Positions 1 to 64,000 of a stretch of DNA of 64,000 bases are shown here, piece after piece. The position numbers and the translations under genes are program-made. The notes under the pieces are model-generated. The model made no database searches. It saw only the letters and a list, made by a program, of their open reading frames with translations, and had not been told where the DNA came from. Each line of letters opens with the position of its first letter. Position 1 is the first letter of the stretch. Location: NCBI RefSeq assembly GCF_001524445.2, contig NZ_CP013418.1, forward strand, positions 1,364,001 through 1,428,000. The letters run 5' to 3'. Origin of the DNA: Burkholderia savannae. GTDB lineage: Bacteria > Pseudomonadota > Gammaproteobacteria > Burkholderiales > Burkholderiaceae.

Positions 1-1679
1 AACGTCGTGCCGCCGCAGTCGTCGGCGATCTTCACGTCCGGCGTGACGATCTCGACATTCGCGCCGCGGCTCGCGATGAAATCGGCGACGCCCGCGCCCG
101 CATGCGTGCTGACGCCGTCATAGACGAGCACGTTCTTGCCCGGCTCGACGCGGCCCGACAGGATGTCCCACGAGCTGACGGCGAGCCCGTCAGCGACGCC
201 CCACGCCGGCACCTGATCGGTGAAGCTGCGCCCGCCCGTGGCGAGCACGATGATGTCCGGCTTCTCGGCCATGATCATTTTCTCGTCGGCTTCGACCCCG
301 AGCCGCCGATCGACGCCGAGCCGCTTCGTCTCCATGTCGAACCAGCGTACGATGCCCGCCATCTGCTCGCGCTGCGGCGCCTTCGCGGCGAGCACGATCT
401 GGCCGCCGACTTCCGTGTTCTTCTCGAACAGCACGACGTCGTGGCCGCGCGAACGCGCGACGCGCGACGCTTCGAGCCCTGCGGGCCCCGCGCCGACCAC
501 GACGACCTTGTGCTTCGGTCCGCGCGACTTCTCGATCACGTGCGGCATCGTCGCCTCGCGCGACGTCGCCGCGTTCTGCACGCACAGCACGTCGAGGCCG
601 TTGTACTGGCGGTCGATGCAATAGTTCGCGCCCACGCACTGCTTGATCTCGTCCTCGCGGCCGTCGCGGATCTTGATGACCATGTGCGGATCGGCGATCT
701 GCGCGCGCGTCATGCCGACGAGATCGACCATTCCGCTCGCGAGCAGGCGCTCGGCCTGGCCCGCGTCGCGAATGCTCTGTGCGTGCATCACCGGAATCTT
801 GACGACCGACTTGATGCCCGCCGCGAGATGCACGAACGGCTCGGGCGGCAGCGCCATCGGCGGCATGCAGTTCGCGAGCGTGTTGTGCGTGTCCGCGCCG
901 GAGCCGATCACGCCGAGATAATCGATCAGGCCCGTCTCGGACATCGCCTGCGCGATCTCCTTCAATTGCTCGTGACCGAGGCCGTCCTCGTGAAATTCGT
1001 CGCCGCACATCCGCAGGCCGACGCAGAAGTCGCGGCCGACTGCCTCGCGCACGGCCTTCAGCACCTCGACGCCGAAGCGCAGCCGGTTCTCGAGGCTGCC
1101 GCCCCATTCGTCGGAGCGAAAGTTCGTGCGCGGGCTCCAGAACTGGTCGATCAGATGCTGGTGCGCGGCCGAGATCTCGATGCCGTCCATCCCCGCATCC
1201 TTCACGCGCTTCGCGGCCGCCGCGAAATCGCCGATGATCCGCCGGATTTCCTCGACCTCGATGATCTTCGCGTTGCCGCGATGCACCGGCTCGCGCACGC
1301 CCGACGGCGACATCAGATGCGGCCAGTGCTCGCCGTGAAATGCGGAGCGGCGGCCCATGTGCGTCGCCTGGATCATGATCTTCGCGCCGTGCCGATGCAT
1401 CGCTTCGGCGAGCCGCGCGAGCGGATCGACGATCTTGTCGGTCGACAGATTCACCGACTTCCACCAGCCTTGCGGGCTGTCGACCGACACGGGGCTCGAC
1501 CCGCCGCACACGGCGAGGCCGACGCCGCCCTTCGCCTTTTCCTCGTAGTAGCGGATGTAGCGATCGCCGGGCAACCCGCCCGGCTCCGCATACACCTCCG
1601 CATGCGCGGTGCTGACGATCCGGTTGCGCAGCGTGAGCTGATTCAGCGTCAAGGGTTTGAACAGATTGGGATAGCGCAT
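1..1679 (-). CDS. dgcA: Dimethylglycine demethylase subunit DgcA (partial, C-terminus outside window)
   Basis: Old-yellow-enzyme-type TIM barrel (about residues 1-370) followed by FAD/NAD-binding domains. It starts MRYPNLFKPLTLNQLTLRNR and shows a dinucleotide-binding loop (VVVGAGPAGLEA) after the iron-sulfur segment. This is the trimethylamine-dehydrogenase/2,4-dienoyl-CoA reductase architecture used by DgcA, which with DgcB and ETF oxidatively demethylates dimethylglycine to sarcosine in glycine-betaine catabolism. About 560 residues are visible and the 3' end lies beyond base 1. Start chosen at 1679 with an AGAGG-type RBS. It is the fourth minus-strand gene after glyA, the dipeptidase and the V4R-like gene, matching the Pseudomonas PA5396-PA5398 order. 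Oddity: the cluster cysteines are C348, C354 and C366, while the position of the second trimethylamine dehydrogenase cysteine is Ala351. A related OYE-like demethylase for another N-methyl compound is possible, but the context favours DgcA. Confidence 0.86.
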   Translation of the reverse strand, partial: MRYPNLFKPLTLNQLTLRNRIVSTAHAEVYAEPGGLPGDRYIRYYEEKAKGGVGLAVCGGSSPVSVDSPQGWWKSVNLSTDKIVDPLARLAEAMHRHGAKIMIQATHMGRRSAFHGEHWPHLMSPSGVREPVHRGNAKIIEVEEIRRIIGDFAAAAKRVKDAGMDGIEISAAHQHLIDQFWSPRTNFRSDEWGGSLENRLRFGVEVLKAVREAVGRDFCVGLRMCGDEFHEDGLGHEQLKEIAQAMSETGLIDYLGVIGSGADTHNTLANCMPPMALPPEPFVHLAAGIKSVVKIPVMHAQSIRDAGQAERLLASGMVDLVGMTRAQIADPHMVIKIRDGREDEIKQCVGANYCIDRQYNGLDVLCVQNAATSREATMPHVIEKSRGPKHKVVVVGAGPAGLEASRVARSRGHDVVLFEKNTEVGGQIVLAAKAPQREQMAGIVRWFDMETKRLGVDRRLGVEADEKMIMAEKPDIIVLATGGRSFTDQVPAWGVADGLAVSSWDILSGRVEPGKNVLVYDGVSTHAGAGVADFIASRGANVEIVTPDVKIADDCGGTT

Positions 1680-1734
1680 CGCGGGCGACCTCTTGCGTTC
1701 TCGTGAGCGTGACGTTGGCGTGGAAGATGTCGTG

Positions 1735-2268
1735 TCAGTGCGAAAGCGGCGACACTTCGAACACGCAATGGTCGTGGCCTTCGGCCGCACATCGCGTTTC
1801 CTTCGATTGCGCGCGCGGCGCGCGCTTGCCTTCCGGCGTCGTGTCGTTGACCCAGTCCATCGCGCCCGCGAACCAGCCGGCGAACATGTAGCAGAGCTTG
1901 CCGACCTTGTCCGGCTGCGCGAGCACGAACGACGAATGGCGCAGCTCGATCTTCGCGCGCGCGGCCTCCGGCTCGGCCTCGACGATCGAGAACAGGCCCC
2001 AGCCGCGCTGCGACAAGCGCTTCAGGTAATGCTCGAACACCGCCATCCCTGCGATTCCGTGCTGCTTCGCTTCCTTGTCGCACCAGTGGTACGCCGACTT
2101 GTAGCCGGCTTGGTAGAGGATGTCCGCGTAGACGTCGCGGCCGAGCGCCTCTTCGACCGCCGTATGGTTGTTCGTGAAGAAATGGCGCGGCACGTACAGC
2201 ATCGGCAGCGCGTCGGTGGTCCAGACGCCGGTGTTCGGATCGACGTCGATCGGCAGTTGCGGTTGCAT
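1735..2268 (-). CDS. DUF5943 / V4R-like small-molecule-binding protein of the dgcA operon
   Basis: 177 aa, starting MQPQLPIDVDPNTGVW. The C-terminal half (ELRHSSFVLAQPD... ending CAAEGHDHCVFEVSPL) resembles 4-vinyl-reductase (V4R)/DUF5943 proteins, with the late Cys and His residues typical of that fold. Homologues lie between a dipeptidase and dgcA in betaine-catabolic loci of pseudomonads (PA5397 position). The biochemical role is not established; sensing or binding a pathway intermediate is only a guess. The open frame extends 69 codons upstream, but that part is Arg-rich low-complexity sequence over the intergenic region, so the start at 2268 is preferred. It sits 55 bp upstream of dgcA and 124 bp downstream of the dipeptidase gene, so it is probably co-transcribed with both. 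Confidence 0.82.
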   Translation of the reverse strand: MQPQLPIDVDPNTGVWTTDALPMLYVPRHFFTNNHTAVEEALGRDVYADILYQAGYKSAYHWCDKEAKQHGIAGMAVFEHYLKRLSQRGWGLFSIVEAEPEAARAKIELRHSSFVLAQPDKVGKLCYMFAGWFAGAMDWVNDTTPEGKRAPRAQSKETRCAAEGHDHCVFEVSPLSH

Positions 2269-2392
2269 CGTGTGACTCCGTGGGGTGAAACGCGCGGCGT
2301 CTTCGCGCACGCGCGGCATCGTCCGCGCGCCGTCGCTCGTTGCGCGGGCGCGTCCTGAATCGAATCGGTTGAAAACGAAGAATGCGGAACGC

Positions 2393-3364
2393 CTACGCGC
2401 CCCAGACCTCCTTGAACACGCGCACCCAGTTCTCGCCCATGATCTTGCGGATGCGCGACTCCTTCCAGCCGGCACGCGCCATCGCGGCCGTCAGGTTCGG
2501 GAATTCGCCGATCGTTCGGATGCCTTCCGGATTCACGATCTTGCCGAAATTCGTGAGCCGGCGATAGCGGCCCTTGTCGTGCGTGAGCCAATCGAAAAAG
2601 TCGACGCTGTAGCCCTGCGTGAAATCGGTGCCGATGCCGACTGCGTCCTCGCCGATCAGGTTCACGACGTAATCGATCGCCTCGATGTAATCGTCGATCG
2701 TCGCGTCGATCCCGCGCTTCAGGAACGGCGCGAACATCGTCACGCCGACGAAGCCGCCCGCGTCCGCGATCTCCTTCAACTGTTCGTCGCTCTTGTTGCG
2801 CGGATGCTCCTTGAGCCCCGACGGCAGGCAATGCGAATAGCAGACGGGCTTCTTCGAGAACGCGATCGCCTCCGACGACGTATTGCCGCCGACGTGCGAC
2901 AGGTCGACCATGATCCCGACACGGTTCATCTCGGCGATCACCTCGCGGCCGAAATCCGACAGGCCGCCGTCGCGCTCGTAACAGCCGGTGCCGACGAGGT
3001 TCTGCGTGTTGTAGCAAAGCTGCACGACGCGCACGCCCATGTCGGCGAACGCCTCGACGTAGCCGAGGTTGTCCTCGAACGCGTGCGCGTTCTGGAAGCC
3101 GAGAATCACGCCCGTCCTGCCTTCCTGCTTCGCGCGAAAGATGTCGTCGGTCGTGCGCACGAGCGTCAGCAGCTCGCCGTTGTCGCGAATCTGCTTTTTC
3201 ATCAGCGCGATGTTGTCGACCGTCTTCGTGAAGTTCTCCCACACGGACACCGTGCAGTTCGCGGCCGTCACACCGCCCTTGTGCATGTCCTCGAACACCG
3301 AACGTTCGAACTTCGAAATGTTCAGGCCGTCGATGATGATGCTGTCCTGATGCAGCGTGCTCAT
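2393..3364 (-). CDS. M19 family membrane-type dipeptidase, betaine-catabolism associated
   Basis: 323 aa, starting MSTLHQDSIIIDGLNISKFE, with a GGAG Shine-Dalgarno 5 bases before the ATG. The amidohydrolase/renal dipeptidase fold is recognisable from the early IIDG segment, the central DLSHVGGNTSSEAI metal-ligand motif, YSHCLPSG and GIGTDFTQGY. Members normally bind two zinc ions. The equivalent gene in Pseudomonas (PA5396) belongs to the GbdR regulon beside dgcA. Its substrate in betaine metabolism is not settled, so only a hydrolase role on a dipeptide-like or N-acyl substrate can be inferred. A longer frame runs upstream into glyA in another phase, but the RBS fixes the start. It lies 59 bp after glyA and is likely in the same transcript. 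Confidence 0.88.
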   Translation of the reverse strand: MSTLHQDSIIIDGLNISKFERSVFEDMHKGGVTAANCTVSVWENFTKTVDNIALMKKQIRDNGELLTLVRTTDDIFRAKQEGRTGVILGFQNAHAFEDNLGYVEAFADMGVRVVQLCYNTQNLVGTGCYERDGGLSDFGREVIAEMNRVGIMVDLSHVGGNTSSEAIAFSKKPVCYSHCLPSGLKEHPRNKSDEQLKEIADAGGFVGVTMFAPFLKRGIDATIDDYIEAIDYVVNLIGEDAVGIGTDFTQGYSVDFFDWLTHDKGRYRRLTNFGKIVNPEGIRTIGEFPNLTAAMARAGWKESRIRKIMGENWVRVFKEVWGA

Positions 3365-3423
3365 GAATTCTCCAGTCTTGTCTGCGCGTCGGTCGGTCGT
3401 CGTGCGAAGGCGCGGCGTTCGGT

Positions 3424-4698
3424 TCAGTAGATCGGGAAGCGCTCGCAGAGCGCGAAGATCTCGCGGCGCACGCGCTGCTCGGCCGCGTGATCGCCTTGCG
3501 GGTTCGTGCGCAGCGCGTCGAACACCTCGAGAATCAGCCGGCCGACCTCGCGAAACTCCGCCGCGCCGAAGCCGCGCGTCGTGCCGGCCGGCGTGCCGAG
3601 GCGAATGCCCGACGTGATCGTCGGCTTTTCGGTGTCGAACGGAATGCCGTTCTTGTTGCACGTGATGCCCGCACGCTCGAGCGCCTGCTCGACCTGCGCG
3701 CCCTTCAGCCCCTTCGGGCGCAGATCGACGAGCAGCAGGTGATTGTCGGTGCCGCCCGTCACGAGATCGACGCCGCCCGCCTTCAGCACTTCGCCGAGCG
3801 CCTGCGCGTTCGCGAGCACGCGGTCGATGTAGATCTTGAAGTCGCCCGTCAGCGCCTCGCCGAACGCAACCGCCTTGCCGGCGATCACGTGCATCAGCGG
3901 GCCGCCCTGCAGGCCGGGAAACACCGCCGAGTTGATCTTCTTGGCGATCTCCTCGTCGTTCGTCAGCACGAAGCCGCCGCGCGGGCCGCGCAGCGTCTTG
4001 TGCGTGGTCGACGTGACGACGTGCGCGTGCTCGACCGGATTCGCGTGGCGGCCCGCGGCGATCACGCCGGCGATGTGCGCCATATCGACCATCAGCTTCG
4101 CGCCGACGCCGTCGGCGATCCGGCGGAAGCGCGCGAAGTCGAGCGCGCGCGGATAGGCGGAGAAGCCCGCGATGACGAGGCTCGGCTTGTGCCGCTGCGC
4201 GAGTTCCTCGACCTGGTCGTAGTCGATCAGCATCGTGTCGCGGTTCACGCCGTACTGGACGGCGTTGAACCATTTGCCGGACAGCGCGGGCTTCGCGCCG
4301 TGCGTCAGGTGTCCGCCCGCGTCGAGCGACATCCCGAGCACCGTGTCGCCCGGCTTCGCGAGCGCGAGCATCACCGAGCCGTTCGCCTGCGCGCCGGAAT
4401 GCGGCTGCACGTTCGCATAGCCGGCATTGAAGATTCGCTTCACGCGATCGATCGCGAGCGCCTCGACTTCGTCCGCGAACTCGCAGCCGCCGTAGTAACG
4501 CTTGCCCGGATAGCCTTCCGCATACTTGTTCGTCAGCACCGAGCCCTGCGCCTCGAGCACCGCGCGCGACACGATGTTCTCCGACGCGATCAGCTCGACC
4601 TGCGACTGCTGTCGTTCGAGTTCCTTGAGGAGCGCGCCGCGCACGGACGCGTCGCGCTCGGCGAGCGATTGCGAGAAGAAGGGACTGGCGTTCGACAT
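3424..4698 (-). CDS. glyA: Serine hydroxymethyltransferase (betaine-cluster GlyA)
   Basis: 424 aa. Full-length PLP enzyme interconverting glycine plus methylene-THF and serine. The Schiff-base lysine is K234 in [16 protein letters not shown]. Other family signatures are [25 protein letters not shown] and HSGAQAN. Start set at MSNASPFF (4698); an upstream ATG adding five residues is possible. It is the first gene of the minus-strand betaine operon and so divergent from gbdR. In this pathway glycine from sarcosine demethylation, together with the methylene-THF generated, is turned into serine for growth on betaine. This is likely a paralogue of the housekeeping glyA expected elsewhere on the genome. 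Confidence 0.95.
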
Positions 4699-5158
4699 AG
4701 GGCGTCTCGTCACTGAATTTTGAGGGGCTCCGCAGCGGGCTCGAAGGCCCGCCGCGCGGCGTCTTGGCGTCCCGCCGCAGCGGCTGCCGACGGCTCTATT
4801 CTTGTCGTTCGGATTTTTCGCCTATTGATGAATTCAGACGCGTTCTTTCCCTTTTCCGACATGTTCGTCACTTTTGAACAAGTGACCGGTCGTGCGTTTT
4901 TGCGGTAGCCGCCGCGACCGAGGCGGCCGCCGCAGCCGCGGCGCGGCGGCGGCTGGCGGCCGGCACTGGCCCGGTGCCGCCGCTGCACTCGGGCGGCGCA
5001 GCCGCTCACGGTTACGGTGCGGTGCAGCGAAAGGCCGCCGACAGGCGGCCGCCCGGATCTAGGGTTTAGCCGTATGGCACGCTTGTTGCGCTCGATTTCA
5101 CAATACGCGAGCCGAGCGCCCCGGCCGCATCAAGATCAGATCCAAGGAACGCTTCCCC
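4699..5158. other. Divergent intergenic region between glyA and gbdR
   Basis: 460 bp with no credible gene. The glyA-proximal part (4800-4900) is relatively AT-rich and should hold the minus-strand promoter. The middle (about 4905-5060) is very GC-rich with many short self-complementary runs. A sigma-54-type element faces gbdR at 5075-5090. I could not identify a convincing GbdR operator by eye. Confidence 0.6.
5075..5090 (+). promoter_or_regulatory. Predicted sigma-54 (-24/-12) promoter of gbdR
   Basis: The sequence TGGCACG-CTTG-TTGCG matches the core sigma-54 consensus TGGCACG-N4-TTGC at every core position with correct spacing. It is on the coding strand and ends 68 bp before the gbdR ATG, giving a predicted start site near 5101. 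In Pseudomonas aeruginosa, gbdR expression is tied to NtrC/CbrB, which act with sigma-54, so nitrogen/carbon-limitation control is a plausible inference. No activator-binding site was identified. Confidence 0.7.
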
Positions 5159-6184
5159 ATGTCGCCCGACCGCACTGCGTCGCTGTCTCATTTCGCGTTC
5201 ATGCCGCTGCCCAACTTCACGATGATCGCGTTCACGAACGCGATCGAAGTGCTCAGGATGGCCAACTACCTGAGCGGGCAGCCGCTTTACCGCTGGTCGA
5301 TCGTCAGCCCGGAAGGCGGCTTGGTCACGGCGAGCAACGGACTCGCGGTCGACACCGGCCCGGCCGACTGCGTCGGGCAACCGGACATCGTGTTCGTCTG
5401 CGGCGGCGTCGACGTGCAGCGCGCGACGCAGCCCGAGCATCTCGCGACGCTGCGCCGCTTCGCGCGCGCGGGCGTCGCGCTCGGCAGCCTGTGCACCGGC
5501 ACCTACGCGCTCGCGAAGGCGGGGCTCCTCGCCGGCTATGCGTGCGCGATCCACTGGGAAAACCTCTCGGCGCTGAAGGAAGAATTTCCGGACACCCGCT
5601 TTCTGAAAGAGCTGTTCGTGATCGATCGCGATCGCGTGACCTGCACGGGCGGCGTCGCGCCGCTCGACATGATGCTGAACCTGATCGCCGCGCGCATCGG
5701 CACCGCGCGCGTCACGCAGATCGCCGAGCAGTTCATCGTCGAGCACGTGCGCGACACGAGCGCGCAGCAACGGATGCCGCTCGTCGCGCGGCTCGGTTCC
5801 GCGAACAAGTCGCTGTTCGAGGTGATCGCGCTGATGGAGAACAACATCGAAGAGCCGCTGTCGCGCGAAGAGCTCGCGCGGCTCGCGAACATGTCGCAGC
5901 GGCAGTTGCAGCGCCTTTTCCGCGAGCATCTCGGGATGACGCCGACGCACTACTACCTGACGCTGCGCCTGCGCCGCGCGCGCGAGCTGCTGCTGCAAAC
6001 CGACATGTCGATCATGCACATCACGATGGCGTGCGGCTTCCAGTCCGCGTGTCACTTCAGCAAGAGCTATCGCGACGCGTTCGGCACCGCGCCGACGCGC
6101 GAACGCCGCAAGCAGGTTGCGCCGCTCGCGCAACCCGCGATGCCGGGCGGCGCACCCGCGCCGGCGATGATGTTGCACGCCTGA
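5159..6184 (+). CDS. gbdR: GbdR-type AraC/GlxA family transcriptional activator of betaine catabolism
   Basis: 341 aa. N-terminal DJ-1/PfpI-like sensing domain (about 10-200, with the GSLCTGTYALAKAG segment) followed by a double helix-turn-helix AraC domain (about 225-325: LARLANMSQRQLQRLFREHLG and IMHITMACGFQSACHFSKSY). This is the layout of GbdR/CdhR regulators that sense betaine, dimethylglycine or carnitine. Divergence from glyA-dipeptidase-dgcA and proximity to fdhA make GbdR the best name. The natural targets would be the adjacent minus-strand operon and fdhA. A sigma-54-like promoter precedes it. The C-terminal 30 residues after the HTH are Ala/Pro-rich and probably disordered. Confidence 0.88.
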   Translation: MSPDRTASLSHFAFMPLPNFTMIAFTNAIEVLRMANYLSGQPLYRWSIVSPEGGLVTASNGLAVDTGPADCVGQPDIVFVCGGVDVQRATQPEHLATLRRFARAGVALGSLCTGTYALAKAGLLAGYACAIHWENLSALKEEFPDTRFLKELFVIDRDRVTCTGGVAPLDMMLNLIAARIGTARVTQIAEQFIVEHVRDTSAQQRMPLVARLGSANKSLFEVIALMENNIEEPLSREELARLANMSQRQLQRLFREHLGMTPTHYYLTLRLRRARELLLQTDMSIMHITMACGFQSACHFSKSYRDAFGTAPTRERRKQVAPLAQPAMPGGAPAPAMMLHA

Positions 6185-6274
6185 GCGCGCTCGTCCGCGC
6201 GAGCGGCGCCGGATTCGGCGGCTCCGGCTCCATTGGCAACTTCGCTTTTCGTCGAACTTCGCACCCCAAAACGA

Positions 6275-6307
6275 ATGGCCCGCCGGCTCTGCGAACCGGC
6301 GGGCCAT
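6275..6307. terminator. Bidirectional stem-loop terminator between gbdR and fdhA
   Basis: Perfect 12-bp inverted repeat: ATGGCCCGCCGG at 6275-6286 and its complement at 6296-6307, with a 9-base loop. It lies in the 173-bp gap between two convergent genes and would form a strong hairpin on either strand. An oligo-A run (6267-6271) on the left gives a short U-tract for the minus-strand transcript of fdhA. Confidence 0.75.
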
Positions 6308-6357
6308 GCTCGTCGCCCGGCAGGACGCCCGATCGCGGCGGGCCGCCTATGCGCGCA

Positions 6358-7557
6358 TCATGCGGCCTTCAGCATCCCGTGCGGGTCGATGACGAATTTG
6401 CGCGGCGCGCCGCCGTCGAACTTCTTGTAGCCTTCCGGCGCATCGTCGAGCGAGATCACCGCGACGTTGACGATCTTCGCGATCGGCAGCCGGTCGAACA
6501 GAATCGCCTGCATCAGATTGCGGTTGTATTTGAGGACGGGCGTCTGGCCGGTATGGAACGAGTGCGACTTCGCCCAGCCCAAACCGAAGCGGATGCTCAG
6601 GCTGCCGTGCTTCGCGGCGACGTCGGCGGCGCCCGGATCGTCGGTCACGTACAGGCCCGGAATGCCGATCGCGCCGGCGGGCCGCGTGATTTCCATCAGC
6701 GAGTTCAGCACCGTCGCGGGCGCTTCCTCCGCATGGCCTGACGAACCGTGGCCGTGCGCCTCGAAGCCGACGCAGTCGACCGCGCAATCGATCTCCGGCT
6801 TGCCGAGGATCTGCTCGATCTGCTCGCCGAGCGTCGCGTCCTTCGACAAATCGACAACCTCGAAGCCCATCGCCTTCGCATGCGCGAGACGCTCGGCGTT
6901 CATATCGCCGACGATCGTGCACGCGGCGCCGAGCAGGCGCGCCGACGCGGCGGCCGCCATCCCGACAGGGCCCGCGCCCGCGACGTAGACGGTCGAGCCG
7001 GGCTTCACGCCGGCCGACACCGCGCCGTGATAGCCCGTCGGCAGGATGTCGGACAGGCAGGTGAGATCGCGGATCTTCGCCATCGCCTGATCGCGGTCGG
7101 GGAACTTCAGCAGGTTGAAATCGGCGTAAGGCACGAGCACGTATTCGGCCTGGCCGCCGATCCAGCCGCCCATGTCGACGTAGCCGTACGCGCCGCCCGC
7201 GCGCGACGGGTTCACGTTCAGGCACACGCCCGTGTGCTGCTCCTTGCACATCGCGCAGCGGCCGCATGCGACGTTGAACGGCACCGACACGAGATCGCCG
7301 ATCTTCAGCGTCTCGACGTCGCGGCCGACTTCGATCACCTCGCCCGTGATCTCGTGACCGAGCACGAGGCCGACGGGCGCCGTCGTGCGGCCGCGCACCA
7401 TGTGCTGATCGGAGCCGCAGATATTCGTGCTGACCACCTTCAGGATCACGCCGTGGCCGATCGCGCGGCCGCTCGGATCGACCATCTTCGGGTAGTCGAT
7501 CTTCTGCACCTCGACCTTGCCCGGCCCCTGATACACGACACCTCGGTTGCTGCTCAT
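6358..7557 (-). CDS. fdhA: Glutathione-independent formaldehyde dehydrogenase
   Basis: 399 aa, the same length as Pseudomonas putida formaldehyde dehydrogenase. Zinc-dependent medium-chain dehydrogenase. Catalytic zinc ligands C47 and H68-E69 (STNICGSDQH, LGHEITGEV). Structural zinc cysteines C98, C101, C104 and C112 (CGRCAMCKEQHTGVC). NAD-binding loop VAGAGPVGMAAA. It oxidises formaldehyde to formate without glutathione, using tightly bound NAD. Demethylation of betaine, dimethylglycine and sarcosine releases formaldehyde, so the gene fits the neighbouring gbdR/dgcA cluster; pseudomonads carry it in the same pathway. Start at 7557 (MSSNRGVVYQ); the much longer frame running upstream is non-coding repeat sequence and other genes. 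Confidence 0.93.
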   Translation of the reverse strand: MSSNRGVVYQGPGKVEVQKIDYPKMVDPSGRAIGHGVILKVVSTNICGSDQHMVRGRTTAPVGLVLGHEITGEVIEVGRDVETLKIGDLVSVPFNVACGRCAMCKEQHTGVCLNVNPSRAGGAYGYVDMGGWIGGQAEYVLVPYADFNLLKFPDRDQAMAKIRDLTCLSDILPTGYHGAVSAGVKPGSTVYVAGAGPVGMAAAASARLLGAACTIVGDMNAERLAHAKAMGFEVVDLSKDATLGEQIEQILGKPEIDCAVDCVGFEAHGHGSSGHAEEAPATVLNSLMEITRPAGAIGIPGLYVTDDPGAADVAAKHGSLSIRFGLGWAKSHSFHTGQTPVLKYNRNLMQAILFDRLPIAKIVNVAVISLDDAPEGYKKFDGGAPRKFVIDPHGMLKAA

Positions 7558-8039
7558 CGCATTGTCTCCATGTCTCGTTGGCGGTGCGCCGCGCCTCGCC
7601 CGGCCCGAGCGCTCGGGCGCGTCGGACGGGCTTGCAGCGAGCTTTCCGAGGGTAGTCCGCGAGCCGGGGGGGCGAGCGTCCAAAAACCGACATCGGCTTG
7701 GCTGCGGCCGACATCGGAGCGGTAACGGTGGAGGGCAATGGCGATGGCGCTGGTGACTGAGGCGTCGGTGACTGAGGCGGCGGCGACGATCTGCGATCTG
7801 CGATCTGCGATCTGCGATCTGCGTGCTGCGTGCTGCGTGCAGTGGGCAGTGGGCAGTGGGCAGTGGATAGTAATCGGCGGTTTGCGGTTTGCGGTTTGCG
7901 GTTTGCGATTTGCGATTTGCGATTTGCGGCGTGAGCCGTGCGACATGCAATCGCCTCGGCATAACGCACGCATTGCGCCAAGCGGCGTCATGCTGCACGA
8001 CGCAATGCGTGCGTCGCAACATCTTGCGTCCGGTGCGCG
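7558..8039. other. Gene-free region between fdhA and the LacI fragment
   Basis: About 480 bp without a supported gene. It holds the fdhA promoter side (near 7560-7700), two copies of a 13-bp GGTGACTGAGGCG unit around 7752-7779, and a long 7-bp tandem repeat (7788-7927, listed separately). Open frames crossing it translate the repeat and are not credible. Confidence 0.6.
7788..7927. repeat. Compound heptanucleotide tandem repeat
   Basis: A 140-bp tract with a constant 7-bp period and changing units: GATCTGC x5 (7788-7822), GTGCTGC x2, a transition unit GTGCAGT, GGGCAGT x3 (to 7864), a 14-bp interruption, then GGTTTGC x4 (7879-7906) and GATTTGC x3 (7907-7927). The interruption equals two heptads, so the phase is kept throughout. 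This looks like a slipped-strand VNTR whose units evolved by point mutation and re-amplification. Confidence 0.9.
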
Positions 8040-8699
8040 TCAACCGCCGAGCGGCCCGTCCGTATCGCCCGGCTCGACAACAGGCGACGCGAGCCGATGC
8101 GCGATGCCCGGCGGCTCCGCGATGACGCCGAGCATCAGCTCGGCAATCGCCAAGCCGGACGCTTGCCCGGTAGGCTGCACCACCGCGGTCGCCCGGTGCG
8201 GAAACGAGATGTCGCCCGACACGCCGTCGTAGACGATCAGCGATATGTCGTCGACGAAGCGCCTGCCGCTCTCGACGATCGCCCGGAACGCGCCCGCCCC
8301 GGCGATGTTGTTGTCGACGACAAGCGCGCTCGGCTGGCTCGGAAGCGCGAGCAAAGCCTGCGTCGCATCGTAGCCGCCGTCGCGCGTGAATGCGCATTCG
8401 CGAAACAGCGCGGAATCGAGCTCGATCCCCGCTTCGCGCAGCGCGCGCTCGAAGCCCGCGCGCCGCTGCGCGGCGAAGTTCAGCGTCTGCGACGCACACA
8501 CGAGCGCGATGCGCTGATGCCCGAACGGGATCAGCCGCTGCACAGCCGCGTGCGCGCCCGCCTCGTTGTCGAAATCGAACCACGCATACGGCGCAGCGCT
8601 GGCGGTCCAGCCATATGCGACGAACGGAAATTCGCGCTCCTGAAGAAAACGGATTCTCGGATCGTCGACGAACATTCGCCGCGCCCCGTCGTTCGACAT
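8040..8699 (-). pseudogene. Truncated LacI-family regulator (effector-binding part only)
   Basis: 219 codons matching the periplasmic-binding-protein-like C-terminal region of LacI/GalR regulators: DDPRIRFLQEREFPFVAYGW, a conserved D-x-D-N-E segment, FGHQRIALVC, ALVVDNNIAGAGAF, and an end around AELMLGVI. Family members are about 330-350 aa. The HTH, the hinge and roughly the first 110 residues are missing. The frame is closed 15 bp upstream by the TGA of the emrA-like gene. The first ATG (8699) falls inside what should be mid-domain, so this is most likely a decayed gene rather than a functional repressor. It abuts the downstream end of the rhl operon, consistent with a rearrangement breakpoint. 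No N-terminal LacI piece is seen at the other end of that operon. Confidence 0.75.
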
Positions 8700-8714
8700 G
8701 CCGCGAGCGCCTCG

Positions 8715-10094
8715 TCACCGGCCGCCGTCGTTCTCCCGAATCACCGCCTCCGCCGCCGCGTCGGCCTCGCCCGCATACCCGTCGTGCACCTGCGTGCGCA
8801 AGCCCGGCAGCGGCGCCTCGCCGTCGAGCAGATGCCCGCCCCGCTCCTTCGTGCGGACCGTCGCCTTCATCGACAGCCCCACCCGCAGCGGATGCGCCGC
8901 CAGCTCCGACGGCTCCAGCGAGATCACCACCGGCACCCGCTGCACCACCTTGATCCAGTTCCCCGCCGCGTTCTGCGGCGGCAGCATCGAGAACGCGCTC
9001 CCCGTCCCCGCCGAGAACCCCTCCACCCGGCCCCGATACGTCACCCGCGCGCCGTACAGGTCCGACTCGAGCTGCACCGGCTGCCCCACCCGCATGTGCC
9101 GGATCTGCCCTTCCTTGAAGTTCGCCTCCACCCACACCTGCCGCAACTGCACCACCGACATCAGCGGCACCCCCGGCCCCACCTGCTGCCCGATCTGCAC
9201 CGACCGCTGCCCGACCGTCCCGTCCACCGGCGACACGATCGTCGTGCGCTTCAGGTTCCGGTACGCGAGCTTGAACTGCGCGCCCGCCTGCTGCACCGCC
9301 GGGTTCTGCCCGGCCGGCCGCTCGCTGCCCAGCGCGCGCGCCGCGTCCAGCTGCGCCTGCGCGCCCGCCAGCGCCGCCTGCGCGTTCGCCAGCGACGACT
9401 TCGCCCGCGCCAGCTCCTCCGGCGCCACCACCTCCACCGACGCCCCCACCCGCGCCCGGTACGCCTGCTGCGCGAGCTTCAGGTCCGCCTCCCGCGCCTT
9501 CACCGTCTCTTCGTACATCCCCATCGACAGCCGCGTGTTCGCCACCTGCCGCACCGCCTGCGCGAGCTGCGCCCGCGCCTGCGCGTATGCCGCCGACGCG
9601 TCCGCGTCGTCGAGCTTCACCAGCACCTGCCCCGCCTTCACCCGCTGCGTGTCCGTCACCAGGATGTCGGTCACCGTCCCCTGAATCTGCGCGGCGATCT
9701 GCACGACGTTGCCCGCCACGTACGCGTCGTCGGTCTCCTCGCTAAAGCGGCCGACGAGGAACCAGTAGAGCGCCGCCGCGAGCGCGACGATCGCCAGCAG
9801 TCCGAAGAACAGCGTGAAGCGGCGGCGGCGCGTCGCGCGGCGCGCGGCGAGCGACGCGGCCGCGTCGGGATGCGCGTGCTCGGACGCCGGCGTCGCGTGC
9901 GCGCCGTCCGCGGTCGTCGTATCGTTCGGCGCCTTGGCGCGCCGGGTGTGAGTGGCGGTGTCGTTCAAGGTCTTCGCGTGCGTGATGTCGGTGGCGCTAT
10001 CGTGCGTTGGCCGGGCATGCCCGGGCGGCGTCGCGGATCGCTCCGGAGGGCTTCGATGTTCGGTTGCAGTGTCGGTTGAATCTCTCGTATTCAC
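8715..10094 (-). CDS. EmrA/HlyD-family membrane fusion protein of the rhamnolipid operon
   Basis: 459 aa. A long low-complexity Thr/His/Ala-rich N-terminal segment (1-90), one membrane span (about 93-113, FFGLLAIVALAAALYWFLV), then the HlyD fold: lipoyl-like half (DDAYVAGNVVQIAAQIQGTV), coiled-coil hairpin (about 170-270) and barrel domain (TTIVSPVDGTVGQRSVQIGQ). It would connect the DHA2 carrier and the OprM-like channel into a tripartite pump. It is last in the rhlA-to-emrA operon, 211 bp after the outer-membrane factor. Codons strongly favour G endings (GTG, CTG, GCG, GGG), unlike genes outside the operon. Export of rhamnolipids is inferred from context. The true start could be further in, as the first 80 residues are unusual for the family. 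Confidence 0.87.
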   Translation of the reverse strand: MNTRDSTDTATEHRSPPERSATPPGHARPTHDSATDITHAKTLNDTATHTRRAKAPNDTTTADGAHATPASEHAHPDAAASLAARRATRRRRFTLFFGLLAIVALAAALYWFLVGRFSEETDDAYVAGNVVQIAAQIQGTVTDILVTDTQRVKAGQVLVKLDDADASAAYAQARAQLAQAVRQVANTRLSMGMYEETVKAREADLKLAQQAYRARVGASVEVVAPEELARAKSSLANAQAALAGAQAQLDAARALGSERPAGQNPAVQQAGAQFKLAYRNLKRTTIVSPVDGTVGQRSVQIGQQVGPGVPLMSVVQLRQVWVEANFKEGQIRHMRVGQPVQLESDLYGARVTYRGRVEGFSAGTGSAFSMLPPQNAAGNWIKVVQRVPVVISLEPSELAAHPLRVGLSMKATVRTKERGGHLLDGEAPLPGLRTQVHDGYAGEADAAAEAVIRENDGGR

Positions 10095-10305
10095 AATGGA
10101 GGTGGCGCTCGTGGTGATGTCTTCCTACTTGATGGTGCTCGATGCGTTGATGCCCGATGCGTTCGTGCCTGATGCATGCGCGCTCGACGCTCCCGAATAG
10201 CATTGCATCGCCCGCCGAAGCATGCATCGCGTCGACCGCCATTCGATCGCCGCCGCGCGTTCGCCCGTCGCTTCGACCGTCCGCCGAATCCCGCGACCGC
10301 ACCGG

Positions 10306-11880
10306 TCAGTCGCGCTGCGGCTCGTTCGCCTCGGCCGGCCGCGACGCCGCCGCGAACGGCTTGCCCGCCTGCGCGAGCGGCCCGCCGCTCGCCTGCCGCG
10401 CGTCGAACCCGCCGCCCAGCGCCCCGATCAGCCCCACCCGCAACGTCCGACGCCGCGCTTGCAGCTCGATCGCGTGCGAGCGCTCGTCCAGCAGCGTCAG
10501 CTTCGCCAGGTTCACGTCCTTCCGCATCCCCATCCCGCGACGGTGCCGGTCCTCCGCCAGCGCCACCATCCGCTGCGCCGAGCGCACCGCCTGCTGCTGC
10601 TCCTTGAGCAGCGCATCGACCGTCGACAGCGACGTCAGCTGCCGCGCCACCTCGCCCAGCGCCCCATCCACCGTCTGGTTGTACAGCGCGAGCGCCACGT
10701 CCGCGTTCGCCACGTCGCCGCCCAGCTTCGCCTTCAGCCGGCCGCGATCGAAGATCGGCAGCGACAGCGCCGGCCCGATCGAGCCGCCCAGCGCATCGTG
10801 CTTGAACAGCGACGCCGGCGCCAGCGCGAACAGCCCGCCCAGCGCCGCCAGGTTCACGTCCGGGTAGAACGACGCGCGCGTGCCGTCGATCGACGCATAC
10901 GCCGCCTCCACCCGCAGCCGCGCCGCGACGATGTCCGGCCGCCGACCCAGGAGCCCCGCCGGCAGCCGCGCCGGCAGCGGCGCGTCCGCGAGCGGCGCGA
11001 GCTTCGGCCGCGCGAGCGACAGCCCCCGCTCCGGCCCGCGCCCCGTCAGCACCCCCAGCTGCAGCTTCTGCAGCTGGATCTGCTCGTCGAGCAGCGCGAT
11101 CTGCTCGAGCAGCTTGCTGCGCTTGAGCGCCGCATCGTCCGCGTCGTAGCCGTTGTCGATCCCGCGCGCCGCGCGCTCGCGCAGCACCGTCTCGACCTGC
11201 TCGCTCGAGCGGCGCTTGAGCAGCAGCAGCTCGCGCAGCGCGTACGCGCGGTCCAGCTCGCCGTACAGCGTCACGATCGCCACCGACAGCGTGAGCCGCG
11301 CCTGCTCCGCCTCGACCCGCGCCGCGTCGCGCATCGACATCAGCCCGCGCGTCGCCGCCGCGTTCTTGCCCCACAGATCCAGCTGGTAGTTCAGCCCGAC
11401 GAACAGCGACGACGACGACACCACCGACTCGCCCACGAGCGGCACCGACACCGGCAAGCCGTTCAACGTCGTATTGATGGTGCCGCCCGAGCGCGGCACG
11501 TGCGCCTTGCTGAGCGACGCGCCCGTCGTCGCGGTGAGCCCCGTGAGCGATTCGAACTGCTGCAACTGCGACTGCGCGACGCCGATTCGCGCCTGCGCGG
11601 CCTGCAGCGTCGGGTTCTGCTGCAGCGCTTCGGCGACCAGCGCGTCGAGCTGCGGATCGCCGAGCTGCCGCACCCAGTCCGGGCTCGGCCATGCGCCGTG
11701 CGTGGCGCCGCCCGTCGTCTGCGCGAGCGCGTCGTCGCCGGGCTCGCGCGGCGCGAGCGTCGGCTTGAACCCCGACGGCACGCAGCCGGCCAGCGTCCAT
11801 GCGAGCGCCGCCGCCGCGAACCAGCGCGCCGCGCGTCCTCCTGTCGTTCTCGTTGCCGCCTGATTCATCCGCGTCGTCAT
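10306..11880 (-). CDS. NodT/OprM-type outer-membrane efflux lipoprotein
   Basis: 524 aa. A twin-Arg-rich start leads into a hydrophobic signal (WFAAAALAWTLAGC) with a clear lipobox LAGC. Then come two repeated outer-membrane efflux (TolC-like) halves, the family signature WVRQLGDPQLDALVAEALQQNP near the mature N-terminus and LPAGLLGRRPDIVAARLRVEAAYA at mid-length. It forms the outer-membrane channel partner of the EmrA-like and DHA2 proteins in the same operon. M5 is an alternative start closer to the signal peptide. It follows rhlC by 105 bp and shares its G-ending codon bias. Confidence 0.9.
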   Translation of the reverse strand: MTTRMNQAATRTTGGRAARWFAAAALAWTLAGCVPSGFKPTLAPREPGDDALAQTTGGATHGAWPSPDWVRQLGDPQLDALVAEALQQNPTLQAAQARIGVAQSQLQQFESLTGLTATTGASLSKAHVPRSGGTINTTLNGLPVSVPLVGESVVSSSSLFVGLNYQLDLWGKNAAATRGLMSMRDAARVEAEQARLTLSVAIVTLYGELDRAYALRELLLLKRRSSEQVETVLRERAARGIDNGYDADDAALKRSKLLEQIALLDEQIQLQKLQLGVLTGRGPERGLSLARPKLAPLADAPLPARLPAGLLGRRPDIVAARLRVEAAYASIDGTRASFYPDVNLAALGGLFALAPASLFKHDALGGSIGPALSLPIFDRGRLKAKLGGDVANADVALALYNQTVDGALGEVARQLTSLSTVDALLKEQQQAVRSAQRMVALAEDRHRRGMGMRKDVNLAKLTLLDERSHAIELQARRRTLRVGLIGALGGGFDARQASGGPLAQAGKPFAAASRPAEANEPQRD

Positions 11881-11985
11881 TCCTTCATGCGCACTGAGTT
11901 GCGTGTCGTGACGTGATGTTGAAATGCGTCGGATTCGACCAATCGTCCGCTTGCAATCCCGTTTGTATCGACAACCTGTTCGATG

Positions 11986-13035
11986 TCATCTCGCGACGAT
12001 CTCGCCATCGCGCTCCAGGGAGTCCGGCGTCGCGTCGCGGCGAGATTCGTTCGGGTGACTGAACGATTCAGGCTGACCGGCTCCTCGATGCGACTCGCGA
12101 GCCGCCGTGCCCGAGCGCGCCTCGTCGAACGATCCGAGCCGCCCGAACACGCCGTCGAGCACGCCCAGCGCGATCCCCCGCAGCTTCGCCCCCTTCTCCC
12201 GCTCGCACAGCACCACCTGGATCACCTGCCACACCGTCAGCAGATTCGGCACCAGCGCCACCGGAAACCGCAGCCCGTACTGCAGCCCCAGCTGCATCGC
12301 GTTGCGCGCGCCGTAATACCGCCGCTGCCACGAGTGATGCATCGCGGTCAGCTCGAACGGCCCCACCTTGTGCCGCCGCCGCGCCCCGATCCGGTGCGTC
12401 AGCACCAGCGACGGCACCACGTACAGCGGCACGTTGTGCGCGAGCGCGCGCAGGCAGTACTCGGTGTCGACGTGGTCGATGAACAGCGCCTCGTCGAACC
12501 TTCCGAGCCGCGCGTACGCCGCCCGCGAGATCACGCTGCCCGACGAGATCAGGAACGCGCAGCGCTGCGGCGCCGTCTCCCCTTCCACCCGCACCCGGCG
12601 CACCGTCACGCCGCTCGTCATCAGCTCCGGCAGGAAGCGCGCTTCGTTCGCGTCGTAGATCCGCGGCCCCGCGACGAACGCGCCCGCGCCCGCCCCCTCG
12701 CCCAGCCGCGCGCACGCATCGCGCATCTGCGCGAAGTACCCCGCCGGCACCGTCGAATCCTGGTCGAACAGCGCCACCGCGTCGACGCCCTGCGCGAACA
12801 GCGCCGACAGCCCCGCGTTGTACGCGCCCGCCACCCCGCCGCGGTTGCCCTGGTGCCGCCATACGATATTCCCCCGCGACGACAGCGCCCCCACCCGCTC
12901 GCGCGCCGCCGCGTGCTCGTGCGGCGTGTTGTCGACGACCACGAGCGCGTCGCTGTCGCGCGCGAGCGCCTCCAGGCCCGACAACTGCTCGTCCGTCGGG
13001 TAATACAGAATCACCAGCGCGCCCAAGCTCGTCAT
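11986..13035 (-). CDS. rhlC: Rhamnosyltransferase 2 (dirhamnolipid synthesis)
   Basis: 349 aa GT2-family glycosyltransferase (GT-A fold). Visible motifs are VILYYPTDEQL at the start, VVVDNTPHEH, the metal-binding-like LFDQDSTVP segment, and IDHVDTEYCLRA, which are typical of rhamnosyltransferases such as RhlC and RfbF. RhlC adds a second rhamnose from dTDP-L-rhamnose to mono-rhamnolipid. The gene lies in a rhlA-rhlB-MFS-rhlC order, as in Burkholderia rhl loci. Residues after about 305 are hydrophilic and low in similarity to the fold and may be a lineage-specific tail. It lies 107 bp downstream of the MFS gene. Confidence 0.92.
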   Translation of the reverse strand: MTSLGALVILYYPTDEQLSGLEALARDSDALVVVDNTPHEHAAARERVGALSSRGNIVWRHQGNRGGVAGAYNAGLSALFAQGVDAVALFDQDSTVPAGYFAQMRDACARLGEGAGAGAFVAGPRIYDANEARFLPELMTSGVTVRRVRVEGETAPQRCAFLISSGSVISRAAYARLGRFDEALFIDHVDTEYCLRALAHNVPLYVVPSLVLTHRIGARRRHKVGPFELTAMHHSWQRRYYGARNAMQLGLQYGLRFPVALVPNLLTVWQVIQVVLCEREKGAKLRGIALGVLDGVFGRLGSFDEARSGTAARESHRGAGQPESFSHPNESRRDATPDSLERDGEIVAR

Positions 13036-13142
13036 CGCTCTTCCCTCGGTGGTTCGGGTGCTCGCCGCGCACCCTATCGCTGCGCCAAGTCGTCAGGACT
13101 TCGACGCATCGCCCTTCGCCCTCACACCCGGAGCATGGCGCC

Positions 13143-14720
13143 TCAATGCCCCATCGTCGCCGCCGCGCCCCGCTTCGGCCGCGTCAGCCACATCAGCCCC
13201 GCCAGCAACACGCACGTCCCGCTCGCCATGTAGAACATGTCGTTCGTCGCCATCATGTACGCCTGCTGCCGCACCACCTGGTGCAGCGAACTCAGCTCCC
13301 GCGTCCCGTGCAGACCCATCGCGTGCAGCGCGTCCACGTACCGCTGCGTGTTCTCCGACGCTCGCGTCACCGACTGCGACACCACCGCGTAGTGATACGT
13401 CGCCCGGTTGTCCCACCACGTCACGCTCAGCGCCGTGCCGAACGCCGCCGACAGCGTCCTCAAGAAGTTCGACAGGCTCGACGCCGCCGCCAGCTTGTCG
13501 TCCGACACCCGCGACAGCGTCGCCGCCGTCAGCGGAATGAAGAAGCACGGCAGCCCCATCCCCTGGATCAGCCGCGGCGTCACCACCTGCGCGAACGTCA
13601 TCGTCAGCGTGAAGTGCGTGCTCCACCACATCACCCCCGCGAACACCAGGAATCCGAACGTCACCAGCACCCGCGCGTCCACCCGGCTCGCGTACAGCCC
13701 CACCAGGATCGAGAACACCAGCGCCAGCACCCCCATCGACGCCGTCGCCAGCCCCGCCTGGTACGCCGTGTAGCCCATCACCGACTGCAGCCACAGCGGA
13801 AACACCACCCCCACCACCGAGAAGCTCATCATCCCCAGCGAGATGATCACCACGCAGAACGTGAAGGTCCGCTCCCGGAACAGGCTCAGCTCCACCACCG
13901 GATGCGCCTCCCCCAGCTCCCAGATCAGCAGCGACACGAGCGACACCCCCGCCACGATCGCGAGCGTCGTGATCAGCGACGAATCGAACCAGCCCCGGTC
14001 GTGGCCCAGATCCAGCACCGCCTGCAGCGCCCCCACCCCGATCACCAGCAGCACGATCCCCGTCACGTCGATCGGGCTCGCCTCGCCCCGCTGCTCCTGC
14101 GGGTGCAGCATCAGCGTGCACACCGCGAACGAGAACAGCCCGATCGGCAGGTTGATCAGGAAGATCCACGGCCACGAGAAGTTGTCGATCAGCCAGCCGC
14201 CCACCACCGGCCCCAAGATCGGCGCGAGCAGCACCGTCATCCCCCACAGCGCCAGCGCCAGCGTGCGCCTGGCCGGCGGGAACGCGCGCAGCAGAATCGT
14301 CTGCGACAGCGGCACCATCGGCCCCGAGAACAGCCCCTGCAGCGCCCGGCACGCCACCAGCACCTCCAGGTCCCGCGCGAGCCCGCACAGCAGCGACGTC
14401 AGCGTGAACAGGATCACCGACGCGACGAACAGCCTCAGCTCCCCCACCCGCCGCGCGAGCCACCCCGTCAGCGGCACCGCGATCGCCGCGGCCACCGAGT
14501 ACGAGCTGATCACCCACGTCCCCTGGCTGTTCGACACCCCGAGGCTGCCCGAGATCGCCGGCACCGCGACGTTCGCCACCGTCGAATCCAGCACCTCGAT
14601 GAACGTCGCGAGCGACAGCGCGAACGTCAGCAGCGCGAGCCTCGCGCCGCGCAGCGCCGGTGCGGCCGGCGCCGGCGGCGCGCTCGCGGCCCGATCCGCC
14701 GGCAACGCTTGCGCGCTCAT
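13143..14720 (-). CDS. DHA2 (EmrB/QacA) family MFS transporter of the rhamnolipid operon
   Basis: 525 aa with about 14 predicted membrane segments. Typical DHA2 signature in the first loops: LATFIEVLDSTVANVAVPAI, GWLARRVGELRLFVASVILF, and motif C-like GPVVGGWLIDNFSWPWIFLINLP. It is the inner-membrane part of an EmrAB-OprM style pump with the two genes downstream of rhlC. Its ATG overlaps the rhlB stop (ATGA, 14717-14720), implying translational coupling. Rhamnolipid or precursor export is inferred from position; the substrate cannot be read from sequence. Two to three downstream in-frame ATGs are less likely starts. Confidence 0.92.
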   Translation of the reverse strand: MSAQALPADRAASAPPAPAAPALRGARLALLTFALSLATFIEVLDSTVANVAVPAISGSLGVSNSQGTWVISSYSVAAAIAVPLTGWLARRVGELRLFVASVILFTLTSLLCGLARDLEVLVACRALQGLFSGPMVPLSQTILLRAFPPARRTLALALWGMTVLLAPILGPVVGGWLIDNFSWPWIFLINLPIGLFSFAVCTLMLHPQEQRGEASPIDVTGIVLLVIGVGALQAVLDLGHDRGWFDSSLITTLAIVAGVSLVSLLIWELGEAHPVVELSLFRERTFTFCVVIISLGMMSFSVVGVVFPLWLQSVMGYTAYQAGLATASMGVLALVFSILVGLYASRVDARVLVTFGFLVFAGVMWWSTHFTLTMTFAQVVTPRLIQGMGLPCFFIPLTAATLSRVSDDKLAAASSLSNFLRTLSAAFGTALSVTWWDNRATYHYAVVSQSVTRASENTQRYVDALHAMGLHGTRELSSLHQVVRQQAYMMATNDMFYMASGTCVLLAGLMWLTRPKRGAAATMGH

Positions 14721-16036
14721 GCCGGCTGCGCCTGCCGCGCCGCCACCCCCGGCGCGAAGCGCTCGATGAAGCGCGCCGCCTCGTCGCAGCCGTTCGGCTG
14801 CGCCGCCATCCGCGCCCGCACCTCACCGCAGCGCGCCGCCATCGCCTCGTCGCCCAGCACCCGCAGCAGCGAGCGCGCAAGCGGCTCGCCCCGCACCGGC
14901 GCGTCCAGCCGCACCCCGCAGCCGCTCGCCGCCACCCGCTGCGCGTTGTCGAACTGGTCGTGCGCGAACGGCGTCACCACCTGCGGCACCCCCGCCGCGT
15001 ACGCCAGCGACGCCGTCCCGATCCCGCCGTGATGCACCAGCGCCCGGCAGCGCGGCAGCAACGCCGCCAGCGGCACGTAGCGCCGCTTGAGCAGCGTCAC
15101 GCCGTTGCGTGGCGCATCATCGTGCGCCCTCGTTCCCGTTGGCCCCGTCGTCCCGTCCGATGCCGCCGGCGCGTCCGGCGCGAGCAGGATGCCCCGCACG
15201 CCCGTCGCTTGCAGCACCTGCGTCACCGCCCGCTCGTAGGTCCGCCCGTCCACCAGCGTCGAGCCCGCCGTGAACACCACCGGCGCATCGCCCGACGCGA
15301 CGAACGCGTCCAGCTCCGGGTCCGCCTCGTGCGGCCCCGCGTCGTTGAACAGCGGAAACCCGCTTTGCAGGTGATTCGCCGGCCAATCCCGCTGCGCCGG
15401 CGCGAACCACGACGGAAACAGGCACAGCACCCCGTCCGTCGAATGCAGCCACCGCCCCAGAATCCGCCTCGCCGGCGCGAGATCCAGCGCCTGCCGCACC
15501 GCGTTCAGCTCCGGCCCGCACACCCGGTCCAGCACCTGCCGCTCGATCAGCGTCATCAGCCCCGCCTTCACCGCCAGCGGCAGCCCCGCCGGGATCGTCA
15601 GCCGCTTGTGCGTCGGCGGCGCGTGCGCCGACAGCAGCGTCGACGGCGACACCTGCACCGACACGTAGCGCGTCCCGTAGCGCTCCTGCATCAGCCGCGC
15701 CGAGAACGCCCACAGCGTGCCCACCAGCACCGTGTCCGCGTCGCTCAGCGCGCGCAGCGCGTCGAAGTGCGGCCGCACCACCGGCGCGATCACCCGCCAC
15801 AGCGTCTTGAACGACGTGCGCGGGTCCCACAGCGCCGGGTCCGCCATCGCCTGCGCGTACTCCCGCGCCGTGCCCACCGGCACGAACGCGAAGCCGCTCG
15901 CGCGCACCGCCGCCTCGAACGGCGGATGCGTGCAGAACACCACCTCGTGGCCGCGCGCCGACAGCGCCCGGCCCACCCCGAGCAGCGGGTGCACGTCCCC
16001 CGCCGACCCGATCGCCGTCACGATTACTTTCGACAT
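14717..16036 (-). CDS. rhlB: Rhamnosyltransferase 1 subunit B
   Basis: 439 aa GT1-type (GT-B fold) glycosyltransferase. N-terminal MSKVIVTAIGSAGDVHPLLGVG acceptor domain and a C-terminal donor-binding signature HHGGIGTASLAYAAGVPQVV followed by PFAHDQFDNA. It transfers rhamnose from dTDP-L-rhamnose to the 3-(3-hydroxyalkanoyloxy)alkanoate made by RhlA, giving mono-rhamnolipid. The length agrees with Pseudomonas RhlB (about 426 aa). It sits 253 bp after rhlA and overlaps the MFS gene by four bases. Confidence 0.94.
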   Translation of the reverse strand: MSKVIVTAIGSAGDVHPLLGVGRALSARGHEVVFCTHPPFEAAVRASGFAFVPVGTAREYAQAMADPALWDPRTSFKTLWRVIAPVVRPHFDALRALSDADTVLVGTLWAFSARLMQERYGTRYVSVQVSPSTLLSAHAPPTHKRLTIPAGLPLAVKAGLMTLIERQVLDRVCGPELNAVRQALDLAPARRILGRWLHSTDGVLCLFPSWFAPAQRDWPANHLQSGFPLFNDAGPHEADPELDAFVASGDAPVVFTAGSTLVDGRTYERAVTQVLQATGVRGILLAPDAPAASDGTTGPTGTRAHDDAPRNGVTLLKRRYVPLAALLPRCRALVHHGGIGTASLAYAAGVPQVVTPFAHDQFDNAQRVAASGCGVRLDAPVRGEPLARSLLRVLGDEAMAARCGEVRARMAAQPNGCDEAARFIERFAPGVAARQAQPA

Positions 16037-16289
16037 CGCTTCGTCACTCGATTGCGCGCGGCAGCCGTCGGCGCGAACGCGAAACGTTCAAACCGGATCG
16101 CCCGTCGCCGGCCGGGGTTCGGCCGCCTGCCGTCGGGATCTTCCGTTGAACGAACCGTTCCGTGACACGAACGCGCCTTGCCGTCGCCGCGTCACGCGGC
16201 GCGCGCCACGCCTGCCTGCCTGCCTGATTTGAACGAGCCGCGACACCGGCCGCGCGCGAACGCCCGCCTGCCTCGGCCCACGCACGCCG

Positions 16290-17189
16290 TTACGACAGCG
16301 CCGGCATCTGCCCCAGCGGCGCGAGCGCCTCGCCCTGCGCCTCGTCCCGCGCCGCGCTCGCCCGCTCCTCGCCGAAGAACCCCAGGATCGCCGTGCGAAC
16401 CTGCTCCTGCTGCTGACGCCCCTCGAGGTCCAGGAAGTGTCCCGCCTGCCGGATCGTCGCGAACTCCGCCCGGCGCACGTACGCCGCCAGCCGACGCACG
16501 TCCGACGACGTCGTGTACTCGTCCAGCTCCCCGTTGATGAACTTCACGTCGCAGCCGATGTTGCGGAATTCCGGCAGGTACTGCTCCGGCTGCATCGACA
16601 GAATCTGGTCGACGTGGAACGCCACCTGGTCCTGCTCCTTGCGCGGCAGCTTCGTCAGGTAGCGGTAGTTGTACAGCTTCATGATCCGCGGCAGGTAGCG
16701 GCCCACCGTGTCGTTCAGCAACTGCGCCGCCTTCAGGTTCTCGCCCGCCGCGATGTGATCGCGCGCGCGCGTCACGTAGTCCGTCATCGCGTCGTTCAGG
16801 AACGGCGAGAACGACGCGACCACCGCACGCCGCACGCTCGCGCAGCCCCGCGACAGCGCGAACAGCGACGCCACCCCGCCCCACGACACCGACAGCAGGT
16901 AGCTCGGCTCGAACCGCTCGGCCAGGTGCAGCAGAATCTCGACCTCGTCGTCCTTCGTCAGAATGTACTCGCCCGGATTGTGCTGGCGCGACTGACCCGC
17001 GTACGGCAAATCGAAGCACACCGCGTTCAGGCGCTCGCCCAGGTAGCGAATCGTCTGGCCGAACGACGCCGTCGTCGCCAGCGCGCCGTTCACGAGGATG
17101 GCCGTCTCGAAGGCCGGATCGAACACGTGACGCTCGACGTGGACCTTCAGTCCGCTCGGCAGCGCAACGACCTGTTTCTCGATAGGCAT
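16290..17189 (-). CDS. rhlA: 3-(3-hydroxyalkanoyloxy)alkanoate synthase
   Basis: 299 aa, close to Pseudomonas RhlA (295 aa). Alpha/beta-hydrolase fold with nucleophile elbow SVSWGG (S102) and a late catalytic His in RQAGHFLDLEG. It condenses two 3-hydroxyacyl units from fatty-acid synthesis into the lipid half of rhamnolipids; Burkholderia enzymes prefer longer chains (known for the family, not read here). Start at 17189 (MPIEKQVVALPSG), supported by a GGGAGA RBS 7 bases upstream. A 21-codon upstream extension has no similarity to the family. First gene of the rhl operon. Confidence 0.94.
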   Translation of the reverse strand: MPIEKQVVALPSGLKVHVERHVFDPAFETAILVNGALATTASFGQTIRYLGERLNAVCFDLPYAGQSRQHNPGEYILTKDDEVEILLHLAERFEPSYLLSVSWGGVASLFALSRGCASVRRAVVASFSPFLNDAMTDYVTRARDHIAAGENLKAAQLLNDTVGRYLPRIMKLYNYRYLTKLPRKEQDQVAFHVDQILSMQPEQYLPEFRNIGCDVKFINGELDEYTTSSDVRRLAAYVRRAEFATIRQAGHFLDLEGRQQQEQVRTAILGFFGEERASAARDEAQGEALAPLGQMPALS

Positions 17190-17763
17190 GGCGTTTCTCC
17201 CGCATCTGCTCGGCAAATGAGCTGATCCCGCGCCCTTCTCGGACGCCTCCACGTAGCCGCCCGCCCTCCCGCGCGATCTGCCCGCCCTGCCTCGCGCGCG
17301 CCGTGACGACTACCCACTCGCCGGAGCCGCGCATCGCCATGCCGCATTCGCAACAGGCAATACGCCTCCCCGGGCCTGTCGCGGTTCCCCCGCTCCCTTT
17401 AGCCCGTGGTCTCCAGCGCCTCTATCTCGCATGACGCCTCTTGATGGAATAAATACTTTCCGACGTCTTGCCGCCCGAATTACCGTTGCGCGGCGACGTG
17501 TGTTATTGAACCGAGGATTCTGCGATGCAGCATAAGATATCGAATCCTAAATGTAAACATTTTTAATTCGATTTTCATTTTTCGAAGCAAGTTTCGAAAA
17601 TGCACTCTCTTATCACCATCATGTCGATATGGAATTATCGAATAAGCCCAATCGAGCATTTACGGCACCACTTTTGAAAAACGACATCGCACCCTTATCT
17701 CGATCCGAGCGCACACGCGAGAATCGCCGCCGCCGAAACCGCGCCGGCGCACGCGGGCCGAGC
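17190..17763. promoter_or_regulatory. Upstream region of rhlA, AT-rich core
   Basis: About 570 bp without a supported gene. The stretch 17420-17680 is markedly AT-rich for this genome (oligo-T and oligo-A runs around 17545-17600). It should contain the rhlA promoter and the end of the type VI-associated transcript from the right. I looked for a 20-bp LuxR/RhlR-type palindrome and did not find a convincing one. The small plus-strand frame at 17629-18060 runs antisense to the next gene and is rejected. Confidence 0.5.
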
Positions 17764-18135
17764 TCAACGTCCGCCGTTCGCGAGCCCCATGTACATCACG
17801 CGGCTATTGTCCGCCGGGTCGACCATCACCCGCACTCGCTCGCCGACGCGCGGGATATTCCCCAAATCGATGAATTGCTTGATCGTCACGTCCCACGATG
17901 CGCCATTGTGGTGAATGCGCAGCTCGACGCGCATCATCGGCACGTTATTCAGCGTCACACCGGTTTGGCCGATATTCACGACATCGGCCACGGCCTCATA
18001 ACCATTCTTCACAACGGTCTGAGCCCGAACCGACGACATGACCGTCGACAAAGTCATTGACGTCGTCACTACCACGAAAATCAAGACAATCGCCACCAAT
18101 ACGCCGACGACGCTGATTATCGAAGTCTGGAACAT
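17764..18135 (-). CDS. Small membrane-anchored protein of unknown function
   Basis: 123 aa. One N-terminal membrane span (residues 5-32, IISVVGVLVAIVLIFVVVTTS) followed by a soluble domain of about 85 residues with beta-rich character (VELRIHHNGASWDVTIKQFI, then a VGERVRVMVDP segment). This resembles DUF3592-like domains that sit outside the membrane. RBS AGGGAG lies 9 bases upstream of the ATG at 18135. It is the last of three small same-strand genes after tssM, with AT-rich DNA following. No firm family assignment; an envelope-accessory role is only a guess. Confidence 0.7.
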   Translation of the reverse strand: MFQTSIISVVGVLVAIVLIFVVVTTSMTLSTVMSSVRAQTVVKNGYEAVADVVNIGQTGVTLNNVPMMRVELRIHHNGASWDVTIKQFIDLGNIPRVGERVRVMVDPADNSRVMYMGLANGGR

Positions 18136-18350
18136 AAATGCGCTCCCTTTCCGTCAATAAGACACTCCTGGTTGATTTCGAGAAGAGCCTCGATTACTCC
18201 CCCCGTAAATCGACGGTTATACGATAGTTTCATGATCGTTCAATCAGCTTTCGCGACGAAGACGCAACGCGCCACACGTCGCGAAAGCCGTCCGACCCGC
18301 CGCATCGCCCACATGGCGGCCTGCGGCCGGCTCGATGCGCGGCCGCTCGG

Positions 18351-18662
18351 TTACTTGCGCGCTTCGTTCAGCGTCGCGTCGCTCGTCTCCTTAGTGGACG
18401 AGGTCGACGAAGTCGTCGGAGTCGACGTGGCCGCCGCCGACGACGACGGCGAGCGCACCGAATCGATCGCCTTGCGCGTGCGCGTCGACGTTGCCTGCAC
18501 CGCCTCGTCGGTCGCCGAGCGCACGCCCTGGTTGACCTGCGACGTCGCCGCCTGCGTCACCTGCTCCTTCACCGACTGGAACAGCTGACCCAACTGCGCA
18601 TGGCTGCTCATCGAGATGAGCCCCACCACGATCCCCGCCACGATTTGCTTCGTCATCGACAT
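18351..18662 (-). CDS. Small secreted/periplasmic protein of unknown function
   Basis: 103 aa with a clear signal peptide (MTKQIVAGIVVGLISMSSHA, cleavage predicted after SHA). The mature chain begins QLGQLFQSVKEQVTQAATSQ, is predicted helical, and ends in a Ser/Thr-rich tail with almost no hydrophobics. The second ATG (18656) has better spacing to the GGAGAG Shine-Dalgarno than the first. It lies 147 bp after the 119-aa gene downstream of tssM. No recognised domain. The signal peptide argues against delivery as a type VI cargo from the cytoplasm; an envelope protein is more likely. Confidence 0.7.
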   Translation of the reverse strand: MSMTKQIVAGIVVGLISMSSHAQLGQLFQSVKEQVTQAATSQVNQGVRSATDEAVQATSTRTRKAIDSVRSPSSSAAATSTPTTSSTSSTKETSDATLNEARK

Positions 18663-18809
18663 CTCTCCATCCTCACAAAAGATTGAAACGGGCGCGCCGG
18701 CGCGCGCCCGGAATTCGCCTGTGCACCGCCAGGCGTCGCGCGGCGCGCGACGACGCCCGCGCGCGAAGCGCGCCGACGCCGACGCAGCTGCCCACGCAGC
18801 CGAACCGCA

Positions 18810-19169
18810 TCACTTTCCGGTCCTGAACGGCGCGAAGAAGATCGACGGCATTTCCTCCGGGAAGCCGACGGCGTTGGTCGGACGCAGGTCGCGCATGTCG
18901 ACGTTGAAGTCGTAGGTCTTCTGACGCTGCTGGTTGTCCTGGTGGATCATCACCTGCTTGTCGACCGCGGACTTGATCGACGACATGTGCTCGAGCATCT
19001 TCGAGCCCACATCCTGCACGTTGCCGATCAGGTTGCTCGCATTGCTCGACGACGCCGTCGACAGATTCGGAATCGAATCCATGAACGGCTTGGCCATCGA
19101 GCCGCTCGCATCCTGCCCGTACTGGTGCGCGTTATTGCATGCGGCGAAGATTTCCTTCGGATCAATCAT
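18810..19169 (-). CDS. Small conserved-looking protein downstream of tssM, candidate T6SS accessory or secreted protein
   Basis: 119 aa, no signal peptide and no membrane span, starting MIDPKEIFAACNNAHQYGQD. A helical, Ser/Asn/Met-rich middle is followed by a charged segment (KTYDFNVDMRDLRPTNA) and FPEEMPSIFFAPF near the end. A good RBS (AGGAG, 6 bases before the ATG) lies 58 bp after the tssM stop, so it is probably in the T6SS transcript. In B. thailandensis a Mn-binding T6SS-4 substrate (TseM) is encoded next to its cluster. Whether this gene is that one cannot be decided from sequence here. Function otherwise unknown. Confidence 0.75.
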   Translation of the reverse strand: MIDPKEIFAACNNAHQYGQDASGSMAKPFMDSIPNLSTASSSNASNLIGNVQDVGSKMLEHMSSIKSAVDKQVMIHQDNQQRQKTYDFNVDMRDLRPTNAVGFPEEMPSIFFAPFRTGK

Positions 19170-19227
19170 GTCTTGCTCCTTTTCAATGTGCGCGCCCTGC
19201 GGCGCATGAATACCGATGCTCGACGCA

Positions 19228-22200
19228 TCACGACGGACACCTGAACGACTGCAGGATGCCCGACCATATCGGCGACGGCAGCGTGAGCGCCTGCCATTCG
19301 ATGCGTACCGTGCCGAGGCTCGTCTGATACAGCCGCTCGCGACGGTCCGCCGTACCCGTGCCGCCGATCGCCTGCCCCGCGTCGAAGAAGCGGAACAGCG
19401 CCCACGGCCCGTCGAACTGCAACGTCGTCATCCGGCCGTCGACGGACTTCAGTTGCAGCTTGATCGCGAGCTGCGTGTTCTGGTTGGTCCAGTCGATCCG
19501 GTGCGGCGACGTCACGCCGTGCGCGAAGCGCAGCGTCTGTCCGCCGACCACGAGCTGCGCTTCGGACAACTGCGAATCCATGTCGATGAAGCGCAGCACG
19601 GTCGACACACGCAAGTGCCCCGAATCGTCGAGCATCGCGCCGCGAATGCGGTCGGCCGTCTCGTACGAATTGAGGACCGACTGGCTGACCATCCCGTTCG
19701 GCCCGCCGTTCGAGCGCAGCGCCTGCCACGGCTTCGCGGACGTGTCGACGTACGCGGCGAGGTGATCGCGGAAGTACGTCGCCATCAGGCCTTGCGAGCT
19801 GAACAATCGTTCGAAGTCCTCGACGCCCGCGTCCGCCTGCGTGTTGCGGCGCAACGGATAGCGGCCCGTGAAACCCTGATCGCAGACCATCTTCGTCGCG
19901 CCCGCCGCGCCGCGATTGAGCAACGCGCCGGATTCGCGCGTCGTCATCGTGCTGCCGCTGCTCACGAGGTCGAGCATGATTCCGCGCACGGGCTCCGGCT
20001 GACGCGCGGCCGTCTCCTTCAGCCGCGAGAACGCGTCGTACTGCGCGGGCAGCACCTGGCCCGCCTGCAGCGCGCCGTTGACGAGCCCGAGCTGCCGATA
20101 CAGCGGCTCGAACAGGCGCGACAGCGGATTGGTGGCCACCGAGCTGTTGCGGTTCAACTGCGCGGCGAGCTGGCGGATCGCCTGGAAGTGCTCTTCGACG
20201 ACGTGCTCGGGCAGCAGCACGGTCCGATAGTGCTGGCCGCTCAGCTCGCCGACGATCTGCCGCCGGCCCTTCTCGAAGCGGTACTTCTGCCGATCGATCC
20301 AGCTGTCGATGTTGCCTTCGTCGCTCGCGCCCGTGAGCGTCGTCTCGCGCGCGGCGAAGCGCAGCAGGTTCGCGAGCGGCGACTGCGCCTCCATCATCGC
20401 GGCCGCGAGCTGCGACGCGTCGTCGAGCCCCGTCACGCCGCGCACCGTCACGTCGTTCAGGAAGTTCTGCCAGGCGCCGATGTAGTCCTGAAGGAACTGG
20501 TTGCGCGCGGAATCGGCGAGCTTCTGCACGAGCCCGTCGATCTGGAAGCTGTTGCCCGACAGCGTCTCGTCGCGCAGCACCCAGCTCTCTTCCTCGAGCA
20601 TCGCGCGCGCGCTCTTCTGCAACCTCGGCAGGAACACGTCCGTGTAGCCCGCGCGCGTGAACCAGCCGGACACCGCGGTATCGGTCGACGGCACGTTGCT
20701 GCGCATGCGCAGGCTCATCGCCGCCTCGAAGCCCGCCGCGCGCGACAGCGAAATGTCGTTCACCTGCTGCGGCAGCCCCTGTGCGTGGATGTGCTGCAGC
20801 ACGCGCGTGACGAGCGGAATCTGCGCGGCCTTCGCGCGCGCCGAGCGCACGAGGTTCGCGTCCTCCGGCGTCGCCGGCACGTTCTTCAGCGATATCAGCG
20901 TGCGCACGTGCGCGAGCAGCGAGCGCCGGTCGTCGTCCGAGTACTGGCCGCCCGACAGCGTGTCCCAGCGGCCGTCGAGCCAGCGCACGACGTCGTCCGC
21001 CGAGCGTCGATCAGGACGGCAAAGCATCAGGTAGACCTTCAGCGTCTGGTAAATGTCGCCCGGCGTGCCGTCGACCTGCGACACGAGCGTGCGCCGCACT
21101 TCGTTGTACAGCTCCGGCATCAGCATCTTCTGCAAGTGCCGGTAATAGGTGTCGCGCGCCGTCTCGGCGACGAGCCCGTGCTCGAAGTACGGCGTCGCCA
21201 TCCCCTGCGCGGCGTCCTCGGCCTGCAGCTGCGCGTAGCGCATCTGGTTCGCGATCTCGATGAGCGTCGAGCCGCCGTCGTTACCGTACGACGCATCGGC
21301 CTGCGCGAGCCGCTTCGCCTCGGTGAACTGCGCCCACACGCCGTCGAGGTAGTCGCGCTCGGTGACGTAACCCCAGCCGAACCACAGCAGGAGGCCCAAC
21401 ACGACGATCGGCACCGCGCTCCAGCGCAGCGCGTCGCCCAGGCGGCCGCGCCACGATTTCGGGCCGCTCGGCCGCACGGCGTCGCGCTCGAGCGACACCT
21501 GCCGGATGAGCGGCGTCCACAGCTCGTTCAGCGACCGCGACGGCACCGGCAGCCCCGCCGCGCCGGCGCCCGCCGCGGCCGCCGGATGCGCATCGGCGAG
21601 CTCGGCCATCGAGCCGAGCCACACGCCGCGCAGCCGCGCGGCCGTACGCGTGTCGCCCGGCGCGAGCGCGACGTGCAGCCATGCGACGAGCGCCTTCTGC
21701 ATGCGGCTCAGCGTCTCGACGAAGCGCAACTGCGCATGGTTCATCGACACCTCGGTCGCGGCGGGCGCGGAATACAGCACCTGCTGCTGCACCCGCTGCT
21801 GCAGGCCTTGCAGCGCGTATTGCCACGTCGCGTCGGCGCGCGCGGCGTCAGCCTCGGCGCCGTCGTCAGGCAGGCTGAAGCCGACGCCCCTCACCCACTT
21901 CGACGCGTCCAGCAGCGACAGCGTCGACACCGCGCCGTCGAGCCGATCGAGCCCGTTCAGCGCGACATACACCTGCACCTGCTGACCGAACGCCTCGTGC
22001 ATCTCGTCGAGCCGCGCGCGCACCGAGTCCGCGAGACGCTTGCGCGCGTCGAGCGGCGCATCGATCATGTCGACGCCGTCGAGGCACAGCACGACGCCGC
22101 TGATCGGCGCGCCCTTGCGCAGCCGGCGCATGCCGCGCAGCAGCTTGCGCCAAGCTTCGAGCTCGGCCTCGTCGACACCCGCGCGCAGGCTCCAGCGGCC

Positions 22201-22731
22201 GCCGACATCGAACCACACCGCTTCGCGCGTGATCCGGAAGTTGAAATCGTCGCCGCGGCCGTACGTCGCGTCGGAGCCGAGCACGCGGTCCTGCACCGAG
22301 CCCGACACGTTGACCGCCTTCGCGACGAAGCTCGTCTTGCCACTGCCTTCCGAGCCGAGCACCAGATACCACGGCAGCGTCGCGCGATGCTGGCGCGTGA
22401 GCGCGCCGACCCAGCGCTTCCAGCGGCCGCGCGGCTCCTTCTGCCAGCGCTCCTTCAGTTGCTGGTCGAGGGTGCGCAGATGCTTGTCGACGAAATCGAG
22501 CTGCTTCGTCTTCGGCGCGACCTTGACCTGCCGCGGACTCATCGCGAGCCGCGCCCAAAGGCGCGCGAGCGTCGGCCAGAAGCCCCAGATCAGCACCAGC
22601 GCGACGAGGATCTCGCGCACCCACACGGGGCCGAGCGGGTGATAGATGCCGAACGCGAAGAGCGGCCCCACCCACCAGATCAGGATCGCGATCAGGATCG
22701 CCGCGAATACTCTCAAGCTCGTGCGAATCAT
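19228..22731 (-). CDS. tssM: T6SS membrane-complex protein TssM (IcmF family)
   Basis: 1167 aa inner-membrane protein. Two N-terminal membrane spans (about 8-28 and 38-55), a cytoplasmic ATPase-like domain with Walker A GSEGSGKT at 126-133, a third span near 432-450 (VVLGLLLWFGWGYV), then a large periplasmic IcmF region ending in a C-terminal domain that contacts TssJ. The intact Walker A is notable because several TssM proteins lack it. It overlaps the tssL stop by four bases (ATGA). It forms the TssJLM trans-envelope complex with its neighbours. Length is typical (1100-1300 aa). Confidence 0.96.
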   Translation of the reverse strand: MIRTSLRVFAAILIAILIWWVGPLFAFGIYHPLGPVWVREILVALVLIWGFWPTLARLWARLAMSPRQVKVAPKTKQLDFVDKHLRTLDQQLKERWQKEPRGRWKRWVGALTRQHRATLPWYLVLGSEGSGKTSFVAKAVNVSGSVQDRVLGSDATYGRGDDFNFRITREAVWFDVGGRWSLRAGVDEAELEAWRKLLRGMRRLRKGAPISGVVLCLDGVDMIDAPLDARKRLADSVRARLDEMHEAFGQQVQVYVALNGLDRLDGAVSTLSLLDASKWVRGVGFSLPDDGAEADAARADATWQYALQGLQQRVQQQVLYSAPAATEVSMNHAQLRFVETLSRMQKALVAWLHVALAPGDTRTAARLRGVWLGSMAELADAHPAAAAGAGAAGLPVPSRSLNELWTPLIRQVSLERDAVRPSGPKSWRGRLGDALRWSAVPIVVLGLLLWFGWGYVTERDYLDGVWAQFTEAKRLAQADASYGNDGGSTLIEIANQMRYAQLQAEDAAQGMATPYFEHGLVAETARDTYYRHLQKMLMPELYNEVRRTLVSQVDGTPGDIYQTLKVYLMLCRPDRRSADDVVRWLDGRWDTLSGGQYSDDDRRSLLAHVRTLISLKNVPATPEDANLVRSARAKAAQIPLVTRVLQHIHAQGLPQQVNDISLSRAAGFEAAMSLRMRSNVPSTDTAVSGWFTRAGYTDVFLPRLQKSARAMLEEESWVLRDETLSGNSFQIDGLVQKLADSARNQFLQDYIGAWQNFLNDVTVRGVTGLDDASQLAAAMMEAQSPLANLLRFAARETTLTGASDEGNIDSWIDRQKYRFEKGRRQIVGELSGQHYRTVLLPEHVVEEHFQAIRQLAAQLNRNSSVATNPLSRLFEPLYRQLGLVNGALQAGQVLPAQYDAFSRLKETAARQPEPVRGIMLDLVSSGSTMTTRESGALLNRGAAGATKMVCDQGFTGRYPLRRNTQADAGVEDFERLFSSQGLMATYFRDHLAAYVDTSAKPWQALRSNGGPNGMVSQSVLNSYETADRIRGAMLDDSGHLRVSTVLRFIDMDSQLSEAQLVVGGQTLRFAHGVTSPHRIDWTNQNTQLAIKLQLKSVDGRMTTLQFDGPWALFRFFDAGQAIGGTGTADRRERLYQTSLGTVRIEWQALTLPSPIWSGILQSFRCPS

Positions 22732-24440
22732 GGTTGACGGCCCTCCGTCGTCGCATAAGGCAGTTGTCCTTCAGGCGCGATCTCGACGCCTTCCGGCATC
22801 GCCGGGCGCATCGGGACCTGGCCGGGCTTCTCCGGCTGCTGCAGGTTCAGGTTGCGGTCGTGGCGCTGCGCGCCGTCGGGAATCACCTTCCACAGCACGT
22901 CGACGCGGCGGTTGCGTTCGTACGCGGCGGGCGTCTTTGCCGTGTCGATCGGCTGCCCGTCGCCGCGCCCCGAATACTCGATGTTGCGCTGCACCGAGTT
23001 CTCCGGCGCGCGCGCGCCGCCCGGCAGCGCGGTCTTGCGCAGTTCGTCGGCGACGGTGCGCGCCCGCGCTTCCGACAGCGCCTGGTTGTCCGGGAACTCG
23101 CTCGTGCGAATCGGCCGCGAATCGGTGTGGCCGATCACCTCGAGGTCGCCCGGCCACGGCGCGAACGCGAGGCCGAGCCGCTCGATGTTGTGCATGAAGT
23201 CCGGTCGCACGTTCGCCTTGCCCACGTCGAACGCGCCATCGCTCTTGAACACGAGCAGCCAGCCTTGCGGATGCTTGTACGCCGTGAGCCACCCTTCCGT
23301 CAGGATCTGCGGCAGCGGCGGCGGCAGCGTCTCCGCGATGTTGATCGTGCGCGTGGGCGGCATCCACGCGGCGAGCGCGTTGCGGATCGGCCGCCCCTGC
23401 GAATCGAGCCACAGGCTGATCGCGCCGTAGGCGAGCGCCAGCACGCCGAGCGCGACGACCGCCGCGCGGCCGGCCGTCCACCACGAGCGGCGCCGCTTCG
23501 CGGGCGTGACGAGATCGGTGCCGAGCGGCTCGGGCGGCACGTGATGCCAGATGAGCGCATGCAGCTGCGAGCGCAGGTCCTGCAACAGCACGTCGCCGCG
23601 ATCGAGCACGCGGTAGCGGCCCTGCCAGCCGAGCGACAGGATCAGTTCGTAGAACGACAGAAGCGAGATCGGCGGCTCGGGGGCCTTCATCCAGCGCGAC
23701 AGGTCGGCGAACGCGTCCTCGCCGCCCCACGCGTCGTCGTGGAATTCGACGAGCAAGCTGCGCTCGCCGTCGTAGACGACCTGCGAGTGCTCGCGCGCCG
23801 AATCGTTGACGGTCTCGTCGAGATACGTGCAAAGCAAGTACGACGCGTCGCGGATCTGCTCCCATTCGCAGCCGGAGCCGGCAAGCCGCTCGCGGTAGAG
23901 CCGCACTTCGAGCCCGAGCTGCGTGCGGATCGCGGCCTGGTTGAGCGGCCCGGCCGCGAGATGCCGCTGCAATTGCAGCACCGCGGGCAGCGCGTGCGAC
24001 ACGAACGGGTTGTTCCAGCTCGCCTGCTGCAACCCCGCCTTCATGATCGCGGCCTGCTCGCCCTGCGGGTTGTAGACGACGGGCGACGCCCCGCGCGTGT
24101 CGGCGGGCGCCGCGGCGCCGCCCGGCACCGGGAATTGCAGCACGGCGGGATTGCGGGGCGAGCCGTCGGCATGCGGCAGCGCGTCGCTCGCGGGATGCGC
24201 GCTCGGCGCGGCGGCCGACGATGTGAAGCTCGGCGCACCCGAGCTCGCCGCGCCGCCCGACGCGGCGACGTTCGTCGTGCCGGTGGTCGACACGGCGGAA
24301 CTCGACATCGCCGCGCTCGACAGCGACGACAGCGTCGGAATCCGCGTCGCGAGATCCGGATTCGCCGCCGCGCGATCGAGCATGTTGGACGCCATCGATA
24401 CGCGGCGCAGCGTGGTGGACAGGTTTCGTAGCAGGCTCAT
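22728..24440 (-). CDS. tssL: T6SS membrane-complex protein TssL with C-terminal OmpA-like domain
   Basis: 570 aa. A Ser/Ala-rich low-complexity N-terminus (1-130), the DotU/IcmH cytoplasmic bundle (about 135-310, with YLLCTYLDETVND), one membrane span (about 330-350) and a periplasmic OmpA/MotB peptidoglycan-binding domain (about 400-535, IGHTDSRPI, NQALSEARA, NRRVDV). This is the evolved TssL class that anchors the apparatus to peptidoglycan by itself, so no separate TagL is needed. It lies 25 bp after tssK and overlaps tssM. The tail after the OmpA domain is Pro/Gln-rich. Confidence 0.95.
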   Translation of the reverse strand: MSLLRNLSTTLRRVSMASNMLDRAAANPDLATRIPTLSSLSSAAMSSSAVSTTGTTNVAASGGAASSGAPSFTSSAAAPSAHPASDALPHADGSPRNPAVLQFPVPGGAAAPADTRGASPVVYNPQGEQAAIMKAGLQQASWNNPFVSHALPAVLQLQRHLAAGPLNQAAIRTQLGLEVRLYRERLAGSGCEWEQIRDASYLLCTYLDETVNDSAREHSQVVYDGERSLLVEFHDDAWGGEDAFADLSRWMKAPEPPISLLSFYELILSLGWQGRYRVLDRGDVLLQDLRSQLHALIWHHVPPEPLGTDLVTPAKRRRSWWTAGRAAVVALGVLALAYGAISLWLDSQGRPIRNALAAWMPPTRTINIAETLPPPLPQILTEGWLTAYKHPQGWLLVFKSDGAFDVGKANVRPDFMHNIERLGLAFAPWPGDLEVIGHTDSRPIRTSEFPDNQALSEARARTVADELRKTALPGGARAPENSVQRNIEYSGRGDGQPIDTAKTPAAYERNRRVDVLWKVIPDGAQRHDRNLNLQQPEKPGQVPMRPAMPEGVEIAPEGQLPYATTEGRQP

Positions 24441-24465
24441 AGCAGATTGCGTCTCATGTCGTGGG

Positions 24466-25827
24466 TCACGCCACCTTGCCGTCTCTCAGCCCCCAGGCTT
24501 CGAAGCGAAGATCGGGGAAATCGCCGACGATGCGCAGCGCCATCGCCGAGCCGGCGAGGGTCTGCTTCCAGAACGGGTCGGTCGATTCCACTTCGAAGTA
24601 CGTGCTTTGGGCGTAGTAGGGAATCTGGCGCGGGGGATTGGGCAACGCGTTCAGACGCGCGCCCGGCAGTTGCAGGTCCACGAGCTTCTGGATCTGCTCG
24701 ACGGCGCCCAGCTTCGTCTGCTGCGGCAGCAACTGCCGCAGCTTCTCCGCCGGCATCGCGGCCGAAAACGCGAAAATCAGTTTCTTCAGGTTCCACTGCT
24801 TGTCGATGATGCAGATGTGCACCTGATCGCCGCGATCCTCGAAGCGCAGCGGCAACACCGGCGTCTCGATCACGCGCGCGAGCGCCTGGCGCAGCATCAT
24901 CGCGAGCGGCTCGAAGCTCGTCTGAAGATCGTCGTGGTTGTAGCCGAGCTCGCGATCGGCGAGCTCCTCGTCGACGCCCGGCAGCACGCTCAGGCGCCCG
25001 AGCAGGCCGACGAGCTCGTGGTACAGCATCGCGGGCGGCAGCGGATCGAACGCGTCGAGGTTCGCGAGACGCATCCGGTACTCGGCGATCGCCTGGCGCA
25101 GCAGCAGCTCGATCAGATCGGCGACGCCGCCGCCCGTCGACAGCACGCGCTGCGCTGACGTGCTCGCGAGCCGCACGCGCAGCGTGCTCTGCAATTCGTC
25201 GATCAGCGAGCGCAGCACGAGATGCGCGCGCGTGTCGAGCAGCGGCGGGATGAAGCGCGGATCGAGCGACACCGTGCGGCTCGCATTGCGGCCCGCGACG
25301 CGCGCGATCGGCAGCGCGACTTCATCCGAACGCAATTGCGACTTCCAGCAAAGGCGCGAAACGAGCTGGCCCGTCTCGATCGTCAGGCGCCGCGGCGTGC
25401 CGGGCGCGTCGAGCCCGACCGCGAGATCGGGCACTTCGGTCGACACCGCGCGATAGCGCGACGCCGATGCGACGTCGCCGAACGCCATCTCCGGGCCGCC
25501 CGTGCGCGCGGCTTGCAGCGCGAGGCACGCGATGTCGCCCGCCTGCGCGAGCTCGGTCTCGAGCGGCGGCGGCAGCGGATCGTCGGACGGCAGCGAGAAC
25601 GCGGTGCCGTCCTGGAACACGCCGCGCGCGTGGCGCAGCCCGAGCCTGCCGAGCCCGAGGCCGTCCTGATCGAGATCGAGCAGCGTGAAGCCCCAGCCGT
25701 GATTCGACGTCTGACCGAGCCGCAGTGCGGCCTGATGCGCGAGATGCCGCTCGAGCTGCTGGAAGTGCTGCGTCTCGATCAGCATGCCGTCGCTCCACGC
25801 GACCGGTCCTACCGGCAGACTACTCAT
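24466..25827 (-). CDS. tssK: T6SS baseplate protein TssK
   Basis: 453 aa. Opens with the family hallmark VAWSDGMLIETQHFQQLERH and ends FEAWGLRDGKVA. TssK trimers link the baseplate (TssEFG and VgrG) to TssL-TssM at the inner membrane. The length is standard (about 445-455 aa). It overlaps the tssJ stop (ATGA at 25824-25827). It is in the membrane-complex half of the operon (JKLM order). Confidence 0.95.
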   Translation of the reverse strand: MSSLPVGPVAWSDGMLIETQHFQQLERHLAHQAALRLGQTSNHGWGFTLLDLDQDGLGLGRLGLRHARGVFQDGTAFSLPSDDPLPPPLETELAQAGDIACLALQAARTGGPEMAFGDVASASRYRAVSTEVPDLAVGLDAPGTPRRLTIETGQLVSRLCWKSQLRSDEVALPIARVAGRNASRTVSLDPRFIPPLLDTRAHLVLRSLIDELQSTLRVRLASTSAQRVLSTGGGVADLIELLLRQAIAEYRMRLANLDAFDPLPPAMLYHELVGLLGRLSVLPGVDEELADRELGYNHDDLQTSFEPLAMMLRQALARVIETPVLPLRFEDRGDQVHICIIDKQWNLKKLIFAFSAAMPAEKLRQLLPQQTKLGAVEQIQKLVDLQLPGARLNALPNPPRQIPYYAQSTYFEVESTDPFWKQTLAGSAMALRIVGDFPDLRFEAWGLRDGKVA

Positions 25828-26405
25828 TGCCTGCTTCTCCTTGTCCCATAGGTGGTTTTCGTCTTGCGCTCGGGCGGCGGCTCGTCGATGCGCACGGCCG
25901 ATGCGGACATCACACCGCCGACGGGCACCGGCCCCGGCAACAACGCGTTGTAGATGCCGTCGCGGTCAAGCCAGACGGCCATGTGAATCAATCCGCGGCC
26001 CTCGACGCGCACGCGCAGCGGCGCGTAGTTCGCCGGCCGACGCGCGTAGTCGGCGTCGGCGACGAGCCAGAGATCGCCCGAGCGCGGCAGGCTCAACGAG
26101 AACTGCAGCACCTGGTTCGGCGCGATCACGTGGCGCGAATCGGCGACGACCGTGCTGTCCTGCCCGCGCGATGCGCACGACGAATCGTCGCCGCCCTGCG
26201 TCGGCAGCCAGTCGGCCGCGGTCACGACGTACACGCACGTCTGAATCGGACGCGCCTCGCCAGCCGGCGCGGCGTTCAGGCGGCCGCCGCCGACGAGCGT
26301 CACGTGCAGTTGCCGCGGTTCTTCCGGCTTCGACGACGAGAACGCCGAACAACCGGCGAGCACGCCGAGCGCGAGCGCCGCCGCGATCGATTTGAAGGGG
26401 CCCAT
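25824..26405 (-). CDS. tssJ: T6SS outer-membrane lipoprotein TssJ
   Basis: 193 aa. Lipoprotein signal MGPFKSIAAALALGVLAGC with lipobox LAGC (Cys19), followed by a beta-sandwich with family features: CVYVVTAADWL, VIAPNQVLQFSLSLP and VWLDRDGIYNALLPGPVPVGG. It docks on the periplasmic C-terminus of TssM. No strong RBS precedes the ATG at 26405; a GTG four codons upstream (26417) is an alternative. It follows the PAAR-like gene by 17 bp and overlaps tssK. Confidence 0.88.
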   Translation of the reverse strand: MGPFKSIAAALALGVLAGCSAFSSSKPEEPRQLHVTLVGGGRLNAAPAGEARPIQTCVYVVTAADWLPTQGGDDSSCASRGQDSTVVADSRHVIAPNQVLQFSLSLPRSGDLWLVADADYARRPANYAPLRVRVEGRGLIHMAVWLDRDGIYNALLPGPVPVGGVMSASAVRIDEPPPERKTKTTYGTRRSRQ

Positions 26406-26422
26406 CTTGCGACGCACGATGT

Positions 26423-26812
26423 TCAGCTGAGAGTCATCGTGATCGTCTGCGACGGAACAGCGGAAAAACCGGCCGTGTTCTGGTTGTTCGGCAGGTTGGT
26501 GTCCGTGAGCCGCGTCTGCGGCGCACCCTGGATCATCACCTTGCTCGAGCCTTTCGCGTGTCGCGACGGCCCCGACACCGTGCCCGACGCAACGCCGCCC
26601 ATCGAGCCCGGCTCGTCGCTGTGAGTGACCGGAATGATCGTGTTCAGGTTGTGCACCGGACCGCCCGCATAGATGATGTTCGGCACGTTCGGCACGGCCT
26701 CGGGCTTGTTCGCGATGTTCGTGTACGGCATGGGAATGGCGAGGGGCGGCGTCTTGCAGACGTCGTTCCCCGGCGCGATCGCCATCCCCCCGGCTGAGCA
26801 ATTTGCAAACAT
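26423..26812 (-). CDS. PAAR-like (DUF4150) T6SS spike-tip protein
   Basis: 129 aa, starting MFANCSAGGMAIAPGNDVCKT with a strong GGAGG RBS. DUF4150/PAAR-like proteins cap the VgrG trimer and sharpen the spike. Visible family elements are the short Gly/Pro-rich N-terminus, PMPYTNIANKPEAVPNVPNI and HSDEPGSMGGVASGT. It has no C-terminal toxin extension, so it probably serves as a bare tip. It sits between the DUF3540 gene and tssJ, the usual company of DUF2169/pentapeptide spike accessories. Confidence 0.88.
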   Translation of the reverse strand: MFANCSAGGMAIAPGNDVCKTPPLAIPMPYTNIANKPEAVPNVPNIIYAGGPVHNLNTIIPVTHSDEPGSMGGVASGTVSGPSRHAKGSSKVMIQGAPQTRLTDTNLPNNQNTAGFSAVPSQTITMTLS

Positions 26813-26848
26813 GACTACCTCCTTCAAGAAACCGGGCGCGAGCGACGC

Positions 26849-27541
26849 TCAGCCCATGTGAATCTGGCCTGCGTCGATCTTCAGCAGCGACGCCGCGGTG
26901 ACGACCGCGCTCTTCGCGTGCATCGCCATGTGCCGCTCGGTGTGGACGACCGTGCTGCCCGCGTGCGTCGCGTCGGTGCCGCTCACGTGCGTCTGGCGCT
27001 CGGCCGCCGCCTGCGTCACCACCTGCGCGCGGCTCGCGAGCTGCGCGGCCTCGAGCGACAACCGATCGCGCGCCTCGACGCGCACGTCGCGCGCGCGAAG
27101 CGCGACGTGCGCGTCGCCAAAATCCAATAAGACCTCGCGGTTCTTCTCACCGCGCTTTTCGCCGCCCGCCGCGCCGCGCTCGAGCACCGCGAGCACCCAG
27201 CAGTGCTCGCCTTCGCGGCAGATCTGCACGAGATCGCCCGGCTCCGGCGCGACCACGCAGCTCACCGCCTTCCTCGCGCGCAGCACGACGCCCGGCTGCA
27301 CCGCGACGGGCCATTCGCCCGCCGCCGTGCGCTTGCCGTCGATGCGCGCGAGCGTCGTCGACGCGGCGGCGGGCGAGGACGATGCCGGCGCATCCGCCGG
27401 CTCGGCTTGCTCGCATGCCTTCTCATCGCGCACGCGCGCACCGCCCTTCATGATCCGCGTCAGCGCGTGACGCGACGCCGCGTCGTCGTCCGATTCGTAT
27501 GCAAGCGCGTCGTGCGCGACAACCATTTCCCGCATGCTCAT
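26849..27541 (-). CDS. DUF3540 domain protein, T6SS spike-associated
   Basis: 230 aa, start at MSMREMVVAHDAL (27541). The N-terminal third is Ala-rich and probably flexible. The core (about 90-225) has the DUF3540 pattern GDLVQICREGEHCWVLAVLER, VLLDFGDAHVALRARDVRVE, then a regular beta-repeat-like region ending AASLLKIDAGQIHMG, suggestive of a small beta-helix. Genes of this family accompany DUF2169, pentapeptide and PAAR-like genes in T6SS loci. The exact role is unknown, probably in spike assembly or cargo loading. It lies 2 bp after the pentapeptide gene. Confidence 0.85.
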   Translation of the reverse strand: MSMREMVVAHDALAYESDDDAASRHALTRIMKGGARVRDEKACEQAEPADAPASSSPAAASTTLARIDGKRTAAGEWPVAVQPGVVLRARKAVSCVVAPEPGDLVQICREGEHCWVLAVLERGAAGGEKRGEKNREVLLDFGDAHVALRARDVRVEARDRLSLEAAQLASRAQVVTQAAAERQTHVSGTDATHAGSTVVHTERHMAMHAKSAVVTAASLLKIDAGQIHMG

Positions 27542-27543
27542 CG

Positions 27544-28614
27544 TCAAACTCCTCTTGCTCCCGGTTGGACTCGTTGCCACCAAAGCTGATCATCAGCGCC
27601 GGTGGCTTCCTCGAATACCGCATCCCGCGTGTCGGCCGCCGCCCACACCGGGCGAAGCTGGCCGATCAGATTGCCGCCTCGGCAATCGGCGCCGCGCAGG
27701 TCGACGCGCTCCAGATGCAGGCCGCGTGCATCGAGCTGCTGCAGGTGCGCGCCGGACAGGTTCACGCGCGTGAGCCACGCGTCGCGCAACGCGATCCGCT
27801 GCGCGCGCACGCCCTGCAGCGAGCTGTCCGACACGCTCGCGCTGTCGAAGATCGCCTGCGGCAAGTCGCTGTTCGTCACGGTCAGGCCGTTGACGGTCGC
27901 ATGATCGAAGCTCGCGAGCGGCAGCCGGCTCGCGTGGATCTCGCCCGTCGCCCACGTGCTGTGCGACCATGCGGCCTGCTTCAGCTCGCAGCCCTGCACG
28001 GTCAACCGCTCGATGCGCGAATCGATCCAGCGCACGTTGACGCCGCGGCATTCGACGAGCACCGCGTGCTGAAAGCCGCTTTGCCCTGCGATCAGGTTCT
28101 CCAGCCCGACGGATTCGAGCCGCAGTTCGGCCAATTGGCTGCCGATCCACGACGTGTCGCTCCAGTGCCCGCCGCGCAGCGTGACGCCCGCGTAGTCGCC
28201 CGCGACGAGCGACACGTGCGCGCCGCGCACGCTGTCGAACAGCCAGCGCGCGCCCTTCGACTGCGCGCACACGACGTCCTTCAGCAAGCTGCCCGTCCAC
28301 GTGCCGCCCTCGATCTCGCATTCGCTGAACGACACGCCTTGCAACGCGCTCTGCGTCCACGCGCTCGCCCGGAGCCGGCTCGACTCGTACGTGAGCTTCA
28401 TCAGCTCGCAGCGATCGAAGCGGTTCGCATCGAACGTGCAGTTCACGAAGCGCAGGTTCGACAGCCGGCAGCCCGTCCATTCGACGCGGTCGAAGTGGCA
28501 ATCGACGAACAGCGTGTCCGCCAGCGCGACGTCGCGCTGCGGCAACGTGTAGTGCTGCCCCTCGACGACTTCGGGCAGCGGCGGCGGCGGCACCGTCGAG
28601 CGGATCTTGCTCAT
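27544..28614 (-). CDS. Pentapeptide-repeat protein, T6SS spike-associated
   Basis: 356 aa, start MSKIRSTVPPPPLPE at 28614. Almost the entire length consists of pentapeptide-repeat A(D/N)LxX-type strands (for example RLSNLRFVNCTFDANRFDRC and DLRGADCRGGNLIG), predicting a right-handed quadrilateral beta-helix. It shares one base with the stop of the DUF2169 gene (TGATG), so the two are translationally coupled and may act together. The role is unproven; adaptor, cargo or chaperone functions are proposed for such T6SS-linked genes. Confidence 0.87.
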   Translation of the reverse strand: MSKIRSTVPPPPLPEVVEGQHYTLPQRDVALADTLFVDCHFDRVEWTGCRLSNLRFVNCTFDANRFDRCELMKLTYESSRLRASAWTQSALQGVSFSECEIEGGTWTGSLLKDVVCAQSKGARWLFDSVRGAHVSLVAGDYAGVTLRGGHWSDTSWIGSQLAELRLESVGLENLIAGQSGFQHAVLVECRGVNVRWIDSRIERLTVQGCELKQAAWSHSTWATGEIHASRLPLASFDHATVNGLTVTNSDLPQAIFDSASVSDSSLQGVRAQRIALRDAWLTRVNLSGAHLQQLDARGLHLERVDLRGADCRGGNLIGQLRPVWAAADTRDAVFEEATGADDQLWWQRVQPGARGV

Positions 28615-30830
28615 CACACCCTCCTCGGCACGTCGAGCTGGCCGGCGTTCAGATTGCCGCGCCACGCGCCTGCTTCCGGCGGGTGAATCCACGACGTGCG
28701 GACCCGAACGAGATTGCAGTCGCGCATGCGCGTCTGCCGCATGTCGGCGCCATAGAACATTGCCTCCTTCAGCGAGCAGCGGTCGAACGACGTGCCCGTC
28801 AGTTGCGCGTGCATCACGTTCGCGCCGTCGAGCACCGTGCGGCTCCAGTGCGACTGCTGCGCATGCAGATGCTGCGCGTTCAGTTGCATGAACGAGCAGT
28901 GGTCAACCTGCACGCGGTCCGCACGCAGCTCCTGCAGGCTCGACGACTTGAGCACGCAGTCGGTGAGCCGCGCGCCGTTGATCGACGTGCCGTGCGACAG
29001 CACCGCGAACGTGAGCATGCTGCGCTGCCAGACGCTCGCGGACAAGTCGGTCAGCAAAATGCTCGGCTTCGCGAGCGTGCATTGCGACACCGCGAGGCCC
29101 GCCATCGCGCATTCGACGATCGCGAGATCGTCCGCGCGCACGCGCGTCCAGGTCCAGCCGGGCGCGCTCACCTCGGACCACGACACCGAGTTCCATTCGA
29201 CATCCTGAACGTCGCCGCGCACGCCGCCGCGGCCCTGCACCGACAGCATCGACCACGAGCCGCCCGCCACTTTCAGATCGTCGAGCCGGCATTCGTCGAT
29301 CGAGATCCGCTCGATCTCCACGTTCAGCCACGCACTGCGCTCGAGATTGCAGCGCTGGATCTTGCCGCCCTTCCACCAGCCGTCGCTCATCTTCACGTCG
29401 GCGAACGAGCAGTCGACCGCATGCACCTGATTGAGCCGGCAGTTCGTCCATTCGCTGCGATCGAGCGTGCAGCGCTCGAAGCGCACTTCGTCGAACTTCC
29501 AGCCGTCGAAGCGCAGCGACGACAGATCGGCGTCGCGAATCGTGACGTTCGCGAGCTCGGGCGTCTTCGCCTGACGCAGCCGCGTGCGCCAATTTTCGCC
29601 GCCGCGCGGCGCGCCCGGCAGCTTCGCGCTGCGATTCGCTTCCTCGAACGCCGACAGCCGTTCGCTTGCGTCGCGCGCCTCGACGAGCTGCCGACGGTTC
29701 TGCTCGACCCGCGCACGGACTTCTTCGTAGCCGCGCGGCGCCGGTGCGAAGCGCGGATGGTCTTCCGTGTCGAGGATCATCTCCCAGGTCCAGCCCCTCG
29801 CGACAGCGGGCATCAGTTCGTGATCCGCCTGTTGCAGCGGATCGGTGCAGTTCAGGTCCGCGCGCTGATCGGCGAATTTCATCACCGCGTCGACGTCGAT
29901 CCGCTCGGCCTCGTCCTTGAATGCGGTGACGAGCATCGTCGGGCTGTCGTCGAGCAGGAAATCGAGCGCGACCGCGCCGTTCCACCACAGCACGCCGATG
30001 CCGCGATCGGGCAGGAACCACACCGTCTGCTGCTTGAACGACAGGCGCTCAATGCCCGGGCGGCCGTTGCGCGTCACGAGCGCGACGGGCACGAGGCGCG
30101 GCAGCTCGCCCGCGAAGCCCTCGCCCTGCGGCCCGAAGCCGCTCAGCTCGAAACGCGCGCCGGGCGTCCAGCATTCGCCGCGCGCCCATTGATCGGACGC
30201 CGCCTGCTGGAAGAAGCGCAAATCGACGTTCGCGGGCCAGCCCATATGCGTGCCGTCCTGCGCCATCGCGTCGACCGTGCCCGGCCGCGTCGGCATCCAT
30301 TGCGTGCGCTCGGGCCAGTCGCTGCCGATCGCGCCCATCGCCGCGAGCGGCGATGGGCCGACGCCGAATGTGCGCAGCTGTTGCAGCGGCGGCGTGCCGG
30401 ACGCCACGCCGAACGGGTTTTCCTGCGCGCCGCCCGCCGCCGCATGCCGGTGATCGATCGCGATGCGCGCGAAGCCGCCCTGCGCATGCTCGTCGCCGAG
30501 CTGCGTCGCGCACGAGACGACTTTGCGCACGCCGTCGAACTCGACCCATGCAGTCCAGTCGACATTGCGCGAGCTCGCGCCGGGCCCGACGGAATGCGTC
30601 GAATGGCCGGCGAGCAGCCATTCGGCGCGCTGCTTCGGCAGTGCCGATTCATACAGCGGCAGCGACGGCGCGGCTGCCTTCAGCGCTTCCCAGACAGCCG
30701 CTTCGTGTACGAGGATCGACGGCTGATCGAGCCTGAAGCCCATGCCGATGCTGATCCCGAGCATCGGCTGCGCGCCGATCTGCGTATTGGTCGTGGCCAC
30801 GAGGGCCGCTTGTGGTTTGATATGTCGCAT
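28614..30830 (-). CDS. DUF2169 T6SS adaptor fused to pentapeptide repeats
   Basis: 738 aa. The N-terminal DUF2169 domain (about 15-310: LGISIGMGFRLDQPS and the central GVLWWNGAVALDFLLDD) is followed by a linker and a long pentapeptide-repeat region (about 410-725, such as NVTIRDADLSSLRFDGWKFD and FYGADMRQTRMRDCNLV). DUF2169 proteins have been proposed as chaperones or adaptors that load effectors onto VgrG/PAAR. It starts 3 bp after the first vgrG stop. The downstream gene repeats the pentapeptide module, so the pair may have arisen by duplication. Confidence 0.9.
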   Translation of the reverse strand: MRHIKPQAALVATTNTQIGAQPMLGISIGMGFRLDQPSILVHEAAVWEALKAAAPSLPLYESALPKQRAEWLLAGHSTHSVGPGASSRNVDWTAWVEFDGVRKVVSCATQLGDEHAQGGFARIAIDHRHAAAGGAQENPFGVASGTPPLQQLRTFGVGPSPLAAMGAIGSDWPERTQWMPTRPGTVDAMAQDGTHMGWPANVDLRFFQQAASDQWARGECWTPGARFELSGFGPQGEGFAGELPRLVPVALVTRNGRPGIERLSFKQQTVWFLPDRGIGVLWWNGAVALDFLLDDSPTMLVTAFKDEAERIDVDAVMKFADQRADLNCTDPLQQADHELMPAVARGWTWEMILDTEDHPRFAPAPRGYEEVRARVEQNRRQLVEARDASERLSAFEEANRSAKLPGAPRGGENWRTRLRQAKTPELANVTIRDADLSSLRFDGWKFDEVRFERCTLDRSEWTNCRLNQVHAVDCSFADVKMSDGWWKGGKIQRCNLERSAWLNVEIERISIDECRLDDLKVAGGSWSMLSVQGRGGVRGDVQDVEWNSVSWSEVSAPGWTWTRVRADDLAIVECAMAGLAVSQCTLAKPSILLTDLSASVWQRSMLTFAVLSHGTSINGARLTDCVLKSSSLQELRADRVQVDHCSFMQLNAQHLHAQQSHWSRTVLDGANVMHAQLTGTSFDRCSLKEAMFYGADMRQTRMRDCNLVRVRTSWIHPPEAGAWRGNLNAGQLDVPRRV

Positions 30831-30833
30831 AGG

Positions 30834-33122
30834 TCAGTTCTTCGTCTGCATCCCGAGCTTTTTTAGATCGATGCCCACGTCCGAGTAGCTCGCGCCGATG
30901 TACGAGAAGCTGAATCCCGTCACCGACATGCTGCTGCCCGTCGTCGATACGCTCGAGCCCGTCGTGCCCACCGAACTGCCGGTGGCCGACATGCTCGAGC
31001 CCGTAATGCCCGTCGAGCTGCCCGTCGTCGACATCGACGTGCCCGTGATGCTCGTCGAGCTACCCGTGTTCGACATCGACGTGCCGGTGATGCTCGTCGA
31101 CGTGCCCGTCACCGACGTGCTCGTGCCCGTCATGCTGCTCGACGTGCCCGTGTACGACAGCGATACGCCGGTGGTGCTCTGCGACTGCCCGGTCGTCGAC
31201 ATGCTGACGTCGGTCCATGACGACGAGATGCCCGTCATGCTGTTCGACACGCCCGTCACGGAATTCTTGGAACCCGTCAAGCTCGTTGACACGCCGACGA
31301 ACCCCGTGCTGATGCCGGTGAAGCTCGTGTCCACGCCGACAAACGACGTCGATACGCCGGTGAAACCCGTGGTCACGCCGGTAAACGATGTCGACACGCC
31401 GGTGAAGCTCGTGCTCACGCCGGTAAACGACGTGCTCACGCCGGTGAAGCTCGCCGACACGCCGGTAAAGCTCACCGACAGCCCCGTGTACGACACCGAG
31501 ATGCCGGTGAAGCTGACCTTGATGCCGACGACCGACGTCGACGTGCCATCCACCGACAGGTTCAAATCCTGCGCGATCGACGTCGAGCTGTTGCGCTCGA
31601 CCGTCTGCTGCATGTCGCGCTCCGCGTGGATCATCACGCGCTCCGCGCCGTGCAGATCGTCGAACGTCAGTTGGCTCGCGTTCGGAATGCCGCCCGCGCG
31701 CTTGATCGAACGCGTGACGAGGCCCGTGTAGCGGATATCCTTCGGCAAATCGTAAGGCGTCGGGTTTTCGCCGTTGTAGACGATCCCCGTCGCGAGCGGC
31801 CGGTCGAGATCGCCGTCGACATAAACGACGATCACTTCCTGCCCGACCCGCGGCATCGCGATCACGCCCCAGCCCTTGCCCGCCCATGCCTGCGTCACGC
31901 GAATCCAGCACGACGCGTCCGCTTCGGTCGTCTTGTAGCGGTCCCAGTGGAAGTGCACGCGGATGCGCCCGAGCTTGTCGGTGTGCACTTCCGACATCTC
32001 CGGGCCCACCACCGTCGCGCTCTGGATGCCCGGCACCCGCGGCCGCTTGGTGACGAGCAGCGGGCGGAACGGCTGATCGTCGGCGAGCGCGCGGAACTTC
32101 ACCGCGACGTTACGGCCCTGCGACGTACTATCCGGTCCGTCCTGAATGAACGTCAGCTCGCTGCTCGTCACGTAGTACCGACGATTGCGGCTCAACGCCG
32201 GATGACCGACCAGCGTGAACGCGCGGCCCGTCGCGAGCGCGCGTGCGTTCGCCTCGCCGACGAGCGAGTGCGAGTCCGCCTGGATCGCTTCGAGCCGCAA
32301 GCGCGCTCGCCGCTCGCCCTGCGCCGGATCGCTATAGCCGGTCGCATAGTCGTAGTACTCGAGCGGAATGCCGTCAAGGCTCGACAGCTCGACCTGCGCA
32401 TCGCTGTCCAAGCGCTTCGACGGTGCGTGATAGTCGAAGTCGCGCAGCGCGACGTTGCTCGACTTGATCCGCCGCGTACGCTGCAAGCGCTGCACGCCTT
32501 CGCGCCCCTGGATCGCACGCGATTCTTCGCCGTCCGGAAGATATTCGAGCTCGTCGTTCGGCAGCGGCAGATCATCGAAGCGCTGCGTGTCCGAGATCAC
32601 GACGATGTGATTGTCCTTCTCGTGCTCGACCCAGAAGTAGATCCCTTCGTCTTCCAGCAACCGCTTCACGAAGTTCAGATCCGTTTCCTGGAACTGCACG
32701 CAGTACTCGCGCGGCTCGTACGTGCCTTCGAGCTCGAACCGGTAACCGTTGCGCTGATGGCCCTGGAACACCTGCTCGACGATCTGCGGCACGCTCATGT
32801 TCTGGAAGATCCGGCTGTTGCGGTTCTCCGAGAGGAACGACAGCCAGCTCCTCAATTCCAGCGTGTACGTGTACTGCCCGCTCATCTGGCCCGTGTCGTT
32901 CCCGCCGAACACGTGCGCGTTGAACGTCCGCACGGCGCCGCCGCCCAGATCGATGTCCGCCGACAGCGACGAGCCGAGCAACTCGTCGAAATCCAGATTC
33001 GGATCGCGGCTCAGCAGATCGAGCTGATACGACGGCTCCTGCGACAGGTTCTCGTGGACCACGAAGCTCAGTGCAACCGAATCCGGGTCCAACAGCGGAC
33101 TGCGTAGTTCGATCAGACGCAT
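30834..33122 (-). CDS. vgrG: VgrG spike protein (distal copy) with 30 C-terminal heptapeptide repeats
   Basis: 762 aa. The gp27-like base (1-380) and gp5-like OB fold (about 385-470, VHTDKLGRIRVHFHWDRYKT and IAMPRVGQEVIVVYVDGD) are followed by the DUF2345-type region. Then come exactly 30 consecutive seven-residue repeats of the form (V/T/S)S-x-S-x-TG (30894-31523), ending with a 19-residue cap that includes DLKKLGMQ. Each heptad is a predicted strand of the trimeric needle. Start at 33122 (MRLIELRSPLLDP, RBS GGGAGGGG). A 26-residue Cys/Gly-rich upstream extension is rejected because the other vgrG begins at the same place. No toxin domain. It lies 168 bp downstream of the second copy and is near-identical to it in the N-terminal half. 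Confidence 0.94.
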   Translation of the reverse strand: MRLIELRSPLLDPDSVALSFVVHENLSQEPSYQLDLLSRDPNLDFDELLGSSLSADIDLGGGAVRTFNAHVFGGNDTGQMSGQYTYTLELRSWLSFLSENRNSRIFQNMSVPQIVEQVFQGHQRNGYRFELEGTYEPREYCVQFQETDLNFVKRLLEDEGIYFWVEHEKDNHIVVISDTQRFDDLPLPNDELEYLPDGEESRAIQGREGVQRLQRTRRIKSSNVALRDFDYHAPSKRLDSDAQVELSSLDGIPLEYYDYATGYSDPAQGERRARLRLEAIQADSHSLVGEANARALATGRAFTLVGHPALSRNRRYYVTSSELTFIQDGPDSTSQGRNVAVKFRALADDQPFRPLLVTKRPRVPGIQSATVVGPEMSEVHTDKLGRIRVHFHWDRYKTTEADASCWIRVTQAWAGKGWGVIAMPRVGQEVIVVYVDGDLDRPLATGIVYNGENPTPYDLPKDIRYTGLVTRSIKRAGGIPNASQLTFDDLHGAERVMIHAERDMQQTVERNSSTSIAQDLNLSVDGTSTSVVGIKVSFTGISVSYTGLSVSFTGVSASFTGVSTSFTGVSTSFTGVSTSFTGVTTGFTGVSTSFVGVDTSFTGISTGFVGVSTSLTGSKNSVTGVSNSMTGISSSWTDVSMSTTGQSQSTTGVSLSYTGTSSSMTGTSTSVTGTSTSITGTSMSNTGSSTSITGTSMSTTGSSTGITGSSMSATGSSVGTTGSSVSTTGSSMSVTGFSFSYIGASYSDVGIDLKKLGMQTKN

Positions 33123-33290
33123 ATGGCCCCTCCCTCTGCCTTCGCATCCGCCGACGCACGTGCCTCGATACGGCAACGGGCATCGGTCGGCGCCGCACAT
33201 TCGGGTACCGCGACGCTATCGATCCGAGTGCTAATTCGTCTCGCCGCCTCAGTCGCATAAAGCGATGATGGTGTGATATCGCGCATAGCG

Positions 33291-35582
33291 TCAGCTCTTC
33301 ACTTGCATGCCGACCTTCTTCAGGTCGATGCCCACGTCCGAGTAGCTCGCGCCGGTGTACGAGAAGCTGAATCCCGTCACCGACACGCTGCTGCCCGTCG
33401 TCGATACGCTCGAACCCGTCGTGCTCACCGAGCTGCCGGTCGTCGACACGCTCGATCCGGTGACGCTCGTCGAGCTGCCCGTCGTCGACATCGACGTGCC
33501 CGTGATGCTCGTCGAGCTGCCCGTGTTCGACATCGACGTGCCCGTGATGCTCGTCGACGTGCCCGTCACCGACGTGCTCGTGCCCGTCATGCTGTTCGAC
33601 GTGCCCGTGTACGACAGCGATACGCCGGTGATGCTCTGCGACTGCCCGGTCGTCGACATGCTGACGTCGGTCCATGACGACGAGATGCCCGTCATGCTGT
33701 TCGACACGCCCGTCACCGAGTTGCTGGAACCCACGACGCTGGTCGAAACGCCGATCATCGCGGTCGATACGCCCTTGAAGCCCGTATCGACGCCGGTGAA
33801 CGACGTCGACACGCCGATGAAGCTCGTGCTCACGCCGGTAAACGATGTCGACACGCCGGTGAAGCTCGTGCTCACGCCGGTAAACGACGTGCTCACGCCG
33901 GTGAAGCTCGCGGACACGCCGGTGAAGCTCACCGACAGCCCCGTGTACGACACCGAGATGCCGGTGAAGCTGACCGAGATCCCGACGACCGACGTCGACG
34001 TGCCCTTCACCGACAGGTTCAAGTCCTGCGCGATCGACGTCGAGCTGTTGCGCTCGACCGTCTGCTGCATGTCGCGCTCCGCGTGGATCATCACGCGCTC
34101 CGCGCCGCGCTGGTCGTCGAACGTGATCTGGCTCGCGTTCTGGTAGCCGCCCGCGCGCTTGATCGAACGCGACACGAGGCCCGTGTAGCGGATGTCCTTC
34201 GGCAAATCGTAAGGCGTCGGGTTTTCGCCGTTGTAGACGATCCCCGTCACGAGCGGCCGGTCGAGATCGCCGTCGACGTACGTGATCAGCACTTCCTGCC
34301 CGACCCGCGGCATCGCGATCACGCCCCAGCCCTTGCCCGCCCAAGCCTGCGACACGCGAATCCAGCACGACGCATCGGCTTCGGTCGTCTTGTAGCGGTC
34401 CCAGTGGAAGTGCACGCGGATGCGCCCGAGCTTGTCGGTGTGCACCTCCGACATCTCCGGGCCCACCACCGTCGCGCTCTGGATGCCCGGCACCTCGGGG
34501 CGCGACGTCGTCAGAAGCGGGCGGAACGGCTGGTCGTCGGCGAGCGCGCGGAACTTCACCGCGACATTACGGCCCTGCGACGTACTATCCGGTCCGTCCT
34601 GAATGAACGTCAGCTCGCTGCTCGTCACGTAGTACCGACCATTGCGCTGCGCGGCCGGATGGCCGACCAGCGTGAATGCGCGGCCCGTCGCGAGCGCGCG
34701 TGCGTTCGCCTCGCCGACGAGCACGTGCGAGTCCGCCTGGATCGCTTCGAGCCGCAGGCGCGCGAGGCGCTCGCCCTGTTCCTGCTCGCTGTAGCCGGTC
34801 GCGTAGTCGTAGTATTCGAGCGGAATCCCTTCGAGATTCGGCGGCGACACCTGCTGCGCATCGCTGTCCAGACGGTTCGACGGCGCGTGATAGTCGAAGT
34901 CGCGCAGCGCGACGTTGTTCGACTTGATCCGCCGCGTACGCTGCAAGCGCTGCACGCCTTCGCGCCCCTGGATCGCACGCGATTCTTCGCCGTCCGGAAG
35001 ATATTCGAGCTCGTCGTTCGGCAGCGGCAGATCATCGAAGCGCTGCGTGTCCGAGATCACGACGATGTGACTGTCCTTCTCGTGCTCGACCCAGAAATAG
35101 ATCCCTTCGTCTTCCAGCAACCGCTTCACGAAGTTCAGATCCGTTTCCTGGAACTGCACGCAGTACTCGCGCGGCTCGTACGTGCCTTCGAGCTCGAACC
35201 GGTAACCGTTGCGCTGATGGCCCTGGAACACCTGCTCGACGATCTGCGGCACGCTCATGTTCTGGAAGATCCGGCTGTTGCGGTTCTCCGAGAGGAACGA
35301 CAGCCAGCTCCTCAATTCCAGCGTGTACGTGTACTGCCCGCTCATCTGGCCCGTGTCGTTCCCGCCGAACACGTGCGCGTTGAACGTCCGCACGGCGCCG
35401 CCGCCCAGATCGATGTCCGCCGACAGCGACGAGCCGAGCAGCGCGTCGAAATCCAGGTCCGGATCGTGGCTCAGCAGATCGAGCTGATACGACGGCTCCT
35501 GCGACAGGTTCTCGTGGACCACGAAGCTCAGTGCAACCGAATCCGGGTCCAACAGGGGACTACGCAGTTCGATCAGACGCAT
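33291..35582 (-). CDS. vgrG: VgrG spike protein (proximal copy) with 30 C-terminal heptapeptide repeats
   Basis: 763 aa, paralogous to the vgrG immediately downstream. Identical domain plan, the same MRLIELRSPLLDPDSVALSF start, and again exactly 30 heptapeptides (33351-33980) before a matching 19-residue cap. Differences cluster around residues 250-300 (a QQVSPPNLEG insertion-like change), in scattered sites of the gp27 part, and in heptads 8-13 and 25-28. Its start codon lies inside the 3' end of clpV (10-bp overlap). Both copies could form homo- or hetero-trimeric spikes for the PAAR-like protein. No effector domain is present. Confidence 0.95.
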   Translation of the reverse strand: MRLIELRSPLLDPDSVALSFVVHENLSQEPSYQLDLLSHDPDLDFDALLGSSLSADIDLGGGAVRTFNAHVFGGNDTGQMSGQYTYTLELRSWLSFLSENRNSRIFQNMSVPQIVEQVFQGHQRNGYRFELEGTYEPREYCVQFQETDLNFVKRLLEDEGIYFWVEHEKDSHIVVISDTQRFDDLPLPNDELEYLPDGEESRAIQGREGVQRLQRTRRIKSNNVALRDFDYHAPSNRLDSDAQQVSPPNLEGIPLEYYDYATGYSEQEQGERLARLRLEAIQADSHVLVGEANARALATGRAFTLVGHPAAQRNGRYYVTSSELTFIQDGPDSTSQGRNVAVKFRALADDQPFRPLLTTSRPEVPGIQSATVVGPEMSEVHTDKLGRIRVHFHWDRYKTTEADASCWIRVSQAWAGKGWGVIAMPRVGQEVLITYVDGDLDRPLVTGIVYNGENPTPYDLPKDIRYTGLVSRSIKRAGGYQNASQITFDDQRGAERVMIHAERDMQQTVERNSSTSIAQDLNLSVKGTSTSVVGISVSFTGISVSYTGLSVSFTGVSASFTGVSTSFTGVSTSFTGVSTSFTGVSTSFIGVSTSFTGVDTGFKGVSTAMIGVSTSVVGSSNSVTGVSNSMTGISSSWTDVSMSTTGQSQSITGVSLSYTGTSNSMTGTSTSVTGTSTSITGTSMSNTGSSTSITGTSMSTTGSSTSVTGSSVSTTGSSVSTTGSSVSTTGSSVSVTGFSFSYTGASYSDVGIDLKKVGMQVKS

Positions 35583-38446
35583 GACGGTTCTCCCGTCGTG
35601 CCGGCGTTCGCCGATGTCGTTTCGTCAGGCCCATGCGCGCCGACCGGATGCGCGCCGCTCGCCTGCACGCTTGCATCCACGTTCGCGTCGGCGTGCGAGC
35701 CGCCTATCGCTTCATGCGCTTCATCCACTTCATGCGCGCCGTGTGCGTCATGTGCTTCGTGCGCCTCCACGGCAGCGGCCGCCGCGGCTTCGAGCGCCGC
35801 CGCTTCCGCCTGCTCGCCGAGCGCCGCGGCATCGGTGCCGCTCAGCTCCCACGCATCCTCGTCGAACACGAGCGCCAGCTTCTCATGCGCGGACAGCCGC
35901 ACCGTCTTCAGCGCGCGCCCCTCCGCCCGCGCGGCGAGCACGCCGCGCGCGACGGCCGGCATCACGTGCTGGCGCAGCAGGTCGCGCACCGCGCGGCCGT
36001 TCGCCGGATGCTGCGACACCGCATGCGCGACCCACGACGCGACGCCTTCGTCCGCGCGCCACTGCAAATCGTTCTCCGCGAGGCGTTCGCCGAGTTCGTC
36101 GAGCGCCTGCGTCGCGATGCCGGTGAGCGCTTCGACATCGAGCGGCCGGAACGCGACGAGCTGAATCCGCGCGAGCAGCGCGGGCGAGAAGCGCCCTTGC
36201 AGCCGCTCGCCGACGAGCTTGTCGAGCTTCGCCTGCGAGATCTGCGGATCGGCCTTGCACGCCGCTTCGATCTCGACGTCGCCGAGATTGCTCGTCAACA
36301 GGATCAGGCAGTTGCGGAAGCTGATCCTGCGGCCTTCGCCGTCCTCCATCCAACCCTGATCGAAGACTTGATAGAACACCTCATGAATGTCCGGATGCGC
36401 GCGATCGAATTCGTCGAGCAGCAGCACGCTGTACGGCTTCTTGCGTACCGCCTCGGTCAAGCGCCCGCCCTTGCCGTAGCCGACGTATCCGGGCGGCGCG
36501 CCCTTGAGCGTCGACACCGTGTGCGCTTCCTGGAACTCGTTCATGTTGAACTGGAGCAGGTTGCGCTCGCCGCCGAACAGCAGCTCGGCGAGCTTCGCCG
36601 CGGCCTGGCTCTTGCCGGTGCCGGTCGGGCCGGCGAGCAGCATCACGCCGAGCGGCCGGCGCGGATCGTTGAGCCCCGAATGCGACACCTGCAACGCCTG
36701 TGCGATCGAGCGCATCGCGCCCGTCTGCCCGTGGATGCCTGCATTCAGCGCGCCCTCGAGCTCGACGACGCGCTGCGCATCGTCCTGCGCGAGCTGCGCG
36801 ACGGGCACGCCCGTCCACTCGGCGAGCACCTCCGACACGACGTGCTCGTCGACCCACGGACGCACCCAGCGATTCGCGCCGATGCGCGCGGCGAACGAAT
36901 CGCCGTCGCTGTCGGCAGGCGTATTCGTTTCGTCGTTCAGACGCGCGAGCCACGTGCGCACCTCGTCGCGCTGCGCGTCGACGACCGTCCCGAGCGTCGC
37001 CGCCTGCTGCACGAGGCTCGCCTGGCGGCCTTCGAGTTCACCCTCGTCGCCCGGCGTGCGCACGCCCATCCGGCGATCGCTCGCGCGCCAATCGAGCGTC
37101 TGGCCGATCGCGAACGCCTGGTGCTGCAAGCGCTCGAGCTCGGCGGGCGCGCAGTTCTGGCTCATCGCGACGCGCGCGCATGCGGTGTCGAGCAGGCTGA
37201 TCGCCTTGTCCGGCAACTGCCGCGCGGGCAGATAGCGGCGCGACAGCTCGACCGCGCCGCGCAGCGCCGAATCGACGATGCGCACGCCGTGGTGCGCGGC
37301 AAAGCGCGGCGCGATCGTGCGCAGCATGTCGACTGCCGCGTCATCGCTCGGCTCGTCGACGGGAACCGCCTGGAAGCGCCGCACGAGCGCCGCGTCCGGT
37401 TCGATGTACTGCTTGTATTCGGACCACGTCGTCGCGGCGACCATCCGAAGCTGACCGCGCGCGAGCATCGGCTTGATCAGGTTCGCCGCGTCGCCCGTGC
37501 CGGCTGCGCCGCCCGCGCCGATCAGCGTGTGCGTCTCGTCGCAGAACAGGATGATCGGATCAGGCGATGCGATCACCGCGTCGATCAGCGATTTCAGCCG
37601 CTGCTCGAACTCGCCGCGCACGCCGGCGCCCGCCTGCATCCGCGCGAGATCGAGCGCCCATACCTGCGCGCCGAGCAGGCCCGGCGGCACCGCGCCCGCT
37701 TGGATCTTCTGCGCGAGCGCCTCGACGACGGCCGTCTTGCCCACGCCCGCCTCGCCGACGAGAATCGGATTGTTCTGGCGACGGCGCGACAGGATGTCGA
37801 TCACCGTGCGCAATTCGTCGTCACGGCCGACGACGGGATCGAGCTCGCCGCGCGCGGCCTGCTCGGTCACGCACGTCGCCCACTTCGCGAGCGCGTCGCT
37901 CGTGCCGTCGGCGGCGGCTTCGCCCGCGTGCTCGCCGAGCGCGCCGCCGTCGATCGCGGCGGGCGCTTCGTTGCTTTCCGGCCAGCCGGCCGCGAGCGAT
38001 TCGTAGCGCTTCACCACTTCATCTAGCGCGACCGACGTGATGCCGCTCGGCACGCGCTGCTGCAGCCAGCGGCGCGTCAGATCCTCGTCGAGCCACGCGA
38101 GCAGCAGGTGGCCGGAGCGCACCTTGCCCGCGCGCGCCGCGATCTGGCTCCAGATGACGGCCGGCCCGACGCTGCGCTCGAGCGAGCTCGAGATGTCGCG
38201 CAGCGAGTCGCCGCTCACGTCGAAGCCGTCGAGCGCCTTCTCCATCCGGCGCTTCGCTTCGCCGACGTCGCTGCCGAACTGCTCCAACAGGCGCGCAAGA
38301 TCGCTCTGCTCGCGCTGCAGCAGGCACAGCGCCCAGTGATCGAGGTCGATGAAGGCGTGCCGACGCGATCGGCCTAGCGCCGTCGCATCGACGAGGGCCG
38401 CATAGGTCGTGCGGCCGAGACAGTTGAATATGCGTTCGCGATTCAC
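35573..38446 (-). CDS. clpV: T6SS sheath-disassembly ATPase ClpV (TssH) with His/Ala-rich tail
   Basis: 957 aa AAA+ ATPase that recycles contracted TssB/C sheaths. N-domain 1-150, AAA1 Walker A GEAGVGKT at 231-238, middle domain, and AAA2 Walker A GPTGTGKS near 606-613 with LLLDEFDRAH as Walker B. Most ClpV proteins are 850-900 aa. Here an 85-90-residue C-terminal tail follows the normal end. It is Ala/Glu-rich and carries an (E/D/G)AH triplet series (about residues 896-912) and eight His in all. The vgrG start overlaps the last 10 bases. The gene begins 2 bp after tssG. Confidence 0.95.
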   Translation of the reverse strand: MNRERIFNCLGRTTYAALVDATALGRSRRHAFIDLDHWALCLLQREQSDLARLLEQFGSDVGEAKRRMEKALDGFDVSGDSLRDISSSLERSVGPAVIWSQIAARAGKVRSGHLLLAWLDEDLTRRWLQQRVPSGITSVALDEVVKRYESLAAGWPESNEAPAAIDGGALGEHAGEAAADGTSDALAKWATCVTEQAARGELDPVVGRDDELRTVIDILSRRRQNNPILVGEAGVGKTAVVEALAQKIQAGAVPPGLLGAQVWALDLARMQAGAGVRGEFEQRLKSLIDAVIASPDPIILFCDETHTLIGAGGAAGTGDAANLIKPMLARGQLRMVAATTWSEYKQYIEPDAALVRRFQAVPVDEPSDDAAVDMLRTIAPRFAAHHGVRIVDSALRGAVELSRRYLPARQLPDKAISLLDTACARVAMSQNCAPAELERLQHQAFAIGQTLDWRASDRRMGVRTPGDEGELEGRQASLVQQAATLGTVVDAQRDEVRTWLARLNDETNTPADSDGDSFAARIGANRWVRPWVDEHVVSEVLAEWTGVPVAQLAQDDAQRVVELEGALNAGIHGQTGAMRSIAQALQVSHSGLNDPRRPLGVMLLAGPTGTGKSQAAAKLAELLFGGERNLLQFNMNEFQEAHTVSTLKGAPPGYVGYGKGGRLTEAVRKKPYSVLLLDEFDRAHPDIHEVFYQVFDQGWMEDGEGRRISFRNCLILLTSNLGDVEIEAACKADPQISQAKLDKLVGERLQGRFSPALLARIQLVAFRPLDVEALTGIATQALDELGERLAENDLQWRADEGVASWVAHAVSQHPANGRAVRDLLRQHVMPAVARGVLAARAEGRALKTVRLSAHEKLALVFDEDAWELSGTDAAALGEQAEAAALEAAAAAAVEAHEAHDAHGAHEVDEAHEAIGGSHADANVDASVQASGAHPVGAHGPDETTSANAGTTGEPSCV

Positions 38447-38448
38447 GT

Positions 38449-39438
38449 CTAGTCCCGAAAAGATTCAAAGACAGTCAGGGTGCGCAGCGCCCGATTCGGC
38501 CTTGACCACGCGTCGACGCCGACGCGCATGCACCCAACCCTTCCTGCAAGTTCAGGGCGCGTCCACACCTGAACCTTGATGACGGGGTAAATTCGTCCGT
38601 CGACGAAATCCGTCACGACCGCGGACACCGCCATGACGGCGGCCGCGCGGCGTTGCCACCGGTAAAACTCGTCGGCCTCGATCGGCCCGATCACGATCTC
38701 GATCGAGTGCTGCACGTCCCAGATCCGCGCGCCGAGCCGCCATCCGCCGAGCCGCCGTGCGTGACTCGCCGCGGCCGGCACCGGCACCCAGCGGCCGTGG
38801 CGCGGCACCACCTGCAGCGCAACGCCGAAGTACGAGCGCAACATCCGTTGCAGATCGGCGAGCGAGCGGCGCGGCGCGCAGTAGATGCCCGGAAACGCGC
38901 GCCGGCACGCGAGCGCATGACGCTCGAGCAGATCGGCGTCGTCCTGCGTCGCGCGGCGCGCATCGGCGAGCGCCGTCACGCGCTCGACGAACGGATTGCG
39001 CGCGCGCTCGTAGCCGAGCACCGGATGCATCGACGACCAAGCCGAGTAATGCAACCACGCGAGGTCGCCGCACGCGACGTTGACGAAGCGCTCGAACGCG
39101 GCGTTGCGCTCGAAGCGCTTTTCCTGCATCGCATGCTCGGTCACGTGCAGCGGCAGCGGCCCGTACGGCGCGAACAGTCCGAAGTGACGCTGAACCACCG
39201 TGACCTCCGGGTGATCGTCGTCCTCGATGAAGCGCGGCAGCGTCACGTGCACGCGCTCCACTTCGGTGCTCGCGAAATGCATCTCCGCCGGCTGCTCGAT
39301 GCGCAGCCACTTCGGCAACCGCCGCTTGCGCGCCGAGCGCTTGTCGTGCTTGCGCTGCAACGCTTCGACCCGCCGCATCAACTCGAAGAAGGTGCGGCGC
39401 GGCGTCAGCGCTTTCGTTACATGTTCGAGCGACGTCAT
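38449..39438 (-). CDS. tssG: T6SS baseplate protein TssG
   Basis: 329 aa, start MTSLEHVTKALTPRRTFFEL at 39438 in an ATGA overlap with the tssF stop. Family features: FFELMRRVEAL, FGLFAPYGPLPLHVTEHAM, and a late FYRWQRRAAAVMAV segment. TssG forms the baseplate wedge with TssE, TssF and TssK. The longer open frame reading upstream through tssF in another phase is spurious. Length is typical (300-350 aa). Confidence 0.94.
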   Translation of the reverse strand: MTSLEHVTKALTPRRTFFELMRRVEALQRKHDKRSARKRRLPKWLRIEQPAEMHFASTEVERVHVTLPRFIEDDDHPEVTVVQRHFGLFAPYGPLPLHVTEHAMQEKRFERNAAFERFVNVACGDLAWLHYSAWSSMHPVLGYERARNPFVERVTALADARRATQDDADLLERHALACRRAFPGIYCAPRRSLADLQRMLRSYFGVALQVVPRHGRWVPVPAAASHARRLGGWRLGARIWDVQHSIEIVIGPIEADEFYRWQRRAAAVMAVSAVVTDFVDGRIYPVIKVQVWTRPELAGRVGCMRVGVDAWSRPNRALRTLTVFESFRD

Positions 39439-41297
39439 GCGAGCCTCCCGTCGCGCGACGCCACGTTCGTGTGCGTGCTCGCCGCATCGCCGTCGAGGCG
39501 CACGGCGATCTCGATGCCGTCGTTGAGCGTCGCGGCTTCGGCAAGCGCCTGCGCGAGCAGACGCCCGAACAGCCAGCCGCCGCGATCCGCGTGCAGCGAT
39601 TCGGCGATGTCGATCTCGACCTGCGTCGCGCGCACGAGCGCGGTCGGCGTCGAGCGGCCCGCCGCGACGAAGCGCGAGCGCAGCATGACCGAGCGCAAAC
39701 TCTCGAGCCGCTGGCGGTCGAGTGCGTCGTCCTTGTCGATCGCGAGCAGCAATTGCTCGACGATGCGCGCCGTCACGTCCTGCTGTTGCGACGCGCGCAG
39801 CGCGAGCGGATTGCGGCCCACGTGCGACACGGCCTCCCAGCACGCGTCGACGCTCGGCTTGCCGCGCGGCGCGCTCGCCGGCCACAGACACTCGATGCGC
39901 TTCACCGCCGTCGGATCGAGCAGTTGCAGTTCGGCGTCGAGCAGCGCGGTCGGTCGCCAGTCGCGATCGGCAACGAGCGCGCGGCCCGTGATCGTCGCGA
40001 CATCGTCCGGATCGAGCGTGTCGTCGACCATCGAGACCGCGACCAGATCGTGGCTTGCGAGCGGATCGAACCGATCACGCCGCACGCCGTCGACGAGCAA
40101 CGCATCCTCGCGCCGCATGCCGTAGCGAATCGAGCCGTCCTGCCCTTCGTAGCCCGCCGTCTCGAGCACCGAGCGAGCGCGATGCGCGCGACCATTGGTC
40201 TCGCACACGAACACCTCGGTCAGCGCCCACAGGTGATGAGCGGCGGGCCGCATCCGGTCGACCGGAATCCACTGCTCCGGCTGATTCGCGTCGTACGGCA
40301 CCGGATCGAAACGTTTGGAATACAGATTGATCGCCGGCGTCGCGAAGAGGCGAAACTGGCTCGCGTCCACGTCGCCGATCAAATCGCCCGGCGCATCGCG
40401 CAATGCGAAGAACAGATCGAACTCGCGCGCCGACGGCGCTTTCTCCGCAATCGCCGCGAGCGCATCGACGTAGACGCCGAGCAGGCGCGTCGGCTGCGCG
40501 AAGTATTCGCGCAACAGCCGCAGCCCCGGCAAGCCGCCGAAGTCTTCCGGCAACAGCGCCTCCGCATCGTCTACGCCGGACAACCGAATGCCCGACATCG
40601 GCAGCGTCAGCACCTCGTCGCCGCGATTAGTCGACACGAGCGCGAACCACGCGGTCGTGTCGGCAAGCAGCGCGCGATGCAGCGCGTACGCGCGCGGCAG
40701 GTCGCCCGCAAGGCTCAGATGCAACGGCGCGAATCCCTTGTCCTCACGCGACAGCTCCGCGACCGACGCGCCGCCCTCCACTTCGAACCTGAAGCGCAGC
40801 ACCGCATGCGACGACGCGAGCCGCTGTGCGAGCAGCGACGGCAGCCCGGTGATGCTGCGGCTGCACTCGACCGACGCGAGGCGCAGCGGCAACAGCGTGA
40901 CGTCGCGCGCGGTCGAGAACATCACGGGCAGCTTGCGGCCCGGCAAATGAGCGGCGATGAGCGAGCCGCGCGGCAGCGTGTTGCCTCGAAACGCGTCGGG
41001 CGAGCCGAGATCCGGATGGAACGCGAACGTCGAGATCGCAGGCGTGGCCGCCGTGTAGAGCGGGCAAATGCGCCCGAGCGCCTGTTGCGCGAACTCCGCG
41101 CATTCGCGGTCGAGCCGCTTCTGCACGCGCGCCGACAGATACGCGACGCCCTCGAGCAGCCGCTCGACGAACGGATCGGTGACCGCATCCGGATGCAGCC
41201 CGAGCGCCGACGCGACCTGCGGATGCTCTTTCGAAAAGCGCGCACCCGCATCGCGCAGCTGGCGCAATTCGTCGTTGTAGTGGTCGAGAAAATTCAT
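39435..41297 (-). CDS. tssF: T6SS baseplate protein TssF
   Basis: 620 aa, start MNFLDHYNDELRQLRDAGAR at 41297, the canonical TssF opening. Family markers: EHPQVASALGL, DPFVERLLEGVAYLSARVQ, and a central NLYSKRFDPVPYD. It is the largest wedge subunit of the T6SS baseplate. It overlaps tssG by four bases and starts 13 bp after the tssE stop. An eight-residue longer start (41321) is possible but unlikely given the conserved N-terminus. Confidence 0.95.
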   Translation of the reverse strand: MNFLDHYNDELRQLRDAGARFSKEHPQVASALGLHPDAVTDPFVERLLEGVAYLSARVQKRLDRECAEFAQQALGRICPLYTAATPAISTFAFHPDLGSPDAFRGNTLPRGSLIAAHLPGRKLPVMFSTARDVTLLPLRLASVECSRSITGLPSLLAQRLASSHAVLRFRFEVEGGASVAELSREDKGFAPLHLSLAGDLPRAYALHRALLADTTAWFALVSTNRGDEVLTLPMSGIRLSGVDDAEALLPEDFGGLPGLRLLREYFAQPTRLLGVYVDALAAIAEKAPSAREFDLFFALRDAPGDLIGDVDASQFRLFATPAINLYSKRFDPVPYDANQPEQWIPVDRMRPAAHHLWALTEVFVCETNGRAHRARSVLETAGYEGQDGSIRYGMRREDALLVDGVRRDRFDPLASHDLVAVSMVDDTLDPDDVATITGRALVADRDWRPTALLDAELQLLDPTAVKRIECLWPASAPRGKPSVDACWEAVSHVGRNPLALRASQQQDVTARIVEQLLLAIDKDDALDRQRLESLRSVMLRSRFVAAGRSTPTALVRATQVEIDIAESLHADRGGWLFGRLLAQALAEAATLNDGIEIAVRLDGDAASTHTNVASRDGRLA

Positions 41298-41310
41298 CGC
41301 CGTTCGTCGC

Positions 41311-41748
41311 TCACCGGTCATCCGCTAGGCTGAAATACCCGCTCAGGTAATCGAGCGCGAGGCTCGCCCTGAGCTCGGCTCCGTCTTCGCGCGCCTTCAT
41401 CGACACGTCGAAGTAGATCGTCTGCGGCAAGCGCCTGTGGCTCTCGGTCCGAGGCTTGACCGTCGTGCTGGCGGAATCGACGCGCGGCTCGAAGCGACGA
41501 ATCACCTCGCAGATGTGCGCGGCCGCATGCGCGGGATTGATCTTCGTCGCGCCGGCCGCCTGCATCGGCGGACAGCCGAAGTTCAGCACCGAATGCGCTG
41601 CCGGACTGTCGTCGGCGATGCGCATGCGCGCGCCGCGAATCGCATAATTCATCAGGTCGACCAAGTGATCCGCGACGACCTCTTGAAGCGAATGACGACG
41701 AATCCGTCTGGACAGCTTGTTGTAGAGTTGAAGATCGCTCACGTGCAT
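41311..41748 (-). CDS. tssE: T6SS baseplate protein TssE (gp25-like)
   Basis: 145 aa from MHVSDLQLYNKLSRRI (41748). GPW/gp25 domain (about 25-135) with LMNYAIRGARMRI, VLNFGCPP and an ICEVIRRFEPRV segment containing the conserved E-x-x-I-x-x-(F/Y)EPR motif. TssE nucleates sheath assembly at the baseplate. An upstream ATG at 41781 would add 11 residues; the RBS evidence is weak for both. It lies 72 bp after hcp. Confidence 0.92.
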   Translation of the reverse strand: MHVSDLQLYNKLSRRIRRHSLQEVVADHLVDLMNYAIRGARMRIADDSPAAHSVLNFGCPPMQAAGATKINPAHAAAHICEVIRRFEPRVDSASTTVKPRTESHRRLPQTIYFDVSMKAREDGAELRASLALDYLSGYFSLADDR

Positions 41749-41820
41749 GTTCCCGAGTGTTGTGGCGCGAGGCCACAACACTGCCCAAGGTTAGCCTGGA
41801 AACTAGAACCTTCCGACGGG

Positions 41821-42348
41821 TTAGATCGGGGCGTTCTGCTTGAGGTCGTATCCGGCCTTGATCACTGCGCCCATCGTGCCGTCGTTACGCTGCTCGCGAT
41901 ACTCGAACTCGATCTGGGCGAAGTTGATCCGGATCTGGTCGGTCGGCAGCACGCCGTCGACTTCGCCGCTCGCGTGGCCGAGCTGCGAAATCGGCATGTT
42001 GCCGAGCGTGCGGAACGACGACACGAGGCCGCTCGCGAACGAGATCGTCAGGAACTCCTGCTGGCCCTTGCCCGACTTGCGGCAGATCAGCTTCGCGTTC
42101 TGGATGTGCTCACCCGTCGCACACATCAGGAACAGCTTCGGCGACGCCTTGTTCGACACCATGCGGAACTCGAAGTCCTTCATCTCGACCTTACCCGCGC
42201 CGCCGCCGCTGCCGAAGCCCCAACGGCCCGAGTTCTCTTCCGCCCACTGCCAGCTCTGAATCTGGATCAGACCGGGATATTGCTGATCGGTCGACTCGCC
42301 CTCGACGCCATCGATCTGCAAGAAGTAATCAACCAACGCATTTGCCAT
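41821..42348 (-). CDS. hcp: T6SS inner-tube protein Hcp
   Basis: 175 aa, starting MANALVDYFLQIDGVEGEST. Classic Hcp: GVEGES, IQIQSWQWAEENSGRWGFG, VEMKDFEFRMVSNKASPKLF, and GLVSSFRTLGNMPISQL. It stacks as hexamers to form the expelled tube, and can chaperone small cargo. RBS AGGAG 8 bases upstream. It is separated from tssC by 143 bp and from tssE by 72 bp, the largest gaps inside the core operon. A separate hcp-level expression signal is possible. Confidence 0.97.
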   Translation of the reverse strand: MANALVDYFLQIDGVEGESTDQQYPGLIQIQSWQWAEENSGRWGFGSGGGAGKVEMKDFEFRMVSNKASPKLFLMCATGEHIQNAKLICRKSGKGQQEFLTISFASGLVSSFRTLGNMPISQLGHASGEVDGVLPTDQIRINFAQIEFEYREQRNDGTMGAVIKAGYDLKQNAPI

Positions 42349-42491
42349 GCTATGAACTCCTAATTAGTTATAACAAGACCATATCGAAAAGACCGCTGTT
42401 GAATCCGCTGCGAGACGCATCGACTCCGCCCCGCAACGCCTCGAACACCTCCTTCTTTAAGCGAAACCGCAACCGGCCCGGTAGTCGCGGC

Positions 42492-44003
42492 TCAGGTCGT
42501 CACCTCGTGCTTGGTCGACGGAAGTTTCGAAACCAGCCGGAGAGAAACGGTCAAACCCTCCAGTTGGAAATGGGGGCGCAGGAAAAACTGCGCGCGATAG
42601 TAGCCGGGGTTTTCCGGAATCTCGTCGACGACCACTTCCGCCGCCGACAGCGGACGCTGCGATTTCGTGACCTCGCTCGAGATGCTCGGATCGCCGTCCA
42701 CATAGTTCATCAGCCAGTCGTTCAGCCAGCGCTGCGTATCCTCGGCCGACTTGAACGAACCGATCTTGTCGCGAACGATGCACTTCAGGTAGTGCGCGAA
42801 ACGGCACGTCGCGAAGATGTACGGCAGGCGCGACGACAGGTTCGAGTTCGCGGTCGCGTCGTCGTCCTCGTAGATCGCCGGACGATGGACGGTCTTCGCA
42901 CCGATGAACGCCGCGGTATCCGAATTCTTCCGGTACACGAGCGGCATCAGGCCCGATTCGGACAGCTCGTGCTCGCGCCGGTCCGAGATCGCGATTTCCG
43001 TCGGGCAGTGCAGGTCGACTTCGCGATCCTGCGAAGGCAGCACGAACTTCGGCAGCACCTCGACCGCGCCGCCCGACTCGACGCCGCGAATCTTCGTGCA
43101 CCAGCCGTATGTCTTGAACGCGCGCGTGATGTTCGCACCCATCGCGTACGCGGAATTCGCCCAGCAGAAATCCTCGGCGCGGTTCGGGTCGACCTTCTCC
43201 TCGAAACCGAACTCCTCGACGGGCTGCGTCTTCGGGCCGTACGGCACGCGAGCAAGGAAGCGCGGCAGCGTGAGCGCGAGATAGCGCGAGTCGTTGCTCT
43301 CGCGCAGGCGGCGCCAGAACGCATATTCGGTCGCGGTGAAAATCTTCGACACGTCGCGCGGATTCGACAGCTCGCTCCAGTCGTCCATCTGCAGCAGGCC
43401 CGGCGCGGCGGCCGCGATGAACGGCGCGTGCGCGGCCGCCGAGATCTTCGACATCTCGGTCAGGATCGACACGTCCTGCATGCTGTGGTCGAAATAGAAA
43501 TCACCGATCAGGCAGCCGAACGGCTCGCCGCCGAACTGGCCGTATTCCTGCTCGTAGATCATCTTGAAAATCGGACTCTGGTCCCACACGACGCCCTTGA
43601 AGCGCCGCAACGTCTTGCCGAGATCCGCTTTCGAGATGTTCAGGTAGCGGATCTTCAGGTTCTCGCTCGTGTCGGTGTTCGATACGAGATAGTGCAATCC
43701 GCGCCACGCGCCTTCGAGATTCTGGAAGCGCTTGTTGTGCAGCACAAGCGTCAGTTGCTCGGAGATCTTCTTGTCCAGCTCGGCGACCAGCTGCTCGATC
43801 GTCTGCGCGACGTCCTCGCGAACCACGACCCGGCTGCGCCGCGCATACGTGAGCAGCGTTTCGACGGCGTTCTGCACCGCCTCCGCGGCCTCGTTGGTGC
43901 GCGGCCGGAACGAGCGGCGCAGGATGTCCTTCAGATCTTCGTTGACGTTGTTCTGATCGACGACTACCTTCTCGGCAGACGATTCAAGCTGCTGCATACT
44001 CAT
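42492..44003 (-). CDS. tssC: T6SS contractile sheath large subunit TssC
   Basis: 503 aa, start MSMQQLESSAEKVVVDQNNV at 44003 (ATGA overlap with the tssB stop). Conserved sheath features: VLHNKRFQNLEGAWRGLHYLV, FGCLIGDFYFDH, EFGFEEKVDPNRAEDFCWAN split over the central region, and FLRPHFQLEGLTVSLRLVSKLP at the end. With TssB it forms the contractile sheath recycled by ClpV. The upstream extension of the open frame has no similarity to the family. Confidence 0.96.
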   Translation of the reverse strand: MSMQQLESSAEKVVVDQNNVNEDLKDILRRSFRPRTNEAAEAVQNAVETLLTYARRSRVVVREDVAQTIEQLVAELDKKISEQLTLVLHNKRFQNLEGAWRGLHYLVSNTDTSENLKIRYLNISKADLGKTLRRFKGVVWDQSPIFKMIYEQEYGQFGGEPFGCLIGDFYFDHSMQDVSILTEMSKISAAAHAPFIAAAAPGLLQMDDWSELSNPRDVSKIFTATEYAFWRRLRESNDSRYLALTLPRFLARVPYGPKTQPVEEFGFEEKVDPNRAEDFCWANSAYAMGANITRAFKTYGWCTKIRGVESGGAVEVLPKFVLPSQDREVDLHCPTEIAISDRREHELSESGLMPLVYRKNSDTAAFIGAKTVHRPAIYEDDDATANSNLSSRLPYIFATCRFAHYLKCIVRDKIGSFKSAEDTQRWLNDWLMNYVDGDPSISSEVTKSQRPLSAAEVVVDEIPENPGYYRAQFFLRPHFQLEGLTVSLRLVSKLPSTKHEVTT

Positions 44004-44548
44004 TTCGCACCCTCTTCCGGTTGTTGGCCGTCGCCTTCGCCGTTGCCGCCGGATTGCTCCGTCGCCTCGGCCTCGTTCGCCCACTGCGGGCTCTTCAGCA
44101 ACTCCTGAATCACGTCTTCCGCCGCGGCCTTGCCGTCCATGTAGGTCAAGAGCTCCTTCAGGCGACTGCGTGCCTCGAGCAGCGTCGACAGCTCGGGAAT
44201 GCGCTTGACGACGTCCGCGGGCTCGAAGGATTCCATCGACGTGAACGTCAGATCGATCGGAATCAGCGTGCCGTCGTTGGTCAGCACGTTCTTCACGTGA
44301 TAGCTGAGCGACGGCGCGATCTGCGCCATGCGCTCGTCGAAGTTCTCGACGTCAATCTCCTGGAAGCGCCGATCCTCGACGGGGCCGAGCGGCTCGACGT
44401 TGTCGCCCGACAGGTCCGCCATCACGCCCGCGACGAACGGCAACTCGACCTTCTTTTGCGACCCGTAAACCTCGACGTCGTATTCAATCTGCACACGGGG
44501 CGCACGACTCTCCCCGATGAATTTCTGTCCATCCTTTTGTCGAACCAT
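44000..44548 (-). CDS. tssB: T6SS contractile sheath small subunit TssB
   Basis: 182 aa from MVRQKDGQKFIGESRAPRVQ. Family motifs: PRVQIEYDVEVYGSQKKVELPFVAGVMADLSG and FDERMAQIAPSL, broken here by a short Asp-rich loop. The C-terminal tail is Gln/Glu/Gly-rich and acidic. The ATG at 44548 has GAGGG 10 bases upstream; a TTG three codons earlier is too close to that RBS. It lies 33 bp after tssA and is coupled to tssC by an ATGA overlap. Confidence 0.95.
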   Translation of the reverse strand: MVRQKDGQKFIGESRAPRVQIEYDVEVYGSQKKVELPFVAGVMADLSGDNVEPLGPVEDRRFQEIDVENFDERMAQIAPSLSYHVKNVLTNDGTLIPIDLTFTSMESFEPADVVKRIPELSTLLEARSRLKELLTYMDGKAAAEDVIQELLKSPQWANEAEATEQSGGNGEGDGQQPEEGAK

Positions 44549-44581
44549 GATGAGCAAACCCTCTACACGAAGTTGTTCACG

Positions 44582-45532
44582 TTACTTGATAGAGCTCTGC
44601 GGCCGGTTCAGCTGGGCCACGAGAGACGCCGCCTCGGGATAGAGCTCCGCCATCACCTCCTCGAAACCCGCCCCTAGCATTCTTTGAATCCGCGACAGGA
44701 AGATCGGCGCCGGATGGCTCGGCTCGTGCAAGCGGAAGTACTCGACGATTCGCTCGAGCGCCGCACCGACTTCCTGCCTCGACCTCAGCGCGCCGCCCGG
44801 CCCGGCGGACGGTTGCCGCGTATCGGGCGCAGGCGCGCCACCGGGCGTCGAGTCCACCGACTCCGTACCTGCGGCGTTCGTCTTGTTCACCTCGTCCGCC
44901 TCCGAATGCGCCTGCACGAGCCGCGACGACGCGACGCTCAACAGTTCGAGCGCGCGTGCGACGTTGAGCTCCTGCTCCACCGCAGCTATCGATTCCCTGA
45001 TTCTCGATAAGGAATCCTGAATGTCATGTACAAGAGTATTCGCTCTAATGCGATAATCAGGATCCTCCACGATCGAAGCCGCCCGCCCGCCGATCAGATC
45101 GTTGAGCGTTGCGTCGCGGTCTTCGAACCGGGAACTGCCGAGCTGATGCAGGAACTGCGAACCAGCAAGCCAGCCAAGATGAATCAAAAGGGTTTCGCCG
45201 GGCGACTCGTCAGGCAACGCGCGAGGATGCAATTCCTCGACGGGTGCGCTCATCAAATCGGCCAGCAATCGCGTGCCGTCGGCGAGTCCGCTCAAGCCGC
45301 GCCGCGCGATGCACGCGCGCAGATGCCAAATAGCGACCCGCACGTCTTTCGCCTTTTTCAATAGGGCGAGACATCCGGTTTCGACGGAGACCCACTGGAA
45401 CGCGCCCTCTCCCTTGCGCTGAGGCGCGTAGCCGACGGAATCGTATTCGCAGATGGCTGCGTCGATTTTGATAAAATCTTCGTCGAAATCCAGCAAGTCC
45501 GGCGACTGGCCCGGTAGTGCAACGTCGTTCAT
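44582..45532 (-). CDS. tssA: T6SS assembly protein TssA (short form)
   Basis: 316 aa. ImpA N-terminal domain (about 20-130) including the VRVAIWHLRACIARRGLSGLADG segment, a Pro/Gly-rich linker (about 225-260), and a short C-terminal domain with HEPSHPAPIFLSRIQRML, the TssA signature for the class that primes sheath polymerisation. First gene of the T6SS operon, preceded by the long AT-rich region. Length suits short TssA proteins (300-370 aa). Confidence 0.93.
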   Translation of the reverse strand: MNDVALPGQSPDLLDFDEDFIKIDAAICEYDSVGYAPQRKGEGAFQWVSVETGCLALLKKAKDVRVAIWHLRACIARRGLSGLADGTRLLADLMSAPVEELHPRALPDESPGETLLIHLGWLAGSQFLHQLGSSRFEDRDATLNDLIGGRAASIVEDPDYRIRANTLVHDIQDSLSRIRESIAAVEQELNVARALELLSVASSRLVQAHSEADEVNKTNAAGTESVDSTPGGAPAPDTRQPSAGPGGALRSRQEVGAALERIVEYFRLHEPSHPAPIFLSRIQRMLGAGFEEVMAELYPEAASLVAQLNRPQSSIK

Positions 45533-46929
45533 GGTCTATCCACAAATCACAAGCGTCGGGAACCGACTTCGCAAAGCTAGATTAGTTTGCGTTCCGTCAA
45601 AATGCCCAAACTTAATTCTTCGAATGTATTAGCGACCACATAACTCGATGCTTACTATCTGCCAAAGCGTTTTGGGGAATTAGATTAGTATCCGCTGGAA
45701 TAAGACAAACGAACGCCTGCGGGTTCCAGGAAAATATTCCACGGAAACCGTTTACGCCGCCGGTTTTTTTCTCAGCGATATTAACCCGCCCCTTCCGCCC
45801 AGCCCGATCCCTGCGAGCTGGCTAGCGCCAGCCTTCCGCATCGGCGATCGGTAAGATGCACTTCCATTAAATCAAATACGGCGCGCACATAAATCACTAC
45901 GCCGTCGCATTTGCGGCGGAAATATCATCCAAGCACCGGGTTTAATCTGAAACGTCACACCTTAGTGGCCCTCAACGACAACGGCGTGACAATCATTCAT
46001 ATCGTTACAGTCTACGCTGTAAACTTATAGAACGCTCGTAAATTTGGCAAGCAGAAATAAATTTTTCTTACAAACGGAACTGTAAGTTTGATTCAATGAA
46101 ATTGAAATATAAGGATTGCCTCCGAAGCGGAGCGAGTTTCGAACGACGCGGAGATTTTTATCTTGCGCGATCCTTCCGATCGCTTTTTCTTAACCCGCCT
46201 GCCGAATTACTCAATCACTACTTCATACATTCCGATCAGGCTTCTTCGACTACTTAATATGTATTCGCAATCGTTTGCGCGGCCTGTCGACCCACAATAA
46301 ACCCACCTCGCCGGAATTGCAAGCGGGCCGAAAATGCCCGCCGCACGTACATCAAAGCCAATGAAGCGAGAACGCGGCGCGAATGCGCATCAAGGCGGCG
46401 GGTGAAACATCTTTGTTACATTAGGATCAATTTAACTCGACTGAGAGACAACTTATTTGCCGACTGGATCGTCTGTCCGCTATAAGCGCGATACCAACGC
46501 GATAGCGCATGGATCGGCGTGGTCCCAAGAAGGCGTTTTACTTGTCGTTTGAGGCCCGGATGCTCGTCCGCTGCACGACGGCAGCGACGATCGGTCCGAC
46601 AGGATCGATCGTCATGTCATTCAGTAGGATGACGAACAGTTTTAGAGACGATTAAGTGCCTGCGGTTTCCCCACGGAACCGAATACATCCTCGGGAATTG
46701 CGCGCCCGATGCCCCGTGCCGCGCCAGCGCTCGTGCCACGATCCATATTTATAAGCAACCCGAAGCTCATGGACTCGATTGCCTGCTCGAACGCGCCATT
46801 CGGGCAATGTCGTGTTCTCACTCCCGTCCCGGCTGCGCCCCGGTCGGCTCGCTCGCTCCTCGACACGGGCATCGGAACGAACGACGCAGCGCATTTCGTC
46901 GCGCCAGCGTGTCGGCGTGTATCCAGTAT
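45533..46929. promoter_or_regulatory. Long AT-rich non-coding region upstream of the T6SS operon
   Basis: About 1.4 kb without a supported gene, of which 45540-46650 is AT-rich compared with every neighbour. It must hold the tssA promoter. A small inverted repeat TTACAG-N6-CTGTAA (46005-46022) is a candidate operator. Short open frames near 46642-46951 lack RBS, similarity or normal composition. In B. thailandensis the T6SS-4 promoter is controlled by OxyR and Zur; I cannot confirm such boxes by eye. Confidence 0.55.
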
Positions 46930-46951
46930 CTATCTAGTCGCTACTAGATAG
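46930..46951. repeat. Perfect 9-bp inverted repeat with 4-base loop
   Basis: CTATCTAGT at 46930-46938 and ACTAGATAG at 46943-46951, with loop CGCT. It is rich in TAG steps and flanked by further TAT/CTA runs, at the switch from AT-rich to GC-rich DNA. It could be a protein-binding palindrome or a hairpin. No T-tract follows, so it is a poor intrinsic terminator. Confidence 0.6.
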
Positions 46952-47037
46952 TAGAAGGCGCTCCCGCCTGCGCGCCCCGCGGCGCGTCGGCCGCGACGCC
47001 GCCCTTTGCCGGTCCTCTGCGCACGACGCCGCCAATA

Positions 47038-47078
47038 ACGAAACGGCGCGGCCACCATCCGGCGCCGCGCCGTTTCGT
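47038..47078 (-). terminator. Strong stem-loop after the acetyl-CoA hydrolase gene
   Basis: Perfect 14-bp inverted repeat: ACGAAACGGCGCGG at 47038-47051 pairs with 47065-47078 across a 13-base loop. It lies about 60 bp beyond the minus-strand stop codon at 47139. There is no long U-run, but stem strength and position support termination. Confidence 0.7.
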
Positions 47079-47138
47079 CAGTCCGATGTCCGCCCGAGCG
47101 TCGACCACCGCACGCGCGGGGCCTCGAGGAACCGATCG

Positions 47139-48653
47139 TCAGGCCTTCATCGATCCGGTTCGCACATAGCGCTCGTGCCAAGACAGCGCTTCGCCGAGCA
47201 GATGCGGCGTCTGCTTGCCGAAGCTCTCGCGGCTCGCGCGCTCGAAGTAGTCGTCGAGCATCGGCCGATAGTCGGGATGCGCGCAATTCGCAATGACCTT
47301 GCGCGCGCGCTGCTTCGGCGACAATCCGCGCAGATCCGCGAGCCCCTGCTCCGTCACGACGACCGCGACGTCGTGCTCGGTGTGGTCGACGTGGCTCGCC
47401 ATCGGCACGATCCGCGAGATCGCACCGCCCTTCGCGGTGCTCGCCGACATGAAGCACGACAGATAGCCGTTGCGGGCGAAATCGCCGGAACCGCCGATGC
47501 CGTTCTGGATCTTCGTGCCCATCACGTGCGTCGAATTGACGTTGCCGTAGATGTCGGCCTCGATCATCCCGTTCATCGCCACGATGCCGAGGCGGCGCAC
47601 GAGCTCCGGATGGTTGCTGATCTCCTGCGGCCGCAGCACGATCTTCGAGCGAAACGTGTCGATCTCGTCGGCGAAGCGCTTCACGGCGTCCGGGCTCAGC
47701 GACAGCGCGGTCGCCGACGCAAAGCTCAGCGTGCCGTTCGCGAGCAGGTCGAGCATGCCGTCCTGGATCACTTCCGTGTACGCGGTCAGGTTCGAGAAGC
47801 CGCCTTCGCCGAGGCCGGCGAGCACCGCGTTCGTGATGTTGCCGACGCCCGACTGCAGCGGCAGCAGGTTTTCGGGCAGGCGGCCGCGCTTGATCTCGTG
47901 GCGCAGGAAATCGATCAGGAGTCCGGCGATCTGCTTCGACGCCGTGTCGGGCGCGGCGAATGCGTTGCTGCGGTCGGGCGCGTCCGTTTCGACGATCGCG
48001 ACGATCTTCTCGGCCGGGCAGCGCAGATACGGCTCGCCGATCCGGTCGTCGCTCTTCACGAGCGGAATCGGCTTGCGGTTCGGCGGCAAAGCGGTGCCGT
48101 AATAAATGTCGTGCATTCCGTCGAGGCCGAGCGGCTGCCGCGAATTCACTTCGAGGATCACGCGCTTCGCCTGGTCGAGCCACGTCTTGTTGTTGCCGAC
48201 CGACGCCGACGGAATCAGGCTCCCGTCCTCGCGGATGCCCGCCACTTCGACGATCGCGACGTCCAGCTCGCCGAACAGGCCGAACCACGCGTACTGCGCG
48301 ACGTGGCTCAGGTGGATGTCCTGATAGTCGAGCTCGCCCGCGTTGATCTTGTCGCGCAGCGTCGGATCGGATTGGTACGGCAGGCGCATCGAGATGCCGT
48401 TCGCCTTCGCGAGCGCGCCGTCGAGCTCGGGCGCGGTCGACGCGCCCGTCAGCACGTTGATGCGGAAATCTTCGCCGCGCGCGTGGGACGCCGCGATCCG
48501 CGCGGCGAGTGCGGCCGGCACCGCTTTCGGATATCCGGAGCCGGTGAAGCCGCTCATCGCGACGGTCATGTTCGGGCCGATCAGCGCGGCGGCCTCGTCG
48601 GCGGTGCGGACGAGGGAGCGCAGGCTGGGAGCGAGGATACGAGAGGTTGGCAT
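47139..48653 (-). CDS. Acetyl-CoA hydrolase / succinyl-CoA:acetate CoA-transferase family protein
   Basis: 504 aa from MPTSRILAPSLRSLV (48653). Class I CoA-transferase of the Ach1/Cat1/AarC type. Visible are FTGSGYPKAVP near the N-terminus, the conserved GVGNITNAVLAGL, the presumed catalytic Glu in LTAYTEVIQDGML, and GIGGSGDFARNGYLS. It moves CoA between succinyl-CoA (or propionyl-CoA) and acetate, or hydrolyses acetyl-CoA. It has its own terminator and appears monocistronic, divergent from the phosphonate operon. An upstream extension of 16 codons in the open frame is unlikely. Confidence 0.92.
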   Translation of the reverse strand: MPTSRILAPSLRSLVRTADEAAALIGPNMTVAMSGFTGSGYPKAVPAALAARIAASHARGEDFRINVLTGASTAPELDGALAKANGISMRLPYQSDPTLRDKINAGELDYQDIHLSHVAQYAWFGLFGELDVAIVEVAGIREDGSLIPSASVGNNKTWLDQAKRVILEVNSRQPLGLDGMHDIYYGTALPPNRKPIPLVKSDDRIGEPYLRCPAEKIVAIVETDAPDRSNAFAAPDTASKQIAGLLIDFLRHEIKRGRLPENLLPLQSGVGNITNAVLAGLGEGGFSNLTAYTEVIQDGMLDLLANGTLSFASATALSLSPDAVKRFADEIDTFRSKIVLRPQEISNHPELVRRLGIVAMNGMIEADIYGNVNSTHVMGTKIQNGIGGSGDFARNGYLSCFMSASTAKGGAISRIVPMASHVDHTEHDVAVVVTEQGLADLRGLSPKQRARKVIANCAHPDYRPMLDDYFERASRESFGKQTPHLLGEALSWHERYVRTGSMKA

Positions 48654-49015
48654 GGCTGAATGTCGAACGGTTGTATTAGATCTGGCGACGCAGCGCCGCA
48701 AGGGTGTCTCCGGAGTGGCGCGCGCTTGCGGCGCGGGCGGCGGTCACGGGCCGGCGGCGCAAGCACGGCCCGAGTATCGCAGAGCGCGCCGCGGCATAGT
48801 GTCCGCCCCGTGCAAAAGTAACTTGCCGGATTTGCTGGATATTTGCCCGAAATCAACTTCAGGCGACGCGCGCCATCACGCGGCGGGCGACCGCCACATC
48901 TCGGCGTCCCGCTCCCGGCAAAGGCCAAACCTTACACCACACTTTCCGCCCCCGTACAATCGGGCGCCTCAGTCATGAAAAAGCAATAAATTACGATTCC
49001 GTATATATTTCGCCG
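48654..49015. promoter_or_regulatory. Divergent intergenic region, CoA-transferase / phosphonate operon
   Basis: 362 bp with no credible gene. The last 50 bp before the phosphonate operon are AT-rich, with a TATATT element at 49003-49008 directly in front of the first ATG and no visible Shine-Dalgarno. Small frames here are antisense shadows. Confidence 0.5.
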
Positions 49016-49705
49016 ATGGACCCAAGAAAATCCGCCGCCAGCCGCATTTCGAGCCCACCTCCCCGCACGTGGGACGCCCGACTCGCACGCCGGCTCGTCA
49101 CGCCGCTCGTCGGCACGCCGGTGACGCCGAACCACCTGACCACGCTGCGCCTGCTGATCGGCCTCGCGGGCGCGTGGTGCCTCGCGCAACCCGGCTTCGG
49201 CTGGATCAACGCGGGCGCTTTCCTGATCGTGCTGTCCAATTTCGTCGATCACACCGACGGCGAGCTCGCACGGATCAGCGGCCAGTCGAGCAAGCTCGGC
49301 CACTTCTACGATCTCGCGAGCGACGCGCTCGTCACGGTTGCGCTCTTCGTCAGCATGGGCGCCGGCGTCGTCGCGGCGGGCGGCCAGATGGCCGCGTCGC
49401 CCGTGCTGCTCGGCGCGCTCGCGGGCGCGGCCGTCGCGCTCATCTTCTTTCTGCGGATGCGGATCGAGTCGTTCGCGGGCAAGGCGGGCACGAAGCAGGC
49501 ATTCGTCGGCGGCTTCGAGACCGAGGACGTGCTGTATCTGCTTCCCGTCGTCACGCTGCTCGACAGCGTCGAGCCGTTCCTCCTCGCGGCGGCGATCGGC
49601 GCGCCGCTCTTCGCGGCGTGGGTCGTGATCGATTACTGGCGCATCGTGCGCCGCGGCAGCGCGTCCCGCGCGCCCAATTCAACCGAAATCCAACCCACCA
49701 AATGA
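49016..49705 (+). CDS. CDP-alcohol phosphotransferase family membrane enzyme of the phosphonate operon
   Basis: 229 aa integral membrane protein with about six spans. The complete CDP-OH-P-transferase motif D-x2-DG-x2-AR-x8-G-x3-D-x3-D is present at D78, D81-G82, A85-R86, G95, D99 and D103. These enzymes displace CMP from a CDP-activated headgroup or lipid using a second alcohol. Placed first in an operon making 2-aminoethylphosphonate, it most simply transfers a CDP-activated phosphonate to a lipid alcohol such as diacylglycerol; this is inference. No Shine-Dalgarno precedes the ATG and no better start exists upstream. Its stop overlaps the next ATG. Confidence 0.88.
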   Translation: MDPRKSAASRISSPPPRTWDARLARRLVTPLVGTPVTPNHLTTLRLLIGLAGAWCLAQPGFGWINAGAFLIVLSNFVDHTDGELARISGQSSKLGHFYDLASDALVTVALFVSMGAGVVAAGGQMAASPVLLGALAGAAVALIFFLRMRIESFAGKAGTKQAFVGGFETEDVLYLLPVVTLLDSVEPFLLAAAIGAPLFAAWVVIDYWRIVRRGSASRAPNSTEIQPTK

Positions 49706-50475
49706 TCACGGAAACCGAAGCCTGCGCGGCCCACGGCACGCTAGACGAAGCCGTCGCCGCGCGCATCGGCGCGCTCGACGCCGCGCGGCTGCGCGGCGAT
49801 TTCGCGCGGCAGGACGCGTTTGTCTACCTGGACGAATTCCTGCCGAAGGATCTCGCCGGCCGCCTCGCCGACTGCGCCCGCGCGCTCGTGCCCGACATCA
49901 ACCGCAACTTCCTGCCTGGGCACAAGCAAGGCGGCAGCGTAAGCCGCCACACGATCGACGAGAAGGCGCCGCTCATCGCCGAGCTGTACCGCTCGAAGGC
50001 GCTCGTCGGCTTCCTCGAGACGCTGACGGGCGACAGGCTGCTGCCGTCGCCGGACGACGATCCGCACGCGTACGCGCTGTATTACTACACGAAGCCGGGC
50101 GACCACATCGGCTGGCACTACGACACGTCGTACTACGACGGCCGCCGCTACACGCTGCTCTTCGGCGTGATCGACGATTCGACGAGCCGCCTCGACTACG
50201 AATTGCACACGCGCAACCCGGGCGTCGCGGACGAGCCGGGTTCGGTGCAGATCGCGCACGGCGGCATCGTGTTCTTCGACGGCGACAAGCTGCGCCACCG
50301 CGTGACACCGCTCGGCGAGAACGAGATCCGCGTGTCGCTGACGTTCGAGTACGTGACCGACCCCGGGATGCGGCCGTGGAAACGTTTCGTGTCGAACATG
50401 AAGGACGCGATCGCGTACTTCGGCTTCCGTCAGGTATTCAAGCAAACGGCGACGCGCCGCCCGTCGCGCTCATGA
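49702..50475 (+). CDS. 2-oxoglutarate/Fe(II)-dependent oxygenase of the phosphonate operon
   Basis: 257 aa from MITETEACAAHGTLDEAV. Cupin-like 2OG oxygenase with iron triad H139-x-D141 (GWHYDTSYYDGRRY) and H199 (DKLRHRVTPLG), and the 2-oxoglutarate arginine R210 (ENEIRVSLTFEY). The ALYYYTKPGDHIGWH approach is typical. Likely a hydroxylase acting on a carbon atom of the phosphonate headgroup (for example 1-hydroxylation of AEP) or on the lipid chain. The substrate is inferred from context only. Coupled to both neighbours by ATGA overlaps. A longer frame reading back to 49069 overlaps the first gene and is rejected. Confidence 0.88.
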   Translation: MITETEACAAHGTLDEAVAARIGALDAARLRGDFARQDAFVYLDEFLPKDLAGRLADCARALVPDINRNFLPGHKQGGSVSRHTIDEKAPLIAELYRSKALVGFLETLTGDRLLPSPDDDPHAYALYYYTKPGDHIGWHYDTSYYDGRRYTLLFGVIDDSTSRLDYELHTRNPGVADEPGSVQIAHGGIVFFDGDKLRHRVTPLGENEIRVSLTFEYVTDPGMRPWKRFVSNMKDAIAYFGFRQVFKQTATRRPSRS

Positions 50476-51473
50476 CGCGCACCGGCATGATCCTGCTGTC
50501 GCTCGGGACGGCGGCGTTCGTCGCCCTCCTCGCGTGGCAGGGCTTCGGCGCGGTCGCAGCGACGCTGTTCGCGGCCGGCTGGGGGCTCGCGCTCGTCGCG
50601 GCGTTCCACCTGGTGCCGCTCGTCATCGACGCGGCCGCGATCGCAGTGATGTTCCGTCCCGGCGAGCCGGGCAGCGGGCTTCATGACGCGCTGCGCGCGC
50701 GCTGGGTCGGCGAATCGGTCAACAGCCTGCTGCCCGCCGGGCAGATCGGCGGGCCGGTGCTGATGGTCCGCCATCTCGCGCAGCGCGGCGCGCGCCTGGC
50801 CGACGCGGCGGCCGCGATCACGGTCAGCACGACGATGCAGGCGCTCGCGCAGATGGTGTTCGCGCTCGTCGGCATCGCGGCGTTCAGCGCGTACGCGACG
50901 CACGACGCCGCGTCGCATCTGCGCACGCCTGCGCTGATCGCGACCGCGGTGCTGGGCGGCTGCGCCGCGCTCTTCTACTTCGCGCAGCGTCGCGGCCTGT
51001 TCGGGCGCGGGCTGCGCGCCGCGTCGAAGCTGCTCGGCCCGCGCGACTGGTCGTCGCTCGCGACGCGCGCGGACGCCATCGACGACGCGCTCGGCAAGCT
51101 GTACCGCGAGCGAGCGAAGGTGCGCACGACATTCGTGCTGAGCCTCATCGGCTGGGTCGTCGGCACCGCGGAAGTGTGGCTCGCGCTGCGCTTTCTCGGC
51201 CATCCGGTGAGCTGGCTCGACGCGCTGCTCCTCGAGAGCGTCGGGCAAGCGATCCGCGGCGCGGCGTTCGCGATCCCCGGCTCGCTCGGCGCGCAGGAAG
51301 GCGGCTATCTGCTGCTCGCGCCGCTCGTCGGGCTGCCGCCCGACGCAGCGCTCGCGCTGTCGCTCGCGAAGCGCGCGCGCGAGCTCGCGCTCGGCCTGCC
51401 CGGCATCCTGTATCTGCATTTCAGTGAAAGAAACTGGCAGCGGCGGCGCGCGCCGCAGCCGATCGCCGACTGA
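50472..51473 (+). CDS. HpnL/lysylphosphatidylglycerol-synthase-TM-like flippase-type membrane protein
   Basis: 333 aa from [16 protein letters not shown]. About eight membrane spans with UPF0104-type signatures: [19 protein letters not shown], and near the end [16 protein letters not shown]. Relatives include the transmembrane half of MprF, which flips lysyl-phosphatidylglycerol, and HpnL. Here there is no catalytic synthase domain, so the gene supplies only the translocase-like part. In this operon it is a candidate translocator of a phosphonolipid. ATGA-coupled to the oxygenase gene; the next gene starts 41 bp later. Confidence 0.85.
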
Positions 51474-51514
51474 TCCGACGACGAGACGGTCGGCGCCCTT
51501 TGCGTGGAGAACTC

Positions 51515-52282
51515 ATGCGAGCCATCATTCTTGCGGCGGGCCTGGGCCTGCGCCTGCAACTGCCTCCCGAGGCTCAATTCCCGAAGTGCCTGCTGCGCTT
51601 CGACGACAAGTCGCTCCTCGAGCGGCACCTGCGCGTGCTCGACGCGGCGGGCGTCGACGAGATCGTGCTCGCGCTCGGCTTCCAGTCCGAGAAGGTCGAA
51701 GCCGAGCTCGCGCGCCTGAACCGCAAGGCCGAAATCGTGCTCAACCCGCGCTACGACCTCGGCAGCGTGCTGACTGTGCACGCGGCCGCCGACGCGCTCA
51801 CGCGCGGCGGCGACGTGCTGCTGATGGACGCCGACGTGCTGTACGACGAGAGCATCCTGCACGCGCTCGTCGCGGAGCCGTCGCGCGCGATCGATCGCCT
51901 TCTGATCGACCGCGATTTCGAAACGGGCGACGAGCCCGTCAAGCTGTGCGTGAAGGACGGCGTGCCGGTCGAGCTGCGCAAGCAGGTCGCCGCCAATCTC
52001 GACTACGACACGATCGGCGAATCCGTCGGCTTCTTCCGTTTCAGCGAAGGCGCCGCGCGCCGGCTCGCCGAGATCGTCGCGGGCTACGTCAACGGCGGCC
52101 GCGCGAACATGCCGCACGAAGAGGCCGTGCGCGACCTGCTGCTCGAAGGCGGCCGCGCATTCGACATCGCGGACGTGACGGGCGCGCCGTGGATCGAAAT
52201 CGATTTTCCGGGCGACGTCGCGCGGGCTCGCGACGAAGTCCTGCCGCACATCCAACAACGAACGATAGGGGCCATCCGATGA
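51515..52282 (+). CDS. Stand-alone nucleotidyltransferase (phosphocholine cytidylyltransferase-like)
   Basis: 255 aa from [20 protein letters not shown], with a GGAGA RBS 5 bases upstream (a TTG 15 bases earlier is less likely). GT-A-like NTP-transferase fold: signature loop AAGLGLRL with FPK (K24), substrate loop [13 protein letters not shown], and a metal-site DADVLY. Similar enzymes such as LicC activate phosphocholine with CTP, and PntC-type enzymes activate 2-aminoethylphosphonate. It is therefore the best candidate to make CDP-AEP in this operon. It is ATGA-coupled to the PEP mutase fusion, which carries a second, more divergent copy of the same domain. Confidence 0.87.
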
Positions 52283-53967
52283 ATGCACGCGAACCGAACT
52301 TCACCGAATCGCGCAGCGCGCGGCTGCGGCGGATGCTGACGAGCCGCGAGCTCGAATTCCTGATGGAAGCGCACAACGGCCTGTCCGCGCGGATCGTCCG
52401 CGAGGCGGGCTTCAAGGGGATCTGGGCGTCGGGGCTCGCGATCTCCGCGCAGTTCGGCGTGCGCGACAACAACGAGGCGAGCTGGACTCAGGTCGTCGAC
52501 GTGCTCGAATTCATGGCCGACGCGAGCGACCTGCCGATCCTGCTCGACGGCGACACCGGCTACGGCAACTTCAACAACGTGCGCCGGCTCGTGAAGAAGC
52601 TCGAGCAGCGCGGCATCGCCGGCGTGTGCATCGAGGACAAGCAGTTTCCGAAGACCAACAGCTTCATCGACGGCGAGCGCCAGCCGCTCGCCGAGATCGA
52701 CGAATTCTGCGGCAAGATCAAGGCCGGCAAGGATTCGCAGAGCGACCCGGATTTCTCGATCGTCGCGCGTGTCGAGGCGCTGATCGCCGGCTGGGGGATG
52801 GACGAGGCGCTGCGCCGCGCGAACGCGTACGCGCAGGCCGGCGCGGACGCGATCCTGATCCACAGCAAGCTGTCGCGGCCCGACGAGATCCTGCAGTTCG
52901 CGCGCGAATGGAGCGGCCGCGCGCCGCTCGTGATCGTGCCGACCAAGTATTACAGCACGCCGACCGACATGTTCCGCCAGGCCGGCATCAGCACCGTGAT
53001 CTGGGCGAATCATCTGATCCGCGCGTCGGCGTCCGCGATGCAGGCAGTCGCGCGCGAAATCCAGGACGGCGAAACGCTCGTCAACGTCGAGGAGCGCGTG
53101 GCGAGCGTCAACGAGATCTTCCGTCTGCAGGACGCCGACGAATACTCGGCCGCCGAGCGGATCTACCTGTCGTCGAGCTCGCGCGCGTCGAGCGCGGCGC
53201 TCGTGCTCGCGGCGAGCCGCGGCAAGGGGCTGGAGGCCGTCACAGAGGACAAGCCGAAGGTGATGCTGCCGATCGCCGGCAAGCCGCTCCTGCGCTGGCT
53301 CGTCGACGGCTTCAAGAAGCAGGGCGTGAACGACATCACGGTCGTCGGCGGCTATCGCGCCGATGCGATCGACACGTCGGGCGTGAAGCTCGTCGTCAAC
53401 GAGCGGCACGCGCAAACGGGCGAGCTAGCGTCGCTCGCGTGCGCGGCCGAGCGCCTCTCGGGCGACACCATCGTCTCGTACGGCGATCTGCTGTTCCGCA
53501 GCTACATCCTGCGCGATCTCGCCGAGAGCGAGGCCGAGTTCAGCGTCGTCGTCGATTCGTCGCAGACGCAGCCGTCGAACCAGAGCGTGCGCGACTTCGC
53601 TTTCTGCTCGGCCGCCGACGACCGCGGACTGTTCGGCCAGAAGGCCCATCTGCGCCGCGTGTCGAGCGATGCGAGCGAGGGCGAGCCGCACGGCCGCTGG
53701 ATCGGGCTCCTCAACGTTCGCGGCGCGGGCGTCGCGCGGCTGAAGGCGATGCTCGACACGCTGAAGGCGCGCGGCGATTTCGATTCGCTCGATTTGCCGG
53801 CGCTGCTGAACGCGCTCGTCGACGCGGGCGAGAAGATCGAAGTGCAATACGTGCACGGCCACTGGCGCGGCGTCAACGATCTCGACGACTTCCGCCGCGC
53901 GGGCGATTTCGCGCACGGCCAGACGCCGTATGCGGAGCAGAGCGCGGCCAACGGAGGCGCGAGATGA
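52279..53967 (+). CDS. aepX: Phosphoenolpyruvate mutase fused to a nucleotidyltransferase-like domain
   Basis: 562 aa. N-terminal PEP mutase (about 15-295), with Mg-site DGDTGYGN (D90, D92) and the mutase-specific [10 protein letters not shown] (E119 to S128), the EDK-x5-NS motif that separates phosphonate-forming mutases from isocitrate-lyase relatives. It turns PEP into phosphonopyruvate, the committed step of phosphonate synthesis. C-terminal NTP-transferase domain (about 318-550) with a degenerate signature loop AASRGKGL, where the usual loop is G-x-G-x-R, followed by DKPKVML. So the fused domain may be inactive, altered or regulatory. ATGA overlaps with both neighbours. Confidence 0.93.
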
Positions 53968-55172
53968 TCGAAGCCGCACAGTTCGTCGAGGCGGCGCGCG
54001 AGCGCGGCTTCGACTGGTACGCGGGCGTGCCGTGCTCGTATCTGACGCCGTTCATCAATTACGTGTTGCAGGACCCGGCGCTCCATTACGTGTCGGCGGC
54101 GAACGAAGGCGATGCGGTCGCGCTCGTCGCGGGCGCGACGCTCGGCGGCCGGCGCGGGATCGCGATGATGCAGAACTCGGGGCTCGGCAACGCGGTGAGC
54201 CCGCTCACGTCGCTCACGTGGACGTTCCGGCTGCCGCAACTGCTGATCGTCACGTGGCGCGGCGAGCCGGGCGTGCACGACGAGCCGCAGCATGCGTTGA
54301 TGGGCCCGATCACGCCGGCGATGCTCGACACGATGGAAATCCCGTGGGAAACATTCCCGACGGAAGCCGACGCGATCGGCCCGGCGCTCGATCGCGCGAT
54401 CGCGCACATGGACGCGACGGGCCGCCCGTACGCGCTCGTGATGCAAAAAGGCAGCGTCGCGCCCTACGCGCTCGAGCGCGCGGCGATGCCCGAGCGCCGC
54501 GCGCACGTCGCCGCGCATTCGACGCAGCGCGCCGCCGAGCCCGCCGAGCCCGCGGCGTCGCCGACGCGTCGTGACGCGCTCGCGCGGATCGTCGAGCGCA
54601 CGCCCGTCGACTCGACGGTCGTGCTCGCGTCGACGGGCTTCTGCGGCCGCGAGCTGTACGCGATCGACGATCGCCCGAACCAGTTGTACATGGTCGGCTC
54701 GATGGGCTGCGTGACACCGCTCGCATTGGGCCTCGCGCTCGCGCGGCCGGATCTCGCCGTCGTCGCGGTCGACGGCGACGGCGCCGCGCTGATGCGCATG
54801 GGCGCATTCGCGACGCTCGGCGCGTACGGGCCGTCGAACCTCGTGCACCTGCTGCTCGACAACGGCGCGCACGAATCGACGGGCGGCCAGGCGACGGTGT
54901 CGCAATACGTGTCGTTCGCGGGCGTCGCGGCCGCATGCGGCTACGCGTCGGCGATCGAAGGCGACGATCTCGGCGTGCTCGACGCGGCGCTCGACGCCGC
55001 ACGCGCGGGCGAGCAGGCGCAAAAGCAAAAGCATGGCGGCGCGCACTTCGCGCGCCTGTCGATCCGCACCGGCGTGCCCGACGGCCTGCCTCGCCCGAGC
55101 GTGACGCCCGTCGACGTGAAGGCGCGCCTGATGCGCCACATCGGCGCGACGCCTGCCCGACGAGGAGAATGA
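53964..55172 (+). CDS. aepY: Phosphonopyruvate decarboxylase
   Basis: 402 aa thiamine-diphosphate enzyme. The PYR-domain begins [15 protein letters not shown] and holds the activator Glu in [10 protein letters not shown]. The PP-domain has the ThDP/Mg motif [12 protein letters not shown] followed by [13 protein letters not shown]. It makes the otherwise unfavourable mutase step irreversible by producing phosphonoacetaldehyde. Length matches known enzymes (about 380-400 aa). The linker between domains (about 178-200) is Ala/Glu/Pro-rich. ATGA overlaps on both sides. Confidence 0.93.
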
Positions 55173-56242
55173 AGATGCTGTTGCTGAATCCCGGCCCCGT
55201 GACGCTGACGGAACGCGTGCGCAGGAGCCTCCTCCAGCCGGACCTGTGCCATCGCGAAAGCGAGTTCTTCGATCTGCAAGACGAGGCGCGCGCGCGGCTC
55301 GTCGCCACGTATGCGCTCGATCCGGCCGAATGGAGCGCGGTGCTGATGACGGGCTCCGGCACGGCCGCGGTCGAGAGCATGATCGCCGCGCTCGTCCCCG
55401 AGAACGGCAAGCTGCTCGTGATCGAAAACGGCGTGTACGGCGAGCGGATCACGCAGATCGCCGCGCAGTACCGGATCGCGCACGAGGTGCTGAAGCACGA
55501 CTGGATGCAGGCGCCGGATCTCGCGCGCGTCGCCGCGAGGCTCGACGCCGATCGCGCGATCACGCACGTCGCGGTGATCCACCATGAAACGACGACGGGC
55601 CGCCTGAACGATCTCGACGCGCTCGCCGCCGTGTGCCGCGCGCGCGGCGTGCGGATGCTCGTCGACGGCGTGAGCAGCTTCGGCGCGGAAGCGATCGATT
55701 TCGCGGGCGGTGACATCGACGCAATCGCCGCGACCGCGAACAAGTGCCTCCACGGCGTGCCGGGCGCGGCGTTCGTGATCGTGCGCCGCCGCGCGCTCGC
55801 GTCGGCCGCGAGCCGCACGTACTACCTCGATCTCGGCCGGCTCGCGACATTGCAGGACGCGCGCAACACGCCGTTCACGCCGTCGGTTCACGCGTACTAC
55901 GCGCTCGTCGAGGCGCTGCGCGAATTCGACGAGGCGGGCGGCTGGCGCGCGCGCCACACGCGCTACGCGGCGCTCGCCGAGCAGGTGCGCGCGGGTCTCG
56001 CCGCGCGCGGGATGCCGCTCGTGCTGCCGGACGGCGAATCGTCGGTCGTGCTGCGCGCGTACCGGCTCCCGGCCGGTGTCACGTACGAGCAGTTGCACGA
56101 CGGGCTCAAGGCGCGCGGCTTCGTGATCTACGCGGGCCAAGGCGGGCTGTCGAGCGCGTTGTTCCGCGTGTCGACGATGGGCGCGATCGAACCGGCGGAC
56201 GTCGAGCGCCTGCTCGACGGCTTCACGGCGCTCACGCGCTGA
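55169..56242 (+). CDS. aepZ: 2-Aminoethylphosphonate:pyruvate transaminase (biosynthetic context)
   Basis: 357 aa class V PLP aminotransferase. N-terminal LLNPGPVTLTERVRRSL, the PLP lysine K192 in ATANKCLHGVPGA, and VDGVSSFGAEAID. In degraders (PhnW) the enzyme runs from AEP to phosphonoacetaldehyde. Beside PEP mutase and decarboxylase it should run in the making direction, giving AEP. No phosphonatase (phnX) is nearby, which supports biosynthesis. Last gene of the operon, followed 32 bp later by a strong terminator. Confidence 0.93.
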   Translation: MKMLLLNPGPVTLTERVRRSLLQPDLCHRESEFFDLQDEARARLVATYALDPAEWSAVLMTGSGTAAVESMIAALVPENGKLLVIENGVYGERITQIAAQYRIAHEVLKHDWMQAPDLARVAARLDADRAITHVAVIHHETTTGRLNDLDALAAVCRARGVRMLVDGVSSFGAEAIDFAGGDIDAIAATANKCLHGVPGAAFVIVRRRALASAASRTYYLDLGRLATLQDARNTPFTPSVHAYYALVEALREFDEAGGWRARHTRYAALAEQVRAGLAARGMPLVLPDGESSVVLRAYRLPAGVTYEQLHDGLKARGFVIYAGQGGLSSALFRVSTMGAIEPADVERLLDGFTALTR

Positions 56243-56274
56243 CGCGCTAACACACTAGCACCGCCAGCAAGAAA

Positions 56275-56310
56275 CGGCGCCGCGCTCGATTGCGCGGCGC
56301 CGCTTTTTTT
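56275..56310 (+). terminator. Rho-independent terminator of the phosphonate operon
   Basis: 11-bp perfect GC-rich stem (CGGCGCCGCGC at 56275-56285, partner 56292-56302), a six-base loop TCGATT, then a run of seven T (56304-56310). It sits 32 bp after the transaminase stop and faces the plus-strand operon. Confidence 0.92.
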
Positions 56311-56332
56311 GAGGGCATCGCGTGTGTCGCAT

Positions 56333-57031
56333 TCAGCCGCCGCGCCGATACATCGCCGTCGCGGCGTCCTTGCACGGCTCGAAGAACCATGCGTGCGCGG
56401 CGAGCACCTCGTTCGTCAGCGCCGGGCCGGCCAGCGCCGGCGTGCCGACGCCGAACGGCGGGCGCGGATGATATTCGATCGTCAGCTCGACGTGCTTCGC
56501 CTCGTCGACACCGCGCAACTCGGCAAGCACGAGCAGCGCCGCCTCGAAGCCGCCCGTGGCCGGGCCGGCCGTATACAGATTGCCGTCGATCACGACCTCG
56601 CCGCCGCCGACGGGCTGCGCGCCGAGATCGGCGAGCGCGTCGAGCACGTGGAAATTGGTGGTCGCGCGACGGCCGTTCAGCAAGCCCGCCGCGCCGAGCA
56701 GCAACACGCCGCCGCAGATCCCGATCACGTAGCGCGCGCGGCTCGCGTGCCGGCGCACGAACGCGATCACTTCGTCGTCGGCGATCACGTCGGCCGGCAC
56801 CGCGCCGACGACGAACGCGTCGAGATCGTCCGGACAATCGGCGAAGGCCGTCGTCGCCGCGATCGGGAACGGCGGCAACGCGCAGATCGGATCGCGCGTC
56901 TTCCACAGCAGGTGCAGTTCGGTCTGCGGCGCGAAGCCGAACACGGCGTGCGCGCCGAAGAGATCCATCACGGCAACGCCGGGCGCGAGGAGAAAGCCGA
57001 TTTTCAGCGGTCGTTGTGCAGTCGGGGGCAC
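56333..57031 (-). CDS. DJ-1/PfpI family protein
   Basis: 232 aa if read from the GTG at 57031, which has an AGGA RBS (AAAAGGACGAACC-GTG). An ATG 12 codons upstream (57067) is possible but poorly placed. Class I glutamine-amidotransferase-like DJ-1 fold with the nucleophile elbow IGICGGVLLLG and a later ATGGFEAALLVL. There is no AraC domain, so it is an enzyme-like or sensing protein (isonitrile hydratase-like members exist). It is divergent from the GlxA-type regulator, whose N-terminal half has the same fold; the two may be functionally linked. Confidence 0.84.
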   Translation of the reverse strand: MPPTAQRPLKIGFLLAPGVAVMDLFGAHAVFGFAPQTELHLLWKTRDPICALPPFPIAATTAFADCPDDLDAFVVGAVPADVIADDEVIAFVRRHASRARYVIGICGGVLLLGAAGLLNGRRATTNFHVLDALADLGAQPVGGGEVVIDGNLYTAGPATGGFEAALLVLAELRGVDEAKHVELTIEYHPRPPFGVGTPALAGPALTNEVLAAHAWFFEPCKDAATAMYRRGG

Positions 57032-57178
57032 GGTTCGTCCTTTTCGAAAAGTGATGATGAGATGCAAGGCTCGCGGGACGATACGCAGCGCCCCGCACGA
57101 CGACCAGCTTAGCGCGCGGCCGATTGGCGGTTATGCCAAACTGGTTGCAATTTCCGCCAACGCTTTCCCGATGCGCGC

Positions 57179-58138
57179 ATGATCGTCTATATCCTCGTCT
57201 TTCCGGATCTGAATCTCCTCGATTTGTCGGGCCCGCTGCAAGTGCTGTCGAGCGCGAACGAGCTCGCGCGCGACACCGGCGGCGAAGCGCCGTACGACGT
57301 CCGCGTCGTCTCGCGCGGCGGGCGCAGCGTGCGGACGTCGACGGGCATCTCGCTGTCGACGCAGCCGCTTCCGCCCATCGACGCGCTGGCGGATACGGTG
57401 ATCGTCGCGGGCGGCGTCGGCGTCGACGCGGCCGCGCGCGACGCCGACACGCTCGCCTGGCTGCGCGCGCACGCGCGGCAGGCGCGGCGCGTCGTGTCGA
57501 TCTGCAACGGCGCGTTCCTGCTCGCCGCGTGCGGGCTGCTGGACGGCCGCCGCGCGGTCACGCACTGGCAATGCTGCGACGAGCTCGCGCGGCGCCACCC
57601 GCGGGTGCACGTCGAGCATGCGCCGATCTTCGTGCAGGACGGGCCGATCTGGACGTCCGCGGGCGTCACGGCCGGCATCGATCTGTGCCTGCGCCTCGTG
57701 ACGAACGACTGCGGCCACACGCTCGCGCTCGCGGTCGCGCGCCATCTCGTCGTGTTCCTCGTGCGGCCGGGCAGCCAGGCGCAGTTCAGCACGCCGATCG
57801 AACTGCAGAGCGCGTCCGGGCAGTTCGCCGATCTGCATGCGTGGATTCGGCGTCATCTGGCCGGCGACCTCTCGGTGCCGACGCTCGCCGCCCGCGTGAA
57901 CATGAGCGAGCGCAGCTTCGTGCGCCATTACCGCAACGCATTCGGCACGACGCCCGCGAAGGCGGTCGAGCGCATCCGCGTCGAGACCGCGCGTAACCTG
58001 CTCGGCGAAACCGCGCTGCCCGCCAAGCAGATCGCGCAGCGCTGCGGGTTCGGCAGCGTCGCGACGCTGCGGCGCAGCTTCGCGCGTGCGTTCGATACGT
58101 CGCTGCACGAATATCGAGACCGGTTCCGCGGCGCGTAG
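57179..58138 (+). CDS. GlxA-family AraC-type transcriptional regulator with DJ-1 domain
   Basis: 319 aa. The N-terminal DJ-1/PfpI domain (1-200; VSICNGAFLLAACGLLDGR with Cys at the elbow and TSAGVTAGIDLCL) precedes an AraC DNA-binding domain (about 220-318; LAARVNMSERSFVRHYRNAFG and AKQIAQRCGFGSVATLRRSF). It probably controls the divergent DJ-1/PfpI gene across the 147-bp spacer. Ligand unknown. Ends in a normal stop, followed by repetitive GC-rich spacer. Confidence 0.88.
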   Translation: MIVYILVFPDLNLLDLSGPLQVLSSANELARDTGGEAPYDVRVVSRGGRSVRTSTGISLSTQPLPPIDALADTVIVAGGVGVDAAARDADTLAWLRAHARQARRVVSICNGAFLLAACGLLDGRRAVTHWQCCDELARRHPRVHVEHAPIFVQDGPIWTSAGVTAGIDLCLRLVTNDCGHTLALAVARHLVVFLVRPGSQAQFSTPIELQSASGQFADLHAWIRRHLAGDLSVPTLAARVNMSERSFVRHYRNAFGTTPAKAVERIRVETARNLLGETALPAKQIAQRCGFGSVATLRRSFARAFDTSLHEYRDRFRGA

Positions 58139-58493
58139 CGCGCGACACGTAGCGCGCGATGCGCATTGCGCGGCACACGACACGCAGCGCGCAACGCGAT
58201 ATGGGCGCGCCTCGCCGTGTCACTGCAAACGTTGGCCGCAACCGCAATCGGACGCACATCGATCGGACATCGAAGCGACGCCCGGCCGCCGTTTCTTCTC
58301 ATGCATTCATCCGCACCCGCTTCTCCGCGAATCGCACCGCCACGCGCGTCGACATTACGCGCCGCGCGGGAATCGCCATGCCGCGCGCTCGCCGCGATGG
58401 ACAGCGCATCATGCTTAGGTTAGCGTAACGATCGACTCCGCCACGATGCGCGCCGCGCACGGCGCGCCGCCCTCATTGTCACTGCGCAGTACC
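58139..58493. other. Spacer between GlxA-type regulator and FUSC exporter gene
   Basis: 355 bp, no supported gene. The first 60 bp contain several imperfect copies of GCGCGC-(N)-CACG/CGCAGCGC-like words that could form hairpins. A short AT-richer patch near 58405-58440 may be the promoter of the next gene. Confidence 0.4.
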
Positions 58494-59567
58494 ATGACCT
58501 CGACTTTACAGACCCGCCTGCCCGGATTCGCCCGCAACGCGCTGCGCCCGGTGCTCGATCCCTACCGCCGCTATCGCCACGCGAAACTGATCCACGCGGC
58601 GCGCGTCGCGCTGAGCGTGCTCGCCTCGATCGCGCTGACGACCGGCCTGCACATTCCGCACGGCGAATGGGCGACGATCACGGTGCTGATCGTGATCGGC
58701 GGGCTTCAGCATCACGGCAACATCCGCAAGAAAGCCGCCGAGCGCGCGCTCGGCACGCTGATCGGCGCGATCGCCGGCCTGTCGCTGATCCTGCTGCAAA
58801 CCACCGCGCACCTGTCGCCGTTGACGTTTCTCGTGATGAGCGTCGCGTGCGGCTTCTGCGCATATCACGCGATCGGCAAGGCCGGCTATATCGCGCTGCT
58901 GTCCGCGATCACGATGGTGATCGTCGCCGGCCACGGCGACAACGAGATCGCCGACGGCCTCTGGCGCGCGGTGAACGTGCTGATCGGCATCGCGATCGCG
59001 CTCGCATTCTCGTTCGCGCTGCCGCTTTACGCGACCTACTCGTGGCGCTACAGGCTCGCCGACGCGTTGCGCGGCTGCGCGGCCGTCCACGCGCGAATCG
59101 CGGGCGAGCGCCACGTGAGCGACAACGAGCATCTGAAGGACATGGCGAAGCTCAATACGCTGCTCGTCCAGCTCCGCTCGCTGATGCCGTCGGTATCGAA
59201 AGAGATCTCCGTGTCGATGGCGCAGCTCGACGCGATTCAGCGGAGCCTGCGGCTGTGCATGAGCTCGCTCGAAATCCTGTCGAACCTGCAGCCCGGTGCC
59301 GACGACGAAGCCGGCAGGCGCTTCGTCCAGGCCCAGATGAAGGCGGACAACCGGCGGATTCAGGAGATGCTCGTCGGCGCGGCGCGCGCGCTCAAGTTCG
59401 GCACGCTGAGCCGGCTCGGGCCGCTGCACGGGCCGGCCGCGCAGGCCGGCGAGTACGCGCCGCCCGCGCAATTATCCGGCTACGTGTCGCTGACGGCGAA
59501 ACTGGCGCACGAGATCGAGCAGCTCAGGCAGCGGCTGCACGATATCGCGCCGCAATGGAACATTTGA
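58494..59567 (+). CDS. FUSC family membrane protein (aromatic-acid exporter-like)
   Basis: 357 aa from MTSTLQTRLPGFARNAL (58494); a 16-codon upstream extension from 58446 is less likely and neither start has a good RBS. Five to six membrane spans in the first half (about 50-200, IHAARVALSVLASIALTTGL, GEWATITVLIVIGG, RALGTLIGAIAGLSLILLQ). The pattern with KKAAERALGTLIGA is the fusaric acid resistance/AaeB (FUSC) signature. The second half is a soluble helical domain. Members export aromatic acids; the actual substrate is unknown. Confidence 0.85.
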   Translation: MTSTLQTRLPGFARNALRPVLDPYRRYRHAKLIHAARVALSVLASIALTTGLHIPHGEWATITVLIVIGGLQHHGNIRKKAAERALGTLIGAIAGLSLILLQTTAHLSPLTFLVMSVACGFCAYHAIGKAGYIALLSAITMVIVAGHGDNEIADGLWRAVNVLIGIAIALAFSFALPLYATYSWRYRLADALRGCAAVHARIAGERHVSDNEHLKDMAKLNTLLVQLRSLMPSVSKEISVSMAQLDAIQRSLRLCMSSLEILSNLQPGADDEAGRRFVQAQMKADNRRIQEMLVGAARALKFGTLSRLGPLHGPAAQAGEYAPPAQLSGYVSLTAKLAHEIEQLRQRLHDIAPQWNI

Positions 59568-59922
59568 GCGGGCGGCGGCCGTACCGACGCGCGCTCGCCC
59601 GCCCATCGCAGCGCGTGCGCCCGCGCGCGACGCCGCCGATAGGCGAGCGATCGTCGGCATGAGCCGCGAGGATATGGCCTGACCGATTGCCTGCGCGGCG
59701 CCTGGAGCACGATGCTCGACACCCGCTGCGCCGTATGCGGCGAACAAAATCCGCCGTCGATGCATTGCCGAAAATCGGGAGCGCGAATCGATTTCGTCAC
59801 ATCGTCTTCGTGAATGGCCGGCGCTCGACAGACAAAGCACCCGCCTCACCCGGCCGTTCGCCATCGATCAAGAATCCGAACGAAACCCGCCGCGTCGTCC
59901 GCGCTCGCGATAGGCGAAGCGC
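59568..59922. other. Spacer between FUSC and LysR genes
   Basis: 355 bp between a plus-strand and a minus-strand gene (convergent). I see no gene, no clear terminator hairpin and no repeat in it. Confidence 0.4.
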
Positions 59923-60843
59923 CTACCCCTTGCGCAGCCTGCCGAGCTCGTCGGCCAGGTAATCGACGAATGCGCGAATCCGCGTCGACATCTGATGGCG
60001 CTGCGCATAGACGGCGTAAATGTCCGCGCTCGGCGTTTCGTACTCGGGCAACACGACGACGAGGCGGCCGTCGGCGAGATATTCGTCGATGTCCCACTCG
60101 GCGCGCATCAGGATGCCGTGTCCGTCGAGCGCCCATTTGACGGCGATTTCGCCGTCGTTCGTCGTCAGATTGCCGTTGATCCGGATCGCCTCCGTCTTGC
60201 GCGATGCGCCGCGCCCGCTCGTCAGCCGCCAAACGCCGTAGCCTTCGTCGCCCTGCCGGATGCCGATGCAGTTGTGCTTCGTGAGATCGTGCGGCGTCGC
60301 CGGCATCCCGTGCCTCGCGACGTACGACGGCGCCGCGCACAGCAGCCGCCGGTTCGGCGCGAGACGCCGCGCGACGACCCGCGTGTCCGGCGGCTCGCCG
60401 AAGCGCACGCACACGTCGAACGCATCGTCGGTGAGCGGCGGCGGCATCACCGACAGCTGCAACTGCACGGCCACCTGCGGGTAGCGGGCCACGAAGCGCG
60501 AAATCGCGGGCCCGACGTGGCTGCGCCCAAAGCCGAGCGTCGCGTTCACGCGCAACAGCCCTTTCGGATTCTTCTTCGCACTGCCGAGCAGCTCGCCCAG
60601 TTCGTCGATCTGGTCGAGTATCCGGCGCGCGTACTCGAGATAGGCCTCCCCTTCCGGCGTCAGCATCATCCGCCGCGTCGTGCGGTTGACGAGCGGCACG
60701 CCGGCGCGCTGCTCCATCTGCGTGAGCCGCTTGCTGACGGCCGCCGCCGTCAGTCCGAGTTCGCGGGCGGCGGCGCTCAGGCTGCCCGATGCGGCGAGCG
60801 TCGAGAAGAAACCCAGGTCGGCGGGCTGAACGGCATCCGTCAC
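59923..60843 (-). CDS. LysR-family transcriptional regulator (DmlR-like)
   Basis: 306 aa. Winged HTH at the N-terminus (about 5-65: FFSTLAASGSLSAAARELGL and AVSKRLTQMEQRAGVPLVNR), then the two-lobed effector domain (about 95-300). The wHTH and RTTRRMMLTPEGEAYLEYAR stretch is characteristic of DmlR/DhcR-type regulators. Divergent from a tartrate/malate dehydrogenase gene with a 108-bp shared spacer, the usual LysR target arrangement. That spacer includes an AT-rich stretch with TTAAAGTTAA (60860-60869). Confidence 0.9.
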   Translation of the reverse strand: MTDAVQPADLGFFSTLAASGSLSAAARELGLTAAAVSKRLTQMEQRAGVPLVNRTTRRMMLTPEGEAYLEYARRILDQIDELGELLGSAKKNPKGLLRVNATLGFGRSHVGPAISRFVARYPQVAVQLQLSVMPPPLTDDAFDVCVRFGEPPDTRVVARRLAPNRRLLCAAPSYVARHGMPATPHDLTKHNCIGIRQGDEGYGVWRLTSGRGASRKTEAIRINGNLTTNDGEIAVKWALDGHGILMRAEWDIDEYLADGRLVVVLPEYETPSADIYAVYAQRHQMSTRIRAFVDYLADELGRLRKG

Positions 60844-60951
60844 GGTTTCGCTTGTGAATTAAAGTTAAGGATGCTTTGAGTCTAGCACCGGTTTCTTGAC
60901 TCGCAGTTCGATAAAGTGCGCTCACATTCACGAATTTCAGAGGATGGAGGC

Positions 60952-62034
60952 ATGAAGACCTATCGAATCGCGACCATTCCGGGCGACGGCATCGGCAAGG
61001 AAGTCGTTCCCGCGGGCAAGCAGGTGCTGGAGGCGCTCGCCGGAACCACTCGACGCTTCGCGTTCGAATTCGAGAACTTCGACTGGGGCGCCGACTACTA
61101 TCGCCGACACGGCGTGATGATGCCCGACGGCGGCCTCGACGCGCTGCGCGACAAGGACGCGATCCTGTTCGGCTCGGCGGGCGACCCCGACGTGCCCGAC
61201 CACATCACGCTGTGGGGCTTGCGTCTGAAGATTTGCCAGGGCTTCGACCAGTACGCGAACGTGCGCCCGACGCGCATCCTGCCCGGCATCGATGCGCCGC
61301 TCAAGCGCTGCACGCCCGACGATCTGAACTGGGTCATCGTCCGCGAGAACTCCGAGGGCGAATACGCGGGCGTCGGCGGGCGCGTGCACCAGGGACATCC
61401 GATCGAAGCGGCGACGGACGTGTCGATTCTCACGCGCGCAGGCGTCGAGCGGATCATGCGCTTCGCGTTCCGGCTCGCGCAATCGCGTCCGCGCAAGCGG
61501 CTGACGGTCATCACGAAGAGCAACGCGCAGCGCCACGCGATGGTGATGTGGGACGAGATCGCGAAGCAGGTGTCGGCCGAGTTTCCCGACGTGACATGGG
61601 ACAAGGAGCTCGTCGACGCGGCCACCGCACGCATGGTCAACCGGCCGGCGTCGCTCGACACGGTCGTCGCGACGAACCTCCACGCGGACATCCTGAGCGA
61701 TCTCGCCGCGGCGCTTGCGGGCAGCCTCGGCATCGCGCCGACCGGCAACATCGATCCGGAGCGCCGCTATCCGTCGATGTTCGAGCCGATCCACGGCTCC
61801 GCGTTCGACATCATGGGCAAGGGGCTCGCGAATCCGATCGGCACGTTCTGGTCGGTCGTGATGCTGCTCGAGCATCTGGGTGAAACGGAAAGCGCCGCGC
61901 GCGTGATGCGCGCGATCGAGGCCGTCACCGCGAACCCGTCGCTTCACACGGGCGACCTCGGCGGCCGCGCGACGACGGCGCAGGTGACCGCCGCCGTCTG
62001 CGCGCTCGTCGAGAGGGCCGAAGTCACCGCGTGA
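60952..62034 (+). CDS. ttuC: Tartrate dehydrogenase/decarboxylase (D-malate dehydrogenase family)
   Basis: 360 aa from MKTYRIATIPGDGIGKEV with RBS GGAGG 4 bases upstream; the 12-codon upstream extension is rejected. Beta-decarboxylating dehydrogenase of the isopropylmalate/isocitrate family: ENSEGEYAGVGGRVHQG, K-x-N-A at ITKSNAQRH, and MFEPIHGSAFDIMGKGLANPIG. Residues around YANVRPTRILPG fit the tartrate/D-malate subgroup rather than LeuB. NAD- and Mn-dependent oxidation of L-tartrate or D-malate is expected. Next to an anion:cation-symporter-type MFS carrier that probably brings in the substrate. Confidence 0.88.
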   Translation: MKTYRIATIPGDGIGKEVVPAGKQVLEALAGTTRRFAFEFENFDWGADYYRRHGVMMPDGGLDALRDKDAILFGSAGDPDVPDHITLWGLRLKICQGFDQYANVRPTRILPGIDAPLKRCTPDDLNWVIVRENSEGEYAGVGGRVHQGHPIEAATDVSILTRAGVERIMRFAFRLAQSRPRKRLTVITKSNAQRHAMVMWDEIAKQVSAEFPDVTWDKELVDAATARMVNRPASLDTVVATNLHADILSDLAAALAGSLGIAPTGNIDPERRYPSMFEPIHGSAFDIMGKGLANPIGTFWSVVMLLEHLGETESAARVMRAIEAVTANPSLHTGDLGGRATTAQVTAAVCALVERAEVTA

Positions 62035-62635
62035 CGCCCGGTGCGGGCATGCGATGCGCGCGAGCCGCATCGCTTCGGCATCGCGCGGCGCGTGGACCGG
62101 CTTCGCGTCGAACGCGGGGTGCGGCCGGCCGCAGTATGGCATCGCGTCGCTTCTCGGTTGGCTTTGCATTAGGCACGACGCATCACGCATCACGCATCAC
62201 GCATTAGGCATTAGGCATTAGGCATTAGGCATTAGGCATTAGGCATTAGGCATTAGGCATTAGGCATTAGGCATTAGGCATCGCCACGCGATCGTGACGC
62301 GCGCGCCGGCGAATGAGCCATGACGTCATGCAGTTCGACTGCTGCCGCAATCGCGCCTGACCAGTTCGCAGAAACCGGCGTGGCAGCGATGGCCGATGCG
62401 CCGAGAAACACCCATCGAAGCCGGCGCGTCACGCCGCTTCGATCGAACGACGAACGGCGGCGCGGATTTCGATCGAGAAACCGCGCGGAGAAACGCAGCG
62501 CGGCCGCGCGATGCGCACGCACCGGTCTCCCGGCCGGCGCGCGCGACAACGATCGCGCGCCGCCCGCCTCGAAGCCGTCGCGCGTCGTCCGGATCTTTCC
62601 AATAGAGCACGGCTCGACCTCCAAGGAGGAGACAC
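62035..62635. other. Spacer with VNTR between dehydrogenase and MFS carrier genes
   Basis: About 600 bp with no supported gene. It holds a 100-bp heptanucleotide repeat (listed separately) and, to its right, ordinary GC-rich sequence leading to the promoter and RBS of the MFS gene. Frames across it are shadows. Confidence 0.5.
62181..62280. repeat. Heptanucleotide VNTR (CATCACG x3 then GCATTAG x11)
   Basis: Three CATCACG units (62181-62201) run without phase break into eleven perfect GCATTAG units (62201-62277) plus a partial unit. Perfect copies imply recent slippage. It is the same unit length as the 7788-7927 array but a different sequence. AT-rich composition and stop codons rule out coding. 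Confidence 0.95.
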
Positions 62636-63946
62636 ATGCAATCCGATCTCGAGTCCCGGGTTTCCCGGAAACTCACGTGGCGCATCATCCCGTTCGTGAT
62701 GCTGCTCTACTTCGTCAGCTTTCTCGATCGCGTCAACGTGGGCTTCGCCGCGATGACGATGAACAAGGCGATCGGGCTGTCGCCGACCGCGTTCGGGCTC
62801 GGCGGCGGCCTCTTCTTCATCGGCTACTTCCTGTTCGAGGTGCCGTCGAACCTGATCCTGCATCGCGTCGGCGCGCGCATCTGGATCGCGCGCGTGATGA
62901 TCACGTGGGGTATCGTATCGGCGGCTTCCGCGTTCGCGGCCGGCCCGGCGAGCTTCTACGCGCTGCGCTTTCTGCTCGGCGTCGCCGAGGCGGGCTTCTT
63001 TCCCGGCATCATCCTGTACCTGAGCCTGTGGTTTCCCGCGAAGCAACGTGCGCTCGCCGCCGCGTGGTTCATGGCGGCCGCGCCGATCTCGACGGCGCTC
63101 GGCTCGCCGCTGTCGGGCGCGATCATGCAGTTGCCGCCGATGTTCGGCCTCGCGAACTGGCAAACGCTCTACGTCATCGAGGCGCTGCCGGCGATCGCGC
63201 TAGGCTTCGTCGTCCTGAATTTCCTCACCGATGCACCGTCGAACGCGCACTGGCTGCGAGCCGACGAGCGCGAATGGCTGATCGCGAAACTCGATGCGGA
63301 AGCCGATCTGCGCCACGCGCACGCGGGCCACACCGCGGGAGCGTGGAACGCGCTGCGCGATCCGCGCGTGCTGGCGCTCTCGCTCATCTACTTCGGCACG
63401 TCGGCGGGCCTCTACACGCTCGGCCTGTGGGCGCCGCTAATGATCCGGCAATTCGGCTTCAGCGCGCTCGAAACCGGCCTGCTGAACGCGATTCCGAGCC
63501 TCGCCGCAGTCGTCGCGATGATCCTGTGGGCGCGGCGCTCCGATCGCACCGGAGAACGAACCTGGCATGTCGTGATTCCGTGCGTGCTCGCATGCGTCGG
63601 CTTCGTCTTCGCGGGCCAGGCAAGCACCGCGCTGCTCACCGTGCTCGCGCTCGTCGTCGTCAACGTCGGGATCAGCGCCGCGAAGGCGCCGCTGTGGGCG
63701 ATGCCGAGCATGTTTCTGTCCGGCGCGGGCGCGGCCGCGGGCATCGCGATGATCAATTCAATCGGCAACCTCGGCGGCTTCGTCGGCCCGTTCGCGATCG
63801 GCTGGCTGAAGAATCTGACGGGCGGCTATGCGGCGGGGCTGTACGTCGTCGCGGCGACGCTCGCGCTGTCCGCGATCGTCACGCTGCTGCTGAGCCGCAA
63901 GGCCCCGCAGCAAGCGCTCATCTCGCGCGTGCGGCACAACCATTGA
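62636..63946 (+). CDS. MFS carrier, anion:cation symporter family (tartrate/dicarboxylate type)
   Basis: 436 aa with 12 predicted membrane spans. Typical ACS-family motifs: VSFLDRVNVGFAAMTMNKAIG in span 1, FLFEVPSNLILHRVGARIWIARV, and GVAEAGFFPGIILYLSLWFP. Strong RBS AAGGAGGAGACAC before the ATG. Given the upstream tartrate/malate dehydrogenase and LysR gene, tartrate or a related hydroxy-acid is the likely substrate; related carriers also take galactarate or phthalate. It is separated from the dehydrogenase by 601 bp, so it may have its own promoter. Confidence 0.9.
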   Translation: MQSDLESRVSRKLTWRIIPFVMLLYFVSFLDRVNVGFAAMTMNKAIGLSPTAFGLGGGLFFIGYFLFEVPSNLILHRVGARIWIARVMITWGIVSAASAFAAGPASFYALRFLLGVAEAGFFPGIILYLSLWFPAKQRALAAAWFMAAAPISTALGSPLSGAIMQLPPMFGLANWQTLYVIEALPAIALGFVVLNFLTDAPSNAHWLRADEREWLIAKLDAEADLRHAHAGHTAGAWNALRDPRVLALSLIYFGTSAGLYTLGLWAPLMIRQFGFSALETGLLNAIPSLAAVVAMILWARRSDRTGERTWHVVIPCVLACVGFVFAGQASTALLTVLALVVVNVGISAAKAPLWAMPSMFLSGAGAAAGIAMINSIGNLGGFVGPFAIGWLKNLTGGYAAGLYVVAATLALSAIVTLLLSRKAPQQALISRVRHNH

Positions 63947-64000
63947 ACGATGCGGCCACGGATCGAAAGCGTGCGTCTCGATTCGCGCCGCACCGCAACT

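What the first reader, a model, noticed from the sequence alone, without database searches (positions are those of the whole stretch)
49016..56242. Seven-gene operon that reads as a pathway for a lipid-linked phosphonate
Seen: PEP mutase (EDK-x5-NS), phosphonopyruvate decarboxylase and AEP transaminase sit with a CDP-alcohol phosphotransferase (full motif), a nucleotidyltransferase, an HpnL/MprF-type membrane protein and a 2OG-Fe(II) oxygenase. All are joined by ATGA overlaps except one 41-bp gap, and the unit ends at a strong terminator. Known: AEP synthesis plus PntC-type CDP activation feeds phosphonolipids in some bacteria such as Treponema. Inference: this operon makes 2-aminoethylphosphonate, activates it as CDP-AEP, puts it on a lipid alcohol and moves it across the membrane, possibly as a hydroxylated headgroup. 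I do not know of a described phosphonolipid for this Burkholderia group.
Basis: partly seen in the sequence, partly recalled or inferred. Interest (0 to 1): 0.9.

Follow-up and report, generated by a model that had tools for sequence, protein, structure and literature searches.

The report
Phosphonate lipid operon, perhaps on hopanoids
A conserved Burkholderia operon appears to build an unusual phosphorus-carbon head group and attach it to a membrane lipid, and in some related genera it sits beside hopanoid genes, which suggests that the lipid could be a hopanoid (a bacterial counterpart of cholesterol).

Summary
The operon is real at the stated coordinates: seven genes, five ATGA overlaps, one 41-bp gap, terminator-like hairpin at 56275-56302. 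The AEP enzymes pass curated cut-offs, the CDP-alcohol phosphotransferase has the full motif, and the oxygenase is HalD/BesD-like with intact HxD, so a hydroxylase. The CDP-AP is in 64 of 65 genus genomes. The phosphonolipid reading is already in print (PMC5987646, after Yu 2013). Added here is a hopanoid connection: HpnL is a hopanoid-associated family; 87 of 87 operon genomes match hopene cyclase and HpnH, though G048 has only broken cyclase copies; hpnN/hpnM lie within about 4 kb in 9 of 20 other family genomes, 5 of 10 genera, and five of these continue into a hopanoid island with shc. Roseomonas pepM-shc linkage is published (PMC8776678). Best reading: CMP-activated (hydroxy)AEP goes to a membrane alcohol, slightly more likely a hopanoid polyol than diacylglycerol. 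In Burkholderia itself hpn genes are not beside it (0 of 12 loci). Chemistry is untested.

The parts
49016..49705 (+). CDP-alcohol phosphotransferase (229 aa); proposed to move the CMP-activated phosphonate onto a membrane alcohol
   Evidence: PF01066 54 bits; catalytic motif identical in 33 of 33 rows; nearest solved structures AF2299 and IPCT-DIPPS; two other CDP-APs in the genome
49702..50475 (+). 2OG-Fe(II) oxygenase, HalD/BesD-like, with H139-x-D141 and H199; proposed phosphonate hydroxylase
   Evidence: PF23169 52 bits; BesD-type PDB hits; GDHIGWHYD identical in 32 of 32 rows
50472..51473 (+). HpnL-family membrane protein; proposed flippase
   Evidence: TIGR03476 380 bits vs cut-off 195.65; PF03706
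51515..52282 (+). Standalone nucleotidyltransferase with G-x-G-x-R and PK; proposed PntC (CTP:AEP cytidylyltransferase)
   Evidence: PF12804; best PDB hit Treponema PntC-AEPT 6pd1, aligned 2-249, E 2.3e-8; motif conservation
52279..53967 (+). PEP mutase (N-terminal) fused to a variant nucleotidyltransferase domain (about 53191-53967) in which GxG(T/S)R reads SRGKG
   Evidence: TIGR02320, PF13714, PF12804; LicC alignment; variant motif in relatives
53964..55172 (+). Phosphonopyruvate decarboxylase
   Evidence: TIGR03297 457.6 bits
55169..56242 (+). 2-aminoethylphosphonate aminotransferase (PhnW-AepZ type)
   Evidence: TIGR03301 404.2 bits
56275..56302 (+). Intrinsic terminator-like hairpin ending the operon
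   Evidence: 11 G-C pairs, T run

Best explanation
A seven-gene operon makes a phosphonate head group and puts it on a membrane lipid. PEP -> phosphonopyruvate (PepM) -> phosphonoacetaldehyde (Ppd) -> 2-aminoethylphosphonate (AEPT). The 2OG enzyme hydroxylates the phosphonate, probably at C1 of AEP. The standalone nucleotidyltransferase makes CMP-(hydroxy)AEP. The CDP-alcohol phosphotransferase transfers the phosphonate, with loss of CMP, to a hydroxyl of a lipid alcohol; the most likely acceptor is a hopanoid polyol such as bacteriohopanetetrol. The HpnL-family protein moves the product across the inner membrane. Shown here: the genes, motifs, conservation, and co-occurrence and partial linkage with hopanoid genes. 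Inferred: every substrate, the site of hydroxylation, the acceptor and the transport. The role of the fused PepM nucleotidyltransferase domain is not assigned.
For: Enzyme assignments. Co-conservation: CDP-AP in 87 of 200 relatives, PepM over cut-off in 86 of these 87, the HalD-like 2OG in 86 of these 87 and in 0 of 113 others. In genus g20 the operon is split into cdpAP-2OG-HpnL-NTP and PepM-Ppd-AEPT, yet 3 of 3 genomes keep both halves, and G102 has a piece of the NTP gene just upstream of PepM. Hydroxylase: HxD identical in 32 of 32 rows; in G199 a PhyH enzyme whose best NCBIfam match is methylphosphonate hydroxylase PhnY (199.5 bits, cut-off 500) lies in the 2OG slot. Hopanoid link: HpnL family; hopene cyclase matched in 87 of 87 operon genomes against 17 of 113 others; HpnH in 87 of 87 against 16 of 113; hpnN/hpnM within about 4 kb of the operon in 9 of 20 non-Burkholderia family genomes with flanks read, 5 of 10 genera, in two arrangements; island as far as shc in 5 of these 9 plus Pandoraea capi. 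Published: pepM linked to hopene cyclase in Roseomonas (PMC8776678, passages).
Against: In the window's own genome shc is about 0.73 Mb from the operon, and 0 of 12 Burkholderia loci and 0 of 2 order-level loci show hpn genes other than HpnL-like ones in the flanks read. The linked genera are deep branches near each other on a tree with some weak supports, so linkage may be one or two events. Co-occurrence is confounded by phylogeny and genome size: of the 20 family genomes without cyclase that one search lists, 18 are under 3 Mb (8 more are not listed). At order level there are only 2 operon genomes (both with cyclase; chance 0.018). Of the 87 cyclase matches, G055's is below cut-off (cut by contig ends) and G048 has only copies broken into frames or partial, so G048 may carry the operon without an intact cyclase. 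HpnL has no established function (PMC12583986). The nearest solved CDP-APs are not known to use hopanoids (recalled). G205 keeps the four-gene module but has no PepM above cut-off. The G078 CDP-AP match holds one stop. No sequence sign of the acceptor itself was found.
Confidence: 0.43

Rival explanations
1. Classical phosphonolipid: CMP-(hydroxy)AEP is transferred to diacylglycerol (or alkyl-acylglycerol), giving a phosphonate analogue of phosphatidylethanolamine; the hopanoid neighbourhood only reflects shared envelope biology.
For: This fits the reading in print for the homologous Nostoc and Burkholderia clusters (PMC5987646: Fig. 7 legend, and an abbreviation list with DAG, AAG, HAEP and CMP; the figure and supplement were not seen). 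CEPT1, which uses diacylglycerol (recalled), is a weak PDB match (8gyw, E 0.089). Not beside hpn genes in Burkholderia itself. G048 lacks an unbroken cyclase frame.
Against: Does not explain HpnL-family membership, the nesting in genomes with hopanoid genes or the hopanoid islands.
Confidence: 0.37
2. The phosphonate goes to a ceramide, an inositol or other lipid, or to a glycan; NTP4 and CDP-AP may act like the cytidylyltransferase and phosphotransferase pair of inositol lipids.
For: NTP4 (60.7 bits) and CDP-AP (31.9) both score against the IPCT-DIPPS family, far below its cut-off of 580; hydroxy-AEP is reported on lipids of Bdellovibrio stolpii (PMC8154272, passages and reference title). Two Nitrospinota/Nitrospirae MAGs carry NTP-like, CDP-AP and HpnL-like genes in a row, with no PepM in the 3.4 kb held there.
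Against: No glycosyltransferase, LicD or inositol gene among the seven; NTP4's best solved relative is an AEP cytidylyltransferase.
Confidence: 0.13
3. The operon makes a diffusible phosphonate natural product.
For: Burkholderia carry other pepM clusters of this kind (PMC12871164, abstract and passages); the same genome has two more PepMs over cut-off in other gene settings.
Against: CDP-AP and HpnL are membrane-protein families; presence in 64 of 65 genus genomes is unlike an accessory antibiotic cluster (inference).
Confidence: 0.05

Closest known systems
Phosphonate cluster of lichen Nostoc with homologous Burkholderia cluster (PMC5987646, Fig. 7 legend; after Yu et al. 2013)
   Same: Same gene types in the legend: CDP-AP, OG-Fe(II) oxygenase, NTP transferase, pepM, ppd, AEPT, hpnL; phosphonolipid reading
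   Different: No hopanoid link in the passages read; product not isolated there; figure and supplement not seen
Pnt pathway: PntC of Atopobium rimae and PntC-AEPT of Treponema denticola (PMC6697681; passages and parts 2 and 3 of 8 read)
   Same: AEP synthesis plus CTP:AEP cytidylyltransferase; clusters with both a Ppm-fused and a separate nucleotidyltransferase
   Different: Those neighbourhoods have LicD-like or glycosyltransferase genes; here a CDP-AP, HpnL and 2OG oxygenase
pepM-hopene cyclase hybrid clusters of Roseomonas (PMC8776678, passages read)
   Same: PEP mutase linked to hopanoid genes; the authors suggest an undiscovered terpene-phosphonate
   Different: Alphaproteobacteria; CDP-AP, HpnL and 2OG not mentioned in the passages read; those genomes were not inspected here
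Hydroxy-AEP sphingophosphonolipid of Bdellovibrio stolpii (cited in PMC8154272)
   Same: Hydroxylated AEP as lipid head group
   Different: Acceptor is a sphingolipid; genes not compared here
Flavophos cluster of Burkholderia (PMC12871164, abstract and passages)
   Same: pepM cluster in Burkholderia
   Different: Free antimicrobial phosphonate by way of 2-phosphonomethylmalate

Membership tests
AEP biosynthesis (PepM-Ppd-AEPT) | PepM with EDK-x5-NS and curated-cut-off scores for all three enzymes | tested here: met
   TIGR02320, TIGR03297, TIGR03301 above cut-off; [10 protein letters not shown]
PntC-type phosphonyl cytidylyltransferase | GXG(T/S)RX4-8PK motif | tested here: inconclusive
   NTP4 keeps G-x-G, Arg and PK, but has Leu for T/S and 9 residues between R and PK; the fused PepM domain reads SRGKG and lacks the Arg
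PntC-type phosphonyl cytidylyltransferase | Preference for AEP over phosphocholine | not testable with these tools
   Needs purified enzyme
CDP-alcohol phosphotransferase | D-x2-D-G-x2-A-R-x8-G-x3-D-x3-D | tested here: met
   Eight fixed positions identical in 33 of 33 rows
HpnL (TIGR03476) | Score above 195.65 bits | tested here: met
   380 bits
HalD/BesD halogenase | No carboxylate in HxD (BesD reads HWG, its lysine hydroxylase relative HWD) | tested here: not met
   H139-Y-D141 identical in 32 of 32 rows; hydroxylase-type
Hopanoid-linked phosphonate cluster | Intact squalene-hopene cyclase in every operon genome | tested here: inconclusive
   Matched in 87 of 87, above cut-off in 86; G055 cut by contig ends, G048 only broken or partial copies
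Hopanoid-linked phosphonate cluster | HpnH in every operon genome | tested here: met
   87 of 87 above cut-off
Hopanoid-linked phosphonate cluster | Physical linkage to hpn genes in the window's own genome | tested here: not met
   shc at C2:2149774, operon from C2:1413016; of the hpn genes searched none but hpnL is in the window
Phosphonolipid operon | C-P lipid in extracts | not testable with these tools
   Needs 31P NMR and MS

The most novel reading that the evidence does not exclude
The operon makes a phosphonohopanoid: (1-hydroxy-)2-aminoethylphosphonate joined through a CDP-alcohol phosphotransferase to a bacteriohopane polyol and flipped by HpnL. It would be a lipid class that joins a zwitterionic C-P head group to a sterol-like body, near-core in Burkholderia and present in other hopanoid producers.
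Probability: 0.38. Interest if true: 0.87.

Novelty: new variant of a known kind. Interest (0 to 1): 0.62.

Why it matters
If the acceptor is a hopanoid, a phosphorus-carbon bond would cap a sterol-like lipid in a large genus, and HpnL, whose function is not established (PMC12583986, passages), would gain a testable substrate. Most bacterial phosphonate capacity is held to serve cell-surface tailoring while the later steps remain enigmatic (PMC6697681, abstract). Such a lipid could be missed by usual hopanoid or phospholipid work-ups (inference). Even if the acceptor is diacylglycerol, a near-universal phosphonolipid operon in Burkholderia is a concrete target for lipidomics.

Tried and rejected
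Halogenase reading of the 2OG protein: rejected, HxD intact. Housekeeping phospholipid enzyme: unlikely, two further CDP-APs in the genome and co-occurrence with PepM. The four-gene module of genus g20 as proof that AEP is not the substrate: rejected, PepM-Ppd-AEPT lie elsewhere in 3 of 3 genomes; in two named Paraburkholderia (L113, L114) PepM is on another contig, but in L107 none passes the cut-off. G146 as a minimal set without 2OG or NTP4: rejected after reading more of the contig. PhoB-box scan: 4 weak matches in the window against 9.7 expected, none upstream of the operon. Promoter scan: 1 match at 48931-48960, 0.7 expected. The pattern scan for the 2OG motif used an A/T-ending Ile codon to avoid most Burkholderia; it gave 18 loci, 15 Burkholderiaceae and 3 Nitrospinota/Nitrospirae MAGs, and is not a full distribution. 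The one protein search listed the best 120 of 3573 hits; the organisms named among them are Burkholderia, Paraburkholderia and Trinickia. On rechecking I lowered the hopanoid odds from 0.45 to 0.43 (and 0.40 to 0.38 for the novel case) because of G048.
Full report
Observation. Seven + strand genes run from 49016 to 56242 with five ATGA overlaps and one 41-bp gap, and end at a strong terminator-like hairpin. One feature was missed: PepM is fused to a second NTP_transf_3 domain. Upstream, on the other strand, is an acetyl-CoA hydrolase/transferase family gene; the downstream genes were not run against a family library.

Enzymes. PepM, Ppd and AEPT pass curated cut-offs and define AEP synthesis. 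The standalone nucleotidyltransferase aligns over its length with the PntC domain of Treponema 6pd1 and keeps the Arg and Lys whose alanine mutants fell below 10% activity in Tde-PntC (PMC6697681, part 3 read). The fused domain has SRGKG in the window where the Arg is expected; the row variants printed cover 26 of 33 rows and share this lack, and PK and YGDL are kept in 33 of 33 rows. It is a conserved variant, role unknown. Rice et al. describe clusters with both a fused and a separate nucleotidyltransferase. The CDP-AP motif is identical in 33 of 33 rows; two other CDP-APs in the genome are probably the housekeeping ones (inference). The oxygenase belongs with HalD/BesD but has HxD in 32 of 32 rows, like the lysine hydroxylases and unlike BesD, so it should hydroxylate.

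Conservation. In 200 relatives (own genome included) the CDP-AP is found in 87: 64 of 65 in the genus, 21 of 56 other family genomes, 2 of 79 other order genomes. PepM over cut-off is in 87 of 200, 86 shared; the exceptions are G014, a draft in which PepM is present in pieces, and G072, which has a 35%-identical PepM without the CDP-AP. The 2OG is in 86 of 200, each a CDP-AP genome; of the CDP-AP genomes only G199 lacks it. Of 32 loci read, 26 have the complete window order, 1 (L059) has it up to the contig end, 3 (genus g20) have cdpAP-2OG-HpnL-NTP4 alone, and 2 order-level genomes differ. In the three g20 genomes PepM-Ppd-AEPT sit elsewhere, and in G102 a C-terminal NTP4 piece directly precedes PepM, the trace of a former junction. 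In G146 the order is 2OG-NTP4-PepM-Ppd-AEPT-cdpAP with an HpnL-like gene convergent (144.7 bits to HpnL, under cut-off); its 2OG lies in two pieces. In G199 two CDP-APs, a PhyH oxygenase (best NCBIfam match methylphosphonate hydroxylase, 199.5 bits, cut-off 500), NTP4 and the AEP genes are together, with no HpnL there. A phosphonate-hydroxylase-like enzyme in the oxygenase slot supports hydroxylation of the phosphonate itself.

Hopanoid link by co-occurrence. The window's third gene is an HpnL by curated score; the genome has three HpnLs, one other beside hpnI/J/K homologues and one beside HpnI. HpnL's function is not established (PMC12583986, passages). Squalene-hopene cyclase is matched in 104 of 200 relatives, including 87 of 87 CDP-AP genomes; none of the 96 genomes without a match has the CDP-AP. 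Two of the 87 are weak: G055's matches are cut by contig ends and stay below cut-off, and G048 has one copy in two frames and one partial copy. HpnH, for extended hopanoids, is in 103 of 200 and in 87 of 87. In other family genera the association holds (21 of 21 against 7 of 35) but is confounded by small genomes: 18 of the 20 cyclase-less family genomes listed are under 3 Mb. Among 79 order-level genomes, 11 have the cyclase and both operon genomes are among them (chance 0.018). Sixteen HpnH genomes have no operon, so hopanoids do not need it.

Physical linkage. hpnN and/or hpnM lie in the fetched flanks in 9 of 20 non-Burkholderia family genomes (G100 was not fetched), in 5 of 10 genera: downstream of AEPT in g7, g8, g11 and g16, upstream of the CDP-AP in g15; 0 of 12 Burkholderia loci and 0 of 2 order-level loci show it. 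The nearest hpn gene is within 0.25 kb in G070, G094, G078, G098 and G113 and 2-4 kb away, past dxs, in G079, G099, G114 and G108. In G094 the operon is followed by hpnN, hpnM, ispH, hpnH, hpnA, hpnB, hpnG, shc, hpnE, hpnD, hpnC; in G099, G114, G079 and G108 dxs lies between and the island continues to shc. In g7 and g15 only hpnN and hpnM were seen. NCBIfam puts HpnN, A, B, E, D, C and Shc of G094, and HpnH and Dxs of G099, above cut-off, IspH of G099 too; HpnM of G094 is below its cut-off; HpnG was not tested. Pandoraea capi shows the same island, dxs through hpnC, next to its operon. On an operon tree the linked genera are the deep branches and Burkholderia lies in the unlinked remainder, with some weak supports, so linkage looks ancestral with later loss (inference).

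Other phyla. A pattern scan found the 2OG in three Nitrospinota/Nitrospirae MAGs, with no phosphonate gene in the 3-8 kb held. All three have a hopene cyclase; two have a PepM over cut-off with a 557-558-aa frame next to a Ppd-like gene, and one a PepM-like protein below cut-off. Two carry an NTP-like gene, a CDP-AP protein and an HpnL-like gene in a row, but the CDP-AP matches are weak (E 2e-13 and 5e-12), the HpnL scores are under cut-off (146.6 and 170.1), and the NTP-like piece of G201 has no Pfam match. This is a parallel, not proof.

Prior work. PMC5987646 names a homologous Burkholderia cluster and reads the Nostoc one as phosphonolipid synthesis, after Yu et al. 2013, which is not held. 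A 2009 paper already placed a B. xenovorans phosphonopyruvate decarboxylase by gene context with PEP mutase and AEP transaminase (PMC2776528, passages). PMC8776678 reports hopene cyclase linked to PEP mutase in Roseomonas and suggests an undiscovered terpene-phosphonate. The listings of searches show no title or abstract start that reports a phosphonohopanoid or an isolated Burkholderia phosphonolipid; several listings were capped (for example 25 of 300), and most subscription papers are not in that library.

Verdict. A real, near-core operon; the phosphonolipid reading is sound but was predicted before. The hopanoid connection in this family is the added part; it makes the acceptor a directly testable question, and it is not yet secure.

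Noticed in passing
L011:8703-13155 (own genome C2, about 51 kb before the window): A second pepM cluster: PepM, Ppd, a TauD-like dioxygenase (below cut-offs) and phosphonoacetaldehyde dehydrogenase above cut-off (TIGR03250, 822 bits). Product unknown.
   Followed up: partly
L012:4910-10401 (own genome C1): A third pepM cluster: unfused PepM, a class I aminotransferase-like protein and a PhnY-like oxygenase below cut-off, with a LuxR-type regulator nearby (named from recall).
   Followed up: partly
window 24466-45532, - strand: A type VI secretion gene cluster: VasE, TssF, TssG, ImpA_N, an AAA (ClpV-like) protein, two VgrG-like baseplate proteins and a DUF2169 pentapeptide protein.
   Followed up: no
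L078:9065-9235: A C-terminal NTP4 piece directly upstream of PepM in a genome where the operon is split, a trace of the ancestral junction.
   Followed up: yes
L109: Candidatus Burkholderia brachyanthoides (3.5 Mb, a leaf-nodule symbiont by recall) keeps all seven genes in order, although its 2OG match covers only part of the protein.
   Followed up: partly
L107 (Paraburkholderia adhaesiva, G205): Keeps the four-gene cdpAP-2OG-HpnL-NTP4 module but has no PepM above cut-off; an assembly gap or another phosphonate source.
   Followed up: partly
L096 and L100 (G048 C2:2224660-2226545): The squalene-hopene cyclase of an operon-bearing genome lies in two frames, and its second copy is partial; possibly an operon genome without an intact cyclase.
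   Followed up: partly
window 19216-22737, + strand: A 1173-aa open frame with no Pfam match at E 1e-8; a 1167-aa frame lies opposite it, so the coding strand was not settled.
   Followed up: no
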